From positions 203,191-267,190 of the forward strand of contig NZ_SJPM01000011.1 in assembly GCF_007859915.1 (NCBI RefSeq): a DNA stretch of 64,000 nucleotides, read 5' to 3'. Shown here piece by piece: positions 1 to 64,000 of this stretch. Made by a program: the position numbers and the translations under genes. Under the pieces are notes generated by a model. The model was not told the origin of the DNA. It did no database searches and was given only the letters and a program-made list of their open reading frames with translations. Position 1 is the stretch's first letter; every line of letters starts with the position of its first letter. Source of the DNA: Neorhodopirellula pilleata (lineage in GTDB: Bacteria; Planctomycetota; Planctomycetia; Pirellulales; Pirellulaceae).

Positions 1-116
1 ATCTGCGAGCCGCCGTAATCAGCGACGGCAGCGAGCTTGCCGACCACTTTGCGGCTCGCCCAGGAACCCACTACACGCGACAATCCAAGAAAGATAGGCT
101 GCCTGCGATGACCTAG
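1..116 (+). CDS. 3' end of an unrecognised gene, cut by the window edge
   Basis: The frame beginning at base 3 stays open to a TAG at 114-116 and would encode about 37 C-terminal residues ending in KKDRLPAMT. The residue mix looks like ordinary protein. The first tandem palindrome begins about 45 bases after the stop, which is where a gene end would be expected here. No domain can be named from so short a tail, and a chance open frame cannot be excluded. Confidence 0.3.
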   Translation, partial: LRAAVISDGSELADHFAARPGTHYTRQSKKDRLPAMT

Positions 117-160
117 TCACCGATTAGTGTGCCTGCACCCGTTCATGGCGGCCCCGGCAA

Positions 161-612
161 GCGGGCTGTCGGTTTTGTCCTCATCGAAACCCGAAGCGTG
201 AGCGAGGGATAAATACAAAGGGCTTAATGGTGATGAATCCCTCGCTAACGCTTCGGGTTACGATTAAATCAACACGCCGCTAGCGGGCTGTTGATTTAGT
301 CCTCATCGAAACCCGAAGCGTGAGCGAGGGATAAATACAAAGGACTTTATGGCGATGCATCCCTCGCTAACGCTTCGGGTTACGATTAAATCAACACGCC
401 GCTAGCGGGCTGTTGATTTAGTCCTCATCGAAACCCGAAGCGTGAGCGAGGGATAAATACAAAGGACTTTATGGCGATGAATCCCTCGCTAACGCTTCGG
501 GTTAAGATTAAATCAACACGCCTGTTAGCGAGAGATCAAACGCCATTCAATCCTCAGTATGGATCCCTCGCTGACGCATCGGGTTACGATGCAGACTCGA
601 TCAACACGCCGC
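161..612. repeat. 122-bp tandem palindromic repeat array, three full units plus a degenerate one
   Basis: Units start at about 161, 283 and 405 and are 122 bases each; a diverged remnant runs to about 612. Each unit folds on itself. An arm reading AACCCGAAGCGTGAGCGAGG pairs with CCTCGCTAACGCTTCGGGTT about 30 bases later. Outside it GTTGATTTA pairs with TAAATCAAC, and outside that come GCGGGCT and CGCCGCTAGC. The loop carries AAATACAAAGGAC. Single or double copies of the same palindrome recur at about 6041, 40354, 55009, 60472 and 62642, always between genes. This 499-base gap holds no convincing gene. Confidence 0.9.
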
Positions 613-615
613 GTC

Positions 616-1116
616 TTACGGTTTGGCTTCCACGTCGATGATGATCTGGTTGTCCTCGGGCAAGACTTCCAAAATGATGCCCGAGTTGTCAAAAGTCGCG
701 TATTTCGGGGGTAACGGGGATTCCGGGATCAGTCCGGGGCGTTCGGCACCGGTTCCGATCATGGGGTCCGCGATGATGGCGACGCGGTGTTTGCCAGCGA
801 AAGCGCCGTCGTCGAGCTCGTAGGTGCCCAACGTGAACGTGCCGTCCGGAGCGATCACCCCCGTCGCGGTGATCGGTGGATTCCGTCCGATGATTTCAAA
901 TTCGACGCTACCTTCACGCAGCACTTGTCCGTCGGGAAATCGAACCAAGCCCGAGACCGGGTAGGTACGCTCGCTCGACGGCCTGCAACCGACGATCGCC
1001 AAAGCCGCCAACATAAGCATCAGCATCGGCGAGCATTGCAAGCTTGACTTTCGACCGGGGCAGCGGTCCGCTCGTGCCGGCAGTCCTGCGGCATCGAATT
1101 GTGCCGGATCACTCAT
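616..1116 (-). CDS. Small lipoprotein with carboxypeptidase-regulatory-like beta-sandwich
   Basis: A predicted 166-residue protein anchored by an N-terminal lipid: a hydrophobic MLMLMLAALAIVGC stretch ends in a lipobox with Cys44. After it comes the pattern seen in many planctomycete transthyretin/carboxypeptidase-regulatory-like lipoproteins: PVSGLVRFPDGQ, a GxIxxDGTFxLGTY strand and AGKHRVAI. The role is unknown; such proteins are abundant, single-domain and probably periplasmic. The ATG at 1116 overlaps the end of the upstream gene by eight bases (ATGAGTGA), which suggests translational coupling. An ATG at 1026, just before the hydrophobic run, is a good alternative start and would give a cleaner signal peptide. 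Confidence 0.75.
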   Translation of the reverse strand: MSDPAQFDAAGLPARADRCPGRKSSLQCSPMLMLMLAALAIVGCRPSSERTYPVSGLVRFPDGQVLREGSVEFEIIGRNPPITATGVIAPDGTFTLGTYELDDGAFAGKHRVAIIADPMIGTGAERPGLIPESPLPPKYATFDNSGIILEVLPEDNQIIIDVEAKP

Positions 1117-2653
1117 CCTTTTTGACCAAAGAATAATTGACCATCTGTCGGATGATCGGAATCGACTCGCTCTTGGGGCCGTACAAAATTTTGGTCCCAT
1201 CGGCACCCGCGATGATTTCGAACGCCAAATCCACCTCTTCTTGAGTTAGCCAGCCCTTATGTTGAAACAAGCGAACCTCGGCCATTTTGCGGAGATTCGA
1301 ATAATTCGGGTCGGCAATCAATTGACTGACGCGGCGGCGAGCGACCTCCGGAGTTAAATTCGGCAACGGAGCGAGTTTCAGCTTCGAGTCGATGATTTTC
1401 CAAAACGTATCGAGTTGTTCGGTGACATGACTTTCGGGAGTCCCTCGTTCTGTCATGACCAAACGTTTGACTTCGCGGTTGTCCATCGCGCCGGAAGCCA
1501 CCAAGGTCTTGCCGGTCTTGCAGTCAACGATTTTCGCTCGGGTGATGTTTTGAACTTCTTCCGTCCTGGCCACCTTCAGGCTGACGACGACGTAGAGCAG
1601 CAGCTCGATGTCCTCCTTTGCCGCCAATTCGGTCATCTCACGAGACGCGCCTTCGCCGATGAACAAGACCCCCGGCACCCACATCCGCTTCTCCGACGAA
1701 GAGACGGAGTCGCCACCGACGGTGTACCCTTGGGTCGGGTCTTCTTCGGCGACGTTGGTCAACGCCGCGCCGAATGCACCGCTGGCAATTCGCGTCGACA
1801 TGCCCGAGGCCAACGTCTCACCGACCAATCCGGTCAATTCCGTCATACGTTCGGCGATCGCTTCGTCAACGATCGATGCCTCGGGGATTGAAACGGCGGG
1901 AGCTGCCCTCCGGCCGCTGCCGTCATCGAAGCCGTTCATGCCTTCTTCGCCGCTCATCATCGACGGGTCGTCGGAGCCCGGCTGCTGAAATTCCGAGTCT
2001 TGCATTTCCGAAGGTTCCATCCCTTCGAAATTTTGTCCAGCATTCAAGCCCGATCCGGTGCCAGCGACGATGGGGTCAAAATTGGTACCTTCCGCGTCGC
2101 CGGTGATGCCAATGGCCAACCCCCACCGTATTTGCCAAGCGGGGCGTCGAAAATACTCGCTGAACTGAATCGACTGCAGATCGGCCGTCGCGGATTCCTC
2201 ACCCAACGCTAAGTGTCCAAAGAACAATTCACGAGCGAGCGGCAAATTTCCATACCGAAAAGCCACGTGGGCTTCGTTGCGCAGCTTCGGGCCGGTCGCG
2301 ATCGGCGCATTCGGCATCGACGAAGGTTCTTGCAAACGTTTCAGCTCTTCAGCAACCCGCGAAAAATCGGGTCGGACCATCTGCCACAAGACGACCGGGG
2401 AGGCTTCCGTTTTTGTCAGCGGGATCGCTGAGGACGTCGCAGTTCCGTCCGGGCTGCCTGATTCGGAACCGCTCATCGCCATTTCCATGGCCATTTCTTC
2501 GTCGGTCTGAGCTTGAGCGATCCCGGCAAGGTTCGCATGCACGATCAAAATGAGCCCGAACATCCACTGAAGACTTCGTCGATGACCCGATAGCGAAGAA
2601 AGAGTACGGCGTCGCAAACGGCCTGGAGTGGATATTACGTGAGAGTGAGGCAT
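1109..2653 (-). CDS. Secreted protein of unknown function
   Basis: 514 residues. A basic N-terminus is followed by a hydrophobic segment (about residues 31-47) ending in an AQA-Q type signal peptidase site. Next comes a low-complexity region rich in Met, Ser, Gly and Asp (about 50-70 and 190-240). The more conserved-looking C-terminal half has alternating strands and helices (about 290-510). No catalytic motif or known domain was recognised. It is followed with overlap by the small lipoprotein, so the two probably form a two-gene unit exported to the cell envelope. The protein frame is sound throughout and the gene is surely real; only its function is open. Confidence 0.7.
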   Translation of the reverse strand: MPHSHVISTPGRLRRRTLSSLSGHRRSLQWMFGLILIVHANLAGIAQAQTDEEMAMEMAMSGSESGSPDGTATSSAIPLTKTEASPVVLWQMVRPDFSRVAEELKRLQEPSSMPNAPIATGPKLRNEAHVAFRYGNLPLARELFFGHLALGEESATADLQSIQFSEYFRRPAWQIRWGLAIGITGDAEGTNFDPIVAGTGSGLNAGQNFEGMEPSEMQDSEFQQPGSDDPSMMSGEEGMNGFDDGSGRRAAPAVSIPEASIVDEAIAERMTELTGLVGETLASGMSTRIASGAFGAALTNVAEEDPTQGYTVGGDSVSSSEKRMWVPGVLFIGEGASREMTELAAKEDIELLLYVVVSLKVARTEEVQNITRAKIVDCKTGKTLVASGAMDNREVKRLVMTERGTPESHVTEQLDTFWKIIDSKLKLAPLPNLTPEVARRRVSQLIADPNYSNLRKMAEVRLFQHKGWLTQEEVDLAFEIIAGADGTKILYGPKSESIPIIRQMVNYSLVKKDE

Positions 2654-2915
2654 GGCGGGAATCAGGTGTCCAGTGGAAAAAATCAGTCGTTGGCCGTCGA
2701 TTCGCGGGTGGTCAACCCCCAGCAGTGGTTGGGATGGCGACCTGTAAGCGGAATCAATTAAAGAATGCGCGTCCTTGAAACCAATTCCGCGTCTATACTA
2801 AGCGATAAGCTCTCGGTCGACGACCAGATTCCGTCTGCAGAGTGGGAACTTTTCGCCCCACCGGGTCGTCTAACCGGCAACTCAACCGAATTATCTTCCG
2901 ACGGGATTCCCCACT

Positions 2916-5900
2916 ATGGCTCCATCCTCCCGCTCTACTCGGCGAGGTTATTTTGAAACTCGGCGTACGCGAACCCGGCGAACTCTTCGCGTGCAGGTTT
3001 TGGACGAGCGTCGAGTTTTGGCTGCGATCACGGGAGCGGTTTATCACGACGCGAACGATTCGATTCGCCGCGATGACGATGAAACGGGATTGGTCAGCCG
3101 TTTGGTTTACGTCGACCAAAACGACAATGCGTCGCTCGATGCGGGCGAACGCTACGGTCTGACCGACTCGAATGGAAATTTCTCGATCGACGGACTCGTC
3201 GATGGCGACTATTGGGTTCGCGTGTTCAATGGCACGGCAAGCCAAGTGCAAACGTCGCCGACCTCGGCAACCCACAACCACGACGTTCTCGCCAAAACCG
3301 GGATCACCTTCGCGATTCCGATCGCGGTCCACGACGCCGGACAACCGAACGAACGCATCTCACCGGCCGTGTTCGCTTCCGGCAGCATGCTGCAAACCGT
3401 TGCGGCCGACGGCACGCCGGGTAGCCCGTTGGATTTGGGCGCGAACATCATTTCGGTCAATCGTCTTGTCGGAGGCGACTTGCTCGTTTTCAGCGACACC
3501 GAATCGGGCGATCGGGCTTGGAAGGTCAGCGATTCGCTCGATACCGCCACTCCATTGGTTGATTCAGATTTAGGACCGACTTTTTCGTCGGCCGGCGTTG
3601 ATGATTTAGGCAAGGGTATCGCGATCGGCGGGGCCTCCAACGGCGACTCGGAAGTTTGGTCGGTCAGCAATGACGGTCTGACCGCGACGTCGGTCAATGT
3701 CCCATCGGACTCCGTCGTGACCGCCGATCCCACCCCCCGCGTCACCGACGGCCCGACCCGGTCGCTGATCAGTTACGCGTCCCAGATCGACGACGGGCAG
3801 GGCGGCGTGATCGATAGCTTGGCGATCCATGTTTGGAGCAACGCGAGTGCGTCGATGATCAACGCGGATCCGATCCACGTCGGCGGCGGGTTGGAAGTGG
3901 TTGCTTTCAGTGACGAAGCGGGATTGGTCGTCGTGAGGGGAGCCAATGATCTTACGGTTCACGATCTCGATAATCACTTGGCGACGCTGTACACGATCGA
4001 GGACACCGGTGGCGCGGTCGACATCGACGCGACGCGCGGTTTAGTCGTCACGACGTCGCCGCGTTCGTTCGCCCCGGAAGACACTGGGTTGCGATTGCTC
4101 GATCAAGAAACCGGCTCGCTGGTCGCCGATTTAGCCATCGATTTATCTGCCGTTGGCGATCTCGCCACGATTGCGCTGGATGGCAAATTGGAATTGGTCG
4201 TCGTTGCGGGATCGGCGGGGTTGGCTCAGGTTAATCTTCGACGCCCGGCCGCACAAAAAGTGTCCGTCAGCGGTGGCGTGGCGACGCCTGTCGTTTCGTT
4301 CGGAATGCGACTGATCGGTGACAACAGTGGTCCGAGTTTTAATAACGCGCCCGTGTTGACGACTCTCGAAGACACGGCGCTATTGCGTCCCGCCCCCGGG
4401 ATTTTGGCCGATGTGAGGGACTCCGAAAACGATCAATTTGTCGTTATTCCGTTCGGTGATGCCTCCGTCGGCGTAGTCAACGTTTCCGTCGATGGCGGTG
4501 TAACGTTCGCGCCCCCGGTCGACTTTGAAGGCCAGTCGGAGATCTCGATTCTGGTGACCGACGGTCGCGATTCCATCGAAACGATCTTGACCATTGAAGT
4601 CATCGGGGTTCCAGACGGTCCGACCGGGATAGCGCCCCTCGCGCCCGTTCCTGAAAACATTCCACTCAACGATGTCATCGCCGTCATTGACGTGATCGAC
4701 TTGGATTTGGTCAACAACCATATCATTAACGTCGACGACCCGCGTTTCGATGTCATCAATGGAGAACTGATTTTTATCGGACCGGACGCAATCAGCTTTG
4801 AAGACTTTGAAAACTTGCCGCTGATCCCGTTAATCTTTACCGTCGTCGATACAGATGCCGGCACGAGTGACGAGTACACGATGTCGATCGAGATCACCGA
4901 CGCCGATGATCCGATTACGGACCTGACACCTGACAATGCAACCGTGCTCGAAAACCGCCCCGGCGACATCATCAAGTCGCTCAACGTGGTCGATGACGAC
5001 TTTGATCAGTTCTACGAATTTTCGGTCGACGATGATCGATTCGAAGTGAGCTTCGGCGAACTCAAGTTGGTCGATGGTGTCGCCCTTGATCGTGAAGCCG
5101 CTGAAACGATCGTGGTCAACGTGACGGTCACGCACGCCGATGATTCGTTTACCAAAGCGATCACGCTGACGGTTCTGGACGTCCCCGAAACGCCTGTTGG
5201 GTTTGCTTTAACGAACGCGACCGTATTGGAGCGAAAAGATGCCGCCGTGATCGGTGATCTGACCATCGCAGGCAATCCTGCAGCCAACGGTCATGTGTTG
5301 ACGACAAACGATTCACGTTTCATTTTCGTAGGCTCAACGCTGCGTCTTGCCGACGGAGTTTCGGTCGAACGCACGCCAGGAGTCGACACCGAAATCCAAA
5401 TCGAAGTCACCGCTACGCCGACCCTCGGTGGCTCAGCGGCGACCGATCAATTCGTGATTACGGTGATCGAAAATCAATTGCCGTTCCACAACCCGGATTA
5501 TCCCGAAGACGTCAACGGTGATGGAGACGCATCGGCTTTGGATGCGCTCATCATCATCAACTTCCTTAACGAGTTTAATCCCGGACCGGTCGGCCCTGGC
5601 GATCCTGCAATGGGCTATGACGTCAACGGCGACGGTCAAGTCACGGCGCTCGACGCATTGTTGGTAATCAATGAACTCAATGCCAACGGCGGCGGCACCG
5701 GAGTGGTCAACAATGAACCAGGCGGCGAACCGATCGCCGAAGATCAGCCGGACGCTCCACCCGCCCCCGCCCCTTCGCCTCAACGGATCGTGACGAATCG
5801 GAGCGTCATTCAGGATAACTCGTTCGATTCATTGGAAACGCAATCGGACGAGTTGGTTTCGTCGGCGATCGTCGAGGCGATCGCGAATGACCTCGTTCAG

Positions 5901-5987
5901 ATCGATGAATCATCCGCCGACGACACCGAAACAGAGTCCACTGATTGGGTGTTGCAACAAGGCTTGGACCTTTCGATCAAGAGCTAG
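2916..5987 (+). CDS. Large cell-surface protein: LEPR-like N-terminus, SdrD-type B domain, cadherin-like repeats, dockerin
   Basis: 1023 residues. Near the N-terminus a basic stretch leads to LRVQVLDERRVLAA, a variant of the LEPR-xLL motif found at the start of many giant planctomycete surface proteins. An SdrD B-like domain follows (about 38-107; VYVDQNDNASLDAGE looks like a calcium site), then a region resembling a beta-propeller (about 120-460). Three or four cadherin-like sandwiches follow (about 470-860) with repeated ATVLE/VPEN strands. A type I dockerin pair (about 870-940) carries DVNGDGDASALDALIIIN and DVNGDGQVTALDALLVIN. The tail is acidic. It probably acts outside the cell in adhesion or in assembly of glycan-degrading complexes; no cohesin partner is visible here. 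Confidence 0.85.
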   Translation: MAPSSRSTRRGYFETRRTRTRRTLRVQVLDERRVLAAITGAVYHDANDSIRRDDDETGLVSRLVYVDQNDNASLDAGERYGLTDSNGNFSIDGLVDGDYWVRVFNGTASQVQTSPTSATHNHDVLAKTGITFAIPIAVHDAGQPNERISPAVFASGSMLQTVAADGTPGSPLDLGANIISVNRLVGGDLLVFSDTESGDRAWKVSDSLDTATPLVDSDLGPTFSSAGVDDLGKGIAIGGASNGDSEVWSVSNDGLTATSVNVPSDSVVTADPTPRVTDGPTRSLISYASQIDDGQGGVIDSLAIHVWSNASASMINADPIHVGGGLEVVAFSDEAGLVVVRGANDLTVHDLDNHLATLYTIEDTGGAVDIDATRGLVVTTSPRSFAPEDTGLRLLDQETGSLVADLAIDLSAVGDLATIALDGKLELVVVAGSAGLAQVNLRRPAAQKVSVSGGVATPVVSFGMRLIGDNSGPSFNNAPVLTTLEDTALLRPAPGILADVRDSENDQFVVIPFGDASVGVVNVSVDGGVTFAPPVDFEGQSEISILVTDGRDSIETILTIEVIGVPDGPTGIAPLAPVPENIPLNDVIAVIDVIDLDLVNNHIINVDDPRFDVINGELIFIGPDAISFEDFENLPLIPLIFTVVDTDAGTSDEYTMSIEITDADDPITDLTPDNATVLENRPGDIIKSLNVVDDDFDQFYEFSVDDDRFEVSFGELKLVDGVALDREAAETIVVNVTVTHADDSFTKAITLTVLDVPETPVGFALTNATVLERKDAAVIGDLTIAGNPAANGHVLTTNDSRFIFVGSTLRLADGVSVERTPGVDTEIQIEVTATPTLGGSAATDQFVITVIENQLPFHNPDYPEDVNGDGDASALDALIIINFLNEFNPGPVGPGDPAMGYDVNGDGQVTALDALLVINELNANGGGTGVVNNEPGGEPIAEDQPDAPPAPAPSPQRIVTNRSVIQDNSFDSLETQSDELVSSAIVEAIANDLVQIDESSADDTETESTDWVLQQGLDLSIKS

Positions 5988-6040
5988 TTGCTATTTTCTA
6001 ATTCGAGTTTAGGGTTCGCTCTATCAGCCGGAACGCGATG

Positions 6041-6206
6041 GCGGCGTGCTGACTTAATCGTAACCCGAAGCGTGAGTTTTGAAGTTGCGCTTTTGCCTGT
6101 GGCATTGGTTTATCGTAACCCGACGCGTAAGCGAGGGATGAGTCAATATCAATTATCCCTCGCTTACGCAGCGGGTTACGATTAAATCAACAGACCGCTA
6201 GCTCCG
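6041..6206. repeat. Intergenic palindrome of the CCCGAAGCG/CCGCTGCG family
   Basis: One intact hairpin pairs CCCGACGCGTAAGCGAGGG with CCCTCGCTTACGCAGCGGG across a GAGTCAATATCAATT loop. It is preceded by a half copy (CCCGAAGCGTGAG) and followed by TAAATCAACAGACCGCTAGC. It lies between the convergent ends of the surface protein and the GH5 gene. Confidence 0.8.
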
Positions 6207-6227
6207 GGCCGAAGGGCAGCTTACTTA

Positions 6228-7751
6228 CTAAGGGCTCAAAACGGCTTTTTTGAGCGGTTCACGCCAAGCTTTCTTCTCCGGATCATAGAGCCCGAAGTTG
6301 GAATAAAACTCCCAATACGCGTACCCCATTTTCCGTCGCCTCGCTTCTTCGACGACCGCACGCGTCCAGTTGACCCGGCTGTCGAAAGGTGCGTCTTGAT
6401 AGGTACCGAACTCACCTAGATAAATTGGCACCTTGTGCTCATAACCGTAGGTGAGCGCTTCATTGAAATCCATCTGCACGCGGGTCCGCTCGACCAACGT
6501 ATTCGTCCACGTGGTACCGATCCATTTCTTGGCACTCGCATCGAGCCATGGTGCGCCTTGGTGGGTGACTTCCATCGGCGAATAGTAATGGACGGTCAAC
6601 GCGATGCGGGCATCGTTTTGCGGCAGCTTGAGCGCTGGCAAACCACGCACCGAATTCCAATCGACCGGCCCGATAACGATCCATCGATCCGGATTGGTTT
6701 GTCGAATCAGTTCGACGGAATCAAGCAACAACTCATTCCAAAAGTCCGAATCAAGTTTCGCGTGCGGTTCGTTCAAAATTTCAAAGGCGAGTTCTGGCGG
6801 ATAGTCGGCATAGTCGGACGCGATTTGCCGCCATAGTTCGAGGAACCGTTCTCGTTGAGTTCGCGGTTTCTCGAAAATTTCGTCGTAATGATGAACGTTC
6901 AGCACGACGCGAAGGCCCTGTTTCATAGCCTCATTGACGACATGCTTGACTCGTTTTTTGAAACTCGCGTCGATCCGATAGGGCGGCCGGTTGGATGCAT
7001 GTGCCGACCAATTCACCGGCAGTCGAATCGAATCGAAACCGGTCTGACGAATCAGCTTCAACTGTTCGTCGTGAATCGTTCCGCCCCACTCACCTTCGTT
7101 TGGGGCATCCAACGTGTTGCCGATGTTCAAGCCTTTGCCGAAAAAAGGCTTGAGCTGGGCAAAATAGTCGCTTTGAAGGATCGGCTTGATTTCTTCGTCG
7201 GGACTCGTCGCGTGAATGTTGAGAATCGAAAACGAATGCGATCGAGACGAACGGTCAACGATGACGCTCAAACGTGCGACTTGGCTGGGGTCGAACGTGC
7301 GACTTTCGCTGCCGTACCAAACGCCGACGATTAGCCGCAACGTTGCGGACTCACCTTCGGGCACGTGCAACTTCTCGGCACTGTTCCCGTTCCTTCCGTC
7401 ACTGCCCGGATTCGCGAGTGTCAGCAACACATCGATTGAGTGATCAGACAAGTTACGAACGGTCATCTCAACGATCGGAGTATCAGTCAGGTTCCACCCG
7501 CCCGCAGGCGCCGAGATGGCGATTCCAGGGTAGTCTTCGTCGGCGCGGGTCTTGACCAATAACTCCGGTTCATCCAGTCCGGTCAGGCGGATATCAGACC
7601 GGATCGCCTCGACATCGTCAGGGGAAATGCTTCCTGGGTCGAGCAGGTTGATGCGGCCGGGTGATGCCAGGCAGGTCGGGGAAGCTCCCGTTCCAACCAC
7701 CAAGGCGACCAAGAAAAAGATTCGAGTTACGTGTCGAGTCGACGTGCACAT
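6228..7751 (-). CDS. Secreted glycoside hydrolase family 5 (cellulase-like)
   Basis: 507 residues from the ATG at 7751, chosen because a signal peptide (about residues 1-30) follows at once; the open frame upstream has no such feature. Residues about 60-180 form a beta-sandwich that may bind carbohydrate. The GH5 barrel covers about 195-500. It has the acid/base glutamate E328 in ILNEP, the nucleophile E447 in YLGEFG, the VHH and HYY motifs and a late Trp in YAYWEF. It should hydrolyse beta-1,4-linked glucan or mannan outside the cytoplasm; the exact substrate cannot be read from sequence. It is divergent from the haem-binding propeller gene, with 266 bases between them for promoters. Confidence 0.88.
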   Translation of the reverse strand: MCTSTRHVTRIFFLVALVVGTGASPTCLASPGRINLLDPGSISPDDVEAIRSDIRLTGLDEPELLVKTRADEDYPGIAISAPAGGWNLTDTPIVEMTVRNLSDHSIDVLLTLANPGSDGRNGNSAEKLHVPEGESATLRLIVGVWYGSESRTFDPSQVARLSVIVDRSSRSHSFSILNIHATSPDEEIKPILQSDYFAQLKPFFGKGLNIGNTLDAPNEGEWGGTIHDEQLKLIRQTGFDSIRLPVNWSAHASNRPPYRIDASFKKRVKHVVNEAMKQGLRVVLNVHHYDEIFEKPRTQRERFLELWRQIASDYADYPPELAFEILNEPHAKLDSDFWNELLLDSVELIRQTNPDRWIVIGPVDWNSVRGLPALKLPQNDARIALTVHYYSPMEVTHQGAPWLDASAKKWIGTTWTNTLVERTRVQMDFNEALTYGYEHKVPIYLGEFGTYQDAPFDSRVNWTRAVVEEARRRKMGYAYWEFYSNFGLYDPEKKAWREPLKKAVLSP

Positions 7752-8017
7752 AAGGTGGTTGCTCGCGAAAAATGCTTCCGCGACTACCCTCGGTTGAAAG
7801 GTCGACGAAGCACTGCCCGCAATTTCCTTCGTTTTTCGGATAAGTTGTTTGGTGTCGGCTGCACGAGATCGATTCGAACGCGCGCTGCAATGATTGCGTC
7901 GCCGCCGATAGTCTAGCTCAGATTTAGTAGACTGCAGACCGAACTCGAAAAGAGTTTCGTTCACGAAGTAATTGCCGGACATCAAATTCCCGGCGAATTC
8001 CCTCGAAAGGTTACAGT

Positions 8018-11000
8018 ATGTTTCAACCACGCTTGGTCCTAGTTCTCGGCCTGTTTTCGGCGACTTGGTTTGGACATATCTCACCGTCGATCGGATCGGA
8101 TTGGCAAGTGGTGTCCGTTCCTGGGGAACACCCGATTGCCTCGACCGTTTGGTTTCGGACCTGGTTGAAGCCGCACGCGAGTTTCTTCAGTCGGCATGAA
8201 CGAGACCTGTTCGGCGAGTCCGTCATCTTCCAGCTTCGTGGTGTTAACGGTGCTCACGAAGTTTGGATCAATGGAACTTCGATCGGTCGCCTCGGAGTAT
8301 CGTCAACAACCTCCGGCGAAAAGCCGACTGGCCATCGGCAGTACAAAATTCCGCCGGGAACCTTCGTTGCCGATCACTGGAACGAGATCACGATTCGCAT
8401 CGATCCCGACGACCAAGGTGTCGTGTTCCAGGATCATGCCCCGTTCGTGATGAATTATTTTTGGGAATGCGTCTTGGAAGGACAATGGGAATCCCAAGTT
8501 TTGGATCAACCGCCATCGTTCGGCGAAGCATTGAAAGAAAAGCCTTCTCGTTCGGCATTCGAACGTTTCAACGAATCCTCCCAGGTACTCGCGGCCGCAG
8601 ATTCGTTTGTCCATGGCGAGAAGATGTCGCCATCGCAGTCTTTGGCACAAATGAAGACGCCCGATGATTTGCAGGTTGAGTTGATGTTGAGCGAACCGCT
8701 GGTGGCCCAACCGACCCACTTCAGTTTTGACTCCCGGGGCCGATTATGGGTTTCCCAATACCGCCAATATCCTTTTCCGGCCGGTTTGAAGATGATCAGT
8801 CGGGATCGATACTATCGTTCGCATTACGATCGTGTGCCACCACCACCACCCAACCATGATCGCGGTCGAGACCGCATTTCCATTCACGAAGACACCGACG
8901 GTGACGGACGTTACGACAAACATTCGATCTTCCAAGATGAATTGAACATGGCCAATGCGGCCGTTCGAGGTCGGAGCGGAGTGTGGGTCATCAATACGCC
9001 TTATCTACTGTTCTATCCCGACGCCGATTTTGACGACGTTCCCGACGGACCACCGGTCGTCCACCTGAAGGGTTTCGGCATGGAAGATTCGCACTCAGTC
9101 GCCAACGGGCTCGTTTGGGGAATGGACGGATGGCTTTACGGTGCCCAAGGCAGCACGACGACGTGTCACATCACTCGCCCAGGAATCGATGCCGATGATG
9201 AACCCGGCATCTATTTCCAAGGGTGCATGGTTTGGCGCTACCATCCCGAAAGTCGTCGTTTTGAGATTTTCTCCGAGGGCGGTGGAAACAACTTTGGCCT
9301 GGAGGTGGATTCGGGCGGTCGTTTGTTTACCGGGAACAATGGCGGACAAACGCGAGGGTTTCATTACATTCAGGGCGGACTGCATTTGATGCAGGGAACG
9401 ACGCCGAACAAGTTCGGTCCGGTGCGAAACCAGTTCGCATTCGGTCAATTACCCTTCATGGCAACCGAACAACCCATTCCCCGCTTCACGCACTTCGCGA
9501 CACTGGTCGAATCGACGGCGATGCCGGCCCCGTATCAAAACACATTCCTGAGTGTCGAACCGCTTCACAACTTTGTGATCGCGAGCCGACGCCACGTCGC
9601 GGGCGCGACGTTTCGGACCAGTGACACGGTCAAGGTTCTTACGTCGGATGATTTCGCGTTCCGCCCTGTGTACATCGGCGGTGCACCGGATGGTTCCGTG
9701 TTGGTGGCGGATTTTTATGAGCATTACATTGCTCACGGCCAGCACTACCAAAGCCAAATCGATCCGACGACCGGACGGATTTACCGCATTCGCGGTGTGC
9801 GAGAAAGTCTAATTTCGGATTTGAACTTGCATTCCAAATCATCGGACGAGTTGATCGCCTTGCTCGCGCATCCCAACCGCTGGCATCGGCACACTGCCGT
9901 GCGATTGCTCGGCGAACGACGTGATCCAGACACACGAGAAAAACTGCAAGGACTTGTTCGGCGTGGTAATGAACTCGAAGCGTTGGCGGCAATTTGGGCG
10001 TTGTACCAGGCCTTCGGTTTGGACGCGAATACAGCGACGATCGCTTTGCAGCACAGGACGCCGATGGTTCGCTACTGGGCGGTTCGCTTGATTTGCGACG
10101 ACATCGGCTTTGCCAATCGACGTCAAGTCGCGGGGCTGGAATCCATCTTGGGCGCCTTCGAAAACGGCCCGGATCGCGTGGCGGATGGATTGTTCGACGT
10201 TCTGGTAACCATCGCACTGAATGAAACCGACGCCGAGGTGCGTTCTCAAATCGCCGCATCGGCGAGACGCTTGCCCGTCGATCAAGCATTGAAACTCGTC
10301 GCTTTACTTTTGCAACATGACGAAGACATCGATGACGCCTACGTGCCGCTGTTGTGTTGGTGGGTACTCGAAACCAGTTTAGATCGTGACCGCGATGCGG
10401 TGGTCGATTTGTTTGACGATCCCGAGTTCCGCAGACAACCGATGGTGGTCGAGCACATCTTGTCGCGGACGATGCGGGCATTGGCCCTCAAAGGCGGCCA
10501 AACAGACCTGCGCCGCTGCGCCCGGTTGTTGGAACTTGCCGATCAATCGGCACCGATCAATGCACTGTTGGCCGGGTTCGAAGCCGCCTACGAGGGACGA
10601 ACCATGACCGGACTTCCGGACGAACTTGGCCGTGCGTTGATTCAAAGCGGTCGGTCTTCGCTTGCCTTGAAGGTTCGCTTGGGAGATACCGAGGCCACGA
10701 AGGAAGCAAACGAATTGTTGGTCGACGAACAAGCCGACGTGGACGAGCGAACCGCGATGGCGAGAACTCTCGGTGAAGTCAAACAACCTGAAAGCTTGGA
10801 ACCGTTGCTCGACGTCGCAACAAGCATCCAGAATAGCCAACTGCAACGGGCTGCCTTGATCGCGATTTCTGGTTTCGACCATCCGAGCATCGGACCAAGG
10901 TTGATCGCCGCTTTTGACCAATTCACCGATGATGTTCGGCCGGCTTTCTTCGACGCGATGCTCAGTCGCGAACCCTGGGCGATTGAATTCGTCGAAGCCC

Positions 11001-11599
11001 TTGCGAGCAAGCGGATTCCGGTCGCAAACGTGTCACTGGATGTCGCGGATCAATTGCGACGTTCGACGAGTGATCAGGTATCCGAAATGGCGGTCGATGT
11101 ATTCGGCCCGCTTCGCACGCCTGTGCTGGGCGAGTCAAAAGAGAGAATCGAACGCATTCGAAATGTGATCGTCGACGGAACGGGCAATCCTTATCTCGGC
11201 GAAGCCATCTACCTGCAACGATGCGCCAATTGCCATCGCCTGTTTCACAAGGGAGGCAACGTGGGACCGGATTTGACGCCTTATCAACGAGGCGATTTGG
11301 GAACGTTGTTAAACAGCGTGATACAACCAAGTGCCGAAATCCGCGAAGGTTACGAACAGGTGATGTTGCTCACCGTGGATGGTCGGGTTGTGACAGGATT
11401 TCTCACCGACCGCGATAGCCAAGTCACAACGCTACGCGGCAAGTCAGGCGAAGACATTCGAATCGAGTCCGACGACATTGAATCGATCGAACCGGTCGGA
11501 CGCAGCCTCATGCCTGACGGCTTGCTCGATGATTTGAATGATCAACAAGTCCGCGACTTCTTCGCCTACCTGAGAATTTCGCAGCCCATTAGCGACTAG
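8018..11599 (+). CDS. PVC-type haem-binding protein: jelly-roll, propeller, HEAT repeats, cytochrome c
   Basis: 1193 residues with a signal peptide (about 1-26). Residues about 30-165 resemble the galactose-binding jelly-roll of beta-galactosidases and sialate esterases (RGVNGAHEVWINGTSIG). About 215-600 is the planctomycete 'membrane-bound dehydrogenase' propeller (LMLSEPLVAQPTHFSFD, DTDGDGRYDK, NGLVWGMDGWLYG). About 610-1040 consists of HEAT-like repeats. The C-terminus carries a mono-haem cytochrome c site CANCH at 1069-1073 and the family sequence GPDLTPYQRGDLGTLL...QPSAEIREGYE. It is probably a periplasmic sugar or polyol oxidase passing electrons to its own haem. The substrate is unknown; the fused N-terminal jelly-roll points to a glycan. 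Confidence 0.88.
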   Translation: MFQPRLVLVLGLFSATWFGHISPSIGSDWQVVSVPGEHPIASTVWFRTWLKPHASFFSRHERDLFGESVIFQLRGVNGAHEVWINGTSIGRLGVSSTTSGEKPTGHRQYKIPPGTFVADHWNEITIRIDPDDQGVVFQDHAPFVMNYFWECVLEGQWESQVLDQPPSFGEALKEKPSRSAFERFNESSQVLAAADSFVHGEKMSPSQSLAQMKTPDDLQVELMLSEPLVAQPTHFSFDSRGRLWVSQYRQYPFPAGLKMISRDRYYRSHYDRVPPPPPNHDRGRDRISIHEDTDGDGRYDKHSIFQDELNMANAAVRGRSGVWVINTPYLLFYPDADFDDVPDGPPVVHLKGFGMEDSHSVANGLVWGMDGWLYGAQGSTTTCHITRPGIDADDEPGIYFQGCMVWRYHPESRRFEIFSEGGGNNFGLEVDSGGRLFTGNNGGQTRGFHYIQGGLHLMQGTTPNKFGPVRNQFAFGQLPFMATEQPIPRFTHFATLVESTAMPAPYQNTFLSVEPLHNFVIASRRHVAGATFRTSDTVKVLTSDDFAFRPVYIGGAPDGSVLVADFYEHYIAHGQHYQSQIDPTTGRIYRIRGVRESLISDLNLHSKSSDELIALLAHPNRWHRHTAVRLLGERRDPDTREKLQGLVRRGNELEALAAIWALYQAFGLDANTATIALQHRTPMVRYWAVRLICDDIGFANRRQVAGLESILGAFENGPDRVADGLFDVLVTIALNETDAEVRSQIAASARRLPVDQALKLVALLLQHDEDIDDAYVPLLCWWVLETSLDRDRDAVVDLFDDPEFRRQPMVVEHILSRTMRALALKGGQTDLRRCARLLELADQSAPINALLAGFEAAYEGRTMTGLPDELGRALIQSGRSSLALKVRLGDTEATKEANELLVDEQADVDERTAMARTLGEVKQPESLEPLLDVATSIQNSQLQRAALIAISGFDHPSIGPRLIAAFDQFTDDVRPAFFDAMLSREPWAIEFVEALASKRIPVANVSLDVADQLRRSTSDQVSEMAVDVFGPLRTPVLGESKERIERIRNVIVDGTGNPYLGEAIYLQRCANCHRLFHKGGNVGPDLTPYQRGDLGTLLNSVIQPSAEIREGYEQVMLLTVDGRVVTGFLTDRDSQVTTLRGKSGEDIRIESDDIESIEPVGRSLMPDGLLDDLNDQQVRDFFAYLRISQPISD

Positions 11600-11966
11600 C
11601 GACTGTTTTGATAACCGAAACAGACTAGGTGTTCTGAAATCCCTACGGGATGGTCACGGACGTAGTCCAGTGGCGTCGACAATCACATGTCTTTACGCCG
11701 GAGGCGTTGTCAGCGATTAGCCGGTGGTCGAGCGAAGCGAACACCACCGGAAAACTCTGATGGGAATTTGATTTTCGGTCATCGGCGGCGGTTGTCGGAA
11801 CATGACATCCCGTTTCGCAGCCGATGGTGTTGGTTGCGGTTGGAGTTGGTTTAAGTTTAAGTTTAAGCTTAAGTTTAATATCGCGAAGGCCTAGCCAATA
11901 ACCAATAACCAATAACCAATAGCTACCCCTTGCCGGGTCTTCGCTATCGCTGCTACCCAGCCTACT
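11600..11966. other. Gene-free gap with short simple repeats
   Basis: No gene is supported here. The stretch holds CCGGTGGT and ACCACCGG arms (11721-11750) around AGCGAAGCG, a TTTAAG direct repeat (about 11850-11880) and three to four copies of CCAATAA (about 11893-11920). The phrase GGCGTTGTCAGCGATTAGCC (11704-11723) recurs at about 60447, so this is partly shared intergenic repeat. It separates two convergent genes. Confidence 0.6.
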
Positions 11967-13346
11967 TTAGGGGCGGCGGATCCAGACGGCGGAGGATTGG
12001 CCTTGGGGGGTGGCATTAACGCTGATGAAACTTTCACCGGCGGGGGTTTGGTTGTCTCTCACCGCGTTGATCTCGCATTCGCTGTCGAGGTCGTTCAAGT
12101 TTCGGATCGCGAACAATTCACCACCGAGACTTTTCAGGCTGCCGACAACCTCCACCATGCCGCCTCCGGCACCCAGGTTGCCGAAGTGGCCTTTGGCGGT
12201 CGTGACGGGTGGTTGCTGGGTGACGTCGCCGAACACGTCTTGAATCCCTCGGGCTTCGTCGCGATCGATTTCCACATGACCGAGGCCGTTGGCATGAATG
12301 TGTCCGATCGGAGTGTCGCCATGGCCGGCGGCATTGGCGCACCGGATGGCCGCGCGGATCGCGTTTGCGATTGCGACGCGGATCGGACGTGGTCCTCCTT
12401 GGGGACCCACGCAACTTGTTCCGTAACCGATCACTTCACCGAAAATTTCCGCCCCGCGGGCTTGGGCGTGTTCACGGGATTCACAGATGATCGCCGCAGC
12501 GCCTTCGCCGATCACACTGCCGTCGCGGGTCGCGTCGAACGGTCGTGACATCGTGGCGGGGTCTTCGCGATCGGCGGCCAAGGTTTCTTGCATTGACGCG
12601 TGCAACGTTCGGAGCAAATGGATTCGCGATCCGGTCGAACCGACGACCAAGGCATCGGCGTGTCCCCGCAAAATCGTCGAGACCGCTTCGGCGATCGCCG
12701 CACCTGCGGAAGATTCTCGCAAAGTGATTGAATTGTTCGGGCCACGCAGATCGTTGTAGATCGCGATATGCGAGGCGGGCATGTTGGGCAAATACTTTAA
12801 CAGCCACAAAGGAGCGACTTTGGGGAGCCCGGTTTGACCCCATTTGTCGAATCGGAATCGGCCGTCTTCGATGCACGCGGCGATGCCGTCGGTGTATTCC
12901 TCGGGCGCTGACATGATGTAGTCGCATCCGAACACCACCCCCGTGCGATCACGATCGAAAGACTCCGCATCGAACCGAGCGTTTTGCAGTGCAAGTTGAG
13001 CGACCGCGACGCCCATCTCGATTTCGCGGCACATCACCTTGCCGGCTTTTCGGATGGTCTTCTTCAAATCCTTTTCAAGGTCGCCGTAATTGTCGATGTG
13101 TCCGGTGAAGTCAATCGCCTCGGCCCCGTGACTGACGCAGTAGGCTTCGGTGGGAACAAGCGTCAGCGGTCGGATGCCCGAATCACCGGCTCGCAATGCC
13201 GCAACGAGAGCCTCCGGCGAATTCCCTAATGGGCTGACGACGCCCATTCCTGTGATCACCACGCTCGAGGTGGGGCGGCGCGGCGAAGTGGGCGGGCTTC
13301 CCGGTCGGGAAGATCGGTTAGAGGTGTCTGAATGGGAATCTGACAT
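11967..13346 (-). CDS. Beta-ketoacyl-ACP synthase homologue lacking the Cys-His-His triad
   Basis: 459 residues with the thiolase fold of FabF-type condensing enzymes: VVITGMGVVSPLGNSPEAL (about 29-47), a GPNNSI strand (202-207), DGSVIGEGAAAIICE (about 275-289) and a GNLGAGGGMVEV C-terminal loop. Aligned by eye to E. coli FabF without gaps around each motif, Cys163 becomes Glu211, His303 becomes Asn353 and His340 becomes Asn390; Lys335 is kept as Lys385. It therefore should not condense by the normal acyl-Cys route. It may be a non-catalytic partner like a chain-length factor, a decarboxylase, or a binding protein. It stands alone, divergent from the metal-binding gene, with no acyl carrier protein nearby. 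Confidence 0.8.
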   Translation of the reverse strand: MSDSHSDTSNRSSRPGSPPTSPRRPTSSVVITGMGVVSPLGNSPEALVAALRAGDSGIRPLTLVPTEAYCVSHGAEAIDFTGHIDNYGDLEKDLKKTIRKAGKVMCREIEMGVAVAQLALQNARFDAESFDRDRTGVVFGCDYIMSAPEEYTDGIAACIEDGRFRFDKWGQTGLPKVAPLWLLKYLPNMPASHIAIYNDLRGPNNSITLRESSAGAAIAEAVSTILRGHADALVVGSTGSRIHLLRTLHASMQETLAADREDPATMSRPFDATRDGSVIGEGAAAIICESREHAQARGAEIFGEVIGYGTSCVGPQGGPRPIRVAIANAIRAAIRCANAAGHGDTPIGHIHANGLGHVEIDRDEARGIQDVFGDVTQQPPVTTAKGHFGNLGAGGGMVEVVGSLKSLGGELFAIRNLNDLDSECEINAVRDNQTPAGESFISVNATPQGQSSAVWIRRP

Positions 13347-13550
13347 GAATCACGACAAAAAAGAGGCGAAAACCACAACGTCGGGAAGATAGCAAATCTC
13401 GTCCACCGGCGGAACGTCGCTCGTTGAATGTCTCGACATACCGCTACCCATCACGCTAAGATCATAAGCGGCGGGCAACTTAACCTGCCCCCTTGTTATG
13501 GCCGGCCATTAAGCCCGTCGCTTCGATTTTCCACTCAAGAACGAAAAAAC

Positions 13551-13946
13551 ATGAAAACTGTCGCTTACGTTGTCGCCGGATTGGCTGCTTTGGGCATCAT
13601 GGTCGCTTTAATCGTTTCCCCAACTTCCCAAGGCACGCTCTCGGAAACGGCACCGGCTGCCGCCTCGCTGGTGTCGACCACGACTGAACCGATGACCGAG
13701 CCCGGTTCGATGACACTGGAAGTTCCAAGCATGCACTGCCAGTTCGCCTGTTTCCCGAAAGTCAAAGAAACGCTCGAAGGAAGCGAAGGGGTCACTGAGG
13801 TCGTTTTGGCGGAACAGCCCGATCCGAACGCTTTGACGGTCAAAAAAGTCATCGTCAAGTACGACACCGGTTTTGACCCCGGCAAGGCGATCGCGAGCCT
13901 GAAACAAAAGGGTTTCGACGACGCGCAGCAAATAACATTGGATTGA
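13551..13946 (+). CDS. Membrane-anchored heavy-metal-associated (HMA) domain protein
   Basis: 131 residues from the ATG at 13551, which places a membrane segment or signal anchor at residues 4-24 (VAYVVAGLAALGIMVALIV). A Thr/Ala/Glu-rich linker (25-52) leads to a ferredoxin-like HMA domain (about 54-130). The metal loop reads MHCQFAC (61-67), that is CX3C rather than the usual CXXC of copper chaperones. The distal part FDPGKAIASLKQKGFD fits the second helix of the fold. It probably binds a soft metal at the outer face of the membrane. The stop overlaps the TTG start of the chelatase gene by four bases, so the two are translated together. Confidence 0.78.
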   Translation: MKTVAYVVAGLAALGIMVALIVSPTSQGTLSETAPAAASLVSTTTEPMTEPGSMTLEVPSMHCQFACFPKVKETLEGSEGVTEVVLAEQPDPNALTVKKVIVKYDTGFDPGKAIASLKQKGFDDAQQITLD

Positions 13947-14815
13947 TCTTGCCAAACCTTCCTTCCCATTCGCCCCTCGGGGTCTTGCTCGTCGGTCACG
14001 GGACTCGCGATCGTAGTGGAACGGAGGAGTTTTTCTTACTCGGGCAGCGTTTGTCCACCGTACTGAGCGGTCAGGCCGTCGTTGCCCCGTGCTTGCTCGA
14101 GTTTCAAGAGCCCACGATTACGCAAGCTTGGGCGACGTTGGTGTCCCACCAATGTTCCCGGGTCGTGGTCGCCCCGTTGTTGTTGTTTGCGGCCGGGCAC
14201 GCCAAGTCCGACATCCCTGATGAAGTGGCTGCGGCCAAACAAGCGACTCCGGGTTCCGAATCGGTGGATGTCAGCTTTTGTCCGCCCATTTCACGACAAG
14301 CGTTGATGATCGACGCCGTTCGCCAGAGACTCATCGAGGCCCTAGAGACGCTTCCGAATGATCGCGTTGGGTTAGCAATGGAAGGCAACCAGCGGACAGC
14401 GATCGTGATGGTGGGCCGAGGGAGCCGCGACGTTTGTGCGAGCGCTGACATGCGAGTGCTCAGTGAAATCGCAGTCATGGGCAGGCCTGACGAACAACCG
14501 TCGTTGGCCGATCAATACGGAATTGCTCGTGATGGATTGCACACCACGTTCTATGCGATGGCCGAACCCCGATTGCCCGACACCCTCGATCGAGTCGCCG
14601 CTTCGGGACGTTTTGATCGGATTGTCGTCCATCCCCATTTGCTGTTTTCAGGACGGCTTTATGAGGCGATCGAAAAACAGGTTCAAGACGCCGCAAAAAA
14701 TCATCCTCACGTGCAATTCGGGACGTCGGCTTATCTGGGACCGACCGACCTGGTCGCCCGAGCCGTGGCGGCGAGAATCGTTGAAGCTTGCAGCCCGCCG
14801 GTGATGTCGGTGTAG
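13943..14815 (+). CDS. cbiX: CbiX-type sirohydrochlorin cobalt/iron chelatase
   Basis: 290 residues, the two-domain length of CbiX. It inserts a divalent metal into sirohydrochlorin for cobalamin or sirohaem. Each half has the chelatase fold. The first begins LGVLLVGHGTRDRSGTEEF (His19 is the expected metal/proton ligand) and continues with VVAPLLLFAAGHAKSDIP (His86). The second has TAIVMVGRGSRD and IVVHPHLLFSGRLYEAI. The second half lacks the GHG histidine (GRG), as usual when only one half is catalytic. It starts at a TTG at 13943 overlapping the HMA gene stop (TTGA). No other cobalamin gene is present, so the metal (Co, Fe or Ni) is open. Confidence 0.85.
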   Translation: MILPNLPSHSPLGVLLVGHGTRDRSGTEEFFLLGQRLSTVLSGQAVVAPCLLEFQEPTITQAWATLVSHQCSRVVVAPLLLFAAGHAKSDIPDEVAAAKQATPGSESVDVSFCPPISRQALMIDAVRQRLIEALETLPNDRVGLAMEGNQRTAIVMVGRGSRDVCASADMRVLSEIAVMGRPDEQPSLADQYGIARDGLHTTFYAMAEPRLPDTLDRVAASGRFDRIVVHPHLLFSGRLYEAIEKQVQDAAKNHPHVQFGTSAYLGPTDLVARAVAARIVEACSPPVMSV

Positions 14816-14843
14816 TTACGCTATGCTGTCTTGGCGATGAATA

Positions 14844-14953
14844 AGCATCGCGTGAACATTAAGTGGTGGCGACTTTCAGTCGCCAAACCCTGAAACGTCG
14901 ACTGAAAGTCGACGCCACGTTAAGAATCCATCACTTATTGTTCACGCGATGCT
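14844..14953. repeat. Miniature inverted-repeat element, 15-bp termini
   Basis: Perfect 15-bp terminal inverted repeats, AGCATCGCGTGAACA (14844-14858) and its complement (14939-14953), enclose a hairpin built on GGCGACTTTCAGTCGCC and CGACTGAAAGTCGACG. The right end enters the coding sequence of the small membrane protein gene and encodes its last residues and stop. A related hairpin with the same right terminus lies between gltB and gltD (51611-51679). Confidence 0.8.
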
Positions 14954-15345
14954 AAGTTCGCGGCCACCGCGAGTGCCAACACCGCCCCCAACCAACCGTG
15001 CAGGTCGACGAGGGCTCGCATCGTTAACGTCGATGCGAGGGGCATCATGCAAACGAACATCGTGCCGATCGTGAGGAACCCAAACAACACCATGCCCCAA
15101 AATACAATCGGTTCCGCTCGCCGGAGCTTAACCAGTCTCTGCGCCGGGGCAGTCAACCGATCGGTCCACCGCAAGATCGCATAGAGCGGCAGCGCGACGA
15201 CGATCACGCCGCTAGCCATCATGTGCCCTAGCAGTCGGTATCCTCCCAAATGTCCGTCGAACCAAGTCGGCAGCGATGTTAACACGGACACGATCACCGC
15301 GATCAGCAACACCCCAAAGGTGGCCCGTTGAATGAATCGTTTCAT
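14935..15345 (-). CDS. Four-helix membrane protein, probable cytochrome b-like partner of the heptahaem cytochrome
   Basis: 136 residues with about four hydrophobic segments (roughly 9-25, 40-60, 80-102, 112-130). Histidines lie at helix boundaries (FDGHLGGYRLLGHMMASG and VDLHGWLG) and could ligate haem. It may carry electrons from the quinone pool to the multihaem cytochrome. Its ATG overlaps the cytochrome stop by four bases (ATGA), so the pair is one operon. The last residues, including SREQ and the stop, lie in a mobile repeat end, so the original C-terminus may have been replaced. No exact family was recognised; haem binding is inferred. Confidence 0.65.
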   Translation of the reverse strand: MKRFIQRATFGVLLIAVIVSVLTSLPTWFDGHLGGYRLLGHMMASGVIVVALPLYAILRWTDRLTAPAQRLVKLRRAEPIVFWGMVLFGFLTIGTMFVCMMPLASTLTMRALVDLHGWLGAVLALAVAANLASREQ

Positions 15346-17495
15346 GATCGGTCTCCTTGATCTGCGGTCTTTGCTTCCGGGGGCATCGCAGGCCGAACCA
15401 TTATGGCGAAAATCTTCGCCCCTGCGCCGGCGAGCATTAGGATTGCCAAGGCGGCTAGCGAAATCATCGTCAAGACTTTGAACTGAGTCCGACCAAGAAA
15501 CATTTGATTCCAGACTTGGCGTTCGTCATCGCTGAGTCTTTGCAGACTTGCCATCGTAACGGCAGTGGGTCGAATCGGAGCTGGTCCGACGGCGGCCACG
15601 GTGGAGGCAAAGATCTTGCCATCGTCGGCATGACATTCGATGCATCCGGTCGCGCCAAGCGACCAACCCGCCGGGCGGACGTTGTGAGCGATCGGCCACT
15701 GCACCATGCCGACCATGTCTTGGTTATCAACCGAAGTGGTTTTCAGCTCGTTTTCCTTATCCGATTTCGCGAACACGTTCCCTGTCGAAACATAGACCGC
15801 GTCGGAGACCTTCAGTTCGTCTTCGATCGCCGCGAGCGCCGCGTAGACCTTTTCATTAAACAGGCTCGATTTGTTTTCGTCCTGCAACGTCGGCAAACTG
15901 ATTTCCTCGACGAAACCGCGACGAACCCGAAGCGCTTTCCGCGTCGCCGCGTAAACCTCATCGGGCGGAAGAGGCCGAACGTTGCCTTCCTCGATGAAGC
16001 CCCAAAACGCCGGCCAAACGACGCGGGTAGCGCGGACACGGGGCGACGGAGTTGACAGAGTTGACGACGGCCCCGACGATTCGGAATCGGCCGATACTTG
16101 TTTGGCCGACAAGTGGTCCGCCGATGGGGCAAACACGGGACCGCGGATCAGAGGCAATTCTTCTCCGGTACGATGCGTTTTGGAACCGAGTCCGTGAGAC
16201 AGTGACGTCATAATGCCGCCTGCCACGTCGGTCGGGATCGGGCCACTGTGACACGTGGTGCAAGCCATCTTTTCAAAATGGATCGGCGGCAAACCTTCAT
16301 GAAGCGGCAGCGGTGAGCCAAGCCTGCCCGGTCGATTGGCAATGTTCTTCAACGCGACGGAGGCTTCGGCGGCGTCTTCGTCCAGATAGAAATCCGTTCC
16401 CAGGTGACAACCCACGCAACTGAGCGTGACGACCGACTCTCCGGCGGGATGCCGTTCGCCTTCAAAGCCCCGCGAGATATGATGATCAATCCCGTTGCGG
16501 TGGCAATCGGTGCATTTCATGCCCGCGCGAAGGTGAACGTCTTGGTCGTGGATCCATCGTTCGTTGATACCAGCGGTTGCACCGGAATGGCCGAGTTCCG
16601 CTGCTTGGCTATCCGCGTCGTGGCCTGAATCGCCAAGCGACACCGTCCGCTGACTATGACATTGATAGCACGCATTGTTCTCGACGTGTCGGACTAGGTC
16701 GATAAACATAGTGCCGTCTGGATTGAACTTTCGCGGGTCGTATGCCACCGTCGGCAGTTTCGCCTGGACCGCCTCGTCACTCGGATCGCTACCTTCTTTG
16801 ATCCGGCCGACGGTTCCGTTGATCTCACCCAAACGCAACGCCGCCGTGGGTGCCCACGCAAAGTTTTCGCTTTCGATCGCATCGCGCCGTTGTTCGAAAT
16901 CGTACGCCCCTGAAACGGCGTGACACGCCATGCAATCGACCTCCAGTTCACCGGACAGTTGCCAGCGAGGGTTTGGATCGTTGATTTGGTCAGGCTTCGT
17001 TTGGCCGCCTGGGATACGACCGCCGAAGTAGCGGGTCATCGCCCAGTCATCGATGCCCACATCGGCAGGGTTGAACACGCCCGGCCAGTCGCGGTAGCTC
17101 AGCGGCAATTGGGTCCCGGTACGCTCATCGGTCCAGATCCAAGGCTCGCCCGGCCGGCCGTCGTCGATCGCTGGTCCGTTGCCATCGTTTGAAGAGGCGG
17201 TGCGAAGGGTGTGATTGCGAAACGCGTTGAAGTGCCAACCGTGCGAGATCGTTTCGTAATCGTGGCATCGTCCGCAAGTGTTTTCGGGCGAGTAGGGGCG
17301 TGTCGACTCGGAGGTGATCTTGCGATTGTCGTTGTCGTACAAGTCGATGTGATGCAGATACCTCTTGTCGCTGTCGGACCTCGCGAATTGTCGTGATCCG
17401 TCGGCAGCATGGCCGCGCGAAGCGGTCAAAACCAAGAATGCGACCACGATCGCGACCGATCGAAGCGTTGGTAATGAGTAGCCCATGAATTCCAT
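15342..17495 (-). CDS. Heptahaem cytochrome c with C-terminal membrane anchor
   Basis: 717 residues. A signal peptide (about 1-30, ending SRGHA-A) is followed by seven CXXCH haem sites: CGRCH (74-78), then CMACH, CYQCH, CTDCH, CVGCH, CTTCH and, after a gap of about 200 residues, CIECH. A membrane helix near the C-terminus (about 670-695) fixes it to the membrane, haems facing the periplasm. Extra histidines (ISHGWH, DHHISRG) could be distal ligands. It resembles planctomycete multihaem cytochromes of unknown partner; electron transfer is certain in kind but donor and acceptor are not. A second Met at residue 4 is an alternative start. It heads an operon with the membrane protein that overlaps its stop. 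Confidence 0.85.
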   Translation of the reverse strand: MEFMGYSLPTLRSVAIVVAFLVLTASRGHAADGSRQFARSDSDKRYLHHIDLYDNDNRKITSESTRPYSPENTCGRCHDYETISHGWHFNAFRNHTLRTASSNDGNGPAIDDGRPGEPWIWTDERTGTQLPLSYRDWPGVFNPADVGIDDWAMTRYFGGRIPGGQTKPDQINDPNPRWQLSGELEVDCMACHAVSGAYDFEQRRDAIESENFAWAPTAALRLGEINGTVGRIKEGSDPSDEAVQAKLPTVAYDPRKFNPDGTMFIDLVRHVENNACYQCHSQRTVSLGDSGHDADSQAAELGHSGATAGINERWIHDQDVHLRAGMKCTDCHRNGIDHHISRGFEGERHPAGESVVTLSCVGCHLGTDFYLDEDAAEASVALKNIANRPGRLGSPLPLHEGLPPIHFEKMACTTCHSGPIPTDVAGGIMTSLSHGLGSKTHRTGEELPLIRGPVFAPSADHLSAKQVSADSESSGPSSTLSTPSPRVRATRVVWPAFWGFIEEGNVRPLPPDEVYAATRKALRVRRGFVEEISLPTLQDENKSSLFNEKVYAALAAIEDELKVSDAVYVSTGNVFAKSDKENELKTTSVDNQDMVGMVQWPIAHNVRPAGWSLGATGCIECHADDGKIFASTVAAVGPAPIRPTAVTMASLQRLSDDERQVWNQMFLGRTQFKVLTMISLAALAILMLAGAGAKIFAIMVRPAMPPEAKTADQGDRS

Positions 17496-17641
17496 TCTGA
17501 ATTAGGAAAAAACTTGCCAGCGAACGTTTTCCCGCAGATCGTCGAGCCGGTCAACCGCCGCATCGATCGTATGGACGTCGGGTTTGTATCGATCGTCCGG
17601 CGACGGTGAAGCACTTCGCTCGCGGGAGCTAACGCAACGCA

Positions 17642-17670
17642 TTGACACAACCCCCTTGGTTCGATAGGTT
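17642..17670 (+). promoter_or_regulatory. Candidate sigma-70-type promoter for the nusA operon
   Basis: A perfect TTGACA (17642-17647) is separated by 17 bases from TAGGTT (17665-17670), which keeps the first two and last positions of a -10 box. Transcription would begin near 17677, about 28 bases before a terminator-like hairpin and 105 bases before nusA. Confidence 0.5.
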
Positions 17671-17704
17671 GGCGGCCTGAAGACTCACGGCAGACTCACT
17701 GTTC

Positions 17705-17737
17705 GCCCGGGCCCCATCGGTCCGGGCTGTTTTTTTA
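17705..17737 (+). terminator. nusA: Intrinsic-terminator-like hairpin in the nusA leader
   Basis: GCCCGG (17705-17710) pairs with CCGGGC (17722-17727) around GCCCCATCGGT, followed by a run of T to about 17737. It lies after the candidate promoter and 45 bases before the nusA ATG. It could end readthrough from upstream or act as an attenuator controlling nusA, a termination factor. Confidence 0.6.
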
Positions 17738-17781
17738 TCGTAACCCCTGACTTCTCTCCTCTTTGCCCAAGCTTGGTTGCT

Positions 17782-19290
17782 ATGAACCCGCAAGACATTT
17801 TGCGTTACGTCGATTCGCTGCACCGCGAAAAGAACATCGACTCGGAATTGCTTTTTCAAGCCATCGAATCGGCTTTGCAAAGTGCGGCGAAGAAGCAGTA
17901 CGGCGAAGATTCCGACGTGATCGTTTCGATCAATCGCAGCAACGGGCAGATCTCGGCGACGCTTGAAGGCGAACCGCTCGGCGACGACCAAATCGGACGG
18001 ATCGGGGCGCAGACCGCCAAACAAGTGATCATTCAAAAAGTCCGCGAGGCCGAGCGTGATGCCTTGATGATCGAGTACCGCGATCAGATCGGCGAGATCG
18101 TCAGCGGCATGATCGGCCGCGCCGATGGCGGTGTGGCGACGGTTAATTTAGGTAACGTCGAAGCGATCTTGCCTCGTAGCGAACAGATCCCTGGAGAGAG
18201 TCTGCATGCGAACGAGCGCGTCCGAGCGATCGTTTACGAAGTCCGCCCATCCGGTGGCAACCGTGTGCGGGTGGTTCTGAGCCGAACTCGGCCGCAATTT
18301 GTGCAGCAACTTTTTGAACAAGAGATCCCTGAACTCAACGACGGGGTGATCGAAATCAAGTCGATCTCGCGCGAACCGGGTTACCGCAGCAAAGTTGCCG
18401 TCAGCAGTGAAGACCAACAGATCGATCCGATCAGCGTTTGCGTCGGATACCGGGGCAGTCGAATCAAGGCTGTTCGCGAAGAACTCGCTGGCGAACACAT
18501 CGACGTCGTCCGTTACGACAGTGACCCCGAGGTTCTGATTCCCAACGCTTTGCAACCGGCCGAAGTCGATCAAGTGCTACTTTGCGATATGATCGGACGG
18601 GCGATCGTTTTGGTGCAAGAAGATCAGTTATCACTTGCGATCGGTCGCCGCGGTCAGAACGTGCGATTGGCGAGCAAGTTGTGCGGATGGGATATCGAAA
18701 TCATGACCAACGCCGAACTCGAAGAGCAAATCGAGCGGGCCGTGGGTGGATTCAGTCAAATCCCAGGCATCACCGAAGAAATCGCTCAGTCGTTGGTCGA
18801 GCAGGGCTATCTGTCTTACGATGACTTGTCGGTCATTGAGCCGGATCAATTCATGGAAATGAGCGGATTGACCGAAGAGCAAGTCGACCAAATCGTTGAG
18901 ATCGCCGAGCAACGTGCTGAGGAAGCCGAAAAAGCCGCTGCCGAAGAGCGTCGCGTCCGACGTGACCAGGAAAAGCTGGATCGCGACCGGGCCGAAATGG
19001 AACCTTTGACCGAACCCGCCGCTGAAGAAGATTTGTCGGAGGAAAGTCTTGCCGACGAGACTACCGTCGAAGAAGATTCAGTGGCAATGACCAGCGACGA
19101 AGAAGCCGACAGCGAAGCCGACGGCGAAACCCACAGCGAAACCGCAGACGCCCAAGAGCAAACCGCTGACGAAACGACTCCTCCCTCGGCGGAAACTGAA
19201 CCGTCCGCAGAGGCGGTGAGTATGGAAGAAGACGCCGCTGAGGTCTCCGATGAGACCGTGGCGGCGAAAGATTCCGAAGGAAACGGTTAA
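17782..19290 (+). CDS. nusA: Transcription termination/antitermination factor NusA
   Basis: 502 residues from the ATG at 17782 (MNPQDILRYVDSLHREK); a TTG three codons upstream is less likely. Order: N-terminal RNA-polymerase-binding domain (about 1-125), S1 domain (about 130-195), KH1 and KH2 (about 200-345; VGYRGSRIKAVREELAGE and SLAIGRRGQNVRLASKL), a helix-hairpin-helix unit (about 345-400; QIPGITEEIAQSLVEQG), then a strongly acidic Glu/Asp/Ala/Thr tail (about 420-502). It binds RNA polymerase and nascent RNA to modulate pausing and termination. It begins the classical nusA-infB-rbfA order; rimP, often first, is absent. Confidence 0.96.
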   Translation: MNPQDILRYVDSLHREKNIDSELLFQAIESALQSAAKKQYGEDSDVIVSINRSNGQISATLEGEPLGDDQIGRIGAQTAKQVIIQKVREAERDALMIEYRDQIGEIVSGMIGRADGGVATVNLGNVEAILPRSEQIPGESLHANERVRAIVYEVRPSGGNRVRVVLSRTRPQFVQQLFEQEIPELNDGVIEIKSISREPGYRSKVAVSSEDQQIDPISVCVGYRGSRIKAVREELAGEHIDVVRYDSDPEVLIPNALQPAEVDQVLLCDMIGRAIVLVQEDQLSLAIGRRGQNVRLASKLCGWDIEIMTNAELEEQIERAVGGFSQIPGITEEIAQSLVEQGYLSYDDLSVIEPDQFMEMSGLTEEQVDQIVEIAEQRAEEAEKAAAEERRVRRDQEKLDRDRAEMEPLTEPAAEEDLSEESLADETTVEEDSVAMTSDEEADSEADGETHSETADAQEQTADETTPPSAETEPSAEAVSMEEDAAEVSDETVAAKDSEGNG

Positions 19291-19559
19291 AGCGAACGTG
19301 CAGGCCGTTTTCAATTTTCGACGCTTTGCGTTATCCTAGTGCATCGACGAAGCCAACACGTTAGGCTTCGTGATCCAACCCATTTTTTTAACCGCTATGA
19401 AATTCCCCGACGCGAATCAATCGAAGTCATCCGGACTTGATTGAAATTGATGTCGATGGAGGTCTTTTTATGCGATTTTGAACGAAAAACCATGAAGCCG
19501 TGCGGCCCCGAGCGGGTCCGACGGACTTCATCTATCGAATTTGACAGGATTCCCACCCC

Positions 19560-22556
19560 GTGCCAGTACGCATTTACGCGCTCGCCAAAGAACTCAATCT
19601 CGACAGCAAGGATCTCGTTGATCTGGTGAAAAAAGCCGGAATCACCGGGAAAGGCTCTGCCCTTGCCAGCCTCACCGATGACGAAGCGAAGCAGGTCCGC
19701 GAGAACATCGCCGGCAGCTCCAAACCAGAACCAAAATCGTCCTCCGCTACGGCCGTCAAACCCGCCCCTCCTGCACCAATCGCACCCGTCCGCGAAGTCG
19801 CTCCGGTACGCGATCTCGATCGTGGCGCGCCACGTCGAACCTCACCGATCGACCTCGGTCGCACGAGGTCCAAAGACGGCGAAAGCATCGGGACGGCCGA
19901 TAAAGCCGGTTCACCCGAAAACAAACGTCCCGCTCCCGTTTTACGAGCTCCTAAGTTGGCACCCGCCGCTCCCGTTGAACCCGCCCAAGCTCCCGCCGAA
20001 ACGAATTCACCCAAGCCAGAAATCCGTTTGAAGGACGTCTTGCCGGGGCGTACCAGCGGAAACCTGAACAAACCTGCGACTCAGAAATCCGCTCCTGCTT
20101 CGGAACCCAAGGCCGAATCCCAGGCTCCGATCGAGCCGAAGTCACCTCCCGCCGGAGGGATGGCCAGCCGGATTGCTGACCGGATGGCCAATAATTCCGG
20201 CGGCCGCGTGGTTCCTAATCGACCGGGCGCACCGCTCGAACCGGTCCGTCGTGAAGGACTCGGTTCCGGTGGCGGAAAGATGCGTTCGCTCGACCGAGCG
20301 ACCTCCCGCAGCGGCGACAAGCCGAACGATGCCAAAGCCAAGAAACGGGAACCGCGGATCAAAGTGAATTTGGCGCAGTTGCCCAACGCGCCCGCGCCGA
20401 CGGCCCCGATCGCGCCAGGTGGTCCTGCCCAAAAACCTGATATCAAATTGACCCGCGACGTGATCGAAGGTCACAAGCAGGGCATGAAGGCACCGCTGGA
20501 ACGACTCGAAAAGGACGACGCCGAAAAGAAGCGGTCCAAGAAGGCGGGTGCCGTCATCGGTGAATTTGCCGGTCGCAAGAAAGCCATCGAAGAAGATGAA
20601 AAGCCGCGCAAGAAGGGCTTGGCCGGTATGGCCAGTGCCCGGGCGGAACGCTCACGTGGCGGTGGCGGTCGTCGTGTGATCGGCGCCACCGAACAAGAAC
20701 GTTCGATTTCTCGCCGCAACCGTCCGCGAATTCGTCGCAAAGGCACCAACACGGCTGCCCCTCGGAAGGAACGTGTTCAGCTCGAACTTCCTTGTACCGT
20801 TCGCTCGTTCTGCGAAGCGTCGGGGATCGCCATGTCCGACGTGATGAAGACGTTGATGGGCATGGGTATGATGTTAAACATCAACGCCGAAATGAACCTT
20901 GAGACGGCAGAAATGATCGCCACCGAAATGGGTGTCGATATCGAGCTCAAAGCGTCCGAGACGCTCGAAGACGAACTCATCACTCAGATCGAAGAACAGC
21001 AAGACGACGCCGACACTCTCGTGCCGCGGGCTCCGATCGTGACGTTCCTCGGACACGTCGACCACGGCAAAACTAGCCTGTTGGATTCCTTGATCGGTAT
21101 CAATGTCGTCAAAGGCGAAGCCGGTGGGATTACTCAACACATTCGCGCTTATGAAGTCAAGAAAGGCGGACGGACGGTGACGTTCGTCGATACGCCGGGT
21201 CACGAAGCGTTCACCGAGATGCGTGCCCGTGGTGCGAATGTGACGGACATCGCGGTCATTGTCGTAGCCGCCGACGACGGCATCATGCCCCAAACGATCG
21301 AAGCGATCAGTCACGCCAAAGCGGCCGAAGTTCCGATCGTCGTGGCGCTCAATAAGATCGACTTAGAAGGCGTCGACGCGAACCGTGTCATGACCCAACT
21401 GACCGAGTATCAGCTCACGCCGAGTGAATGGGGCGGTGACGTTGAAGTCGTTCGGACCAGTGCCACGACGGGCGAGGGCATGGAAGAGCTTCTCGAAACC
21501 TTGCTGACCGTGGCCGAGTTGCATGAATACACGGCCAATCCGAATCGATCGGCATTGGGCGTTTGTTTGGAATCCGAACAACACGGCGATAAGGGTGTGA
21601 TCGCGAAAATGGTCGTCCAGAACGGCACCTTGCGTGTCGGCGACATCTTGGTTTGTGGTCCTGCCCACGGTCGCGTCCGTGCGATGAAGGACACACTGAC
21701 CGGAAAGCCGGTTCGCGAAGCCGGACCGAGTACCCCGGTGAGTTTGACCGGATTGGACAAGGCCCCCGGCGCAGGCGACCGGTTCCATGTGCTCAAGGAT
21801 ATCACGCAAGCCCGACAAATCGCGTCCAGCCGGGATGACGAATACAGCCGACAGTCGCTGTCGGGAATCACGACCAAGGTGTCCTTCGATAGCTTCCAAG
21901 AGATGCTTCAAGGCGGCAACTTGGCTCCAGGCGAAGAACGCGTGAAGTTGAACTTGATCATCCGAGCCGATGCGCGTGGTTCGCTCGAAGCGATCGATAA
22001 AGAAATGAGCAAGTTCGATCACCCCGAAGTTGAGATCCGAGTGCTGCAGCGTAGCGTCGGCGGCATCTCGCTGGCCGATACGACGTTGGCCAGCGCCTCC
22101 AACGCCGTCATCCTCGGTTTCAACGTGATCCCTGATGAGCAAGCACGCGTGATGGCGGATCAACGCAATGTCGAGATCCGTCGCTATGACGTGATTTATA
22201 AGTTGACCGACGATATCCGAATGATGATCGAAGGACGCTTGAAACCCGAAGAACGCGTGGTCGAATTGGGCCGCGCGCTTGTCAAACAAGTCTTCTCGAT
22301 CAGCCGCGTGGGCACGATCGCGGGTTGTTATGTCGCGCAAGGATCGATCGTTCGCAACTGCCGGATCCGGGTCAGTCGCGACGGACGTGTGATCGGCGAT
22401 TACCAACTCGACACTCTCCGTCGCATCAAAGAAGATGTGAAAGAAGTCCCCCGTGGGATGGAGTGCGGTATTCGTTTGTCCGGTTTCAACGACATCAAAC
22501 AAGACGATGTTCTCGAAGCCTACAAGATCGAAGAAGTCGCCCGAACGCTCGATTGA
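19560..22556 (+). CDS. infB: Translation initiation factor IF-2
   Basis: 998 residues from a GTG at 19560. The N-terminus has the IF2-N helical motif ([20 protein letters not shown]). A long Pro/Ala/Lys-rich linker (about 60-400) follows, as is usual in long IF-2 proteins. The second IF2-N region is about 410-470. The GTPase domain (about 490-665) shows [18 protein letters not shown] and NKID. Domains II-IV, including the C-terminal fMet-tRNA-binding barrel, complete it. It recruits initiator tRNA to the 30S subunit. The 269-base gap from nusA holds an ACGAAGCC/GGCTTCGT hairpin (19347-19371), with a T run only 12 bases later. Confidence 0.97.
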
Positions 22557-22571
22557 TTCAGACTTCAGACT

Positions 22572-22627
22572 CTTTACTCCTCACTCTTTACTCCTCACTC
22601 TCTACTCCTCACTCTCTACTCCTCACT
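22572..22627 (+). repeat. Four tandem 14-bp repeats just upstream of rbfA
   Basis: Two copies of CTTTACTCCTCACT are followed by two of CTCTACTCCTCACT, running head to tail and ending six bases before the rbfA TTG. The strand is pyrimidine-only apart from A and has no Shine-Dalgarno sequence. Because 14 is not a multiple of three, gain or loss of one unit shifts the upstream open frame relative to rbfA. Confidence 0.9.
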
Positions 22628-22633
22628 CGCAAT

Positions 22634-23059
22634 TTGTCCCGCCGACTCCTTAAAGCTGCCGAAGCGATCCGTGAAGTGGTCGCTGCTTCCATCCTGACCG
22701 ACCTCCGTGATCCGCGGGTTGAAAACGTAACCGTTATCAGCGTGGAGGTGACGCCGGACATGCGCGAAGCCAAAGTGTTCGTCAGCGTAATGGGGGACGA
22801 GACTCAAAAAAACCTGTCAATTCGCGGTCTGCAGAATGCAGCGGGTTTTTTGCAGAGTAAGATTGCCAACCGACTCGACACGCGATACACACCGCGATTG
22901 CGATTCGAAATCGATCGCGGTCAAGAGAACGCGATGGCGGTGGGGGAAATTCTGGCGCGCATCCAACGGGAAAAAGACGGCGAGCCCGAACCACCGGAGC
23001 CGGAGGAATCACCGCCCGAGAACGCGCATTCGAACGATTCTGAATCCTCGAACAACTGA
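22634..23059 (+). CDS. rbfA: 30S ribosome-binding factor RbfA
   Basis: 141 residues from the TTG at 22634 (SRRLLKAAEAIREVVAASI). Homology begins exactly here, although the frame is open much further upstream through the repeats. It has the KH-type fold of RbfA: LTDLRDPRVENVTVISVEVTP, AKVFVSVMGDE and RLDTRYTPRLRFEID. The acidic, Pro-rich tail (about 113-141) is variable in the family. It aids 16S rRNA processing and cold adaptation. It is the third gene of the nusA-infB-rbfA unit, 77 bases after infB, with tandem repeats where a ribosome-binding site would be expected. Confidence 0.9.
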   Translation: MSRRLLKAAEAIREVVAASILTDLRDPRVENVTVISVEVTPDMREAKVFVSVMGDETQKNLSIRGLQNAAGFLQSKIANRLDTRYTPRLRFEIDRGQENAMAVGEILARIQREKDGEPEPPEPEESPPENAHSNDSESSNN

Positions 23060-23135
23060 TCGGCTGCGATTCGGCGAGAAGACTCGATCGATCCATCCAC
23101 CATTACCCAATTCAATCTTCCTTTGTTGACCGTTC

Positions 23136-24395
23136 ATGTCTGCAACGAACCGTTCAAAACTCATCGCCAAATTGCACGTGGCGTTGAAGAAACATTACAA
23201 AGTTCCCCCGGCGAGCCCGTCGAGGCCGCTGCTTGAACACGTTTTGTATGCGTGCTTATTGGAGGATTGTCCCAGTGAATTGGCCGACGAGGGTTTAGCG
23301 AAGCTGGAACAGGACTACTTCGATTGGAATGAAGTCCGTGTGACGACGATCACCGAACTGTCCGGTGTTTTGTCCAGTTTGCCGGACGCGAACAAAGCCG
23401 CAACGCGATTGAAATCGACGTTGCAAAGTATTTTCGAAGAGTTCTACTCGTTTGATTTAGACCATCTCAAGAAAGAGAACCTCGGCAAGGCGGTTGCTAA
23501 ATTCGAGAAACTGCCCGGAATCAGTCCGTTCGTGCTCAGCTACATCATCCAGCACGGACTGGGCGGACATTCGATTCCGATCGATTACTCGGCGATGGTG
23601 ATCATGCTCGTTACCGGCATCGCGAGCCAAGGCGAAGCGTCCGACGGCCGAGTTCCCGGTCTCGAACGGGCGATACCAAAAAGCAAGGGTGTCGAGTTTG
23701 CAAACTTGTTGCACCAGCCCGCCGTTGCTCTCACGATCGACGCCAATGACAAGACCGCTCGCGCTTTGATCGACTCGGTCGTCAAGGGCAGCTCTTCGGG
23801 CCTTGATGAGTGGCTCGATAGCAAGGAAGCCGCCAAGAAACGCGTCGCCCAACGGAAAGCCGAAGAACGCGAAGTCGCCAAGCAAGAAGCCGCCGCAATC
23901 GAAGAGGCTGCCCCGGTTGTCGCCGTACCGGCTGGCAAGAAGAAACCAATCCGCTCGGCGGCAAAGGCTACCTCGACCACGAACAAGCCGAAGTCCAAAA
24001 AGCCAGCGAAGGCGGCTGAACCTATCGCTTCGCCGAAACCAGCCTCCAAGACGACCGATGCCGAAGTCGTCAACGAATCAAAAACGACGAAGCCGAAATC
24101 AGCCAAGAAACCCGTCGAAGCGGTCGAGACTGTCGAGGCGGTAGATTCTGTCGAGACGGCTGATAAGAAAACGACGGACAAGAAAACTACCGCGAAGAAA
24201 ACGGCGGAAAAGAAAGCGGTCAAAACCGTAGCTGAAAAAACAGCTTCGCCGAAAAAATCCGCGAAGAAATCCGCCAAGAAGTCTGCCACCACGAAACCGA
24301 CTTCCGAAGTCGCGAAGCCGGCTGCCAAATCAACGTCGTCAGCTGCCAGCAAAAAATCTACCAATCGAAAATTGACCAAGCGAAAACCACGCTAA
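23136..24395 (+). CDS. Degenerate HhH-GPD (endonuclease III-like) domain fused to a histone H1-like Lys/Ala tail
   Basis: 419 residues. Residues about 8-225 follow the helical HhH-GPD fold of base-excision glycosylases: LLEHVLYACLLED, a helix-hairpin-helix LPGISPFVLSYI (126-137) and the Asp of IPID (Asp150). The catalytic lysine of Nth (LPGVGRKTA) is Phe132 here, and the C-terminal iron-sulfur cysteines are absent, so lyase activity is unlikely. Residues about 228-419 are Lys/Ala/Thr/Ser/Pro-rich with runs such as KKTTDKKTTAKKTAEKKA, like histone H1 or bacterial HU/H1 tails that bind DNA without sequence preference. It may scan or compact DNA. It lies between rbfA and yebC in one direction. 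Confidence 0.65.
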   Translation: MSATNRSKLIAKLHVALKKHYKVPPASPSRPLLEHVLYACLLEDCPSELADEGLAKLEQDYFDWNEVRVTTITELSGVLSSLPDANKAATRLKSTLQSIFEEFYSFDLDHLKKENLGKAVAKFEKLPGISPFVLSYIIQHGLGGHSIPIDYSAMVIMLVTGIASQGEASDGRVPGLERAIPKSKGVEFANLLHQPAVALTIDANDKTARALIDSVVKGSSSGLDEWLDSKEAAKKRVAQRKAEEREVAKQEAAAIEEAAPVVAVPAGKKKPIRSAAKATSTTNKPKSKKPAKAAEPIASPKPASKTTDAEVVNESKTTKPKSAKKPVEAVETVEAVDSVETADKKTTDKKTTAKKTAEKKAVKTVAEKTASPKKSAKKSAKKSATTKPTSEVAKPAAKSTSSAASKKSTNRKLTKRKPR

Positions 24396-24412
24396 CCCAA
24401 GGGAACCTTGAC

Positions 24413-25150
24413 ATGGCCGGGCATTCCAAATGGGCCAATATCCAGCATCGCAAAGGCCGCGTCGACGCCGCCCGTGGGAAGATGTGGAGCAAACTCAGCA
24501 AAGCGATCATCGTAGCCGCCAAAACGGGTGGCGGTGATCCGGCGGCGAACATCCGCTTACGGAAAGCGATCGACGATGCCAAAGCGGTATCAATGCCCAA
24601 GGACAACATCGAGCGGGCGGTCAAACGGGGCACCGGGGAACTTGATGGCGATGCGGTCGAAGAAGTTCTTTACGAAGGTTACGGCCCCGGAGGCGTCGCC
24701 GTGATGTGTCTGGCGTTGACGGACAATCGCAATCGAACGGCTCCCGAACTACGAACGATGTTCGGTAAACACGGCGGCGAACTGGGCAAGACTGGTTGCG
24801 TTTCCTACTTGTTTGAACGCAAAGGCTTATTCATTTTCCCAGCCGCAACGGACGAGGAACGAGTCACCGAAGTCGCCTTGGAAAACGGCGGCGATGACGT
24901 TGAAAAAGACGACGAGGGCCAAATCCAAGTTACCTGTGCCCCCGATATCTACGACGCCTTATCCGAAGCATTTGCCGCTGCCGAACTGCAAGCCGATGTC
25001 AACGAGATTTCACAGATCGCGTCGACCAATGTGGAGGTCGATGGTCCGACGGCCAAAAAAGTTCTGTCGCTGTTAGAAGCGCTCGATGATCACGACGATA
25101 TTCAAACGGTAAGCACCAACGTCAACTTTCCATCGGAAAGCCTGGCGTAA
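24413..25150 (+). CDS. yebC: YebC/PmpR family regulatory or ribosome-rescue factor
   Basis: 245 residues, the normal length. The N-terminus AGHSKWANIQHRKGRVDAAR is diagnostic, followed by AAKTGGGDPAANIRLRKAI, MPKDNIERAVKRGTGE and YEGYGPGGVAV. Three domains are expected, with the acidic second domain about 85-160. The family includes DNA-binding regulators and proteins that relieve ribosome stalling at proline runs; sequence does not decide between them. It begins 17 bases after the HhH-GPD/histone-like gene and is probably cotranscribed. Confidence 0.95.
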   Translation: MAGHSKWANIQHRKGRVDAARGKMWSKLSKAIIVAAKTGGGDPAANIRLRKAIDDAKAVSMPKDNIERAVKRGTGELDGDAVEEVLYEGYGPGGVAVMCLALTDNRNRTAPELRTMFGKHGGELGKTGCVSYLFERKGLFIFPAATDEERVTEVALENGGDDVEKDDEGQIQVTCAPDIYDALSEAFAAAELQADVNEISQIASTNVEVDGPTAKKVLSLLEALDDHDDIQTVSTNVNFPSESLA

Positions 25151-25206
25151 ATCTCGCCGACCATCCGGTTATCCCTTTTCAACCTCGCTTTGGCAAACAA
25201 AACGCG

Positions 25207-26073
25207 ATGGATTGGCTTCAAAACCTTACGGCCGATTGGGATTGGAATACGTTTTGGCCGGAAACCTTGGGTAAGGCCACCGGTGTGATCATCGGGATCA
25301 TGGCCAGCTGGTTTTTGTTGATTCGCCGACGACTGCAATCGATGAATCGGCTCAAAAGTGGCGACTCGGACGACGTTCTTTTTCAAGCTCACTATTTGGT
25401 TCCCGTCTCGACCGAAACGACGGAACACGGACCGGCGACTCGCTACCAATTGTTGTTTCGAAACGTCGCCGAGAAGAAGATCGTCCCGCAGATTTACGAC
25501 AACCCGGCGGCGGCGGAATTGGTCAAGACCCTTGGTGATCAAACGAGTTTGAACCAACCGATCTTACCGACTCAAGGTACGATCGGATTTGAAGTGCTCA
25601 ATGACGCGGCGAGTTGGATGAGCGGTGTGATGGCGACATCGTCGAACCAACGCCGGGTTTGGTTGTTTTGCATGACAGCCGAGGATCGCCAAGTGGTACG
25701 CAAACGATGTGTTCGTTGCTTCTTGATTCGCCCAGAGGACCTCGAGCGATTTCATGATTGGAATTGGTGCTGTGACCAAGTGTCTGTCGAACGGCCCTGG
25801 CATTGGTTCCGGGTCGTCGCCCTGCACCGCGTCGCGAGGCTGTACGCCGATCAATGCCGGATGCACAGCCACCCCGCCAAGTCCACGGCGATGCCGTTGG
25901 TCGATGACCAATCCGCACACCGCCGAATCGTTCCTTTGTCGTTAGGTTTAATTGAAACTGAACATCCTATTTGCGAACCATTCGAGTTGGATTGGGCTGC
26001 GCTCCGGTCCACTCCAGCCGGACGTCAGTTAATACTCGAAGAGGGGCCTTGGCCCGACGGGTTGTCCTCTTGA
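25207..26073 (+). CDS. Membrane-anchored protein of unknown function
   Basis: 288 residues. One hydrophobic segment (about 21-40, ATGVIIGIMASWFLLI) followed by RRR suggests an N-out, C-in membrane anchor. The remainder is soluble, with a strand-rich part (about 58-150) and a Trp/Cys/His-rich part (CCDQVSVERPWHWFRVVALHRVARLY, split about 195-220). No known domain was recognised. It follows yebC by 56 bases and precedes mdh by 87 in the same direction, so it may be read from the same transcript. Confidence 0.6.
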   Translation: MDWLQNLTADWDWNTFWPETLGKATGVIIGIMASWFLLIRRRLQSMNRLKSGDSDDVLFQAHYLVPVSTETTEHGPATRYQLLFRNVAEKKIVPQIYDNPAAAELVKTLGDQTSLNQPILPTQGTIGFEVLNDAASWMSGVMATSSNQRRVWLFCMTAEDRQVVRKRCVRCFLIRPEDLERFHDWNWCCDQVSVERPWHWFRVVALHRVARLYADQCRMHSHPAKSTAMPLVDDQSAHRRIVPLSLGLIETEHPICEPFELDWAALRSTPAGRQLILEEGPWPDGLSS

Positions 26074-26133
26074 CGACGGCGTGGGGGCTGCGACCATACG
26101 GGCTGATTTCCCCGATACCCACTTCTTCACTGA

Positions 26134-27108
<975 letters not shown>

Positions 27109-27112
27109 TTTG

Positions 27113-27231
27113 GACTGCTAAAAAGTTGGTATCGCAGCATTTTCCATGTTGCGCAAGTTTATTACCACGTTTTTTGGCGAAGCGAGTCGGTACGGTTTTC
27201 GGGCCAACGGCCCATCTGTTTGCCTGGCCCA
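27113..27231 (+). repeat. Dispersed repeat family, copy 1 (ACTGCTAAAAAGTTGG...)
   Basis: From CTGCTAAAAAGTTGG through GTTGCGCAAGTTT to CGGGCCAACGGCCCATC and GCCTGGCCCAG it matches 39460-39582, with point changes and the same spacing. It begins five bases after the mdh stop. It contains the short palindrome GGGCCAACGGCCC. Confidence 0.8.
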
Positions 27232-27356
27232 GTTGAGCGATTGCCAATCGCTTGAGGTGTTTCCAGGGGTATATTCTCGCAAATTGGTTTCGCGGTAGTC
27301 GGCGTTCAATTCGAAGTCTGACACCGCAGGGTGAATCGGATTTAGGTCCTAAACTA

Positions 27357-27459
27357 AGAACGTGTTTTAAAAAGGGGTCTGACCCTTTGGAGGCGAGTCG
27401 ATTTCATTGGGTTTTTGGCCTCGCCGGAGAGGGTCAGACCCCTTTTTAAAACACGTTCT
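27357..27459. repeat. 103-bp palindromic element with 30-bp perfect arms
   Basis: The left arm (27357-27386) begins AGAACGTGTTTTAAAAAGGG and ends GTCTGACCCT; the right arm (27430-27459) is its exact complement. The inner 43 bases contain GGAGGCGAGT and CTCGCCGGAGA. The core GGGGTCTGACCCT and the inner part match, inverted, the element at 55340-55437, but the outer arm sequence differs. The 460-base gap between mdh and the next gene holds only this and the preceding repeat. Confidence 0.85.
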
Positions 27460-27568
27460 AAGATTCCATCCATTACAATCAAGCCAAACGTAGAGTCTGC
27501 AGGATCATGCGGTGACTCTATCCGCGCGTCGTATTTCACCAATATCTCAACTTGAAAACCTCGGCTTG

Positions 27569-28537
27569 ATGAGAATTCCTCTGACATTAGTGGTCGCGAT
27601 GATCGGGACGGTTGCCACGGCTTGCAACATTCCCGTATTTCGATACGCGTTGGAACGTTGGCAACCGGACGCGTGCGAGATCATTGTTTTCCACGACGAA
27701 GAGGTATCGACATCCGATGCGGCGAGGATGCGACGACTTCAAAACGATCTAGACCGCTCGGGTGCGAATGCCAGTTTGGTACACGTGGATACCTCGGGCG
27801 CGATGTCGGCTGAACACCGCGACTTATGGAAAGATCTCAATGGGAACAAACAGCCGACGCTTCCCTACCTGTTGGCTCGGACCACGATCGGTCGATCACA
27901 GATTGTGAATCACTGGCATCAGACGCTGTCCGAATCCTCGAGCAGGGATCTGCTTGAATCTCCCGCCCGCGCTGAGTTAGCCAAGCGATTGATGGCCGGG
28001 CACAGTGTGGTATGGGTAATGGTCACTTCGCCTGATGCAGAGCGAACACAGGCCGCAAAAAAATTGCTAGAAAACTCTTTCACGCATTTAGAGCAAACGA
28101 TTCGGTTGCCCGAAGGCATCGGATTGCCCGGTTCGGAACTCTACGCTGACATCCCTCTGGTCGTGCGATTCAGTTTGCTTGAAATCGCCCACGACGATCC
28201 GGCCGAATCGTTCTTGACGAGTTTGTTGACCGGAATTCGACGGCAAGCTTTTCTAGACGGTGAGCCACTGCTGGTACCTGTATTCGGTCGCGGACGCGCC
28301 CTCGAAGTGATCCCGGCGGGCGATTTTTCGGCAGCATTGATGGAGGATTTGACTTTGTTTCTCAGCGGTGCCTGTTCCTGCCAAGTGAAGGAACAAAACC
28401 CTGGCTTTGATTTATTGATCAGTGCCGACTGGGATACCGCGTTGTTTGGTGACGAAGAGAATCGTCCTCCCGATCGCACGTCGGAAGAAGGCAAAAATCG
28501 TGAACCGGTTTTGCTGACCATTCCACCGGGCCGCTAA
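27569..28537 (+). CDS. Secreted or lipid-anchored protein of unknown function, first gene of an ABC import operon
   Basis: 322 residues from the ATG at 27569 (MRIPLTLVVAMIGTVATAC); this start leaves a short signal with a possible lipobox ending at Cys19. CNIPVFRYALERW follows directly. The protein is mixed alpha/beta with a second cysteine pair near the end (GACSCQVKEQNPGFDLL). No known domain was recognised. It lies 12 bases before the substrate-binding protein gene, so it is probably part of the same import system, perhaps as an extra periplasmic or outer-membrane-side component. Confidence 0.65.
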   Translation: MRIPLTLVVAMIGTVATACNIPVFRYALERWQPDACEIIVFHDEEVSTSDAARMRRLQNDLDRSGANASLVHVDTSGAMSAEHRDLWKDLNGNKQPTLPYLLARTTIGRSQIVNHWHQTLSESSSRDLLESPARAELAKRLMAGHSVVWVMVTSPDAERTQAAKKLLENSFTHLEQTIRLPEGIGLPGSELYADIPLVVRFSLLEIAHDDPAESFLTSLLTGIRRQAFLDGEPLLVPVFGRGRALEVIPAGDFSAALMEDLTLFLSGACSCQVKEQNPGFDLLISADWDTALFGDEENRPPDRTSEEGKNREPVLLTIPPGR

Positions 28538-28549
28538 AGGAACGCTGTT

Positions 28550-30076
28550 ATGAATCGCACCGTGCTCCTCATGATTGGGTCGTTGATTCTACTCGCAGTT
28601 ACCTTTGCCGCGCTGATCGGTGGCGGTGGATCCGGTCGCAATCCAGCGGAATTTTCATCGTCGGGAGGTGCCTCCTTGAACCGCCAACCTCTGATGGTGT
28701 ACTGTGCGGCCAGCAACCGGGCGGTCATGGAAGCGATCCGTGAGCAATACGAACGTGAGTACGAAACGCCCATCGAGATTCAATATGGACCGTCTCAGAC
28801 TTTGATTTCGTCGATCGAAGTGACTGGGGTTGGCGACCTGTTCTTGCCTGCTGATGACAGTTTTCTCGCCATCGGTCGCGAAAAGTCGCTCATCGCGGAA
28901 ACAGTACCGATCTCGCTTATGCAAGCGGTCGTCGCGATTCGCAAAGGCAATCCGAAATCGATCGAATCATTCGACGATTTGTTGAGAGACGACGTGCGGC
29001 TTGTCTTGGCCAACCCAGAAACAGCGGCGGTCGGTAAGGTCGTTCGTCAAGTGTTGGACGCCGAGGATCGCTGGAGCCCATTGGAACAAGCCGCCATCGC
29101 GTATCGGGCTACCGTAACGGAGGTTGCCAGCGACTTGGCCGTCGGGGCCGCCGATGCGGGAATTGTTTACGACGCCGTGTTACACACGTATCCGGATTTG
29201 AACTACATCGAACTTCCCGAGCTACTCGCCGCTTCGTCTCGAGTGGCGATCGGAGTGATCGCGTCGACCAAACAACCAACCGCCGCGCTGCATTTTGCAC
29301 GTTATGTTTCGTCACCTGATCGCGGTCTTAAGCAATACGAAAAGCATGGCTTTCGAACGTCCGGTGGCGATGCTTGGAGTGATCGCCCGGAGTTGTCAAT
29401 TTTTGCCGGATCCATGCTGCGTCCGGCGATCGATGAAACGATCACCGAGTTCGAACAGCGTGAGGGCGTGATCGTTAATCGAGTCTACAACGGTTGTGGT
29501 ATCTTGGTCGCGCAAATGAAAGCCGGACAACATCCCGACGCATACTTTGCTTGCGACAATGAGTTCATGAATCAGGTCCACGATCTGTTTCCCCATCCGA
29601 TTCCGGTTTCGCAGAACGAACTGGTGATCTTGGTTCCCAAGGGCAATCCGAAAAACATCGCATCGCTGAAGGACTTGGCACGTGAAGGATTAAGAGTCGG
29701 GATCGGCCACGAGAAACAATGCGCGATGGGATGGATCACTCAGAACACGTTTCGCGAAGGCGGCGTGCAGACCGAGATCATGCCGAACGTCACCGTGCAA
29801 ACTCCCACCGGAGACATGCTCGTCAATCAATTGCAAACCGGTTCGCTCGACGCCGCCGTCGCTTACCTGAGCAACGCCGCAGGCGCGTCCGAGTTCCTTG
29901 ATGCGGTGCAGATCCGTGGGATCGAATGCAGCGTCGCGACACAGCCTTGGGCGGTCTCCAAAGACTCTCGGTATCCGAATCTAGCCGGACGTTTGTTTGA
30001 GCGAATTCGATCAATGCCGTCGCAAGAGGCATTTGCCGCCGAAGGCTTTCGCTGGCAGGTCGATCAAGCGGAATGA
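28550..30076 (+). CDS. Molybdate/tungstate-type ABC substrate-binding protein with two tandem binding domains
   Basis: 508 residues. A signal anchor (about 4-24) and Ser/Gly linker are followed by two copies of the ModA-like periplasmic binding fold. Copy 1 is about 40-275 (LMVYCAASNRAVMEAI, GVGDLFLPADDSF, AVGKVVRQVLD, GAADAGIVYDAVL). Copy 2 is about 285-500 (LSIFAGSMLRPAIDETI, HPDAYFACDNEFM, NELVILVPKGNPKNI, LDAAVAYLSNAAG). The usual family protein has one copy of about 250 residues. It should bind an oxyanion and deliver it to the permease encoded next, whose ATG overlaps this stop (ATGA). The exact ligand (molybdate, tungstate or other) cannot be read. Confidence 0.85.
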   Translation: MNRTVLLMIGSLILLAVTFAALIGGGGSGRNPAEFSSSGGASLNRQPLMVYCAASNRAVMEAIREQYEREYETPIEIQYGPSQTLISSIEVTGVGDLFLPADDSFLAIGREKSLIAETVPISLMQAVVAIRKGNPKSIESFDDLLRDDVRLVLANPETAAVGKVVRQVLDAEDRWSPLEQAAIAYRATVTEVASDLAVGAADAGIVYDAVLHTYPDLNYIELPELLAASSRVAIGVIASTKQPTAALHFARYVSSPDRGLKQYEKHGFRTSGGDAWSDRPELSIFAGSMLRPAIDETITEFEQREGVIVNRVYNGCGILVAQMKAGQHPDAYFACDNEFMNQVHDLFPHPIPVSQNELVILVPKGNPKNIASLKDLAREGLRVGIGHEKQCAMGWITQNTFREGGVQTEIMPNVTVQTPTGDMLVNQLQTGSLDAAVAYLSNAAGASEFLDAVQIRGIECSVATQPWAVSKDSRYPNLAGRLFERIRSMPSQEAFAAEGFRWQVDQAE

Positions 30077-30918
30077 GCGTCCACGATTTGGATCCGGTCG
30101 TAAGAACGGTCCGGACACGCAGCGACGTACCGTTCTTTCTCGTGATGAGCGGGCTATCCGGGTTGTTCGTCGTTTTGATCGTGTTACTGCTGATCGCGGA
30201 TGTGATGTTCACGTCGGTGTCCGATTTCCGTGAAGCAATCAGCAAACCTGAAATCTTGGCCGCCATTCGGTTGACCATGCTGACTTGCACTGCGGCCGCG
30301 ATTTTGTCGGTTTGGGTAGCCACTCCGCTCGCATATCTGCTTTCGCGTTACCGATTTCCTGGGCGCTGGTTGATCGATACTCTGGTTGATATTCCGATCG
30401 TCTTGCCTCCCCTGGTGTTGGGGTTGAGCTTGCTGATCCTGTTTCACCTTTCCATCGGCGGCTTTGAATTGGAAACATGGCTGCGTGATCGGGTCGGCTT
30501 CCCAGTCACGTACCAGTGGCCAGCGATCGTGTTGGCTCAGTTTTCGGTTGCGTGCGCGTTTGCCGTACGCACGATGCGGGTGACGTTTGATCAAATCGAT
30601 CCACGCGCCGAAGACGTCGCTCGGACGCTCGGGTGCTCCCGTGCTCAAGCATTTACGCTAGTCGCGTTGCCTCAATCTTGGCGAGGAATGATTGCGGCAG
30701 CCACCATCGCGTGGGCTCGGGCGCTCGGTGAGTTTGGCCCCATTTTGGTCTTCGCCGGCGCGACGCGGATGAAGACCGAAGTCTTGTCGACGACAGTGTT
30801 CCTAGAACTGAGTGTCGGTCAGCTTGATGCGGCCGTCGCGGTGTCGTTGTTGATGGTTGCGATGGCGGTCGTTGTGTTGCTGTTGTTGCGAATGCTCGGC
30901 ACGGGGCTCAACGCATGA
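30073..30918 (+). CDS. ABC transporter permease, ModB/TupB type
   Basis: 281 residues with about six membrane helices. The cytoplasmic EAA loop reads EDVARTLGCSRAQAFTLVALP followed by WRGMIAAATIAWARALGEFGP, the typical molybdate/sulfate permease sequence. It forms the membrane channel with the ATPase encoded next. It overlaps both neighbours by four bases (ATGA at each end), indicating tight coupling of binding protein, permease and ATPase. Confidence 0.88.
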   Translation: MSVHDLDPVVRTVRTRSDVPFFLVMSGLSGLFVVLIVLLLIADVMFTSVSDFREAISKPEILAAIRLTMLTCTAAAILSVWVATPLAYLLSRYRFPGRWLIDTLVDIPIVLPPLVLGLSLLILFHLSIGGFELETWLRDRVGFPVTYQWPAIVLAQFSVACAFAVRTMRVTFDQIDPRAEDVARTLGCSRAQAFTLVALPQSWRGMIAAATIAWARALGEFGPILVFAGATRMKTEVLSTTVFLELSVGQLDAAVAVSLLMVAMAVVVLLLLRMLGTGLNA

Positions 30919-31574
30919 TCGAGCTTCGCGACGTAACGATTCGTGCCGGTGAATTCACCTTGAACAACATCTCGTTGGAAGTTCCCTCAGGGCGTTATGC
31001 CGTCTTGATGGGAAGTACCGGCCGAGGCAAGACGACGATTTTAGAAGCCATTTGTGGATTGCGAACGATCACCTCCGGCAGCGTTCTGATTGCCGGTCGT
31101 GACGTGACACGATGGCCACCGGGTGATCGACAGATCGGCTACGTGCCTCAGGATCTGGTGCTCTTCCCGACATTGACGGTGGCCGAGCATTTGGCGTTTG
31201 CGTTGCGACTTCGAAAGACAAGTCGCGTCCTGATTCATTCACGTGTGGTCGAACTGGCCGAGGTCTTGGGGATCACGGCGTTGCTGCCGCGACAGGTCGA
31301 CTCGCTTAGCGGTGGCGAGTCCCAACGTGTTTCGCTGGGAAGGGCATTGTCGTTTCGGCCCTCGGTATTGTTACTGGACGAACCACTCAGTGCACTGGAC
31401 GATTCGACGCGCGCGGACATGCAGGATCTGCTCAAGCGGGTTAAGCAATCCACCGGAGTGACAACGCTGCACGTCACTCACAACACCGAAGAGGCCGAAA
31501 CGCTAGCGGACGTTCGGCTGGTTCTGGATCAGGGACAAGTCCAATCCAGGACGACCGTTGCGGACGATCAATAG
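30915..31574 (+). CDS. ABC transporter ATP-binding protein
   Basis: 219 residues: Walker A GSTGRGKTT (about 34-42), Q-loop VPQDLVLFPTL, signature LSGGESQRVSLGRAL, Walker B VLLLDEPLSALDD and the switch His in LHVTHNTEEAE. It energises import through the permease. It lacks the C-terminal TOBE domain that in ModC senses molybdate, so it is shorter than the usual 350 residues. The stop lies inside the end of the opposite-strand MoeB-like gene, with a 7-base tail-to-tail overlap. Confidence 0.9.
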   Translation: MIELRDVTIRAGEFTLNNISLEVPSGRYAVLMGSTGRGKTTILEAICGLRTITSGSVLIAGRDVTRWPPGDRQIGYVPQDLVLFPTLTVAEHLAFALRLRKTSRVLIHSRVVELAEVLGITALLPRQVDSLSGGESQRVSLGRALSFRPSVLLLDEPLSALDDSTRADMQDLLKRVKQSTGVTTLHVTHNTEEAETLADVRLVLDQGQVQSRTTVADDQ

Positions 31575-32713
31575 GTCGGCATGGACGGGTCGACATCTTT
31601 CGCCCAGGCCAAGATTCCACCTTGTAGATTGAATACATCCTCAAACCCGGCCTGACGAAGGATGTCGACGGCCTTGAGGCTGCGTCCACCTGATTTGCAG
31701 TGCACGATCACCGGTCGGGATCGATCCAATTCATCCAAGCGAGCTGGCAACTCCGCAAGTGGAATCAACGTGCCGCCTAAATGACAAATCGCATATTCGT
31801 GCGGTTCACGAACGTCCAATAGCGTGAACGAATCGCCCTGCGATCGCCGTCGCTGTAACTCTTCCGGCGTCACGTTCCTATCGCATGAAACAACACCACT
31901 CGGTGGCATCCCGCAAAACTGAGCATAATCGATCGGGGCCGTAATCGTCGGATGATCGCCGCAGACGGGGCAGTTTGGGTTTCGTTTCACTTTCAGCTCG
32001 CGAAACTTCATCTCGAGCGCATCGATCAACAACAAACGTCCGGAAAGGTTCACGCCAAGGCCGAGCAGGATCTTGATTGCTTCGGTTGCCTGGACCGTCC
32101 CGATCATTCCAGGCAGAACCCCCATCACGCCTCCTTCGGCACAGTTGGGGACCGCCCCCGGCGCGGGTGGCTGAGGATAGAGGCAGCGATAACAAGGGCC
32201 GCCGTCGAACGCGAATACCGATGCTTGGCCTTCAAACTGGTAGATCGAACCATAGCAGTTTGGTTTCTTCAATAGCACGCAAACATCATTGACTAAATAA
32301 CGCGTGGCAAAATTATCGGTGCCATCGACGATCACATCGAACCGCGACGCGATCGACATGGCATTCTGGCTATCCAGTGCTTCATCGAAACACTCCACTT
32401 CGACGAAGGGATTCACTTCGGCAATCGACTCAGCCGCCGAGGCCACTTTGGTGCGTCCGATGTCGCTGGTGCCGTGAATGATTTGACGCTGCAAGTTGGA
32501 TGCTTCCACGCGGTCGAAATCAACAACACCTATTCGGCCGACTCCGGCGGCGGCGAGGTACAAAGCCACCGGAGACCCGAGTCCGCCAGTCCCGATAATC
32601 AGAGCCGATGACGCCTTCAGTCTGGCTTGACCGTCGATGCCAACCTGGGGCAATGTCAAATGCCGTGCGTAGCGGAGTGACTCTTCCGAACTCAGACGTC
32701 CTGATTCGGCCAT
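31568..32713 (-). CDS. moeB: MoeB/ThiF-type adenylyltransferase with C-terminal rhodanese domain
   Basis: 381 residues from the ATG at 32713, four bases after the sulfur-carrier stop. The E1-like domain (about 1-250) has GTGGLGSPVALYLAAAGVG for ATP, SNLQRQ, the metal-binding Asp of DGTDNFATRY and two CXXC zinc pairs (CYRC and CPVC). The rhodanese domain (about 275-380) has LLDVREPHEYAICHLGG and the sulfur-carrying Cys in VHCKSGGRS. It should adenylate the Gly-Gly end of a small sulfur carrier and supply sulfur to it, for molybdopterin, thiamine or a related pathway. It is the third gene of a three-gene unit. Confidence 0.9.
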   Translation of the reverse strand: MAESGRLSSEESLRYARHLTLPQVGIDGQARLKASSALIIGTGGLGSPVALYLAAAGVGRIGVVDFDRVEASNLQRQIIHGTSDIGRTKVASAAESIAEVNPFVEVECFDEALDSQNAMSIASRFDVIVDGTDNFATRYLVNDVCVLLKKPNCYGSIYQFEGQASVFAFDGGPCYRCLYPQPPAPGAVPNCAEGGVMGVLPGMIGTVQATEAIKILLGLGVNLSGRLLLIDALEMKFRELKVKRNPNCPVCGDHPTITAPIDYAQFCGMPPSGVVSCDRNVTPEELQRRRSQGDSFTLLDVREPHEYAICHLGGTLIPLAELPARLDELDRSRPVIVHCKSGGRSLKAVDILRQAGFEDVFNLQGGILAWAKDVDPSMPTY

Positions 32714-32717
32714 CAAT

Positions 32718-32987
32718 TCAGCCTCCCGCGATGGCGGGCACCAACAACACGTCATCGGTATCGCTTAGTTTGGTATTCCCTTGATCCAAGTCGCGAATGT
32801 TTTCATCGTTGACGAACACGTTCACAAACGACACCAACCGGCCTTCGCTATCGAACAAATGATGCTGCAAGTCGGGGTGTTGTTTCACAAGTTGCTTCAA
32901 AACGTCATCGACCGATTCGCCTTGAACGCAAACCCGGCTTAAGCCGCCGGTATGTGACCGCATCACGGTAGGAATGATTACATACAT
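32718..32987 (-). CDS. MoaD/ThiS-type ubiquitin-like sulfur carrier
   Basis: 89 residues ending PAIAGG, the Gly-Gly tail that is adenylated and converted to a thiocarboxylate. The beta-grasp pattern is clear: VQGESVDDVLKQLVKQHPDL and VNVFVNDENIRDL, then DTDDVLLVPAIAGG. In the wider family such proteins serve molybdopterin, thiamine, cysteine or methionine synthesis. It sits one base after one E1-like gene and four bases before another, so either or both may activate it. Confidence 0.9.
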   Translation of the reverse strand: MYVIIPTVMRSHTGGLSRVCVQGESVDDVLKQLVKQHPDLQHHLFDSEGRLVSFVNVFVNDENIRDLDQGNTKLSDTDDVLLVPAIAGG

Positions 32988-32988
32988 G

Positions 32989-33777
32989 TCAAAAAGTTAT
33001 TGGGCGAGCGGCAGAAGCAGAAAGGGGAAGATGACCACAACACGGACAATCCGGGCGGCGTTTAATCTTCAAGGAATGAAAACTCATGTCGCGAAGGTCC
33101 ATGCGAAGCATCCGGTTGTGCAATGGGTTTCCGATGCCGGCGATGGTTTTGATGGTTTCCATGGCAGCCATGCAGGCCACCGTTCCCGAAACCGCACCGA
33201 ACACAGGAAACTCACGCGTCCAGGACGGTGGTTGTTCCGGCGTCAAACATCGCAAGCACGCCGTTCGACCGGGAACAATTGTTGTCAAATGAGCTTCAAG
33301 TTCGTGCATCGCACATTCGACCATAGGTTTGTTTTGGCGGACGGCCTGCTCGTTCATTGCGAAACGCTCGGCAAACAACGGAGCGCAATCGACCACGACA
33401 TCACACTGGGCAACCAGGTCGGCGGCATTGGTTTCATTCACGTTTTGCCCGACGGCAACGATCTCCAGTCGCGGATTCAGTTCCAAAAGACGCCGCCGAA
33501 TCGACTCGATCCGAGGCTTCCCGATCCAATCGTGAGTGATCAAGAGTTGTCGATTCAGATCGCTTGGTTTGACATTGCCAGCGTGCGCCAAGATGAGTTT
33601 GCCGACACCTGCGGCAGCGAGCTCATACGCAACGACGCTGCCGACGCCCCCGACCCTCGAGACCATGACCGAAGACGCTTTCAATCTCTCTTGTCCGGTT
33701 GCTCCGAAGTCGGGCACCCACATCTGCCATTGATAGATCTCGCGTTCTTCTTCGGTCAGCGTTTTTGGTTCAAGCAT
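32989..33777 (-). CDS. Second ThiF/MoeB-family adenylyltransferase, without rhodanese domain
   Basis: 262 residues: ATP loop VGGVGSVVAYELAAAGVG (about 42-59), SDLNRQLL with the arginine finger, Asp of VVDCAPLFAERFAMN and zinc pairs CLRC and CPCC. The GTGGLGS of typical MoeB is SRVGGVGS here, and the strand after it reads LILAHAGNVKPSD instead of the usual VDxDxV; Asp-to-Gly/Asn changes there could alter nucleotide binding. It activates, or once activated, a ubiquitin-like carrier, the obvious candidate being the gene that starts one base later. It is the first gene of the three-gene unit. Confidence 0.85.
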   Translation of the reverse strand: MLEPKTLTEEEREIYQWQMWVPDFGATGQERLKASSVMVSRVGGVGSVVAYELAAAGVGKLILAHAGNVKPSDLNRQLLITHDWIGKPRIESIRRRLLELNPRLEIVAVGQNVNETNAADLVAQCDVVVDCAPLFAERFAMNEQAVRQNKPMVECAMHELEAHLTTIVPGRTACLRCLTPEQPPSWTREFPVFGAVSGTVACMAAMETIKTIAGIGNPLHNRMLRMDLRDMSFHSLKIKRRPDCPCCGHLPLSASAARPITF

Positions 33778-33946
33778 TCGTCAGGGCGGGGACCGTTCCA
33801 GCGGAATAAACGCAGGGCAAAGGCTTCATCGTAACCCTTGTCTTTACATGGGAAAAGCCTGGACGAATGGCATCTAAGGTCTCCGCGACAAGTCGAATAT
33901 GACGAAGTGAACGACTCCGGTCGATCAACTTGCACAAGAGCGATCT

Positions 33947-34975
33947 TTAGACAACATGAATGATCGCCTTGATTACGCCACTATTTGGGTCGATCCAAGT
34001 GGGAAACACGGTCGGTACTTCGTCGAAGTTGGCGTGATGGGTGATCCAAGGACCGGTATCGATCGCTCCCGACTCGATTAGGCGAATGATGCGTGTGAAG
34101 TCACTCGAAAGGGCATTGCGACTGGCCAATAAGGTTAGTTCCCGTCGGTGCATGAAGGGCGCGTGGGGGAAGTCCAGATTTGACTGCGTGATTCCGACGA
34201 AAACGACGCGTCCGCCGAAAGCAGCCATCTGCATCGACCTCGCCATGCTCAAGTGGTTTCCCGTAGCATCGATCACCACGTCTGCCCGCCGCCCGTCGGT
34301 CAAGCCTTCGAGACGCTCGATATCGTCGGGTCCACCCGTAATCGTCAGCGTGTCGCGGACGCCCATTTCATCGGTAACAAACGACAGTCGTTTTTCGCTC
34401 AGGTCGGCCACAATCGTGCGAGCACCCGCAATGCGAACAAACTCCAGCACCGACAACCCGATCGGTCCCGCCCCAAGGATGAGCACCGTATCGCTGGCAT
34501 GCACTTTTGCGCGGTCGACCGCATGGCATCCGATCGCCAAGGTTTCGACAAGTGCCGATTGCTCATAAGTGAGTTCGTTGGCCGGGTGAAGTTTGCGAGC
34601 CGGCAAGATCATTCGTTCGGTCAGGCCTCCGTCGCACATGACGCCGAGCGTTTGGTGATGTTCGCAGCAATTCGTCAATCCTCGCTGGCACGAGTAACAC
34701 TTTTGACAATTGATGTAGGGTTCGACGCTGCACTTGTCGCCGACCACGACGTTTGTCACGTCCGGCCCAACGGCCAAGACTTCCACCCCGAGTTCGTGCC
34801 CCGGGATTCGGGGGTAGGAAAAGAACGGGAACTTGCCGAGGTAGCCGCCCAGGTCAGTCCCGCAGACACCCACGCGGTGAATCCGCACGAGAGCCTCGCC
34901 TTCACGCGGCGGAGATGGTTCGGGAATCTCGATTTGTTTCCAAGATTTCGGTTCGTCGATTTGAAGGGCTTTCAT
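33947..34975 (-). CDS. Zinc-dependent medium-chain alcohol/polyol dehydrogenase
   Basis: 342 residues from the ATG at 34975, which overlaps the epimerase stop by four bases. Catalytic zinc ligands are Cys in GVCGTDLGG, the His-Glu of PGHELG and Glu of ALVETLAIG. The structural zinc site is CQKCYSCQRGLTNCC; the NAD loop is ILGAGPIGLSVLEF. It belongs to the group containing sorbitol, threonine and L-galactonate-5-dehydrogenases. With a tagaturonate epimerase-like gene directly before it, it probably oxidises or reduces a uronate-derived sugar acid in the cytoplasm. The exact substrate is inferred only. Confidence 0.85.
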   Translation of the reverse strand: MKALQIDEPKSWKQIEIPEPSPPREGEALVRIHRVGVCGTDLGGYLGKFPFFSYPRIPGHELGVEVLAVGPDVTNVVVGDKCSVEPYINCQKCYSCQRGLTNCCEHHQTLGVMCDGGLTERMILPARKLHPANELTYEQSALVETLAIGCHAVDRAKVHASDTVLILGAGPIGLSVLEFVRIAGARTIVADLSEKRLSFVTDEMGVRDTLTITGGPDDIERLEGLTDGRRADVVIDATGNHLSMARSMQMAAFGGRVVFVGITQSNLDFPHAPFMHRRELTLLASRNALSSDFTRIIRLIESGAIDTGPWITHHANFDEVPTVFPTWIDPNSGVIKAIIHVV

Positions 34976-36288
34976 TGCGATTGCCCTCCCGTTGATTCCG
35001 CCGAACAAGCACGCGCCGACGATAGTGCCGGGTTGGACTGGCCAAGGAACAAGGGCCTCAAGTGCCGCTCATAAAGATTCTTGGTGACTTCGCGTCCGAC
35101 AATCTCCGCGTTCGCTTTGAGCAGATCCGTATAGCGTTCACCATGCTTGGCAGCGACTTTGAACGACACGTGCAATAATTGCCGCACGTGTGGATTGAAG
35201 TGCTCATCGTTTTGGTCGTGACGAACCACAGCGGCGAGTTCCGGCCCCGACATCGACTCAACGGTCGAGGCATCCGGTAATCGCGAACGGTCGATGTCGA
35301 TCACGCTGGCGTAGGGAGCACAAAATTCGTCGACATGTTCCAAAGCGTAGGCGTAAATTTCCTTGGCAAGCGCCAATCCATCGCCGCCGGCTTCGGACAA
35401 ACCAATGATTTCTTCGAGCCAGGTCGTTCCAGCCGTCTTCAAATGCAATCCGGCACCGGTTCGATTCAAGCATTCATAGATAATCGGATACAAACTGAAC
35501 TTGTCGCTGCCGCTATGGACGCTGAGCTTCAACGTTTCGGGCAAACCGTAAGCCTTGATCGCATGCGCGATCACCGCCACATCGTCGGAAAACTCACGTT
35601 CGAATTGTTTCAAGTCGCCGACATAATCGACGCCCTTGTTGAATCGTCCGGTAAACTTCGGTGCAATGGTTTGTACCGGCACTTGCTCGTCCGCGATCGC
35701 GGCCAAGATAATGAGCAATTCCGGCGGCGTTTGCGGCGCGTCGGTCTCATCCATTGAGATTTCCGCAATCACATTGTCAGCGCCTTTGACGCCGGCGATG
35801 TAACGATAGATCTCGCCGGCCTCCTTAACCGCTAATAGGTATTGATTGGCGACCGCAATGACCTCATCACGAGATACCGCCAAGGGAGCGGAAAGACCAT
35901 CGAGATGCAATGTCCCGATGAGTTCGGGGTGGCGATCAACGAACGCGGTCACTTCCTCAGGACTGGCCGGTTTGCCGATCGAATCAGCCACGTCGATTGT
36001 AAAAAAATCGCTGCAAGGCAAAAACGGATCGACCGTCCTGAGCTGGATATGATCAGCATCAACGTGCCATGGCTTATGCCAACCACGCTGATCGACGGCG
36101 GCTTTCGCGGCGGCATGAACGCTAGGCGGACTCGAACCGACAAATGTATGTTCTCGGTTGGATTTGTTCCAAACCGGCGTCACGTCCACACCGTCGGCGG
36201 CGAGTTGTTCGAAAGCGGTCAACTGGGCGCCCGCCTGATGGGCGAAACGATCACCGACACCGAAGGTGAATTTTTCGATATTGAGCAT
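34972..36288 (-). CDS. uxaE: Tagaturonate epimerase-like protein (UxaE family)
   Basis: 438 residues. The order FGVGDRFAHQAGAQL, VWNKSNREHTFVGS, HVDADHI, ISMDETDAPQTP, PKFTGRFNKGVDYVGD, LSVHSGSDKFS and GAGLHLKTAGTTWLEEI matches what I recall of the UxaE family, which interconverts L-tagaturonate and D-fructuronate in galacturonate breakdown. His and Asp of HVDADH and the His of SVHSGSDK are plausible metal ligands. It overlaps the dehydrogenase by four bases. An AraC gene and a sulfatase lie divergent across 129 bases, which fits a uronate or sulfated-glycan utilisation locus. The family call rests on recognition by eye. Confidence 0.7.
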   Translation of the reverse strand: MLNIEKFTFGVGDRFAHQAGAQLTAFEQLAADGVDVTPVWNKSNREHTFVGSSPPSVHAAAKAAVDQRGWHKPWHVDADHIQLRTVDPFLPCSDFFTIDVADSIGKPASPEEVTAFVDRHPELIGTLHLDGLSAPLAVSRDEVIAVANQYLLAVKEAGEIYRYIAGVKGADNVIAEISMDETDAPQTPPELLIILAAIADEQVPVQTIAPKFTGRFNKGVDYVGDLKQFEREFSDDVAVIAHAIKAYGLPETLKLSVHSGSDKFSLYPIIYECLNRTGAGLHLKTAGTTWLEEIIGLSEAGGDGLALAKEIYAYALEHVDEFCAPYASVIDIDRSRLPDASTVESMSGPELAAVVRHDQNDEHFNPHVRQLLHVSFKVAAKHGERYTDLLKANAEIVGREVTKNLYERHLRPLFLGQSNPALSSARACSAESTGGQSQ

Positions 36289-36417
36289 GTCTTTTTTCAG
36301 TAAGAGCCTATCCGAAAAGGAGTTTACGCCTTTGGGGAAGTAAGAAATGACGCTACGCTGTCATGTCGATTATTAACCTAACGGGATTCCGTTATTTTGC
36401 AAAGGGAGTGAATTCCA

Positions 36418-37317
36418 GTGACGAGCCAGCTCATCGCCGACCAAGAACCAGAGTTCGTTTCCAGGCAAGTAACCGAGGCCCGTCGGTACTACCTGAACCT
36501 GAATCCATCGCCATCGGATCCGCTTTGCGTTGTTTGTGGCGGGGTGGAACGGATGCGGCCGGATTACGTGGTCGAGCGTGACCGGTTCGCCTTTTTCGGC
36601 CTTGAGTTAGTTGTCGAGGGCCACGGTGAATTGACACTCGACGACCATTCTTTCCAACTCTCGCCTGGGATGTTGTTCGCTTACGGCCCCAAGACACCCC
36701 ACCGAATCGTCAACAAACCATCGCAGCGGATGCGGAAGTACTACGTCGACATTGCTGGTTTCGATGCCGAAAAGATGCTCGGCGAAGCCGGCCTGCTGAA
36801 CTCACACCCGTTACGAGTTCCGCATTATCACGAACTATCGGAGCTATTTGAAATGCTCGACCGCGAGGCCCATGGTAATGGTGACACCGCCGGTGAAATC
36901 TGCGAACAGATCGTTCGACTTATTTTGGTGAAGGTCCGTGTGGGATGCCTGGAAGAGAGCCCGACGGTTCCACGCGCGTTTGCGACCTACGAGCGAGTTC
37001 GCGATCATATCGAATCGAACTATTTAGCGATCAACACGATCGAAGAACTTGCCCAACAGTGCGACTTGACTCCGATCCATCTGTCCCGATTGTTTCGCCG
37101 GTTCGCTGGAACGGGAGCCTACCAGTACCTGCTTCGCAAAAAGATGAATCGTGCCGCTGAACTGCTCGTCGAAGACCAGATGTTGGTAAAACAAGTGGCC
37201 CTTCAACTCGGTTTCTCGGATGCGTTTCAGTTCTCGCGAGCTTTTAAACGGATTTTTGGAATACCACCAAAACATCTCGTCGCGAGCCAACGTGTGCCGG
37301 TTTTGCCAAATCAATGA
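36418..37317 (+). CDS. AraC-family transcriptional regulator
   Basis: 299 residues from a GTG at 36418. The N-terminal cupin-like sensor (about 30-150) has LSPGMLFAYGPKTPHRI, a usual sugar-sensing signature. The C-terminal double helix-turn-helix (about 195-295) has INTIEELAQQCDLTPIHLSRLFRRF and VKQVALQLGFSDAFQFSRAFKRIFG, each a textbook AraC half. It is divergent from the epimerase/dehydrogenase pair and ten bases before a sulfatase, so it is probably the local regulator of both, responding to a sugar or uronate. Confidence 0.9.
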   Translation: MTSQLIADQEPEFVSRQVTEARRYYLNLNPSPSDPLCVVCGGVERMRPDYVVERDRFAFFGLELVVEGHGELTLDDHSFQLSPGMLFAYGPKTPHRIVNKPSQRMRKYYVDIAGFDAEKMLGEAGLLNSHPLRVPHYHELSELFEMLDREAHGNGDTAGEICEQIVRLILVKVRVGCLEESPTVPRAFATYERVRDHIESNYLAINTIEELAQQCDLTPIHLSRLFRRFAGTGAYQYLLRKKMNRAAELLVEDQMLVKQVALQLGFSDAFQFSRAFKRIFGIPPKHLVASQRVPVLPNQ

Positions 37318-37327
37318 GAACCTGTCT

Positions 37328-39031
37328 ATGAATCGTCTTCCATTTCATCTGATTCTATTCCAGTGTTTTTTCGGCATGTTGGCGAGTGTGCCCGCTGGCG
37401 TTTTAAGCGGTGCCGATCGTCCGAACATTCTCTTTATCATGTCCGACGATCATGCGGCCCACGCGATCTCCGCCTACGGGGGACGTTTGGCATCGATCGC
37501 CCCGACGCCGAACATCGATCGGCTTGCCAACGAAGGCGCGTTGTTCGCCAATGCGTTTTGCACGAATTCGATATGCTCGCCGTCACGGGCTTGTGTGCTG
37601 ACCGGCCAATACAATCACGTCAACGGTTCGTTCGATTTGAATGGTGCGGTCCAACCGGGCGACCAAATGTTGGCGATCGAGATGAAGAAGGCCGGCTATC
37701 ACACCGCCATGGTCGGGAAATGGCACCTTAAAGCCGAGCCTGCCGATTTCGACTATTACTGCGTTTTGCCCGGCCAAGGCCAGTACCATGACCCGGAGTT
37801 TTTGGTCCGTGGTGATCAGCCGTGGGGCAAGAACACGATTCAGTTTCCCGGCAAGCATTCGACCGACGCGATTACAGACATCACGCTCGATTGGCTCAAG
37901 ACGGGTTGGAATCAAGACCAGCCATTCTTCCTGATGCACCACTACAAAGCGCCCCACGATTACTTTGATAATGCGGCGCGTTATGAAAGCTATCTCGCGG
38001 ACGTTTCGATTCCCGAGCCCGAGACACTGTGGAAACGCGACCCACGTTTCGGTTCGATCGCCACCCGTGGGGCCGACGACGAATTGCTACCCCATATCGG
38101 TACATCGATCGGGTCCCGGAACCCAAGACGTTCTTATTTAGCTGAGTTGCCGAAACTTTATCCCAAAGAATTTCCGCCGAACTTTGATCCCGCCGACTTC
38201 ACAGACGAACAAAACACAAGGTTGGCCTACAATGCTTACCTCAAGAAGTTCTTACGCTGCGTCAAAGGCATCGACGACAATCTCGGGCGTTTGTTCGATC
38301 ACCTCGAAACAACCGGTCAACTCGATAACACCGTGATCGTTTACACCGGCGACCAAGGTTTCATGCTCGGCGAGCACGATTACCAAGACAAACGTTGGAT
38401 GTACGAGGAATCTCAGCGGATGCCGCTGTTGGTTCGTTATCCGCCGTCGGTACCCGCGGGACAACGTTTCAACACGATCGTCGAGAACGTCGACTACGGT
38501 CCGACGATGTTGACATTCGCCGGAGCGAAAATCCCAGCGTCGGTCCAAGGTCGCTCTTTCCAAACCCTTCTCGAAACCGGAGTCGAACCGAAAGACTGGA
38601 AGCAGGAGGCCTATTACCGATATTGGATGCACATGGCCCATCACGACAATCCCGCGCACTTAGGAATCCGTACCAAGACACACAAACTGATCTATTACTA
38701 CGGATGCAACTACGACGGTGGCTATCGAACTCCACCAGGTTGGGAACTTTACGACTTGATCAACGACCCGTCCGAGACCATCAACCTCTACGATGATCCG
38801 GCATCTCAAGTCTTGGTCGCTGAACTCAAAGAGCGTTTGATCAAAGCCCGTGAGCGAGTCGGCGACGACGGTTCGCATTTCCAAAAATGCGAAGAGGTGA
38901 TCCAAGCGTTTTGGAATTACGATGAAAGCGACCGAGCTGAGGCGATCAAAATCTCGCATAAGTATCGACAACGCAGGCTGCAGGAACTCGAAGCCGGCAA
39001 GGTCAACATCCGCACGGTACGTGGACCTTAG
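37328..39031 (+). CDS. Secreted sulfatase (type I, formylglycine)
   Basis: 567 residues from the ATG at 37328, which starts a signal peptide (about 1-29, ending LSGADR). Metal-binding Asp pair: RPNILFIMSDDHAAHA. The modified cysteine is in SICSPSRACVLTGQ (CXPSR, converted to formylglycine). KWHLKAE, HHYKAPHD and TGDQGFMLGEHD complete the active site. It removes sulfate esters, probably from an algal or animal polysaccharide. It follows the AraC gene by ten bases. Its TAG stop is shared with the end of a repeat that reads AGTGTTTTGTCAAAAT. Confidence 0.93.
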   Translation: MNRLPFHLILFQCFFGMLASVPAGVLSGADRPNILFIMSDDHAAHAISAYGGRLASIAPTPNIDRLANEGALFANAFCTNSICSPSRACVLTGQYNHVNGSFDLNGAVQPGDQMLAIEMKKAGYHTAMVGKWHLKAEPADFDYYCVLPGQGQYHDPEFLVRGDQPWGKNTIQFPGKHSTDAITDITLDWLKTGWNQDQPFFLMHHYKAPHDYFDNAARYESYLADVSIPEPETLWKRDPRFGSIATRGADDELLPHIGTSIGSRNPRRSYLAELPKLYPKEFPPNFDPADFTDEQNTRLAYNAYLKKFLRCVKGIDDNLGRLFDHLETTGQLDNTVIVYTGDQGFMLGEHDYQDKRWMYEESQRMPLLVRYPPSVPAGQRFNTIVENVDYGPTMLTFAGAKIPASVQGRSFQTLLETGVEPKDWKQEAYYRYWMHMAHHDNPAHLGIRTKTHKLIYYYGCNYDGGYRTPPGWELYDLINDPSETINLYDDPASQVLVAELKERLIKARERVGDDGSHFQKCEEVIQAFWNYDESDRAEAIKISHKYRQRRLQELEAGKVNIRTVRGP

Positions 39032-39152
39032 TGTTTTGTCAAAATAAAAAACCAGCGTTAGTGAAGTGAGCCGACAGCGCAAGCGGGCTGTTGATTTAAT
39101 TAGCCGTACCGCGTTAGCGGCGGTTTCCGCGGCCGTTAACCGGGGCTAACGC

Positions 39153-39445
39153 TGGCCTGTTCAAAATTTGGTATTGCGATATTTTCGTTCTCCGCAACTT
39201 CCTGTCACCTCTCCCAGCGAAGCTGGGGGAGGTCGGATCGAGCGAAGCAAGATCCGGGAGGGGGCATCCCCAGGGCAAACCAAGCCGATCCAACCAAACA
39301 ACGCTGGTGCCCCCTCCCTCGCGGACTCCTGAACGTCGTCGCTCGACCTCCCCCAAACTGCGTTCGGGAGAGGTGACAGGTGGACAAGAAACTGCTGGGA
39401 GAAAAAGGAAAGACAACGAGTCAACACCGAATTTTGAACAGCCCC
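39153..39445. repeat. Large nested palindrome
   Basis: Pairs from outside in: CTGTTCAAAATT with AATTTTGAACAG; CCTGTCACCTCTCCC (39201-39215) with GGGAGAGGTGACAGG (39366-39380); GGGGGAGGTCG with CGACCTCCCCC; and GGGAGGGGGCA with TGCCCCCTCCC. The spacers do not pair. This is a cruciform-capable structure in the repeat-filled gap after the sulfatase. Confidence 0.8.
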
Positions 39446-39459
39446 AGGCTAACGCTGGC

Positions 39460-39582
39460 CTGCTAAAAAGTTGGAGTTGCGGCGACTTCGGGTTGCGCAA
39501 GTTTGGTACCACGCCGTTCGGCGAATCGAGCGGAAGTCATTGCGGTTTTCGGGCCAACGGCCCATCCGTTTGCCTAGCCCAG
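39460..39582 (+). repeat. Dispersed repeat family, copy 2
   Basis: This is the same repeat as 27113-27231: CTGCTAAAAAGTTGG, GTTGCGCAAGTTT, TACCACG, CGGTTTTCGGGCCAACGGCC, then GCCTAGCCCAG. Both copies run in the + direction. Confidence 0.8.
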
Positions 39583-39980
39583 TCCGAAGGGCTGGGTGAT
39601 CGATGGCACGTTACTGGGTAGGACCAACGGTCCGGCCGTTTGTTCACGTCACTAGCAAACGACCGGACCTTCGGCCCTACATGGATCGCTCGCACATTCA
39701 ACCCAGCCCTGCGGGCTGGGCTAGGTAAACTGCCGGGCCTTTGGCCGTGAAAGACTGCCCCGACATTCGTTTGAGGTCGGAGCCAAGCTGGCATGCGGAA
39801 CAAAAACAAATCTTGGAAAGTTCGTGTCAATACCAACCTTTTAGCGGCCCAGGCAAACACCCATCGGCTAATTCCTGTCATTCGGTATACGACTAAATCA
39901 ACAGCCCGCAAGCCGCAGGTATTGCTTGACACGCGATGCTAAATTTTCACGGAACACTAGACAATGCTGGGGGGAATTGA

Positions 39981-40211
39981 TCATCGCCCTGAGCGACGTT
40001 CACGTCGTGTCGGATCGATTCCGATGCACGCGCACCCGATACCGACAATGAGCACGCCGGTTCCTTCAAGGATCGCTCCTGAAGTCAAGATCGCGACGCT
40101 GAGGATCGCAAACACGGCGCCCGCAACCATGGCAACGGGCGGGCGTTTGATCCCTCTCCTGTTCGGTTTGAATTCGTCGACTTCGTCCGATCCTTCGTAA
40201 GCCTTGGACAT
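39981..40211 (-). CDS. Small two-helix membrane protein
   Basis: 76 residues from the ATG at 40211. A full AGGAGG ribosome-binding site (40218-40223) lies six bases upstream, which is rare in this window and the main reason to accept the gene. A charged N-terminus (about 1-26) leads to two hydrophobic stretches (VAMVAGAVFAILSVAIL, GTGVLIVGIGCACIGI), then an Arg-rich end DPTRRERRSGR. The function is unknown. It stands alone between repeat regions. Confidence 0.6.
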   Translation of the reverse strand: MSKAYEGSDEVDEFKPNRRGIKRPPVAMVAGAVFAILSVAILTSGAILEGTGVLIVGIGCACIGIDPTRRERRSGR

Positions 40212-40283
40212 GAATTGCCTCCTGCGGATCATCGATAGGCTGCCGAATTGCCTGTTGATACTCCGAGATTGAATTCAGAAGCA

Positions 40284-40530
40284 AGTGCTTCGTCAAAATT
40301 TAATTTTAGTGTGAGCCGAACGCGCTGGCGTCGGGCGTCGAGCAATGCCCGCGGCTAGCGGGCTGTTGATTTAGTCCTCATCGAAACCCGAAGCGTGAGC
40401 GAGGGATACATACAAAGGACTTAATGGTGATGAATCCCTCGCTCACGCTTCGGGTTACGATTAAATCAACACGCCGGTAGCGCCGTCGGCTCACTTTAGT
40501 AACCTTAATTTTATATTTTGACGAAGCACT
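40284..40530. repeat. 247-bp element with 16-bp perfect termini enclosing the common palindrome
   Basis: Termini AGTGCTTCGTCAAAAT (40284-40299) and its exact complement (40515-40530) enclose GTGAGCCG / CGGCTCAC arms, then CTAGCGGGCTGTTGATTTA and TAAATCAACACGCC. The centre is the CCCGAAGCGTGAGCGAGGG hairpin with the AAAGGACTTAATGG loop. This is the most complete copy of the palindrome family and shows its outer boundary. Related termini lie at 39030-39045, about 55253-55262 and 60748-60758. No clear target duplication was seen. It fills the 354-base gap before the YcxB-like gene. Confidence 0.8.
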
Positions 40531-40565
40531 CGGGCAGTTTCAGATGTTTTGGCAAACTTTCGATA

Positions 40566-41201
40566 TCAAATCGAATCGCGGTCGGTTTGAGCTTCGGAAA
40601 ACTTTCGGCGTAGGGTCTTCATCGCTTGGGCCGGTGAGTTGTTCCGGCGGGGCACATAAATGGGCGTCATCGGTTCAGGACAAAGGACGATCCCGAATGG
40701 TGTTCGGTAGACCTTCACGTCGGCGGCATTCCAGCGATGCTGCCCGTTGGACGTCGTCATGACGAATCGTTCGTCTTCGATCTCGACGACGCAGACCGAG
40801 TCTTGAACCAAACCGAGCTCTCGCACACGATTCCTCATGATGGATTTGGATCGATAAATCAGCGAGGTATAGATCAGTGACGATAGCACCATCGTGAAGA
40901 CAAGCGTGACGACGAACACCACCACGTTCTGGGAGGCCGCCCAAAAGATCGCCGCTCCGCTGGCGAAGATCATTAGCAAAGACCCGATCGACAGCCGCAG
41001 CGGATGTTGGTGCAACAACAGATGATCGATCGCGTGGCGGAGGACGCCCTTGGACAAGCGAAAACTGACGCGGCTGGCGGCGTCGTCAAGTGTTCCCGTG
41101 TTCAAATCAACGGACGTGGATGACTCGCCGACTTGATACGGATTGACGGAGGCTTCAGGCGATCTGATTGAAGGCGTGTCGGAAGTGGGCGAGTCAGACA
41201 T
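40566..41201 (-). CDS. YcxB-like two-helix membrane protein
   Basis: 211 residues. The N-terminal part carries NPYQV (about 21-25), a short motif common at the start of small planctomycete membrane proteins. Two membrane helices follow (about 72-92 and 95-115). The C-terminal soluble part has the YcxB-like order SVCVVEIEDERFVMTTSNGQ, WNAADVKVYRTPFGIVLC and PIYVPRR. Family function is unknown. Its ATG shares one base with the stop of the caspase-like gene (TGATG), so it is translated with it. Confidence 0.75.
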   Translation of the reverse strand: MSDSPTSDTPSIRSPEASVNPYQVGESSTSVDLNTGTLDDAASRVSFRLSKGVLRHAIDHLLLHQHPLRLSIGSLLMIFASGAAIFWAASQNVVVFVVTLVFTMVLSSLIYTSLIYRSKSIMRNRVRELGLVQDSVCVVEIEDERFVMTTSNGQHRWNAADVKVYRTPFGIVLCPEPMTPIYVPRRNNSPAQAMKTLRRKFSEAQTDRDSI

Positions 41202-44200
41202 CAGGGAGCCGATCCGGTGAAACGGATGTTGCTGACGCTCGAAGGCATTTCGATGGTCGGGTTTTGGGCTTTCCCCGTAATCTTACGTACATGCGTTTGC
41301 ACGAAAAGAACCATCTCGTTGAACGTCAATTCGCCGTCGTCGTTGTAGTCGGCTTGCGGCGACGTGAGAAACTCAAGAATCGCCATCGTGAACGCACCGT
41401 GGTTCCAACTCGGAGATTCAAAACTGCTTTCCTCGGCTAAACACGATGCGAACACCACATGTCCCCGACCGCGCCAAATGTCCGTGCCGCTTTGTGGATG
41501 CGACCGAACCCGCGTGTCACTGACAAAACCGCCGGCATGACACGTGTCGGTGAACAGAATCGTGTTGGTCGGGATCTTGCTTAAGAACGAATCCAGCTCG
41601 GCGTCGGAAATGGCCGTCGAGATCAAGCGATCCAGATCGAGTTCGTGACCGGCAAAATACCATTCATCGTAATCGTCAAACAAACCATGTCCTGCCAAAT
41701 ACACGATCACCGTATCACTCGGTTGAATCGATTGCGAAAGCAGCCAAGCAAAGCCTTCTTCTCGGATCGCCTGACTGGTCGCGGTCTCATTGGTCAAGAC
41801 CTTTTGAATCGTTTCAGAATAGACCGACCCATTGAGGTTCTTCCATCCGTCCGCGAACGCTTCGGCATCCGATTGCGCGAAACCGAGTCGGAAGTCCTGG
41901 TTCGCGTATTCCGATATACCGATCGCGAGCAAGAACAAGCGACCTCGCTGAACTTCCGTCGGGGCCCCTCCACGAATCGTGCAGCGAACCGTTTGGCTTC
42001 CGCGGGTTTGGTTGGAACTGTTCAATGACAACTCGATCTGATGATCACCTGCGGGCAAGTCGATCGATTGTTCGTACCAAACCTCAACACCTTCGGTAGT
42101 CACACGGCGAGATGTTTGACGTGGGCGACCGGGAACCGCATGCCCGTCGACTCGGTATCGCACTTGGCTGAACGTCGATTCGGCCGACCCACGCACGCGT
42201 GAAACAACGGTCAGCTTAGGGTCGTCGCTGACGAAATTCGGCACCGGAGACAGAATGTCGATCTTGGGCGGTAAACGCTGAGTCAATTCGCTTCGGGTGG
42301 CTTCGGCTAAAGGATCAGGAGCCTCGAAACCAACGACTTCATCGGCAACTTGCTCGAGACCCGATGCCGTGTCACTGTTTCGAATCGCATATCGCACCGC
42401 CTTGGGTTGGTAGTACTGTTCTTGGAATTGTTCGATGGGGTAGAACTGCGCCGTTTCGTGCCGGGCGTTGTTGATGTGCCAGCCGACGAATTGTCCGCCT
42501 TGACTCGAAGATTCGTAATACCCGTCAGGCGTCCAGAAGACACGCTCACCGTCTCGCGTTAACAAAGAACTGGCCAGGGGCAGAACCATGTCGGGCGCTT
42601 CGGCCAATCGGACGTTGACGGTAAACCTCGAGCGTTGCGAAGGAAGCAAGTCGGCACCTCGCAGCAACTCGACACGTACGGATTGCCCCGGCTTGTACTG
42701 ACCCGACTGGATTTTGCGGATGCGTTCGTAAAACGATCCATCGTCGAACCGCAAGAGTGTGTCATCTTGCCGGATACCCGACGCGTACCCCAGACTAGCC
42801 GGAGGAACCTCGCTGACGCGCGTCCCGTCGGTGGCGAAATCAATGTCCCCCAGAACGCGAGCTTGTCGCAATGGCCAAATCCGCAGTGTGCCATCGAGCG
42901 AACTGCTGACCAATTTTTGGCGATCCGGTGAAATATCCAAACTGGTGATCTTTGCCGTATGCCCCATGAACTCTTTCGTGATACGCAGCGCAACACGACG
43001 ATTCGGAAGGATCTCGATCGTCGCTTCGATGAGCTTGCCCGTATCGGTACCAAGCAAACACACGTTACCACCGACTTCACCGGCCGGATCGAAAAACCTC
43101 ATGCAGGTCGGATTGCCAAACTTCCGTTTCGGAACTCGTACCCGCAAGTTTCGGAACTGAGACGAAACCTGAGGGTCTAGCCAAGGATCGAGAATATAAA
43201 ACCGGGACTCATCAGCCAACTCGCGGGCGTAGAGCAACCACTCGTTGGACGTTTGCGACTCGAATTTCTCAGGCATCTTCAAAATCATCAGCTCGATCTC
43301 GCCCAAACGATCGTGTTGACCGGTCGGGCGAATCGGATGGTCTTCCACCGCCGCCATCTCACGATCGGATAACTTGGTGACTTGAAAATTGGTCAAGTCC
43401 AACTGTTGCTCGACACCCGCGTATCGATTGAAGTTCCAACGTCCCTCGGGATAGTTGTTGTCACTGAAGAGCAGCTTTTGACCATCGGACGACCAGCGAA
43501 CGTTCCACAACGACTGCGTCACCGGGCGGACGATCGGATGCAATAGACGTCCGGTCTTGGGGTCCCAAACGTGGATCTCGCCGAGCGAGTCGGCACTGGC
43601 GACCTTGTTGCATTTTTGATTCCAAGCGATCGCGGTCGTATCATAGGGGTGCTCATGAATCGCGATGTCATCACCGTTGCGATCGAACGAAGCGGCAAAG
43701 AATTTTTTCTTGACGCCGCTGCCGATCAATACCAGATGCGGATCCAGTTCGCTCGCCGGTGGATCGAGCGTGAGGACGTGCCGATACGAGGACCAATCCC
43801 CGAACGGTCCGCGATTGTCTTTGTGACGATTATCTAGCGATCGAATCGACTGGGGGATCTGGCTTAGCGTCGGAATGGCTCGGCGCTGGCTGATCGAGAC
43901 AACGTCCAGTGAACTGTCCACGAAGTTGAACACGAGATGCTGTTCATCGGGCGTGAACGCAAATAGGTCTTTTGGAACTCGCAGTTCTTTACCCCGAAAT
44001 GTTCGGCCCCAACCGACTTTGAATTCGATCTGCCAGTCGCCGTTGCTGCCTCTTCGCCGGTAGAACACGATGTTCCCGTCGCATCCCCACGTGGCCAACC
44101 ATTGCCCTGATTTCGAAAACGTGACGCCACGGGTGCAACCGGTATGCCCGGCGATCAGTTGCTTGATCTTGTCCGGTTGTTTGAGGTCATAAACACGCGT

Positions 44201-44596
44201 CGATCCGAATTGGCTGTTGTCTGAGACGCCCACGATCAGGTGTTGGTTATCGGGGGCGAACGTGAGTGAGTCGATGTACCCGATGTGGAAACCGTCGGGT
44301 TCTTGGTAACCACGTAGGGCGGCGTGCATCTGGCCGGTTTCGAGATTCCATATGCGAACCGTTTTATCGGCGACTCCGGCGAGCCACTGACCGTCGTCAC
44401 TCAGAGCGACGCGGTCGATCACACCGGAAAACCCCTTCGCGTCCAGCACCAGGTGAGGCCGTTGGTTTGGTGGCGAAGAGTAGTTCGCGTCAATAAATTC
44501 TTCCGCTGAAACGTTCGCATCCGCCAAACACGTCAGAAGCGTCAACGCAGCAGTCAATGAGAGACTCGAAACAAGCGGTCGAACGGGAAGGTTCAT
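41201..44596 (-). CDS. WD40 - PDZ - caspase-like (peptidase C14) secreted protein
   Basis: 1131 residues from the ATG at 44596, chosen because a signal peptide (LVSSLSLTAALTLLTCLADANVSAE, split about 9-33) follows and it overlaps the methyltransferase stop. WD40-like blades span about 45-590 (RVALSDDGQWLAGVADKTVRI... and ITSLDISPDRQKLVSSSLDG). A PDZ-like domain is about 595-665 (ASLGYASGIRQDDTLLRFDD). A beta-sandwich comes next, then a caspase/metacaspase fold (about 890-1120) with catalytic His970 in YLAGHG and Cys1019 in DTCHAGG. An EF-hand-like NDDGELTFNEM lies near the C-terminus. It is probably a calcium-responsive protease controlled by its propeller. Confidence 0.88.
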   Translation of the reverse strand: MNLPVRPLVSSLSLTAALTLLTCLADANVSAEEFIDANYSSPPNQRPHLVLDAKGFSGVIDRVALSDDGQWLAGVADKTVRIWNLETGQMHAALRGYQEPDGFHIGYIDSLTFAPDNQHLIVGVSDNSQFGSTRVYDLKQPDKIKQLIAGHTGCTRGVTFSKSGQWLATWGCDGNIVFYRRRGSNGDWQIEFKVGWGRTFRGKELRVPKDLFAFTPDEQHLVFNFVDSSLDVVSISQRRAIPTLSQIPQSIRSLDNRHKDNRGPFGDWSSYRHVLTLDPPASELDPHLVLIGSGVKKKFFAASFDRNGDDIAIHEHPYDTTAIAWNQKCNKVASADSLGEIHVWDPKTGRLLHPIVRPVTQSLWNVRWSSDGQKLLFSDNNYPEGRWNFNRYAGVEQQLDLTNFQVTKLSDREMAAVEDHPIRPTGQHDRLGEIELMILKMPEKFESQTSNEWLLYARELADESRFYILDPWLDPQVSSQFRNLRVRVPKRKFGNPTCMRFFDPAGEVGGNVCLLGTDTGKLIEATIEILPNRRVALRITKEFMGHTAKITSLDISPDRQKLVSSSLDGTLRIWPLRQARVLGDIDFATDGTRVSEVPPASLGYASGIRQDDTLLRFDDGSFYERIRKIQSGQYKPGQSVRVELLRGADLLPSQRSRFTVNVRLAEAPDMVLPLASSLLTRDGERVFWTPDGYYESSSQGGQFVGWHINNARHETAQFYPIEQFQEQYYQPKAVRYAIRNSDTASGLEQVADEVVGFEAPDPLAEATRSELTQRLPPKIDILSPVPNFVSDDPKLTVVSRVRGSAESTFSQVRYRVDGHAVPGRPRQTSRRVTTEGVEVWYEQSIDLPAGDHQIELSLNSSNQTRGSQTVRCTIRGGAPTEVQRGRLFLLAIGISEYANQDFRLGFAQSDAEAFADGWKNLNGSVYSETIQKVLTNETATSQAIREEGFAWLLSQSIQPSDTVIVYLAGHGLFDDYDEWYFAGHELDLDRLISTAISDAELDSFLSKIPTNTILFTDTCHAGGFVSDTRVRSHPQSGTDIWRGRGHVVFASCLAEESSFESPSWNHGAFTMAILEFLTSPQADYNDDGELTFNEMVLFVQTHVRKITGKAQNPTIEMPSSVSNIRFTGSAP

Positions 44597-45183
44597 GTCG
44601 GCTCCGACGTTTGGCAGTACACGGCAAAATGATGAGGGCAATCGAGCAACTCCGCTTCGATCGGTGGTGTCAGGTGAAACTGCTCGCTCCACCTTTGGTA
44701 GTCCGCAAGGGTTGGGCGTATTTCCATATCAGGTCCACGCGGCGTGATTTGATCGGGTCGCCAATGCAAGAACGCCAGCATGCCTCCGGGGCGAACACGA
44801 GATAGGACTCGCCGGAGCAAGTCTTCGGGGTTTTCCAGATGCATGATGTGAAAGAGGACAACGACGCCATAATCGCGGCAGTGGTCGGGCAAATCGGCGG
44901 CGACAAAGTTTCCCTGATAGACGAATGCGTTTTTCAGCCCCGCATCGGACAATCGATCCGTCGTTCGTTGGACCATACTTGGATCAATGTCAAAGGTATC
45001 GAGACGGCCTCGAAACCGTTTGGCGAGCTCAACGGTGAAGGTCCCATAGCCGCACCCCAATTCAAGCAGGCGATCGGAGGCCGTGGAATTCGCAATGAAA
45101 GGAAATCCCGAGATCGCTTGGACGGGGTCAAACAACGTTTCCCAGTACGCTTCCTCAGGCATCCCACTGTCACGGACTTTCAT
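44593..45183 (-). CDS. SAM-dependent methyltransferase, class I
   Basis: 196 residues. Motif I is LLELGCGYGTFTVELA (about 40-55), the acidic SAM ribose ligand is in DTFDIDPSMV, and the post-motifs are VVVLFHIMHLENPEDLLRRV and RVRPGGMLAFLHW. It has the size and order of UbiE/type 11-like methyltransferases; the substrate cannot be told. No signal peptide, so cytoplasmic. It overlaps the caspase-like gene by four bases (ATGA), an unexpected partner for a secreted protease. A Met at residue 8 is an alternative start. Confidence 0.85.
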   Translation of the reverse strand: MKVRDSGMPEEAYWETLFDPVQAISGFPFIANSTASDRLLELGCGYGTFTVELAKRFRGRLDTFDIDPSMVQRTTDRLSDAGLKNAFVYQGNFVAADLPDHCRDYGVVVLFHIMHLENPEDLLRRVLSRVRPGGMLAFLHWRPDQITPRGPDMEIRPTLADYQRWSEQFHLTPPIEAELLDCPHHFAVYCQTSEPT

Positions 45184-45999
45184 ACGTTCGGGCCGACGAC
45201 CATGTCAGAGAGGTTCAAGAAGCGGGGGTGGCGGGCGACTCACCCGTTCGATTCCAAAATTCTAACCCGGCGTCACGGGGGATGAAACTCGGCTCGCTGA
45301 TCCAGACCATAATCATCGCGGCGGGCCTTTCACGCGCCGTCAAGGTTCCATCTCTGGGCTGGGCCGTAGCGAAAGTCGCCAAAACCTTCGGCATTTGGTG
45401 GTCCGGGCCGAGACACTCGGCGAGTTTCGCGTCCACAAGACCAGTGATGTGTAACAGCTAATGATTAGGGTTGGCTGTAGTTAAAGATCCTACCGCTACA
45501 GGATCTTTAACAAGATCCATACCCCTAACTTTTAGTTGCCCCAGACCAATAGGGGGCTGTTGATTGAGTGAGCCGACGGCGCTCACCGCGGGCTTATCAG
45601 CAGATAAGCCACCATTTCGGAGCCCCGGGCTAGCCGGTCTGTTGATTGAATCGTTTAACGGCAAGCCGTAGGCGACAGAGTTTGAAAACGCAGCCGCCTG
45701 CGGCTTGCCGTTAAACGAAATCGCCCAAACGTGCACTCAATTAACACGCCGCCACACTTCGGGTTACGAAGCAAACTAAATCAACAGCCCGTTAGTGCTC
45801 ACTCGACGATAAGGAAGATTGGTCGCCCTAGATCAGCCAACTCGGTGCCGGTGGAATCCCTCCGGTGTCCGTTGATGCTTTTACCCCGGTCTGCCTTGAC
45901 CCACGCTGGTCCACCAGCTAACCTTTCCGCCATTAGAGACGCTAAGGATGGCTAATCAGATTATCAATTTCTGTAATACTGCGTTCTCCAGGTGTTTGT
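45184..45999. other. 816-base gene-free region with two strong hairpins
   Basis: No gene is supported. Two palindromes stand out. GTTAAAGATCCT (45480-45491) pairs exactly with AGGATCTTTAAC (45500-45511) over an 8-base loop. CGTTTAACGGCAAGCCGTAG (from 45652) pairs with CTGCGGCTTGCCGTTAAACG (to 45717) over about 20 bases. Fragments of the common palindrome family (GGGCTGTTGATTGAGTGAGC, GTTGATTGAATC, TAAATCAACAGCCCG) lie around them. The last 200 bases should include the promoter of the LysR gene. Confidence 0.7.
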
Positions 46000-46971
46000 T
46001 TGCAGTTCCGCACCCTCGAATTTTTCTGTCATGTCGCCGACCAGCGGAGCTTTTCCAAAGCCGCCGCGGCTGCGGGCGTGACTCAAAGTGCGGTCAGTCA
46101 ATCGATCGGGCATCTGGAAGAAACTCTCGAAACCATCCTGATTGACCGCTCCAAGCGGCCGCTCGCGTTGACCAAAGCCGGGCAGATCTACCTTCGCGGT
46201 GCCCGAGAGATCGTCCGACAATACCGGGAACTAGAAGAACAAGTTCACCATCATGGGCAACAGCTCTCGGGAACCGTCACGATCGGAGCGGTCTACTCGG
46301 TCGGGCTGAGTTACATGCCTGAGGCGACGGCGGCATTTGAAAAAAGCCATCCGGAAGTCCGCGTCCGGACGGAGTTCGGATCGAGTCAGCGTGTCGTCGA
46401 GTTGGTTCTCGACAACGCGGTCGACTTCGGTCTGGTAAGCTTTCCCCGGGCGACGAAGTCGCTCGGAGCGATTCCTTGGTTAACCGAACCGATGCGATTG
46501 GTTTGTTCGTCGGACCATCCGCTTGCCGGCGAGACAGAAATCCCAGCGTCTCGGTTGCAAGGCATCGAAATGGTCGGGTTCGAACGCGGGTTGGTTTTGC
46601 GACAAGCGATCGACCAGTGTTTAAAGGCAGCCGGAATTTCGGTTGTGACTTCGATGGAGTTTGACAACGCGGACTCGATGGTCCGCGCGATCCAAGCCCA
46701 TCGTGGAATCGGGATGGTTCCCGAATCGGCGGTTCGTCGCGAAACAGCGACCGGAACGCTGAAAGTCGTCTCGTGTCGAGACATACAGATGGTGCGGCCC
46801 TTGGGCATCATCTTTCGGAAGCGTGGAAAACTCAGCCGCGCGGCGGTCGAGTTCGGCTCACTGCTGTTGGGTCGAGAAATGGAGGTTGAACTCCGAACCA
46901 AATCCGAGGCGGCCAGGGCGGACCGCCAACGCAGCGAATCGAACAGCCGAGCGGTCTCGGTTGTCATTTGA
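46000..46971 (+). CDS. LysR-family transcriptional regulator
   Basis: 323 residues from a TTG at 46000 (MQFRTLEFFCHVADQRSFSK). A winged helix-turn-helix (about 1-60, AAAAAGVTQSAVSQSIGHLE) is followed by the linker helix and a periplasmic-binding-like effector domain (about 90-295). It resembles the CysB/CbbR/GltC side of the family. It runs in the same direction as gltB and ends 37 bases before it, so it likely controls glutamate synthase, as GltC does in Bacillus, and may be cotranscribed with it. The effector is unknown. Confidence 0.9.
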   Translation: MQFRTLEFFCHVADQRSFSKAAAAAGVTQSAVSQSIGHLEETLETILIDRSKRPLALTKAGQIYLRGAREIVRQYRELEEQVHHHGQQLSGTVTIGAVYSVGLSYMPEATAAFEKSHPEVRVRTEFGSSQRVVELVLDNAVDFGLVSFPRATKSLGAIPWLTEPMRLVCSSDHPLAGETEIPASRLQGIEMVGFERGLVLRQAIDQCLKAAGISVVTSMEFDNADSMVRAIQAHRGIGMVPESAVRRETATGTLKVVSCRDIQMVRPLGIIFRKRGKLSRAAVEFGSLLLGREMEVELRTKSEAARADRQRSESNSRAVSVVI

Positions 46972-47007
46972 ACGACTCATAACTCTTCACTCAAGCGTCC
47001 CAAAACG

Positions 47008-50000
47008 ATGACAAAGAAACCCCTTTACCACCTACCGCCGGCTCAAGGTCTGTACGATCCGACGATGGAGAAAGACGCTTGCGGTGTCGGATTCGTCGCT
47101 CACATCAAAGGTGCCCCGAGCCACCAGATCGTCATCGACGCCGATACGATTCTGCAGAACATGGACCACCGTGGCGCCTGTGGTTGCGAACCCAACACGG
47201 GCGACGGATCGGGCATCATGTGCGGTCTGCCGCATAAGTTCCTTCGCAAGGTGGCCAAGGCCGACTTGGGCGTGGATTTGCCCGAAGCGGGTAAGTTTGC
47301 CGCCGGTTTGATCTTTTTGCCGCCTGATGATGCGGAGCGGAAGATCTGCAAGGACACGATGGAACGTTTGATCGCCGAAACCGGCCAAACCTTGATCGGT
47401 TGGCGTGACGTGCCGCAGGAAACCGATGCCGCCGACGTCGGACCGACCGCTCGTAACAGTGAGCCGGTGATCGAACAGCTGTTCGTCGGTGCAGCGGATG
47501 GTTTAACCGAAGAGGAGTTCGAGCGACAGCTTTACTTGATTCGCAAGCAAGCCAGCCACCAGCTCCGCGGCAGCGATACGCTCGAACAAGCACTCGTGTT
47601 TTACGTTTGCTCGCTGTCGACGAAGGTCATCATTTACAAAGGCATGTTAACGCCGGCACAGGTGATGCCGTACTTCCCTGATTTGCGCGACGAAGATTTC
47701 GAAACGCACTTGGCGATGGTTCACAGTCGTTTCTCGACGAACACGTTCCCGAGCTGGGACCGGGCTCAGCCGCTGCGTTTCATGAGTCACAACGGTGAGA
47801 TCAACACACTCCGCGGTAACCGTAACTGGATGCGGGCTCGCGAAGGCATGGCCGAGTCGGAAATTTACGGCGAAGAATTGCAAAAGTTGTTCCCGGTCAT
47901 CGAACCGCATTTGAGCGATTCGGGAACGTTCGACAACGTGCTCGAGTTTCTACTGATGAACGGCCGAACGTTGCAGGAAGCCATCATGATGATGGTGCCC
48001 GAAGCGTGGCAAAAACACCAAACGATGCCCGAGGAAAAACGTGCATTCTACGAGTACTTCAGTTGCTTGATGGAGCCTTGGGACGGCCCGGCGTCCATCG
48101 TTTTCACCGACGGGCATTACATCGGCGCGACCCTCGACCGAAACGGTTTACGTCCGAGTCGTTATTACATCACCCACGATGATCGGGTGATCATGGCGAG
48201 CGAAGTTGGCGTGTTGCCGGTCGATCCGTCGATCGTTCGCGAGAAAGGTCGACTGCAACCAGGCAAAATGTTCCTGATCGACTTCGAACAAGGTCGCTTG
48301 ATCCCCGACGAAGAACTCAAGAGCGAGTTCGCCCGCCGCAAACCTTACGGCGATTGGCTGAAGAAACAACGCATCCGACTCGCCGACCTGCATCCGGAAA
48401 TGGAAGGCCACGGGTTCGACGGTGAGACGCTGCTCAACCGCATGCAAGCGTTCGGCTACACCGCCGAAACGATGAATTTTATGTTGCGCCCGCTCGTCGA
48501 GCAACTTCGCGACCCGGTCGGTTCGATGGGTAACGACTCGGCACTGGCTTGTTTGTCGGACAAGCCTCGGATGATCTATGACTATTTCAAACAACTCTTC
48601 GCTCAGGTTACCAACCCGGCGATCGATTCGATTCGCGAAGAGGTGATCATGTCGTTGGAATGCTACATCGGTCCGGAGCAAAACCTGCTCGCGGCGACCG
48701 AGCAGCATTGCCATCGTTTGCTCGTTGATCATCCGATTCTGACGAACGAAGAAATCGCCGCGCTAAAACACATCCATCACCAGGGATGGGACAGCTGCGT
48801 GATCGACATCACTTTCGATCGAGCGGAGGGCAAAGACGGAATTCAAAAGACGCTCGACCGAATCTGTGCCGAGGCCGAAGCGGCCTGCGATGCGGGGATC
48901 GAATTGGTTGTCTTGTCGGATCGCGAAGTCTCGCATGACCGCGTCCCGGTCAGCATGTTGTTGGCGACCGGCGCGGTTCACCACCACCTGGTTGCGCAGG
49001 CGAAACGAACCCGCGTCGGTTTGATCGTCGAAACCGGCGAAGCTCGCGAAGTCCATCACCATTGTTTGCTGATCGGTTACGGTGCTGATGCGATCAACCC
49101 TTATCTCGCGTTCGAAGCATTGTGGCAAGCCCACCGTGATGGCCTGATGAGCCCGTCACTTGATGACGACAAGATCGTTTATGCCTACCGAAAGGGTGTC
49201 GCCAAGGGAATGCTCAAGGTGATGGCCAAGATGGGCATCAGCACGTTGCAAAGTTATAAAGGCGCACAGATCTTCGAAGCACTCGGTCTGAAAGACGAGA
49301 TCATCAATCGATGCTTCGTCGGCACGGCGAGTCGCATTCAAGGCGTGTCATTCGACATCATCGCCGAAGAGACAATGCGTCGACATCGACTGGGCTTCCC
49401 AGATCGCAAGGACGATGGATTGCCGTCGCTGCCAAACTTGGGTGAGTATCACTGGCGAGCCGAAGGCGAGAAACACGCCTGGAGCCCTCAGTCGATTACG
49501 AGTTTGCAGTTGGCGGCTCGGAATAACAACGAAGACGCGTATTGGCAGTTCGCTCAAACGGTCAATGCCGACAATCGCAATCGTTGCACGCTGCGTGGAT
49601 TGCTCGGTTTCAAGGAAGGCGTTGCCGGCCCGTCGATCCCGCTCGACGAAGTTCAAAGTGCCCAAGACATCGTCAAGCGATTCTGCACCGGCGCGATGAG
49701 CTTGGGCAGCATCAGCGCCGAGTCGCACGAGACGCTCGCGATCGCGATGAACCGATTAGGCGGCAAAAGTAACACCGGTGAGGGCGGGGAAGATCCCGTT
49801 CGTTTCCAACCTCTTTCGAACGGTGACTCCAAACGCTCGTCGATCAAGCAAGTCGCTTCGGGACGTTTCGGCGTCACGATCGAATACTTGACCAACGCCG
49901 ATGAGTTGCAAATCAAGGTTTCGCAAGGTGCCAAACCCGGTGAAGGTGGCGAATTGCCCGGCAAGAAGGTCGACAATTACATCGCCGGAATTCGATACAG

Positions 50001-51585
50001 CACACCGGGCGTCGGGTTGATCAGCCCGCCACCGCACCACGACATCTATTCGATCGAGGATTTGGCTCAACTGATCCATGATCTCAAGAACAGCAACCCG
50101 GCTGCTCGAGTCAGCGTGAAGTTGGTCAGCGAGGTCGGCGTCGGTGTGATCGCATCGGGTGTCGCCAAGGCGCATGCCGATCACATCCTGATCTCCGGTG
50201 ATACCGGTGGTACCGGTGCCTCGCCGTTGACGAGCATCAAGCACGCCGGCTTGCCGTGGGAACTCGGGATCGCCGAAACGCATCAAGTGCTCGTTCTCAA
50301 TGACTTGCGCAGCCGCGTGGTGTTGCAAACCGACGGTGGTTTGAAAACGGGACGCGACGTCGTGATTGCCGCATTACTGGGAGCCGAAGAGTTCGGCTTC
50401 TCGACCGCGCCGCTGATCACGCTCGGTTGCATCATGATGCGAAAGTGTCACCTTAATACATGTCCGGTCGGCATCGCGACCCAGGATCCTGAACTACGTA
50501 AGATGTTCACGGGCAAGCCCGAGCACGTGGTGAATTACCTGTTCATGGTTGCCGAAGAAGCCCGACGCTTGATGGCGAAATTGGGATTCCGGACGATCGA
50601 TGAAATGGTCGGCCGCAGCGACGTGTTGATGACCGACGACGCGATTCGTCACTGGAAGAGCGACGGACTCGATCTGACGCCGGTATTGCAACCGGCCAAT
50701 CGTGCTCACGATGAGGTCGGTGTGATTTGCTCACGGGCTCAAGATCACGGACTCGAAAAGTCGCTCGACATGACCAAACTGCTCGGCGAAGCACGCAACG
50801 CGATCGATACCGGCGAGCCGATTCGGATCATTTCGCCGATCATCAACATCAACCGAACCGTGGGCACAATCGTGTCGCACGAAATCGCCAAGGTTCATGG
50901 TCAAAAGGGTTTGCCAGATGACACGATTCACATCGAATTAACCGGATCGGCTGGACAAAGTCTTGGCGCGTTTCTCGCTCACGGCGTGACGATCGAACTC
51001 GAAGGCGACGCCAATGATTACGTCGGCAAGGGTTTATCGGGCGGACGCATATTGGTCTACCCGCCTCGTGAACGAACCTTTGTTCCCGAAGACAACATCA
51101 TCGTCGGCAACGTTTGTTTGTACGGTGCGACCAGCGGTGAAGCGTTCTTCAGCGGCCGAGCTGCCGAGCGTTTCTGCGTTCGCAACAGCGGGGCTCACGC
51201 AGTCGTCGAAGGCGTCGGCGACCACGGATGCGAGTACATGACCGGCGGACGCGTCGTCGTCTTAGGTGAAACAGGTCGCAACTTCGCCGCCGGTATGTCC
51301 GGCGGGATCGCCTACATTTGGGATCGCAAGGGCGATTTCAATTTGAATTGCAATTTGGCCACCGTGGAATTGGAAACGATCCAACCGGGTGAAGACGAAG
51401 AGTTCGTCAAGTCGATGATTTCACGACATCACGAGTACACCTCCAGCAATATCGCCGCGAAAGCGTTGGCCGATTGGCCGACGTTCTTGAAGCAGTGCGT
51501 CAAAGTCATGCCGACCGACTACAAACGCGTGCTGTTGGAACTCGAAGCCAAGAAGAAAGCCCAGCCGGTTCCCGTGACCGCGTGA
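47008..51585 (+). CDS. gltB: Glutamate synthase, large (alpha) subunit
   Basis: 1525 residues, full length. Residues 1-24 are a propeptide removed to expose Cys25 of KDACGVGFVAH, the glutaminase nucleophile. Order: class II glutaminase (about 25-430), central domain (about 480-780), FMN-binding synthase barrel (about 835-1240, GEGGEDPVRF, KPGEGGELPGKKV, GDTGGTGASPLTS) and the beta-helix C-terminal domain (about 1280-1500). The 3Fe-4S cysteines are CIMMRKCHLNTC (CX5CX4C). It transfers the amide nitrogen of glutamine to 2-oxoglutarate. The small subunit follows after 175 bases occupied by a hairpin repeat. Confidence 0.97.
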   Translation: MTKKPLYHLPPAQGLYDPTMEKDACGVGFVAHIKGAPSHQIVIDADTILQNMDHRGACGCEPNTGDGSGIMCGLPHKFLRKVAKADLGVDLPEAGKFAAGLIFLPPDDAERKICKDTMERLIAETGQTLIGWRDVPQETDAADVGPTARNSEPVIEQLFVGAADGLTEEEFERQLYLIRKQASHQLRGSDTLEQALVFYVCSLSTKVIIYKGMLTPAQVMPYFPDLRDEDFETHLAMVHSRFSTNTFPSWDRAQPLRFMSHNGEINTLRGNRNWMRAREGMAESEIYGEELQKLFPVIEPHLSDSGTFDNVLEFLLMNGRTLQEAIMMMVPEAWQKHQTMPEEKRAFYEYFSCLMEPWDGPASIVFTDGHYIGATLDRNGLRPSRYYITHDDRVIMASEVGVLPVDPSIVREKGRLQPGKMFLIDFEQGRLIPDEELKSEFARRKPYGDWLKKQRIRLADLHPEMEGHGFDGETLLNRMQAFGYTAETMNFMLRPLVEQLRDPVGSMGNDSALACLSDKPRMIYDYFKQLFAQVTNPAIDSIREEVIMSLECYIGPEQNLLAATEQHCHRLLVDHPILTNEEIAALKHIHHQGWDSCVIDITFDRAEGKDGIQKTLDRICAEAEAACDAGIELVVLSDREVSHDRVPVSMLLATGAVHHHLVAQAKRTRVGLIVETGEAREVHHHCLLIGYGADAINPYLAFEALWQAHRDGLMSPSLDDDKIVYAYRKGVAKGMLKVMAKMGISTLQSYKGAQIFEALGLKDEIINRCFVGTASRIQGVSFDIIAEETMRRHRLGFPDRKDDGLPSLPNLGEYHWRAEGEKHAWSPQSITSLQLAARNNNEDAYWQFAQTVNADNRNRCTLRGLLGFKEGVAGPSIPLDEVQSAQDIVKRFCTGAMSLGSISAESHETLAIAMNRLGGKSNTGEGGEDPVRFQPLSNGDSKRSSIKQVASGRFGVTIEYLTNADELQIKVSQGAKPGEGGELPGKKVDNYIAGIRYSTPGVGLISPPPHHDIYSIEDLAQLIHDLKNSNPAARVSVKLVSEVGVGVIASGVAKAHADHILISGDTGGTGASPLTSIKHAGLPWELGIAETHQVLVLNDLRSRVVLQTDGGLKTGRDVVIAALLGAEEFGFSTAPLITLGCIMMRKCHLNTCPVGIATQDPELRKMFTGKPEHVVNYLFMVAEEARRLMAKLGFRTIDEMVGRSDVLMTDDAIRHWKSDGLDLTPVLQPANRAHDEVGVICSRAQDHGLEKSLDMTKLLGEARNAIDTGEPIRIISPIININRTVGTIVSHEIAKVHGQKGLPDDTIHIELTGSAGQSLGAFLAHGVTIELEGDANDYVGKGLSGGRILVYPPRERTFVPEDNIIVGNVCLYGATSGEAFFSGRAAERFCVRNSGAHAVVEGVGDHGCEYMTGGRVVVLGETGRNFAAGMSGGIAYIWDRKGDFNLNCNLATVELETIQPGEDEEFVKSMISRHHEYTSSNIAAKALADWPTFLKQCVKVMPTDYKRVLLELEAKKKAQPVPVTA

Positions 51586-51610
51586 TCTACAGGTAACGCA
51601 TTCCGCGTGT

Positions 51611-51679
51611 GGCGGCGACTTTCAGTCGCCGTTTGAAAGCTTGGCGACTGAAAGTCGCCACCACTGATTGTTCACGCGA
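51611..51679. repeat. Hairpin repeat between gltB and gltD
   Basis: GGCGGCGACTTTCAGTCGCC (51611-51630) pairs with GGCGACTGAAAGTCGCCACC (51643-51662), one mismatch, 12-base loop. It is followed by TGTTCACGCGATGCT, the same right terminus as the element at 14844-14953. The left terminus is degraded. It sits inside an operon, 26 bases after gltB. Confidence 0.85.
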
Positions 51680-51760
51680 TGCTTAATACGAATACTTAAA
51701 CGAAAACTGACACACTCGGCCGGTCCGAACCGGCCTCACCTGACTGAAAGGGACCTGACG

Positions 51761-53263
51761 ATGGGAAAGCCGACCGGATTCAAAGAGTTTGATCGCGAAA
51801 AAGTGCCATGGCGTTTGCCGGTCGTTCGCATCAATGACTACGACGAAATCTACACCGAACACAAAACCGAACAGCTCAAGACCCAAGGCGCTCGATGCAT
51901 GGATTGCGGCGTTCCGTTTTGCCAGTCGGCCAGTGGTTGCCCGATCGACAACTTGATTCCCGAGTGGAATGACTTGGTCTATAACAATCGCTGGAAAGAA
52001 GCGATCGAGCGATTGCACAAGACCAACAACTTCCCTGAATTCACCGGTCGGGTATGCCCCGCTCCGTGTGAGGGTGCCTGTGTGCTCGGCATCACCAACC
52101 CTCCCGTGACGATCAAGAACATCGAAAACGCGATCGTCGATCGGGCTTGGGCGGAAGGTTGGATTAAGCCAGAACCACCGCAGTCACGAACCGGCAAGAA
52201 AGTCGCGATCGTCGGCAGCGGTCCGGCCGGACTCACCGCCGCCGACCAGCTCAACAAGGCCGGTCATTTGGTCACCGTGTTCGAACGGGAAGACCGAATC
52301 GGCGGTTTGTTGCAGTACGGCATCCCGAACATGAAACTGTCCAAAGACGCCGTCCAGCGACGCGTCGACAAGATGACTGCCGAAGGCATCGAATTTCGAA
52401 CCAGCGTGAACGTCGGCAAAGACATCTCGCCCAACGAGTTGCGTGAACAATACGACGCCGTTCTGTTGGCGTGTGGTGCGACAAAACCTCGCGATTTGCC
52501 GATCGCCAATCGAGATGCCAAGGGCGTTTATTTCGCGATGGAGTTCTTGACCGCCAACACGCAACAACGCGTTCACGGTGACAACCTCAACGGCCGCTTC
52601 ATCAGCGCCGAAGGCAAAGACGTGATCGTCATCGGTGGCGGTGACACGGGGACCGATTGCATCGGCACGAGTATCCGACATGGTTGCCGTTCGCTCGTTA
52701 ACTTTGAACTTCTTCCCAAACCGCCTGAAGGTCGCGCGTCGGATAACCCATGGCCGGAATGGCCGCGTATCTTCCGCGTCGATTATGGTCACGAGGAAGC
52801 CGAAGCCAAGTTCGGCAAAGACCCGCGTGAGTATCAGCTCCTCAGCAAAGAGTTCTTAGTCGATGGGGATGGCAAACTCAAAGGCATCAAGACCGTCCAA
52901 GTTCAATGGACCAAAACCGCAGAAGGCGGATGGCAGATGTCCGAAGTCGAAGGCAGCGAGAAGGACTGGCCGGCGCAGTTGATTCTGCTCGCGATGGGTT
53001 TCCTCGGTCCCGAGCAGTACGTCGCCGAGAAGCTCGGACTGGAAACCGATGCACGCAGTAACTTCCAAGCCGAACACGGCAAGTTCGCGACCAACCTCGA
53101 AGGCGTCTTTGCCGCCGGCGATTGCCGCCGTGGCCAAAGCCTCGTCGTCTGGGCGATCAACGAAGGCCGTGGTGCCGCGCGATCGATCGACATCTATCTC
53201 GAAGGCACCAGCACGCTGGCCGCTCCCGGGATTACGATGGGAACGGCTCTGGCCGGCGTTTAG
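51761..53263 (+). CDS. gltD: Glutamate synthase, small (beta) subunit
   Basis: 500 residues from the ATG at 51761 ([17 protein letters not shown]). The N-terminal domain binds two 4Fe-4S clusters ([15 protein letters not shown] and CPAPCEGAC). The FAD loop is [17 protein letters not shown] and the NADPH loop [15 protein letters not shown]. It feeds electrons from NAD(P)H to the large subunit. It pairs with gltB upstream to complete the GOGAT enzyme. Confidence 0.97.
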
Positions 53264-53315
53264 GGATTCATGATCGAGCGTAACGCATAACGGCCGAACG
53301 GCTCGTGCTTGTATC

Positions 53316-53520
53316 GCTCCCCTGCCAGCTCGTCTGGCAGGAAGCCGAGGTTGGCAAGCTAGACACGAGCCGCAGTTTTCCCAACCTTCCGAGTTTCACT
53401 TGTGCTCGCCGCTTGAAGCGGCGAGCACAAGTGAAACTCGGAAGGTTGGGAGGGCGTCGGTGTCTAGCTTGCAAACCTTATTCACCCACGAGACGAGCTC
53501 GTGGGGGTCAAAAAGATGTG
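53316..53520 (+). repeat. Structured repeat, copy A (three hairpins)
   Basis: CCTGCCAG / CTGGCAGG forms a first hairpin. AGGTTGGCAAGCTAGACAC pairs with GTGTCTAGCTTGCAAACCT (one mismatch) around a perfect 35-bp stem (53380-53414 with 53416-53450). CCCACGAG / CTCGTGGG forms the last hairpin. The arrangement and most bases match copy B at 54791-54996. The right flank GTAGGATAAGGAG resembles the right terminus of copy B, but the left terminus is not recognisable. It fills the gap between gltD and lpxK; a 72-residue open frame across it is not counted as a gene. Confidence 0.88.
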
Positions 53521-53657
53521 TAGGATAAGGAGGGCTCCCGCCTGGGAACGGACTGCCACTGAGGCTCCGCCTCCCGAACCCCAAGTCCCCGAACTCGTCC
53601 GGGGAATACAATCGAGTTCGCACACGACACGAGCCAATCACCGACAAGTCCATCACC

Positions 53658-54728
53658 ATGAATTTCGATCATCGTTCCCTACTCAGCGGTGAGTCGAAAG
53701 GGCCCCGAGCATGGGCAACACGGTCGGGCCTGCATGTGGCGAGTTGGCTCTACGGAGCTGCAGCCCGATATCGTCGTTTCCAATACGATCAAGGTCGCAA
53801 GCCGATCCTCCGAGCCGATGTGCCCGTGATCAGCGTCGGCAATCTCACGACCGGCGGCACGGGCAAAACACCGATCGTTTGCGAAATCTGTTCGAGTTTG
53901 CGCGAAATGGGGCTCCGTGTTTCCATCGTCAGTCGTGGCTACGGTGCGGGCGAGTCGGGCGTCAACGACGAAGCCATGGAGATCGCCGCGAGGTTACCTG
54001 ACGTGCCCCACGTCCAGCATCCCGACCGAGTCGAAGCGGCACGGATTGCCGTCGACGAACTCGAAGCCGAAGTGATCGTGATGGATGACGGTTTTCAACA
54101 TCGACGTTTGCACCGGGATCTGGATATCGTCGTCATCGACGCGACCTGCCCGTTCGGGTTCGGTCATCTTTTACCGCGAGGCTATCTTCGCGAGCCGGCG
54201 AGTAGTTTGTCTCGAGCAGGACTCGTGGTTCTCACGCGAACCGACCAGGTAGCCGCCCAACAAATCCAAAGCATCCGATCACAAGTGCATCGCCATGCAC
54301 CGGAGATCGAGATGATTGAGACGGTTCATCGGCCGGTTTCGATCGGTTTCGAGCATACTGCCAAACGATCCATCGAGACGCTCAAAAATCGTCCGATCGG
54401 ATTGATCTCAGCGATCGGCAATCCGGATGCGTTTGAGCGAACCGTCCGTGCATGTGGTGGGATTGTGCGGGATCATTTTCGTTTGCCCGATCATGACGGC
54501 TACGATCGTGACACTCGAAAAGATTTGCGTGCGTGGGTGGACGCACTCAAGAGTAAAGGTGAACTGCGGACGATCCTTTGCACGCACAAGGATCACGTCA
54601 AGCTCGCCACCGATCAGATCGCCGGAGTCGAGCTCGGTTTTTTGATGATTGACTTGCAAATCGTCAGCGACGGAGGTGCGGAACTCTTGGGTCGACGTCT
54701 TACCGAGACGACAAGCCGTCAGTTTTGA
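53658..54728 (+). CDS. lpxK: Tetraacyldisaccharide 4'-kinase
   Basis: 356 residues. LpxK phosphorylates the lipid A precursor at the 4' position on the inner face of the cytoplasmic membrane. The P-loop [12 protein letters not shown] (about 61-72), the RGYG element after it and [19 protein letters not shown] are diagnostic. An amphipathic or membrane helix is expected at about 20-40 ([18 protein letters not shown]). It implies lipid A and an outer membrane in this organism. It stands alone, bracketed by two directly repeated copies of a structured element. Confidence 0.93.
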
Positions 54729-54760
54729 AGTCGCACTTTTATCGTAACCCGCTGCGTAAG

Positions 54761-55008
54761 CTCTTTATACCCCACAAGTCCTCATGGATTGCTCCCCTGC
54801 CAGCTTGTCTGGCAGGAAGCCGAGGTTAGCAAGCTAGACACAAGCGGCAATTTTCCCAGTCCACCGAGTTTCACTTGTGCTCGCCGCTTCAAGCGGCGAG
54901 CACAAGTGAAACTCGGTGGACTGGGAGGGCGTCGGTGTCTAGCTCGCGAACCTTATTCACCCACGAGACGAGCTCGTGGGGGTCAAAAAAGATGTGGGGT
55001 ATAAAGAG
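54761..55008 (+). mobile_element. MITE-like element, copy B: 16-bp termini and 9-bp target duplication
   Basis: Termini CTCTTTATACCCCACA (54761-54776) and its exact complement (54993-55008) are flanked by the direct repeat CTGCGTAAG (54752-54760 and 55009-55017). It is inserted in the arm of a common intergenic palindrome, which reads on correctly if the element and one CTGCGTAAG are removed. Inside lies the three-hairpin structure of copy A, with a perfect 35-bp stem (54855-54889 with 54891-54925). There is no transposase gene, so it would have been moved in trans. Confidence 0.88.
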
Positions 55009-55228
55009 CTGCGTAAGCGAGGGATAATTGATATTGACTCATCCCTCGCTCACGCTTCGGGTTACGATGCAAACTAAATCAACAGCCCGCTAGCGCCGTG
55101 TTGATTTGATCGTAACCCGAAGCGTGAGCGAGGGATTCAGCGCCATTAAGTCCTTTGTATGCATCCCTCGCTCACGCTTCGGGTTTTGATGAGGACTAAA
55201 TCAACAGCCCGCTAGCGCCGTCGGCTCA
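55009..55228. repeat. Two copies of the common intergenic palindrome, the first split by the MITE
   Basis: The first copy pairs GCTGCGTAAGCGAGGG with CCTCGCTCACGCTTCGGG and has lost contiguity at its left arm to the element at 54761-55008. The second (about 55080-55225) is intact: CGTAACCCGAAGCGTGAGCG / CGCTCACGCTTCGGGTTTTG, with outer TAAATCAACAGCCCGCTAGC and GTCGGCTCAC. The end at about 55253-55262 (GACGAAGCAC) matches the 40284-type terminus. The 801-base gap between lpxK and the DUF1501 gene is all repeat. Confidence 0.85.
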
Positions 55229-55339
55229 CGTCACAAACCCTCGTTTTTGGTACTGACGAAGCACGAGTGCCGATCGATTCTTCATCCGAAGTGCGTTTGA
55301 GAACGTCCCCTTCAGTCCGATGAGGCTGGTATCATTAAG

Positions 55340-55437
55340 AGCCTATCCGAAAAGGGGTCTGACCCTCTCCAGCGAAACCAGAAAAGCAACGAAAACTGAC
55401 TCGCCTCCAAAGGGTCAGACCCCTCTTCGGATAGGCT
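55340..55437. repeat. Palindromic element related to 27357-27459, different outer arms
   Basis: AGCCTATCCGAAAAGGGG followed by TCTGACCCT pairs with AGGGTCAGACCCCTC then TTCGGATAGGCT, one mismatch. The core and inner sequence match 27357-27459 in inverted orientation, but the outer arms (AGCCTATCCGAA against AGAACGTGTTTTAA) do not. The phrase TAAGAGCCTATCCGAAAAGG recurs alone at 36301-36320, upstream of the epimerase gene. Confidence 0.85.
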
Positions 55438-55529
55438 TAAAAGACTCCTAGGACGGTCCGTTGTCCAGCGAAACGAACCTGGGCCGTTCGACGCTTGGAA
55501 ATACCGTTCGTTCAAGAGACACCGCAAGA

Positions 55530-56867
55530 ATGATAAAACTTAAACGAACCTGGCATCAACGATGTGACGGTGTTCGACGTCGAGATCTTCTTCATGTCGG
55601 CGGTCTAACTGCCCTGGGGATGGGCCTGCAAGATTGGTTGGGGTGCCGGTCGACAGGTGCCGGTTCGATCGAACCGGTTCGAGCACGATCCTGTATCCTA
55701 ATTTGGCTTGACGGTGGCCCCAGTCATCTCGAAACGTTCGATCTCAAACCAGACGCTCCGGCGGAAGTGCGCGGTCCCTTTCAACCGATTCGTACCAATG
55801 TGCCCGGGATCTTGATTAGCGAGTACTTGCCCGAAACCGCCAAGGTTATGGATAAAATCGCGATCATTCGTTCGATGACTTCCACGCTCGGCGAGCACAA
55901 TTTCGCCAGTCATTACTTACTCACGGGATACAAGCCGACTCCCGCGTTGGTGTATCCCGGCATGCCGGCGGTGGTATCTCACTTGGATGATGGCTCGACG
56001 GCGATGCCGTCAAATGTGGCCCTTGATCGCCCCAATGCAATGGCTGGTTCCGGTTACTTAGGCAGTTCCGGTGCGCCGTTTGTGGTCAGCGGCGATCCGT
56101 CGAGGAGCGACTTTCGCGTGCAAGACCTATCGCCCGCGGCGGACCTTGCCCAGCACCGTCAAGCCCGTCGCCGACGTCTCCGCGATGCCGTGGACGATTT
56201 CGTTCGGGGGCAAGACCAGGCTCGTCCCTCGAACCAAAACGCTTCGGCGTTCGATCAGGCTTACGACTTAATCGCTTCGGCAGAAGCCCGCCAAGCCTTC
56301 GACCTGGACCAAGAACCGGCAACGATCCGCGCCCGCTACGGTGCTTATACGCTCGGGCAGAGTTGCTTGATGGCAAGGCGATTAGTCGAGGCAGGTACCA
56401 AGTTTGTGACCGTCACTGATCGCGGTTGGGACACGCACGAACAGCTTTTCACGCGGCTCAAGGAAGGCTATACGGGCGGAAGTGTCGGTAAGATTCCCAA
56501 ACTCGATACCGCGTATTCGGCACTCGTTGCCGATTTAGCGGAACGTGGTTTACTCGACACGACACTCGTGATCCTGATGGGCGAGTTCGGGCGAACGCCG
56601 AAACTCAATCCAAGTGGTGGACGTGATCACTGGCCGCGCGCGTTCAGCGTCGCACTGGCTGGGGGAGGCATCCAAGGGGGCCAGGTCATTGGTCGATCCG
56701 ATTCGCACGGCGAACAACCTGCCGATCGCCCGGTCACGCCAGCGGATTTGGTTCGGACGATTTACAACCAGATCGGCATCGACGGCGATCATGAACTGCG
56801 AACCTCCGACGGACGACCGGTGCAAATCAATCGCGACGGCCGATTGATCCATGAGCTAATCTCTTGA
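55530..56867 (+). CDS. DUF1501 family secreted protein
   Basis: 445 residues from the ATG at 55530. The N-terminus has a twin-arginine-like signal (RRRDLLHVGGLTALGMGL, about 14-31). The DUF1501 fold, related to alkaline phosphatases and sulfatases, shows CILIWLDGGPSHLETFDLKP, GEHNFASHYLLTGY, FVTVTDRGWDTH, LVILMGEFGRTPKLNPSGG and GGRDHW. These proteins are very abundant in planctomycetes; their reaction is not established. Usually a large DUF1549/DUF1553 protein gene precedes it, but here only repeats do. The stop overlaps the WD40 gene. Confidence 0.9.
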   Translation: MIKLKRTWHQRCDGVRRRDLLHVGGLTALGMGLQDWLGCRSTGAGSIEPVRARSCILIWLDGGPSHLETFDLKPDAPAEVRGPFQPIRTNVPGILISEYLPETAKVMDKIAIIRSMTSTLGEHNFASHYLLTGYKPTPALVYPGMPAVVSHLDDGSTAMPSNVALDRPNAMAGSGYLGSSGAPFVVSGDPSRSDFRVQDLSPAADLAQHRQARRRRLRDAVDDFVRGQDQARPSNQNASAFDQAYDLIASAEARQAFDLDQEPATIRARYGAYTLGQSCLMARRLVEAGTKFVTVTDRGWDTHEQLFTRLKEGYTGGSVGKIPKLDTAYSALVADLAERGLLDTTLVILMGEFGRTPKLNPSGGRDHWPRAFSVALAGGGIQGGQVIGRSDSHGEQPADRPVTPADLVRTIYNQIGIDGDHELRTSDGRPVQINRDGRLIHELIS

Positions 56868-57832
56868 CTCGAATCACACGTCGTGTCGCTTTCGCATGGC
56901 TCGCCGGATCGGCGGCAATGGTCGATCGCTGCGATGCCGCGAGTTCGGTTGATGCCGCCTTGACGACGCTGGTGCCCTGCCCCGACGGTGCGATTATCCT
57001 CGCCGGTTCGCAAGCGGGGGTAACCATTCATGATGCCAACTCATTGGAAATGCTCGACCGTTGGAAACCGGCGATGGACAACGTCCATGACTTGTGTTTC
57101 CATCCTGATAAGAAATCACTGGCCGTAGCGGGTGGAAATCCAGGTCAATCGGGCATCGTTGAGTTGGTCGATTGGCCCACCAGAGAACTTAAACGGCGAT
57201 TCGAGGGACATGATGACATCGTCGACAGCGTTGACTTCTCGAGTGACGGAAAACAGCTCGTCACCGCGTCGGCCGACGAAGTTTGCAATGTGTTTGCGAC
57301 GTCACAAACGAAACCTTTGATTCGTTATACCAAGCACAGCAAGGGCGTACGAAGTGTTCGATTCTTGCCGGACGACCGCACGATCGTCAGTGCTTCGCGA
57401 GATGAGACACTGCGAGTTTGGGAATCGACATCAGGGAACACACTCCGCACCCTTCACAATCATTCTGCTGAGGTAAACGCGTTGGCATTGCGCCCTGGAA
57501 CGCAAGACTCGCTTCCGATGATCGCTTCAGCCGCCGCAGATCAGACGGTCCGTTTTTGGCAGCCAACGATCGGCCGAATGGTCCGCTTCATTCGGCTCGA
57601 TAGCGAACCGTTAGGAATCCAGTGGAGCCACGATGGCAGTCATGTTTGGGCGGTGTGTCGCGATGGCGTTTGTCGCCGCATTGACGCGGCACGTGTTGAA
57701 GTGGTTGCGGCTGAACAACTCAGTGGAGTCTGGTTGTATGATGTGGCCATTGCCGCTGGAGTGATTGCATGTGATAGCGATGGTCAGTTGCATCGCTGGC
57801 CGGTTGATGAGTTTCGCGAAGAAAATAAGTAG
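56864..57832 (+). CDS. WD40 repeat protein, exported
   Basis: 322 residues from a TTG at 56864 that overlaps the DUF1501 stop (TTGA). An N-terminal RRVAFAWLAGSAA stretch may be a signal peptide. About six to seven WD40 blades follow (VDSVDFSSDGKQLVTASADE, VRSVRFLPDDRTIVSASRDE, GIQWSHDGSHVWAVC). One propeller should form with no other domain. It probably acts as a scaffold beside the DUF1501 protein, a pairing seen in planctomycete gene sets for complex substrate breakdown. The binding partner is unknown. Confidence 0.82.
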   Translation: MTRITRRVAFAWLAGSAAMVDRCDAASSVDAALTTLVPCPDGAIILAGSQAGVTIHDANSLEMLDRWKPAMDNVHDLCFHPDKKSLAVAGGNPGQSGIVELVDWPTRELKRRFEGHDDIVDSVDFSSDGKQLVTASADEVCNVFATSQTKPLIRYTKHSKGVRSVRFLPDDRTIVSASRDETLRVWESTSGNTLRTLHNHSAEVNALALRPGTQDSLPMIASAAADQTVRFWQPTIGRMVRFIRLDSEPLGIQWSHDGSHVWAVCRDGVCRRIDAARVEVVAAEQLSGVWLYDVAIAAGVIACDSDGQLHRWPVDEFREENK

Positions 57833-57941
57833 TGGCCACTACGGCGGATAGGGTCAGTGAAGGCATCGCAGGCAAGTTGTGCTAAACTAGCGGCCTTCCA
57901 TTGAATACACGAACTCCTGATGACGAGACTCCTAAACTGTC

Positions 57942-58937
57942 ATGACTCAATCAAACATTATCACGTTCGCGTTTGTTTCCCTCTGTACCGTTGCGTCGCT
58001 AGTCTCTGGTAACTTGACCGCGGATGATGTGGCCGTCGATCGGAACGGCGGCAAGAAAGTTGCCAAACAACAAGTCAAAGCCTCGTACACGCCCGACGAG
58101 GTCATCGCTTACAGAACGGTCGAAAAAGCGGATGGAACTTCAGACGATTTAGATTTGAATATGTTCTATCCGCCTGGTCACAAGGCGAGTGACAAAACTC
58201 CTTGTATCGTGTTCTTTTTCGGTGGCGGATGGAGCGGCGGAAGTCCGTCGCAGTTTTTCCCGCATTGCGAATACCTGTCCGAGCGAGGAATGGTCGCGAT
58301 CTCGGCCGAGTACCGCACCAAATCATCCCATCAGGTCCAACCGAAAACGTGCGTGTTCGATGGCAAGTCGGCAGTGCGTTGGGTACGCGAGCACGCGACG
58401 CGATTGGGAATTGATCCGAACCATGTCGCCGCCGGAGGCGGTTCAGCAGGAGGCCACGTCGCCGCCGCGATCGCCGCATGCACGAAGCTCGAACAATCCT
58501 CGGAGCCCACGGCCACGACCTGTCTGCCCAACGCGTTGGTGCTTTTCAACCCGGTGTACGACAACGGCCCGGACGGTTACGGCAACGAACGTGTGAAAGA
58601 GTATTGGGAAGTTTTCTCGCCCATGCACAACATTCACTCCAAGATGCCGCCGACGATCGCATTCTTTGGTACCGAAGACAACCTGATTCCAGTCGAAACG
58701 ACGAAAGCGTTCGGGAAGGCAATGCAAGATGTGGGAGTTCGGTATGACAATCACCTATACGAGGGCCAAGGCCACGGCTTCTTCAATGCAGGCCGCAGCA
58801 AAGCCGGTACGGACTATTTTGTCGAAACGGTTCGCGAAGCCGACAAGTTCTTGGCGAGTCTTGGATTCCTCAAGGGTGAGCCGACGATTAGCCGTTTTGT
58901 CAACAAGAGTTCCGCACAACCATCGAAGTCCAAGTAG
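57942..58937 (+). CDS. Secreted alpha/beta hydrolase, carbohydrate-esterase-like
   Basis: 331 residues with a signal peptide (about 1-27). Oxyanion loop: IVFFFGGGWSGG; nucleophile elbow GGGSAGGHVAAA; Asp in GTEDNLIPVE; His in GQGHGFFN. The order and size match the esterase/lipase group that includes acetylxylan and feruloyl esterases. It probably removes acyl groups from a plant or algal glycan. It ends ten bases before a sulfatase gene read in the same direction, so the two are likely one transcript. Confidence 0.85.
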   Translation: MTQSNIITFAFVSLCTVASLVSGNLTADDVAVDRNGGKKVAKQQVKASYTPDEVIAYRTVEKADGTSDDLDLNMFYPPGHKASDKTPCIVFFFGGGWSGGSPSQFFPHCEYLSERGMVAISAEYRTKSSHQVQPKTCVFDGKSAVRWVREHATRLGIDPNHVAAGGGSAGGHVAAAIAACTKLEQSSEPTATTCLPNALVLFNPVYDNGPDGYGNERVKEYWEVFSPMHNIHSKMPPTIAFFGTEDNLIPVETTKAFGKAMQDVGVRYDNHLYEGQGHGFFNAGRSKAGTDYFVETVREADKFLASLGFLKGEPTISRFVNKSSAQPSKSK

Positions 58938-58947
58938 AGCCACCATC

Positions 58948-60381
58948 GTGAAAAGTTTATTTTGTCTCGTCGTTCTGATGACCGCGACGATCGCTCATGC
59001 AGCGAACACTCAACCCAATTTTGTCGTGTTCCTTGTTGACGATTTGGGGTTCATGGATATCGGAGCGAACAATCCCAATTGTTTCTACGAAACACCGAAC
59101 ATCGACGCATTGTCAGATTCGGGTATGCGGTTCACCAACGGTTACGCCGCCAACCCAGTGTGCTCGCCGACACGGTACAGCTTGATGACCGGCAAGTATC
59201 CGACTCGAGTTCAAGCGACGAATTTTTTTTCCGGAAAACGTAGCGGGAAATTCAATCCAGCCCCACTGAACAGCAAGATGCCGCTCGATGAGGTCACGAT
59301 CGCACAGGCACTCAAGGAGAAAGGCTACGCGACTTTCTTTGCCGGGAAGTGGCACCTCGGTGAGACGGAGGAGTATTTCCCGCAAAACCGTGGCTTTGAT
59401 GTCAACATCGGTGGGCACAGCGGCGGTGGGCCGTACACCGGAAAGAAGTACTTTGCGCCGTTCAAGAATCCGCAGATCAAACAGGAGAGTCCCGAAGGCG
59501 ATCACCTGCCCGATCGACTCGCCCGTGAGACGGCACATTTCATCGACGAGCATCAAGAACAGCCGTTCTTGGCATACCTGTCCTTCTATTCGGTTCACAC
59601 CCCATTGATCGGTCGGCCCGATTTAGTTGAGAAGTACAAGCTCAAGGCGGCATCGGTTTCGGGTCAAGAGTTCGCCTCCGAAGAACAGGTATTTGGCGAT
59701 CAGCCGCGGCAAGTTCGCATCCTACAGAAACACGCGGTGTACGCCGCCATGGTCGAAGCCATGGACTTGGCGGTAGGCAAGGTTCTCAAGCAGCTTGAAG
59801 ACACCGGACTTGCCGACAACACCGTCGTCGTGTTTACCTCGGACAACGGTGGACTGTCGACTTCCGAAGGTTCGCCAACTAGCAATCTACCGCTGCGAGG
59901 CGGCAAAGGATGGATTTACGAAGGAGGAATTCGGGAACCCTGGATTGTGCGTTACCCAGGTGTGACGACACCCGGTGCGGTGAGTGATGTTCCGATCTGT
60001 TCGATCGATCTCTTCCCGACGATTGCTGCAGCAGCCGACGTGACGATCGATCACCAAGTCGATGGAATTGATCTTCGCCCCGCATTGGAAGGACAAACTC
60101 TCGATCGAGAGGCGTTGTATTGGCATTATCCGCACTACAGCAACCAAGGCGGAATACCCGGCGGGGCGATCCGTATGGGAGACTTCAAACTCATAGAACG
60201 CTACGAGGATGGTCGAATTCATCTCTATAACCTGCAAGACGACATCGGCGAGCGAATCGATCTTGCCGAGAAGATGCCCGAGCAAGCGAATCGAATGCGA
60301 ACTCAGTTGCACCAATGGTACCAGAGCGTCGACGCAAAGTTTCTTTCCGAGAAAGACGGCCTGACTCCCTGGAAACCTTGA
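58948..60381 (+). CDS. Secreted sulfatase (type I, formylglycine)
   Basis: 477 residues from a GTG at 58948, preferred because it starts the signal peptide (KSLFCLVVLMTATIAHA); the frame is open further upstream inside the esterase gene. Metal Asp pair in VVFLVDDLGFMDIG; modified Cys in NPVCSPTRYSLMTG; FAGKWHLGE and FTSDNGGLST complete the site. It hydrolyses sulfate esters, probably on a polysaccharide also attacked by the adjoining esterase. Confidence 0.92.
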   Translation: MKSLFCLVVLMTATIAHAANTQPNFVVFLVDDLGFMDIGANNPNCFYETPNIDALSDSGMRFTNGYAANPVCSPTRYSLMTGKYPTRVQATNFFSGKRSGKFNPAPLNSKMPLDEVTIAQALKEKGYATFFAGKWHLGETEEYFPQNRGFDVNIGGHSGGGPYTGKKYFAPFKNPQIKQESPEGDHLPDRLARETAHFIDEHQEQPFLAYLSFYSVHTPLIGRPDLVEKYKLKAASVSGQEFASEEQVFGDQPRQVRILQKHAVYAAMVEAMDLAVGKVLKQLEDTGLADNTVVVFTSDNGGLSTSEGSPTSNLPLRGGKGWIYEGGIREPWIVRYPGVTTPGAVSDVPICSIDLFPTIAAAADVTIDHQVDGIDLRPALEGQTLDREALYWHYPHYSNQGGIPGGAIRMGDFKLIERYEDGRIHLYNLQDDIGERIDLAEKMPEQANRMRTQLHQWYQSVDAKFLSEKDGLTPWKP

Positions 60382-60756
60382 AGCTAGACCCTGGTTGCCA
60401 TGCTTTACGCCGAGCGCGTTGGATTATCTTGTCTTTACTCCGAAGGCGTTGTCAGCGATTAGCCGTTTTAACGCTAGCGGCGTGTTGATTTAATCGTAAC
60501 CCGAAGCGTGAGCGAGGGATGAGTCAATATCAATAATCCCTCGCTTACGCAGCGGGTTACGAAAAAATCGCAACTTCAAAAAGCGTTAGCGAGGGATTCA
60601 TCGCCATTAAATCCTTTGTATATATCCCTCGCTGACGCTTCGGGTTGCGATGCTAACTAGATCAACACGCCGCTAGCCACGGTTCCGTCGTAAAAAACCG
60701 GGGCTAGCGTTCAAACGGCTATTGTTGCCAACCTAAAGTTGAATCTAGACAAAGCA
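60382..60756. repeat. 375-base gap with two common palindromes
   Basis: The first hairpin (about 60483-60562) pairs CCCGAAGCGTGAGCGAGGG with CCCTCGCTTACGCAGCGGG across GAGTCAATATCAATA: the left arm belongs to one sequence variant and the right to another. The second (about 60580-60650) keeps GCGTTAGCGAGGGAT and ATCCCTCGCTGACGC. The GGCGTTGTCAGCGATTAGCC phrase of 11704 is present at 60445-60464. The right end GACAAAGCACT touches the stop codon of the next sulfatase. No gene is seen. Confidence 0.8.
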
Positions 60757-62583
60757 CTAAGGTAGCAATGTTAGCGTCACCCGACGAACGTCCATGACGG
60801 AGTCGCCGGGAATCTTCACTGCTTGCAGGATCAATTCAGATTCGCCCTGTTCGAGCTGCATTGTTCCGAGTTCGAGCGTGTGGAACTCTTTCATCTGGGA
60901 TTCCGCCGGTGGGCGGGGTAGGGTGTCTTGGTTGGTGTACAGGGGTGGGTCCCAGCCTGGCGTAACCTTTCCGCTGACGCTGTGTTTTCCGGATCGTAAT
61001 TCGACGGTCGAACCGGCATCGTCGATCGGACAGGTGTAGTCGATCGTCACTCTGTATTGGCCTGTCGTGTTGACATCCAACAGCCATGTCATCTTGCCCT
61101 GAGTTGTCTTCCAGTTGACGAAGTACGAACAATTCGGTGCGTTGCTGCTTCGTTCGACCCCACCGTCGGGCGTGCCATCGCGGGCGGGCAGCATCGTGAT
61201 TGGAAACTCTTGATAACCGACCGGAATGGGACGGGGATCGACGGCGTTGCGTTGCTTGGACGCCTTCGCGTCGGCAGGCCGAGCGAGCACTTCCTTCGAC
61301 CATGCGGTAACCGCTGCCGATAGTCTCTCGGCGACTTCCGGCCGTTGTGAAGTGATCGCAGTTTCTTGGTTAGGATCAGCGGTCATATCAAAGAGGTTCC
61401 CTTGATGGTCGAGTCGGTATTGCTGCGTCCGAACGCTGATCTTGCCTGCCCAAGTCGAGAATAGCTCGCGATCAGACCACGGGTCATCCGAACCCTTCAT
61501 CAGCGGCGTCAGATCACGCCCATCGAGAGGCTTGTCTCCGACGCGTTCGACGCCCGCCAAGCTCGTCAACGTTGGCAACAAGTCGATTGCACCGGAGATC
61601 CGGTCGGACCGCACGCCCGCAGGTAAAACGGCCGGCCAACGGAAGTAGCAAACCGATCGAATGCCGCCTTCGTCGGTTGATCCCTTGCGGCCCTTCATGC
61701 CTCCGTTCCAACGCCAGGAGTTGGGGCCGTTGTCGGAAAAGTAGACCACGATCGTGTTGTCGGCGATCTTCAGGTCGTCCAGTTTACCCAGGACGCGACC
61801 GATGTTCATGTCTTGGTTCTCGACCATCGCCAACGCGCAGCGGGTCTCGTCAAGATTCTCCTGTTTCGGTAGCGTCCCCGTTTGCAAGATCGGCTTGTCT
61901 TTGAACCGATCCCAGTTCTCTTGAGGTGCCGCCCAGGGTGAATGTGGGGTCGTGAAAGGGACGTAGCAAAGGAACGGTTGGTCTTGATGACGATCGATGA
62001 AATCAATGGCGCGGTCGGTGCAAACGTCCACGATGTAGCCCTTCGTGCGAACCATCTGGCCGTTGTCGTCCAGAGGCGAGTCAAAGTATTCACCCCAGTG
62101 ACCGGCGGTGTGACCCAAGTATTCGTCGAAGCCTCGTGCCATGGGGTGATAGGGCCACTGCGTTCCGTTATGCCACTTGCCGAACGCACCGGTCGCATAT
62201 CCAGCGGCTTTGAAAGAATCGGCGATGGTGGTCTCGTCCAAGTTCAATCGTTCTTGGCCCGTCGAAACGCCCCGAACTCCTCCGCGAGGATGATAACGGC
62301 CGGTCAGAAATTCAGCCCGAGTCGGCGAGCAAACCGGGCAGACAAAGAACCGATCGAGAGAGACACCTTCACTCGCGATCGAATCGATGTGAGGAGTATT
62401 GGTTTGCCGATTCCCCGAGAAACCAAAATCTCCCCAGCCTGCATCGTCGGCCAAGAAAACAACGACGTTCGGTTGGGTGCTCTCGGCATGGGTGAACTCA
62501 GCCGATCCCAACAGGAAGAAAAGACCCCAGCAGGAGATAAGGCGAAGTGTTACGTTCAAATGTTTTTCGAAGATGTGGTTCAT
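60757..62583 (-). CDS. Secreted sulfatase with C-terminal carbohydrate-binding-like domain
   Basis: 608 residues with a signal peptide (about 1-33, LGSAEFTHAES). Metal Asp pair in VVFLADDAGWGDFG; modified Cys in CPVCSPTRAEFLTG; GKWHNGTQ and YFSDNGPNSW follow. The sulfatase core ends at about 450. The remaining 150 residues form a beta-rich domain (WLLDVNTTGQYRVTIDY, HTLELGTMQLEQGESELIL) like those that bind glycans. The TAG stop is shared with the terminus of a repeat (AGTGCTTTGTC on this strand). It is convergent with the preceding sulfatase. Confidence 0.92.
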   Translation of the reverse strand: MNHIFEKHLNVTLRLISCWGLFFLLGSAEFTHAESTQPNVVVFLADDAGWGDFGFSGNRQTNTPHIDSIASEGVSLDRFFVCPVCSPTRAEFLTGRYHPRGGVRGVSTGQERLNLDETTIADSFKAAGYATGAFGKWHNGTQWPYHPMARGFDEYLGHTAGHWGEYFDSPLDDNGQMVRTKGYIVDVCTDRAIDFIDRHQDQPFLCYVPFTTPHSPWAAPQENWDRFKDKPILQTGTLPKQENLDETRCALAMVENQDMNIGRVLGKLDDLKIADNTIVVYFSDNGPNSWRWNGGMKGRKGSTDEGGIRSVCYFRWPAVLPAGVRSDRISGAIDLLPTLTSLAGVERVGDKPLDGRDLTPLMKGSDDPWSDRELFSTWAGKISVRTQQYRLDHQGNLFDMTADPNQETAITSQRPEVAERLSAAVTAWSKEVLARPADAKASKQRNAVDPRPIPVGYQEFPITMLPARDGTPDGGVERSSNAPNCSYFVNWKTTQGKMTWLLDVNTTGQYRVTIDYTCPIDDAGSTVELRSGKHSVSGKVTPGWDPPLYTNQDTLPRPPAESQMKEFHTLELGTMQLEQGESELILQAVKIPGDSVMDVRRVTLTLLP

Positions 62584-62641
62584 GAGGAAGTCTCGAGTGG
62601 GGCGAGGCTGTTAAGGAAGGAAAATCAGTGATCAGCCGCAA

Positions 62642-62795
62642 CTCGCTTGCGGGCTGTTGATTTAGTGTGCATCGTAATTCGTAGTGTGAGTTTTGTAGTT
62701 GCACTTTTATCGTAACCCGCTGCGTAAGCGAGGGATCATTGATACTGACTCATCCCTCGCTTACGCCGCGGGTTACGATTAATTCAACAGCCCGC
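62642..62795. repeat. Common intergenic palindrome between two sulfatase genes
   Basis: GTAACCCGCTGCGTAAGCG pairs with CGCTTACGCCGCGGGTTAC (one mismatch) around CATTGATACTGACTC. It is framed by GCGGGCTGTTGATTTAGT on the left and TTCAACAGCCCGCTAGCG on the right. It occupies most of the 284 bases between the two genes. Confidence 0.85.
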
Positions 62796-62867
62796 TAGCG
62801 TGCGGTTATCTTGGGAACCGCACGCCAGCGCGTTGCGGTTGACTAGGTGGTTTATTGCGACCGCGAC

Positions 62868-64000
62868 CTAAGGGAAGGATTTCGTGTTGGCGATTGCGTT
62901 TACCCGGACGGTGCCGTCGGCGTGGATCAGGGGTTCGGGATTCTCGAATCGGCCCAGCGGCCGGCATCCGGGGCCGATGTTATTGGTTCCCAGATCCTCG
63001 TTCACGGACTGCGCAAGTCGTTGAAGCTGCATCACCATCTCAGGGTTCGCTTTGGATAGATCGTTGGTTTCTCCGATATCATCGCCCAGGTGAAACAGTT
63101 GGGGGCTGGGCGTTCTTTTGTTTGCATTCCGGTTTGGATCCGCGACCGAGAGATGCAGTTTCCAAGGCCCCGACCGCACCGCTTGGAGATTCAAGCCGCG
63201 AAAGTACAAGAAATCTTGACGCGGTTCGTTTTCGGGATCTCCGAACAGCACCGGAGTGATGTCGACTCCATCGATCTTACAGTCTTGAGGTGGTCGGGTA
63301 CCGGCAAGGCTCGCGAACGTGGGCAGGATGTCCATCGTACTGGTGATCGCATCGGTGCTCGTTCCTGGCGGAATTTTTCCTGGCCACCACGCGACCGTGC
63401 AAACGCGAATGCCACCTTCCCATGTTTGTCCTTTGCTTCCGCGTAACGGCTGGTTATTGGATCCATGATTGAGGGCTCCGCCGTTGTCGCTCGTGAAAAT
63501 CACCAGTGTTTCGTTCTGAAGATTCAACTCGCGAATCGTGTTCATGATTTCTCCGACGCTCCAGTCGACTTCCTGGGCCCAATCGCCGATCAAACCATTC
63601 GGTGATGTTCCGATGAAGTCCTTCGAGGGGTAGAGCGGAAAATGAACCGCCGAATGCGGAAGATAGACAAAGAACGGCTGATCTTGATGATCGCGGATGA
63701 ACTTGGTTGCTCGTTCGGTGTATTGCCGTGTGACTTCGGCTTGTTCTTTGGCACCGACCCGGCCGACCACCTTGTCATCTTCTAGCAACGGTAGCGGGGG
63801 CTGTGCCCTGCCTCGGATGCCAAGCTCGTCGCGATTGTTTCGATCGTTGGCGAGTTGTTGTGGTGACGCCTCGGGGAGCGGTTTGCCAGGATTGCTCTTG
63901 GATCCGTCTTGCGGAGGTCCCATGTCATTGGAATAGGGAATTCCGAAATAAGTGTCGAATCCCTGGTTGGTGGGTAGGAACGGGGGTTGGTCACCTAGAT
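62868..64000 (-). CDS. Sulfatase, N-terminal part beyond the window
   Basis: At least 377 C-terminal residues are present; the frame is open to base 64000, so the start lies outside. The sequence entering from the edge reads NQGFDTYFGIPYSNDMG, the usual region after the KWHLG motif in arylsulfatases. The substrate His is in LPHSAVHFPLYPS, the metal site in IFTSDNGGALNHG, then GSKGQTWEGGIRVCTVAWWPG and DILPTFASLAGTRPP. The modified-cysteine motif is not in view. It belongs to the group resembling arylsulfatase A or N-acetylgalactosamine sulfatase. An ATG at 63923 exists but would remove the active site and is not the true start. Confidence 0.92.
   Translation of the reverse strand, partial: LGDQPPFLPTNQGFDTYFGIPYSNDMGPPQDGSKSNPGKPLPEASPQQLANDRNNRDELGIRGRAQPPLPLLEDDKVVGRVGAKEQAEVTRQYTERATKFIRDHQDQPFFVYLPHSAVHFPLYPSKDFIGTSPNGLIGDWAQEVDWSVGEIMNTIRELNLQNETLVIFTSDNGGALNHGSNNQPLRGSKGQTWEGGIRVCTVAWWPGKIPPGTSTDAITSTMDILPTFASLAGTRPPQDCKIDGVDITPVLFGDPENEPRQDFLYFRGLNLQAVRSGPWKLHLSVADPNRNANKRTPSPQLFHLGDDIGETNDLSKANPEMVMQLQRLAQSVNEDLGTNNIGPGCRPLGRFENPEPLIHADGTVRVNAIANTKSFP

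Follow-up and report, generated by a model that had tools for sequence, protein, structure and literature searches.

In Sinorhizobium meliloti, all nine chromosomal copies of ISRm22, an IS of the IS4 family, lie in REP palindromes and on the axis of palindromy; three of the nine lack perfect direct repeats, and recombination hybrids were proposed for the imperfect ones (PMC1525189, in the portion available to us). Members of the IS50 subgroup, as described in the accessible part of PMC2266710, have ends of the form CW------Y---CA-A--W-, are 1350-1550 bp long and are flanked by direct repeats of 8-9 bp. The locus described here lies in a 64,000-nucleotide stretch of the Neorhodopirellula pilleata genome (hereafter the window; G000:C11:203191-267190 of an 8.5-Mb draft in 73 contigs) and contains a non-autonomous element (MITE) at 54761-55008, which very probably owes its movement into a palindrome to a Tn5-like transposase acting in trans, one that by its features belongs to the IS50 subgroup of the IS4 family.

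The element is 248 bp long and lies on the plus strand. As proposed in the original prediction, its 16-bp termini (54761-54776 and 54993-55008) are exact reverse complements, and these two ends are the only places in the window that match the 16-mer with up to three mismatches; shuffled windows gave 0.12 expected matches, with two or more matches in 1 of 100 shuffles. The ends recognised by a transposase are probably 19 bp rather than 16 bp long, which refines the predicted termini: the left end, 54761-54779 on the plus strand, is CTCTTTATACCCCACAAGT, of which 16 bp are inverted-repeated, and the right end, 54990-55008 on the minus strand, reads inward as CTCTTTATACCCCACATCT. As single-stranded DNA, the element is predicted to fold into a near-complete hairpin (-101.6 kcal/mol, z-score -18.45) composed of an end stem, a left subterminal hairpin (54796-54816, plus strand; CCTGCCAG-CTTGT-CTGGCAGG), a right subterminal hairpin (54960-54980, plus strand; CCCACGAG-ACGAG-CTCGTGGG), both taken from the fold, and a central hairpin (54854-54926) with two 36-nt arms that are 100% complementary and separated by 1 nt. 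ORFs of at least 80 aa do not overlap the 248 bp, and the ORF at 53658-54728, presumably lpxK, ends 32 bases before the element. The predicted lack of a transposase gene in the window holds for Tn5-like transposases (best tblastn E value, 0.077), and a tRNA search was negative. A second, degenerate copy that the original prediction had missed is present on the plus strand at 53310-53532 (89.7% identity over 224 positions, with the first 24 element positions unmatched), and its right flank is half of a palindrome of class B (GTTCCCAGGC-type; see below). Other repeats in the window include class-C palindromes at 183-508 and 55041-55190, with a repeat spacing of ~122 bp, and the inverted repeat AGCCTATCCGAAAAGGGGTCTGACCC at ~55340-55440, similar sequence to which occurs beside the MITEs at C5:106156, C2:900239, and C3:385425.

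The element is flanked by a 9-bp target duplication, CTGCGTAAG, at 54752-54760 and 55009-55017, as predicted. To the left lies one remainder of the host palindrome arm (ATCGTAACCCG, 54741-54751), which is part of a 28-mer found intact elsewhere, and to the right the other (CGAGGGAT, 55018-55025), which completes it. Removal of the MITE and one 9-mer joins ATCGTAACCCG-CTGCGTAAG-CGAGGGAT into the 28-mer ATCGTAACCCGCTGCGTAAGCGAGGGAT, and the claim that this operation restores a palindrome arm is borne out by two intact, empty copies of the 28-mer in the window without mismatches (6155-6182, minus strand; 62709-62736, plus strand); four further window sites match at one or two mismatches, with 0 expected. 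Empty targets were also found for the two other main target classes of the genome, i.e. five class-A loci (L109-L113) in which the two arms flank a 20-21-nt tip, and 27 places matching class B with two mismatches or fewer. The related-strain empty site that had been suggested was not recovered: in 12 congeners, with protein identities no higher than 68%, the ~4 kb around lpxK lacked both the palindrome and the MITE.

The original prediction depended in part on further copies with the same paired termini. The 16-mer occurs 91 times (42 forward and 49 reverse) in the N. pilleata genome at up to two mismatches, against 0 matches for a reversed-pattern control, and at least 63 two-ended copies were tabulated. 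A search with the whole element scored the best 40 of 102 candidates, all of which matched over 237-248 positions with 89-100% identity, and the true copy number may be higher. Fifty-one of the 63 copies are 246-250 bp long, seven are 160 bp or shorter and without the central hairpin, and the five others range from 241 to 620 bp. This count requires two recognisable ends and therefore excludes the one-ended pieces at C1:122886, C1:211182, C2:154430, C6:269641, C6:456965, and C25:31244; a further copy at C9:271671 (L121) was also uncounted. In two copies, L069 (C9:68525-69029, 505 bp) and L082 (C52:1036-1655, 620 bp), stacked class-C palindromes stand in place of the MITE core, such that repeats are nested in a MITE that is itself nested in repeats.

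An arm of a palindromic repeat is present on at least one side of 60 of the 63 copies. A script in which an arm on one side suffices for the label assigned 38 copies to class A (AAGTGGCATAGGCTTCCAGC), 18 to class B (GTTCCCAGGCNNNNGCCTGGGAAC), and 3 to class C (the window type), and the 60th, C5:387633, was assigned to the palindrome CCCCATGCTTACGCATGGGG by reading. A tree of the 52 copies of 238-251 bp comprises two subfamilies: one of 35 rows (30 class A, 3 class B, and 2 other) and a smaller one of 17 rows (12 class B, 3 class C including the window copy, and 2 other). The target classes are clustered yet mixed on the tree (8 changes, compared with a mean of 19.8 after shuffling). In 39 other genomes, no full-length match was found among the candidates scored, which numbered at most 19 per genome (the best 19 of 107 in G006, 19 of 27 in G005, and 19 of 20 in G004), and pieces of 23-42 bp were matched in 3 of the 39. 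A scan of a collection of genome contigs, to which N. pilleata possibly does not belong, gave 0 matches to the left end.

Elements that could have supplied the transposase were identified in other genera of the same family. The 19-mer of the MITE type was searched at up to two mismatches in 396 genomes of the order Pirellulales, including N. pilleata, and was found in 20. It bounds complete IS elements of 1568 bp in G261 (CAMDKL010000063.1) and 1574 bp in G255 (SYJV01000127.1), the ends of which read CTTTTTATACCCCACAAGT, and the same end type, differing at one position of the 16-mer, is present in JAJTFB010000116.1 and JAEUIH010000182.1. The right end of the MITE matches the G255 IS end CTTTTTATACCCCACATCT over 25 bp at 96% identity (E value, 3.4e-7), and outside the terminal ~25 bp on one side and 20 bp on the opposite side, MITE and IS showed no clear similarity. 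The same asymmetry of the ends is also found in the G255 IS and the MITE, one end carrying ACAAGT and the other ACATCT, while the G261 IS carries ACAAGT at both. The transposases of the two IS elements (489 aa) contain the domains Tnp_DNA_bind, DDE_Tnp_1, and Dimer_Tnp_Tn5 and match NF033590 (IS4 family) with E values of 2.1e-88 and 8.8e-91; the G255 protein also matches Tn5 transposase structures (best E value, 1.5e-27). The YREK pattern was found in four of five proteins checked, the fifth (C4) being cut off inside the motif. The proposed search for a transposase gene with the same ends succeeded in other genera; in the draft genome of N. pilleata, it revealed no intact IS bearing the ends of the MITE.

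At the eight DDE_Tnp_1 (PF01609) loci of N. pilleata, we looked for inverted repeats and for a match to the MITE end. One of these loci, L097, has a related end and led to remnants of a Tn5-like sister IS, of which seven pieces were found, all broken or truncated; a remnant transposase contains Dimer_Tnp_Tn5 (E value, 1.6e-24). The six sister-IS ends seen are mutually identical (CTCACTGTACCACACAAGT), agree with the MITE at 15 of 19 bases, and all adjoin CTGCGTAAG or its complement, which is the site of the window copy and of the MITE at C1:938831; the sister-IS end adjoins the target palindrome of the window at the same base as the MITE. The N. pilleata proteins closest to the G255/G261-type IS are 38-42% (broken copies) and 30% (an intact IS with other ends, CTTAGGTTT...) identical. 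The genome contains an intact Tn5-like IS at L105 (G000:C5, 334-2026), with ends CTTAGGTTTRCCCACATT and an 8-bp, dyad-centred duplication, GGCCAGCC. Because no intact cognate IS was found in the draft genome, the MITE family is probably immobile in N. pilleata now or moved by a copy lost in assembly, and such an IS may be hidden in the gaps between the contigs.

Two further groups of elements were encountered in these searches. An IS110-family element (DEDD_Tnp_IS110, Transposase_20) is located at a target/MITE junction in L066 (G000:C6:230000-236000, at ~C6:232863-234859); one of its ends adjoins a MITE end in C2:188951, C6:232728, C6:394685, and C10:66294, and the other follows a GCTTCCAGC-type arm in L116, L117, L122, and L123. 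It was rejected as the parent of the MITE, since its ends are unrelated, and is regarded as a neighbour of four copies. In the order Pirellulales, the end pattern gave 97 matches in G398 and 13 in G364, those listed being mostly CTYGTTATACCACACAAGT, and a Tn5-like IS with CTYGTTATACCACACAAGT-type ends is present in G340; the G398 and G364 matches perhaps represent another MITE burst of the same kind.

Taken together, the many copies, the inverted ends, the direct duplication, the paralogous empty targets, and the autonomous relatives with identical ends make the insertion of a non-autonomous element into a pre-existing palindrome the best-supported reading of the sequence, in agreement with the predicted order of events. 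By analogy with Tn5, movement would occur by cut and paste. We infer that a transposase of the Tn5-like type would bind the 19-bp ends and cut the MITE out, that the excised element would be pasted in by a staggered cut on or near the two-fold axis of a palindromic repeat, and that gap repair would leave a direct duplication centred on the axis of the target. For the window copy, the target would have been one unit of the 28-bp class of intergenic palindromes, and the duplication would be the 9 bp observed.

Several other readings were weighed against this one. That the inverted repeat arose by chance in a repeat-rich intergenic region can practically be dismissed, given the high copy number against 0 matches of the reversed-pattern control, the full-length copies, and the exact empty sites. 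A structured RNA or regulatory repeat with a selected hairpin, rather than a transposable element, is very improbable. The fold z-score of the element would suit such a repeat, as would the consensus stem over the 52 copies, in which 98.6% of the cells are paired (a figure inflated by the shared ancestry of the copies) and in which 17 pairs carry 65 double changes, a number that falls to 4-8 if one side is slid. However, the seven copies of 160 bp or shorter dispense with the central hairpin, no Rfam match at the gathering score was obtained in 52500-56500, the target duplications, inverted ends, and IS elements with the same ends are those of a transposable element, and symmetric changes are also expected from the templated correction of quasi-palindromes. 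The upkeep of the palindrome may reflect either selection on the hairpin or such correction. REP/BIME sequences with a RAYT (IS200/IS605 type, with a GTAG or CGTC tag, a tyrosine transposase, and no target duplication) are unlikely because of the clean target duplication and the long inverted ends.

Rather unlikely, too, is that the MITE itself transposed little and was spread chiefly by recombination or gene conversion among palindromic repeats, or was carried along by the outer class-A repeat (termini TTAGCATCGCGTGAACA). This would account for 19 class-A copies with inverted flanks (at most one mismatch), which look as though the MITE had replaced the 20-21-nt tip of an empty repeat, and for the clustering of class-A copies on the tree (4 changes against 17.0 when shuffled). 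It is at odds with the direct duplications in 14 copies, one of them at a non-palindromic site, with the position of three class-B copies inside the class-A clade, with the occurrence of the MITE in both orientations relative to the outer repeat, and with the IS elements of other genera, which likewise have direct (G261 and JAEUIH) and inverted (G255) flanks. As a sufficient account, composite amplification driven by the outer class-A repeat was rejected, the orientation of the MITE relative to the repeat being variable and the copies with direct duplications being scattered on the tree; by eye, no clear target duplication of the class-A repeat itself was found. A variant of the preferred reading, in which the MITE is mobilised through cross-recognition by the sister IS (CTCACTGTACCACACAAGT ends) and not by an IS with MITE-identical ends (CTTTTTATACCCC-type transposase), deserves somewhat more credence but is still doubtful. 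The sister IS resides in the same genome, abuts the target 9-mer of the MITE at all six of its ends that were seen, shares the 15 end bases noted above, and retains the YREK motif in its C11 remnant; yet all seven of its pieces are defective, IS elements with MITE-identical ends exist in other genera, and the 25 bp common to the MITE and the G255 IS include subterminal bases.

The flanks of the 63 copies are direct in 14, inverted (at most one mismatch) in 22, nearly inverted in 4, and neither in 23. The direct duplications are distributed over class A (5 copies), class B (5), class C (2), and other sites (2, including the non-palindromic one). Inverted flanks also occur on the G255 IS, over at least 14 bp, and on one G004 MITE, over 14 bp with one mismatch, and are thus not confined to the N. 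pilleata MITE. Perhaps the simplest account is recombination between left-arm and right-arm insertions: one element would insert into each arm of the same palindrome, and the DNA between them would then be lost, which would lead to the replacement of the tip as observed in class A. Single-arm insertions with direct duplications survive on the left (C6:158126 and C20:61273) and on the right (C10:42280 and C9:158548), which fits this account, and no double-insertion intermediate was seen among the tabulated copies. Tip deletion by microhomology, templated correction of quasi-palindromes, and insertion at a mismatched tip were considered as alternatives.

The position of the duplication relative to the symmetry of the target was analysed by joining the flanks of each insertion and seeking the best dyad centre over 25 offsets. 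Of 78 insertions examined (63 N. pilleata MITEs, one N. pilleata IS, and 14 from relatives, which were hand-chosen and include six of nine G004 places), 24 have a direct repeat of 7-12 bp with at most one mismatch and were used. The centre of the duplication coincides with the best dyad centre in 21 of these 24 (14 as the sole best offset and 7 as ties; 1.4 expected) and in 11 of 12 target families (0.8 expected); the null takes the 25 offsets as equally likely and the insertions as independent, and the count by family is the safer figure. In the window copy, two offsets, 0 and +1, tie for the best dyad (6 of 10 pairs), and the duplication is centred on one of them. The misses are C9:158548, C52:1036, which has a perfect 10-bp duplication and 0 of 10 pairs, and C6:158126, whose right end is worn and whose 10-bp duplication may be 9 bp. 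The targets of the MITE appear to have been chosen by their symmetry and not merely as common repeats.

The duplications are 9 bp long in 13 of the 24 insertions, 10 bp in 10 (including the doubtful C6:158126), and 8 bp in one; in C...G contexts the element boundaries can be shifted by one base on both sides, which preserves the parity of these lengths but not the lengths themselves. By script, with a fit of either copy of the duplication sufficing, the length equals the hairpin loop plus 6 in 17 of 24, a rule that was formed on the same 24 insertions used to score it. Examples are GCT-TTC-AGC (9 bp), GGC-GGGA-GCC, TGC-TTAC-GCA, and GCA-GGAA-TGC (10 bp), and GGC-CA-GCC (8 bp) at the intact Tn5-like IS of N. 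pilleata. The seven failures are both class-C copies, i.e. the window copy and one other, in which the strict loop is 5 yet the duplication is 9 bp, together with C6:158126, C9:158548, C52:1036, the G261 IS, in which all four inner pairs are complementary, and the G255 MITE. It is a tentative idea, less probable than its alternatives, that the Tn5-like transposase reads the geometry of the palindrome, with both strand transfers centred on the dyad and the stagger adjusted to give duplications of 8, 9, or 10 bp, mostly the loop plus 3 bp of stem on each side. Under such a reading the transposase might act on a hairpin tip that is extruded or mismatched, and attack on a mismatched tip, if true, would produce inverted duplications directly, without recombination. 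These data suggest that the stagger of a Tn5-type transposase may vary with target symmetry rather than being fixed. Dyad-centred targeting with a variable duplication length, based on 24 insertions in 12 target families, is the part of this work that deserves specialist attention.

Like the bacterial MITEs treated in the available parts of a review (PMC10969869) and of the account of MITEAba12 (PMC6382973), the elements described here are short, have no transposase, carry inverted ends and a target duplication, lie in intergenic repeats, and fold into a hairpin. The window element has the defining traits of a MITE, being short and noncoding, with 16-bp perfect inverted repeats, a 9-bp target duplication, and at least 63 copies; the usual but not obligatory trait of ends shared with an autonomous IS of the same genome was not seen in the draft N. 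pilleata genome. No IS4-derived MITE family is named in the portion of the review available to us, in which the term IS4 occurs 0 times, and no MITE of the IS50 (Tn5) group was found there or among the literature matches listed; MITEs of this group therefore seem little described. In the present family the ends are known exactly, a transposase can be identified in relatives, and many insertions can be traced; the family also illustrates how palindromic repeats turn into stacks of nested mobile elements.

The G255 and G261 IS elements resemble the IS50 subgroup, as far as it is covered in the available text of PMC2266710, in their Tn5-type domains, the YREK motif (Y-2-R-3-E-6-K), 5'-CT ends, C13, A14, A16, and W19 of the end consensus, and a size of ~1.5 kb; compared by hand, CTTTTTATACCCCACAAGT fits the consensus at six of seven positions, position 9 being A and not Y. 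They depart from the table in that source in their lengths of 1568 and 1574 bp, against 1350-1550 bp. Among the 24 insertions analysed, duplications of 8-9 bp occur as in the table, but 10-bp ones are also present. The window element differs from the subgroup in having no transposase. In the parts of PMC1525189 at hand, neither a MITE nor a target-dependent duplication length was found for ISRm22, and a duplication length that follows the target was likewise not found in those of PMC2266710. Unlike the MITE, ISRm22 is an IS, of subgroup IS4Sa (PMC2266710, available part), with 6-bp direct repeats (PMC1525189, available part). Insertion on the axis of palindromy is already known from ISRm22 (PMC1525189, same portion), and ISRm22 and the MITE family have in common their palindromic targets, insertion on the axis, and some copies without perfect direct repeats.
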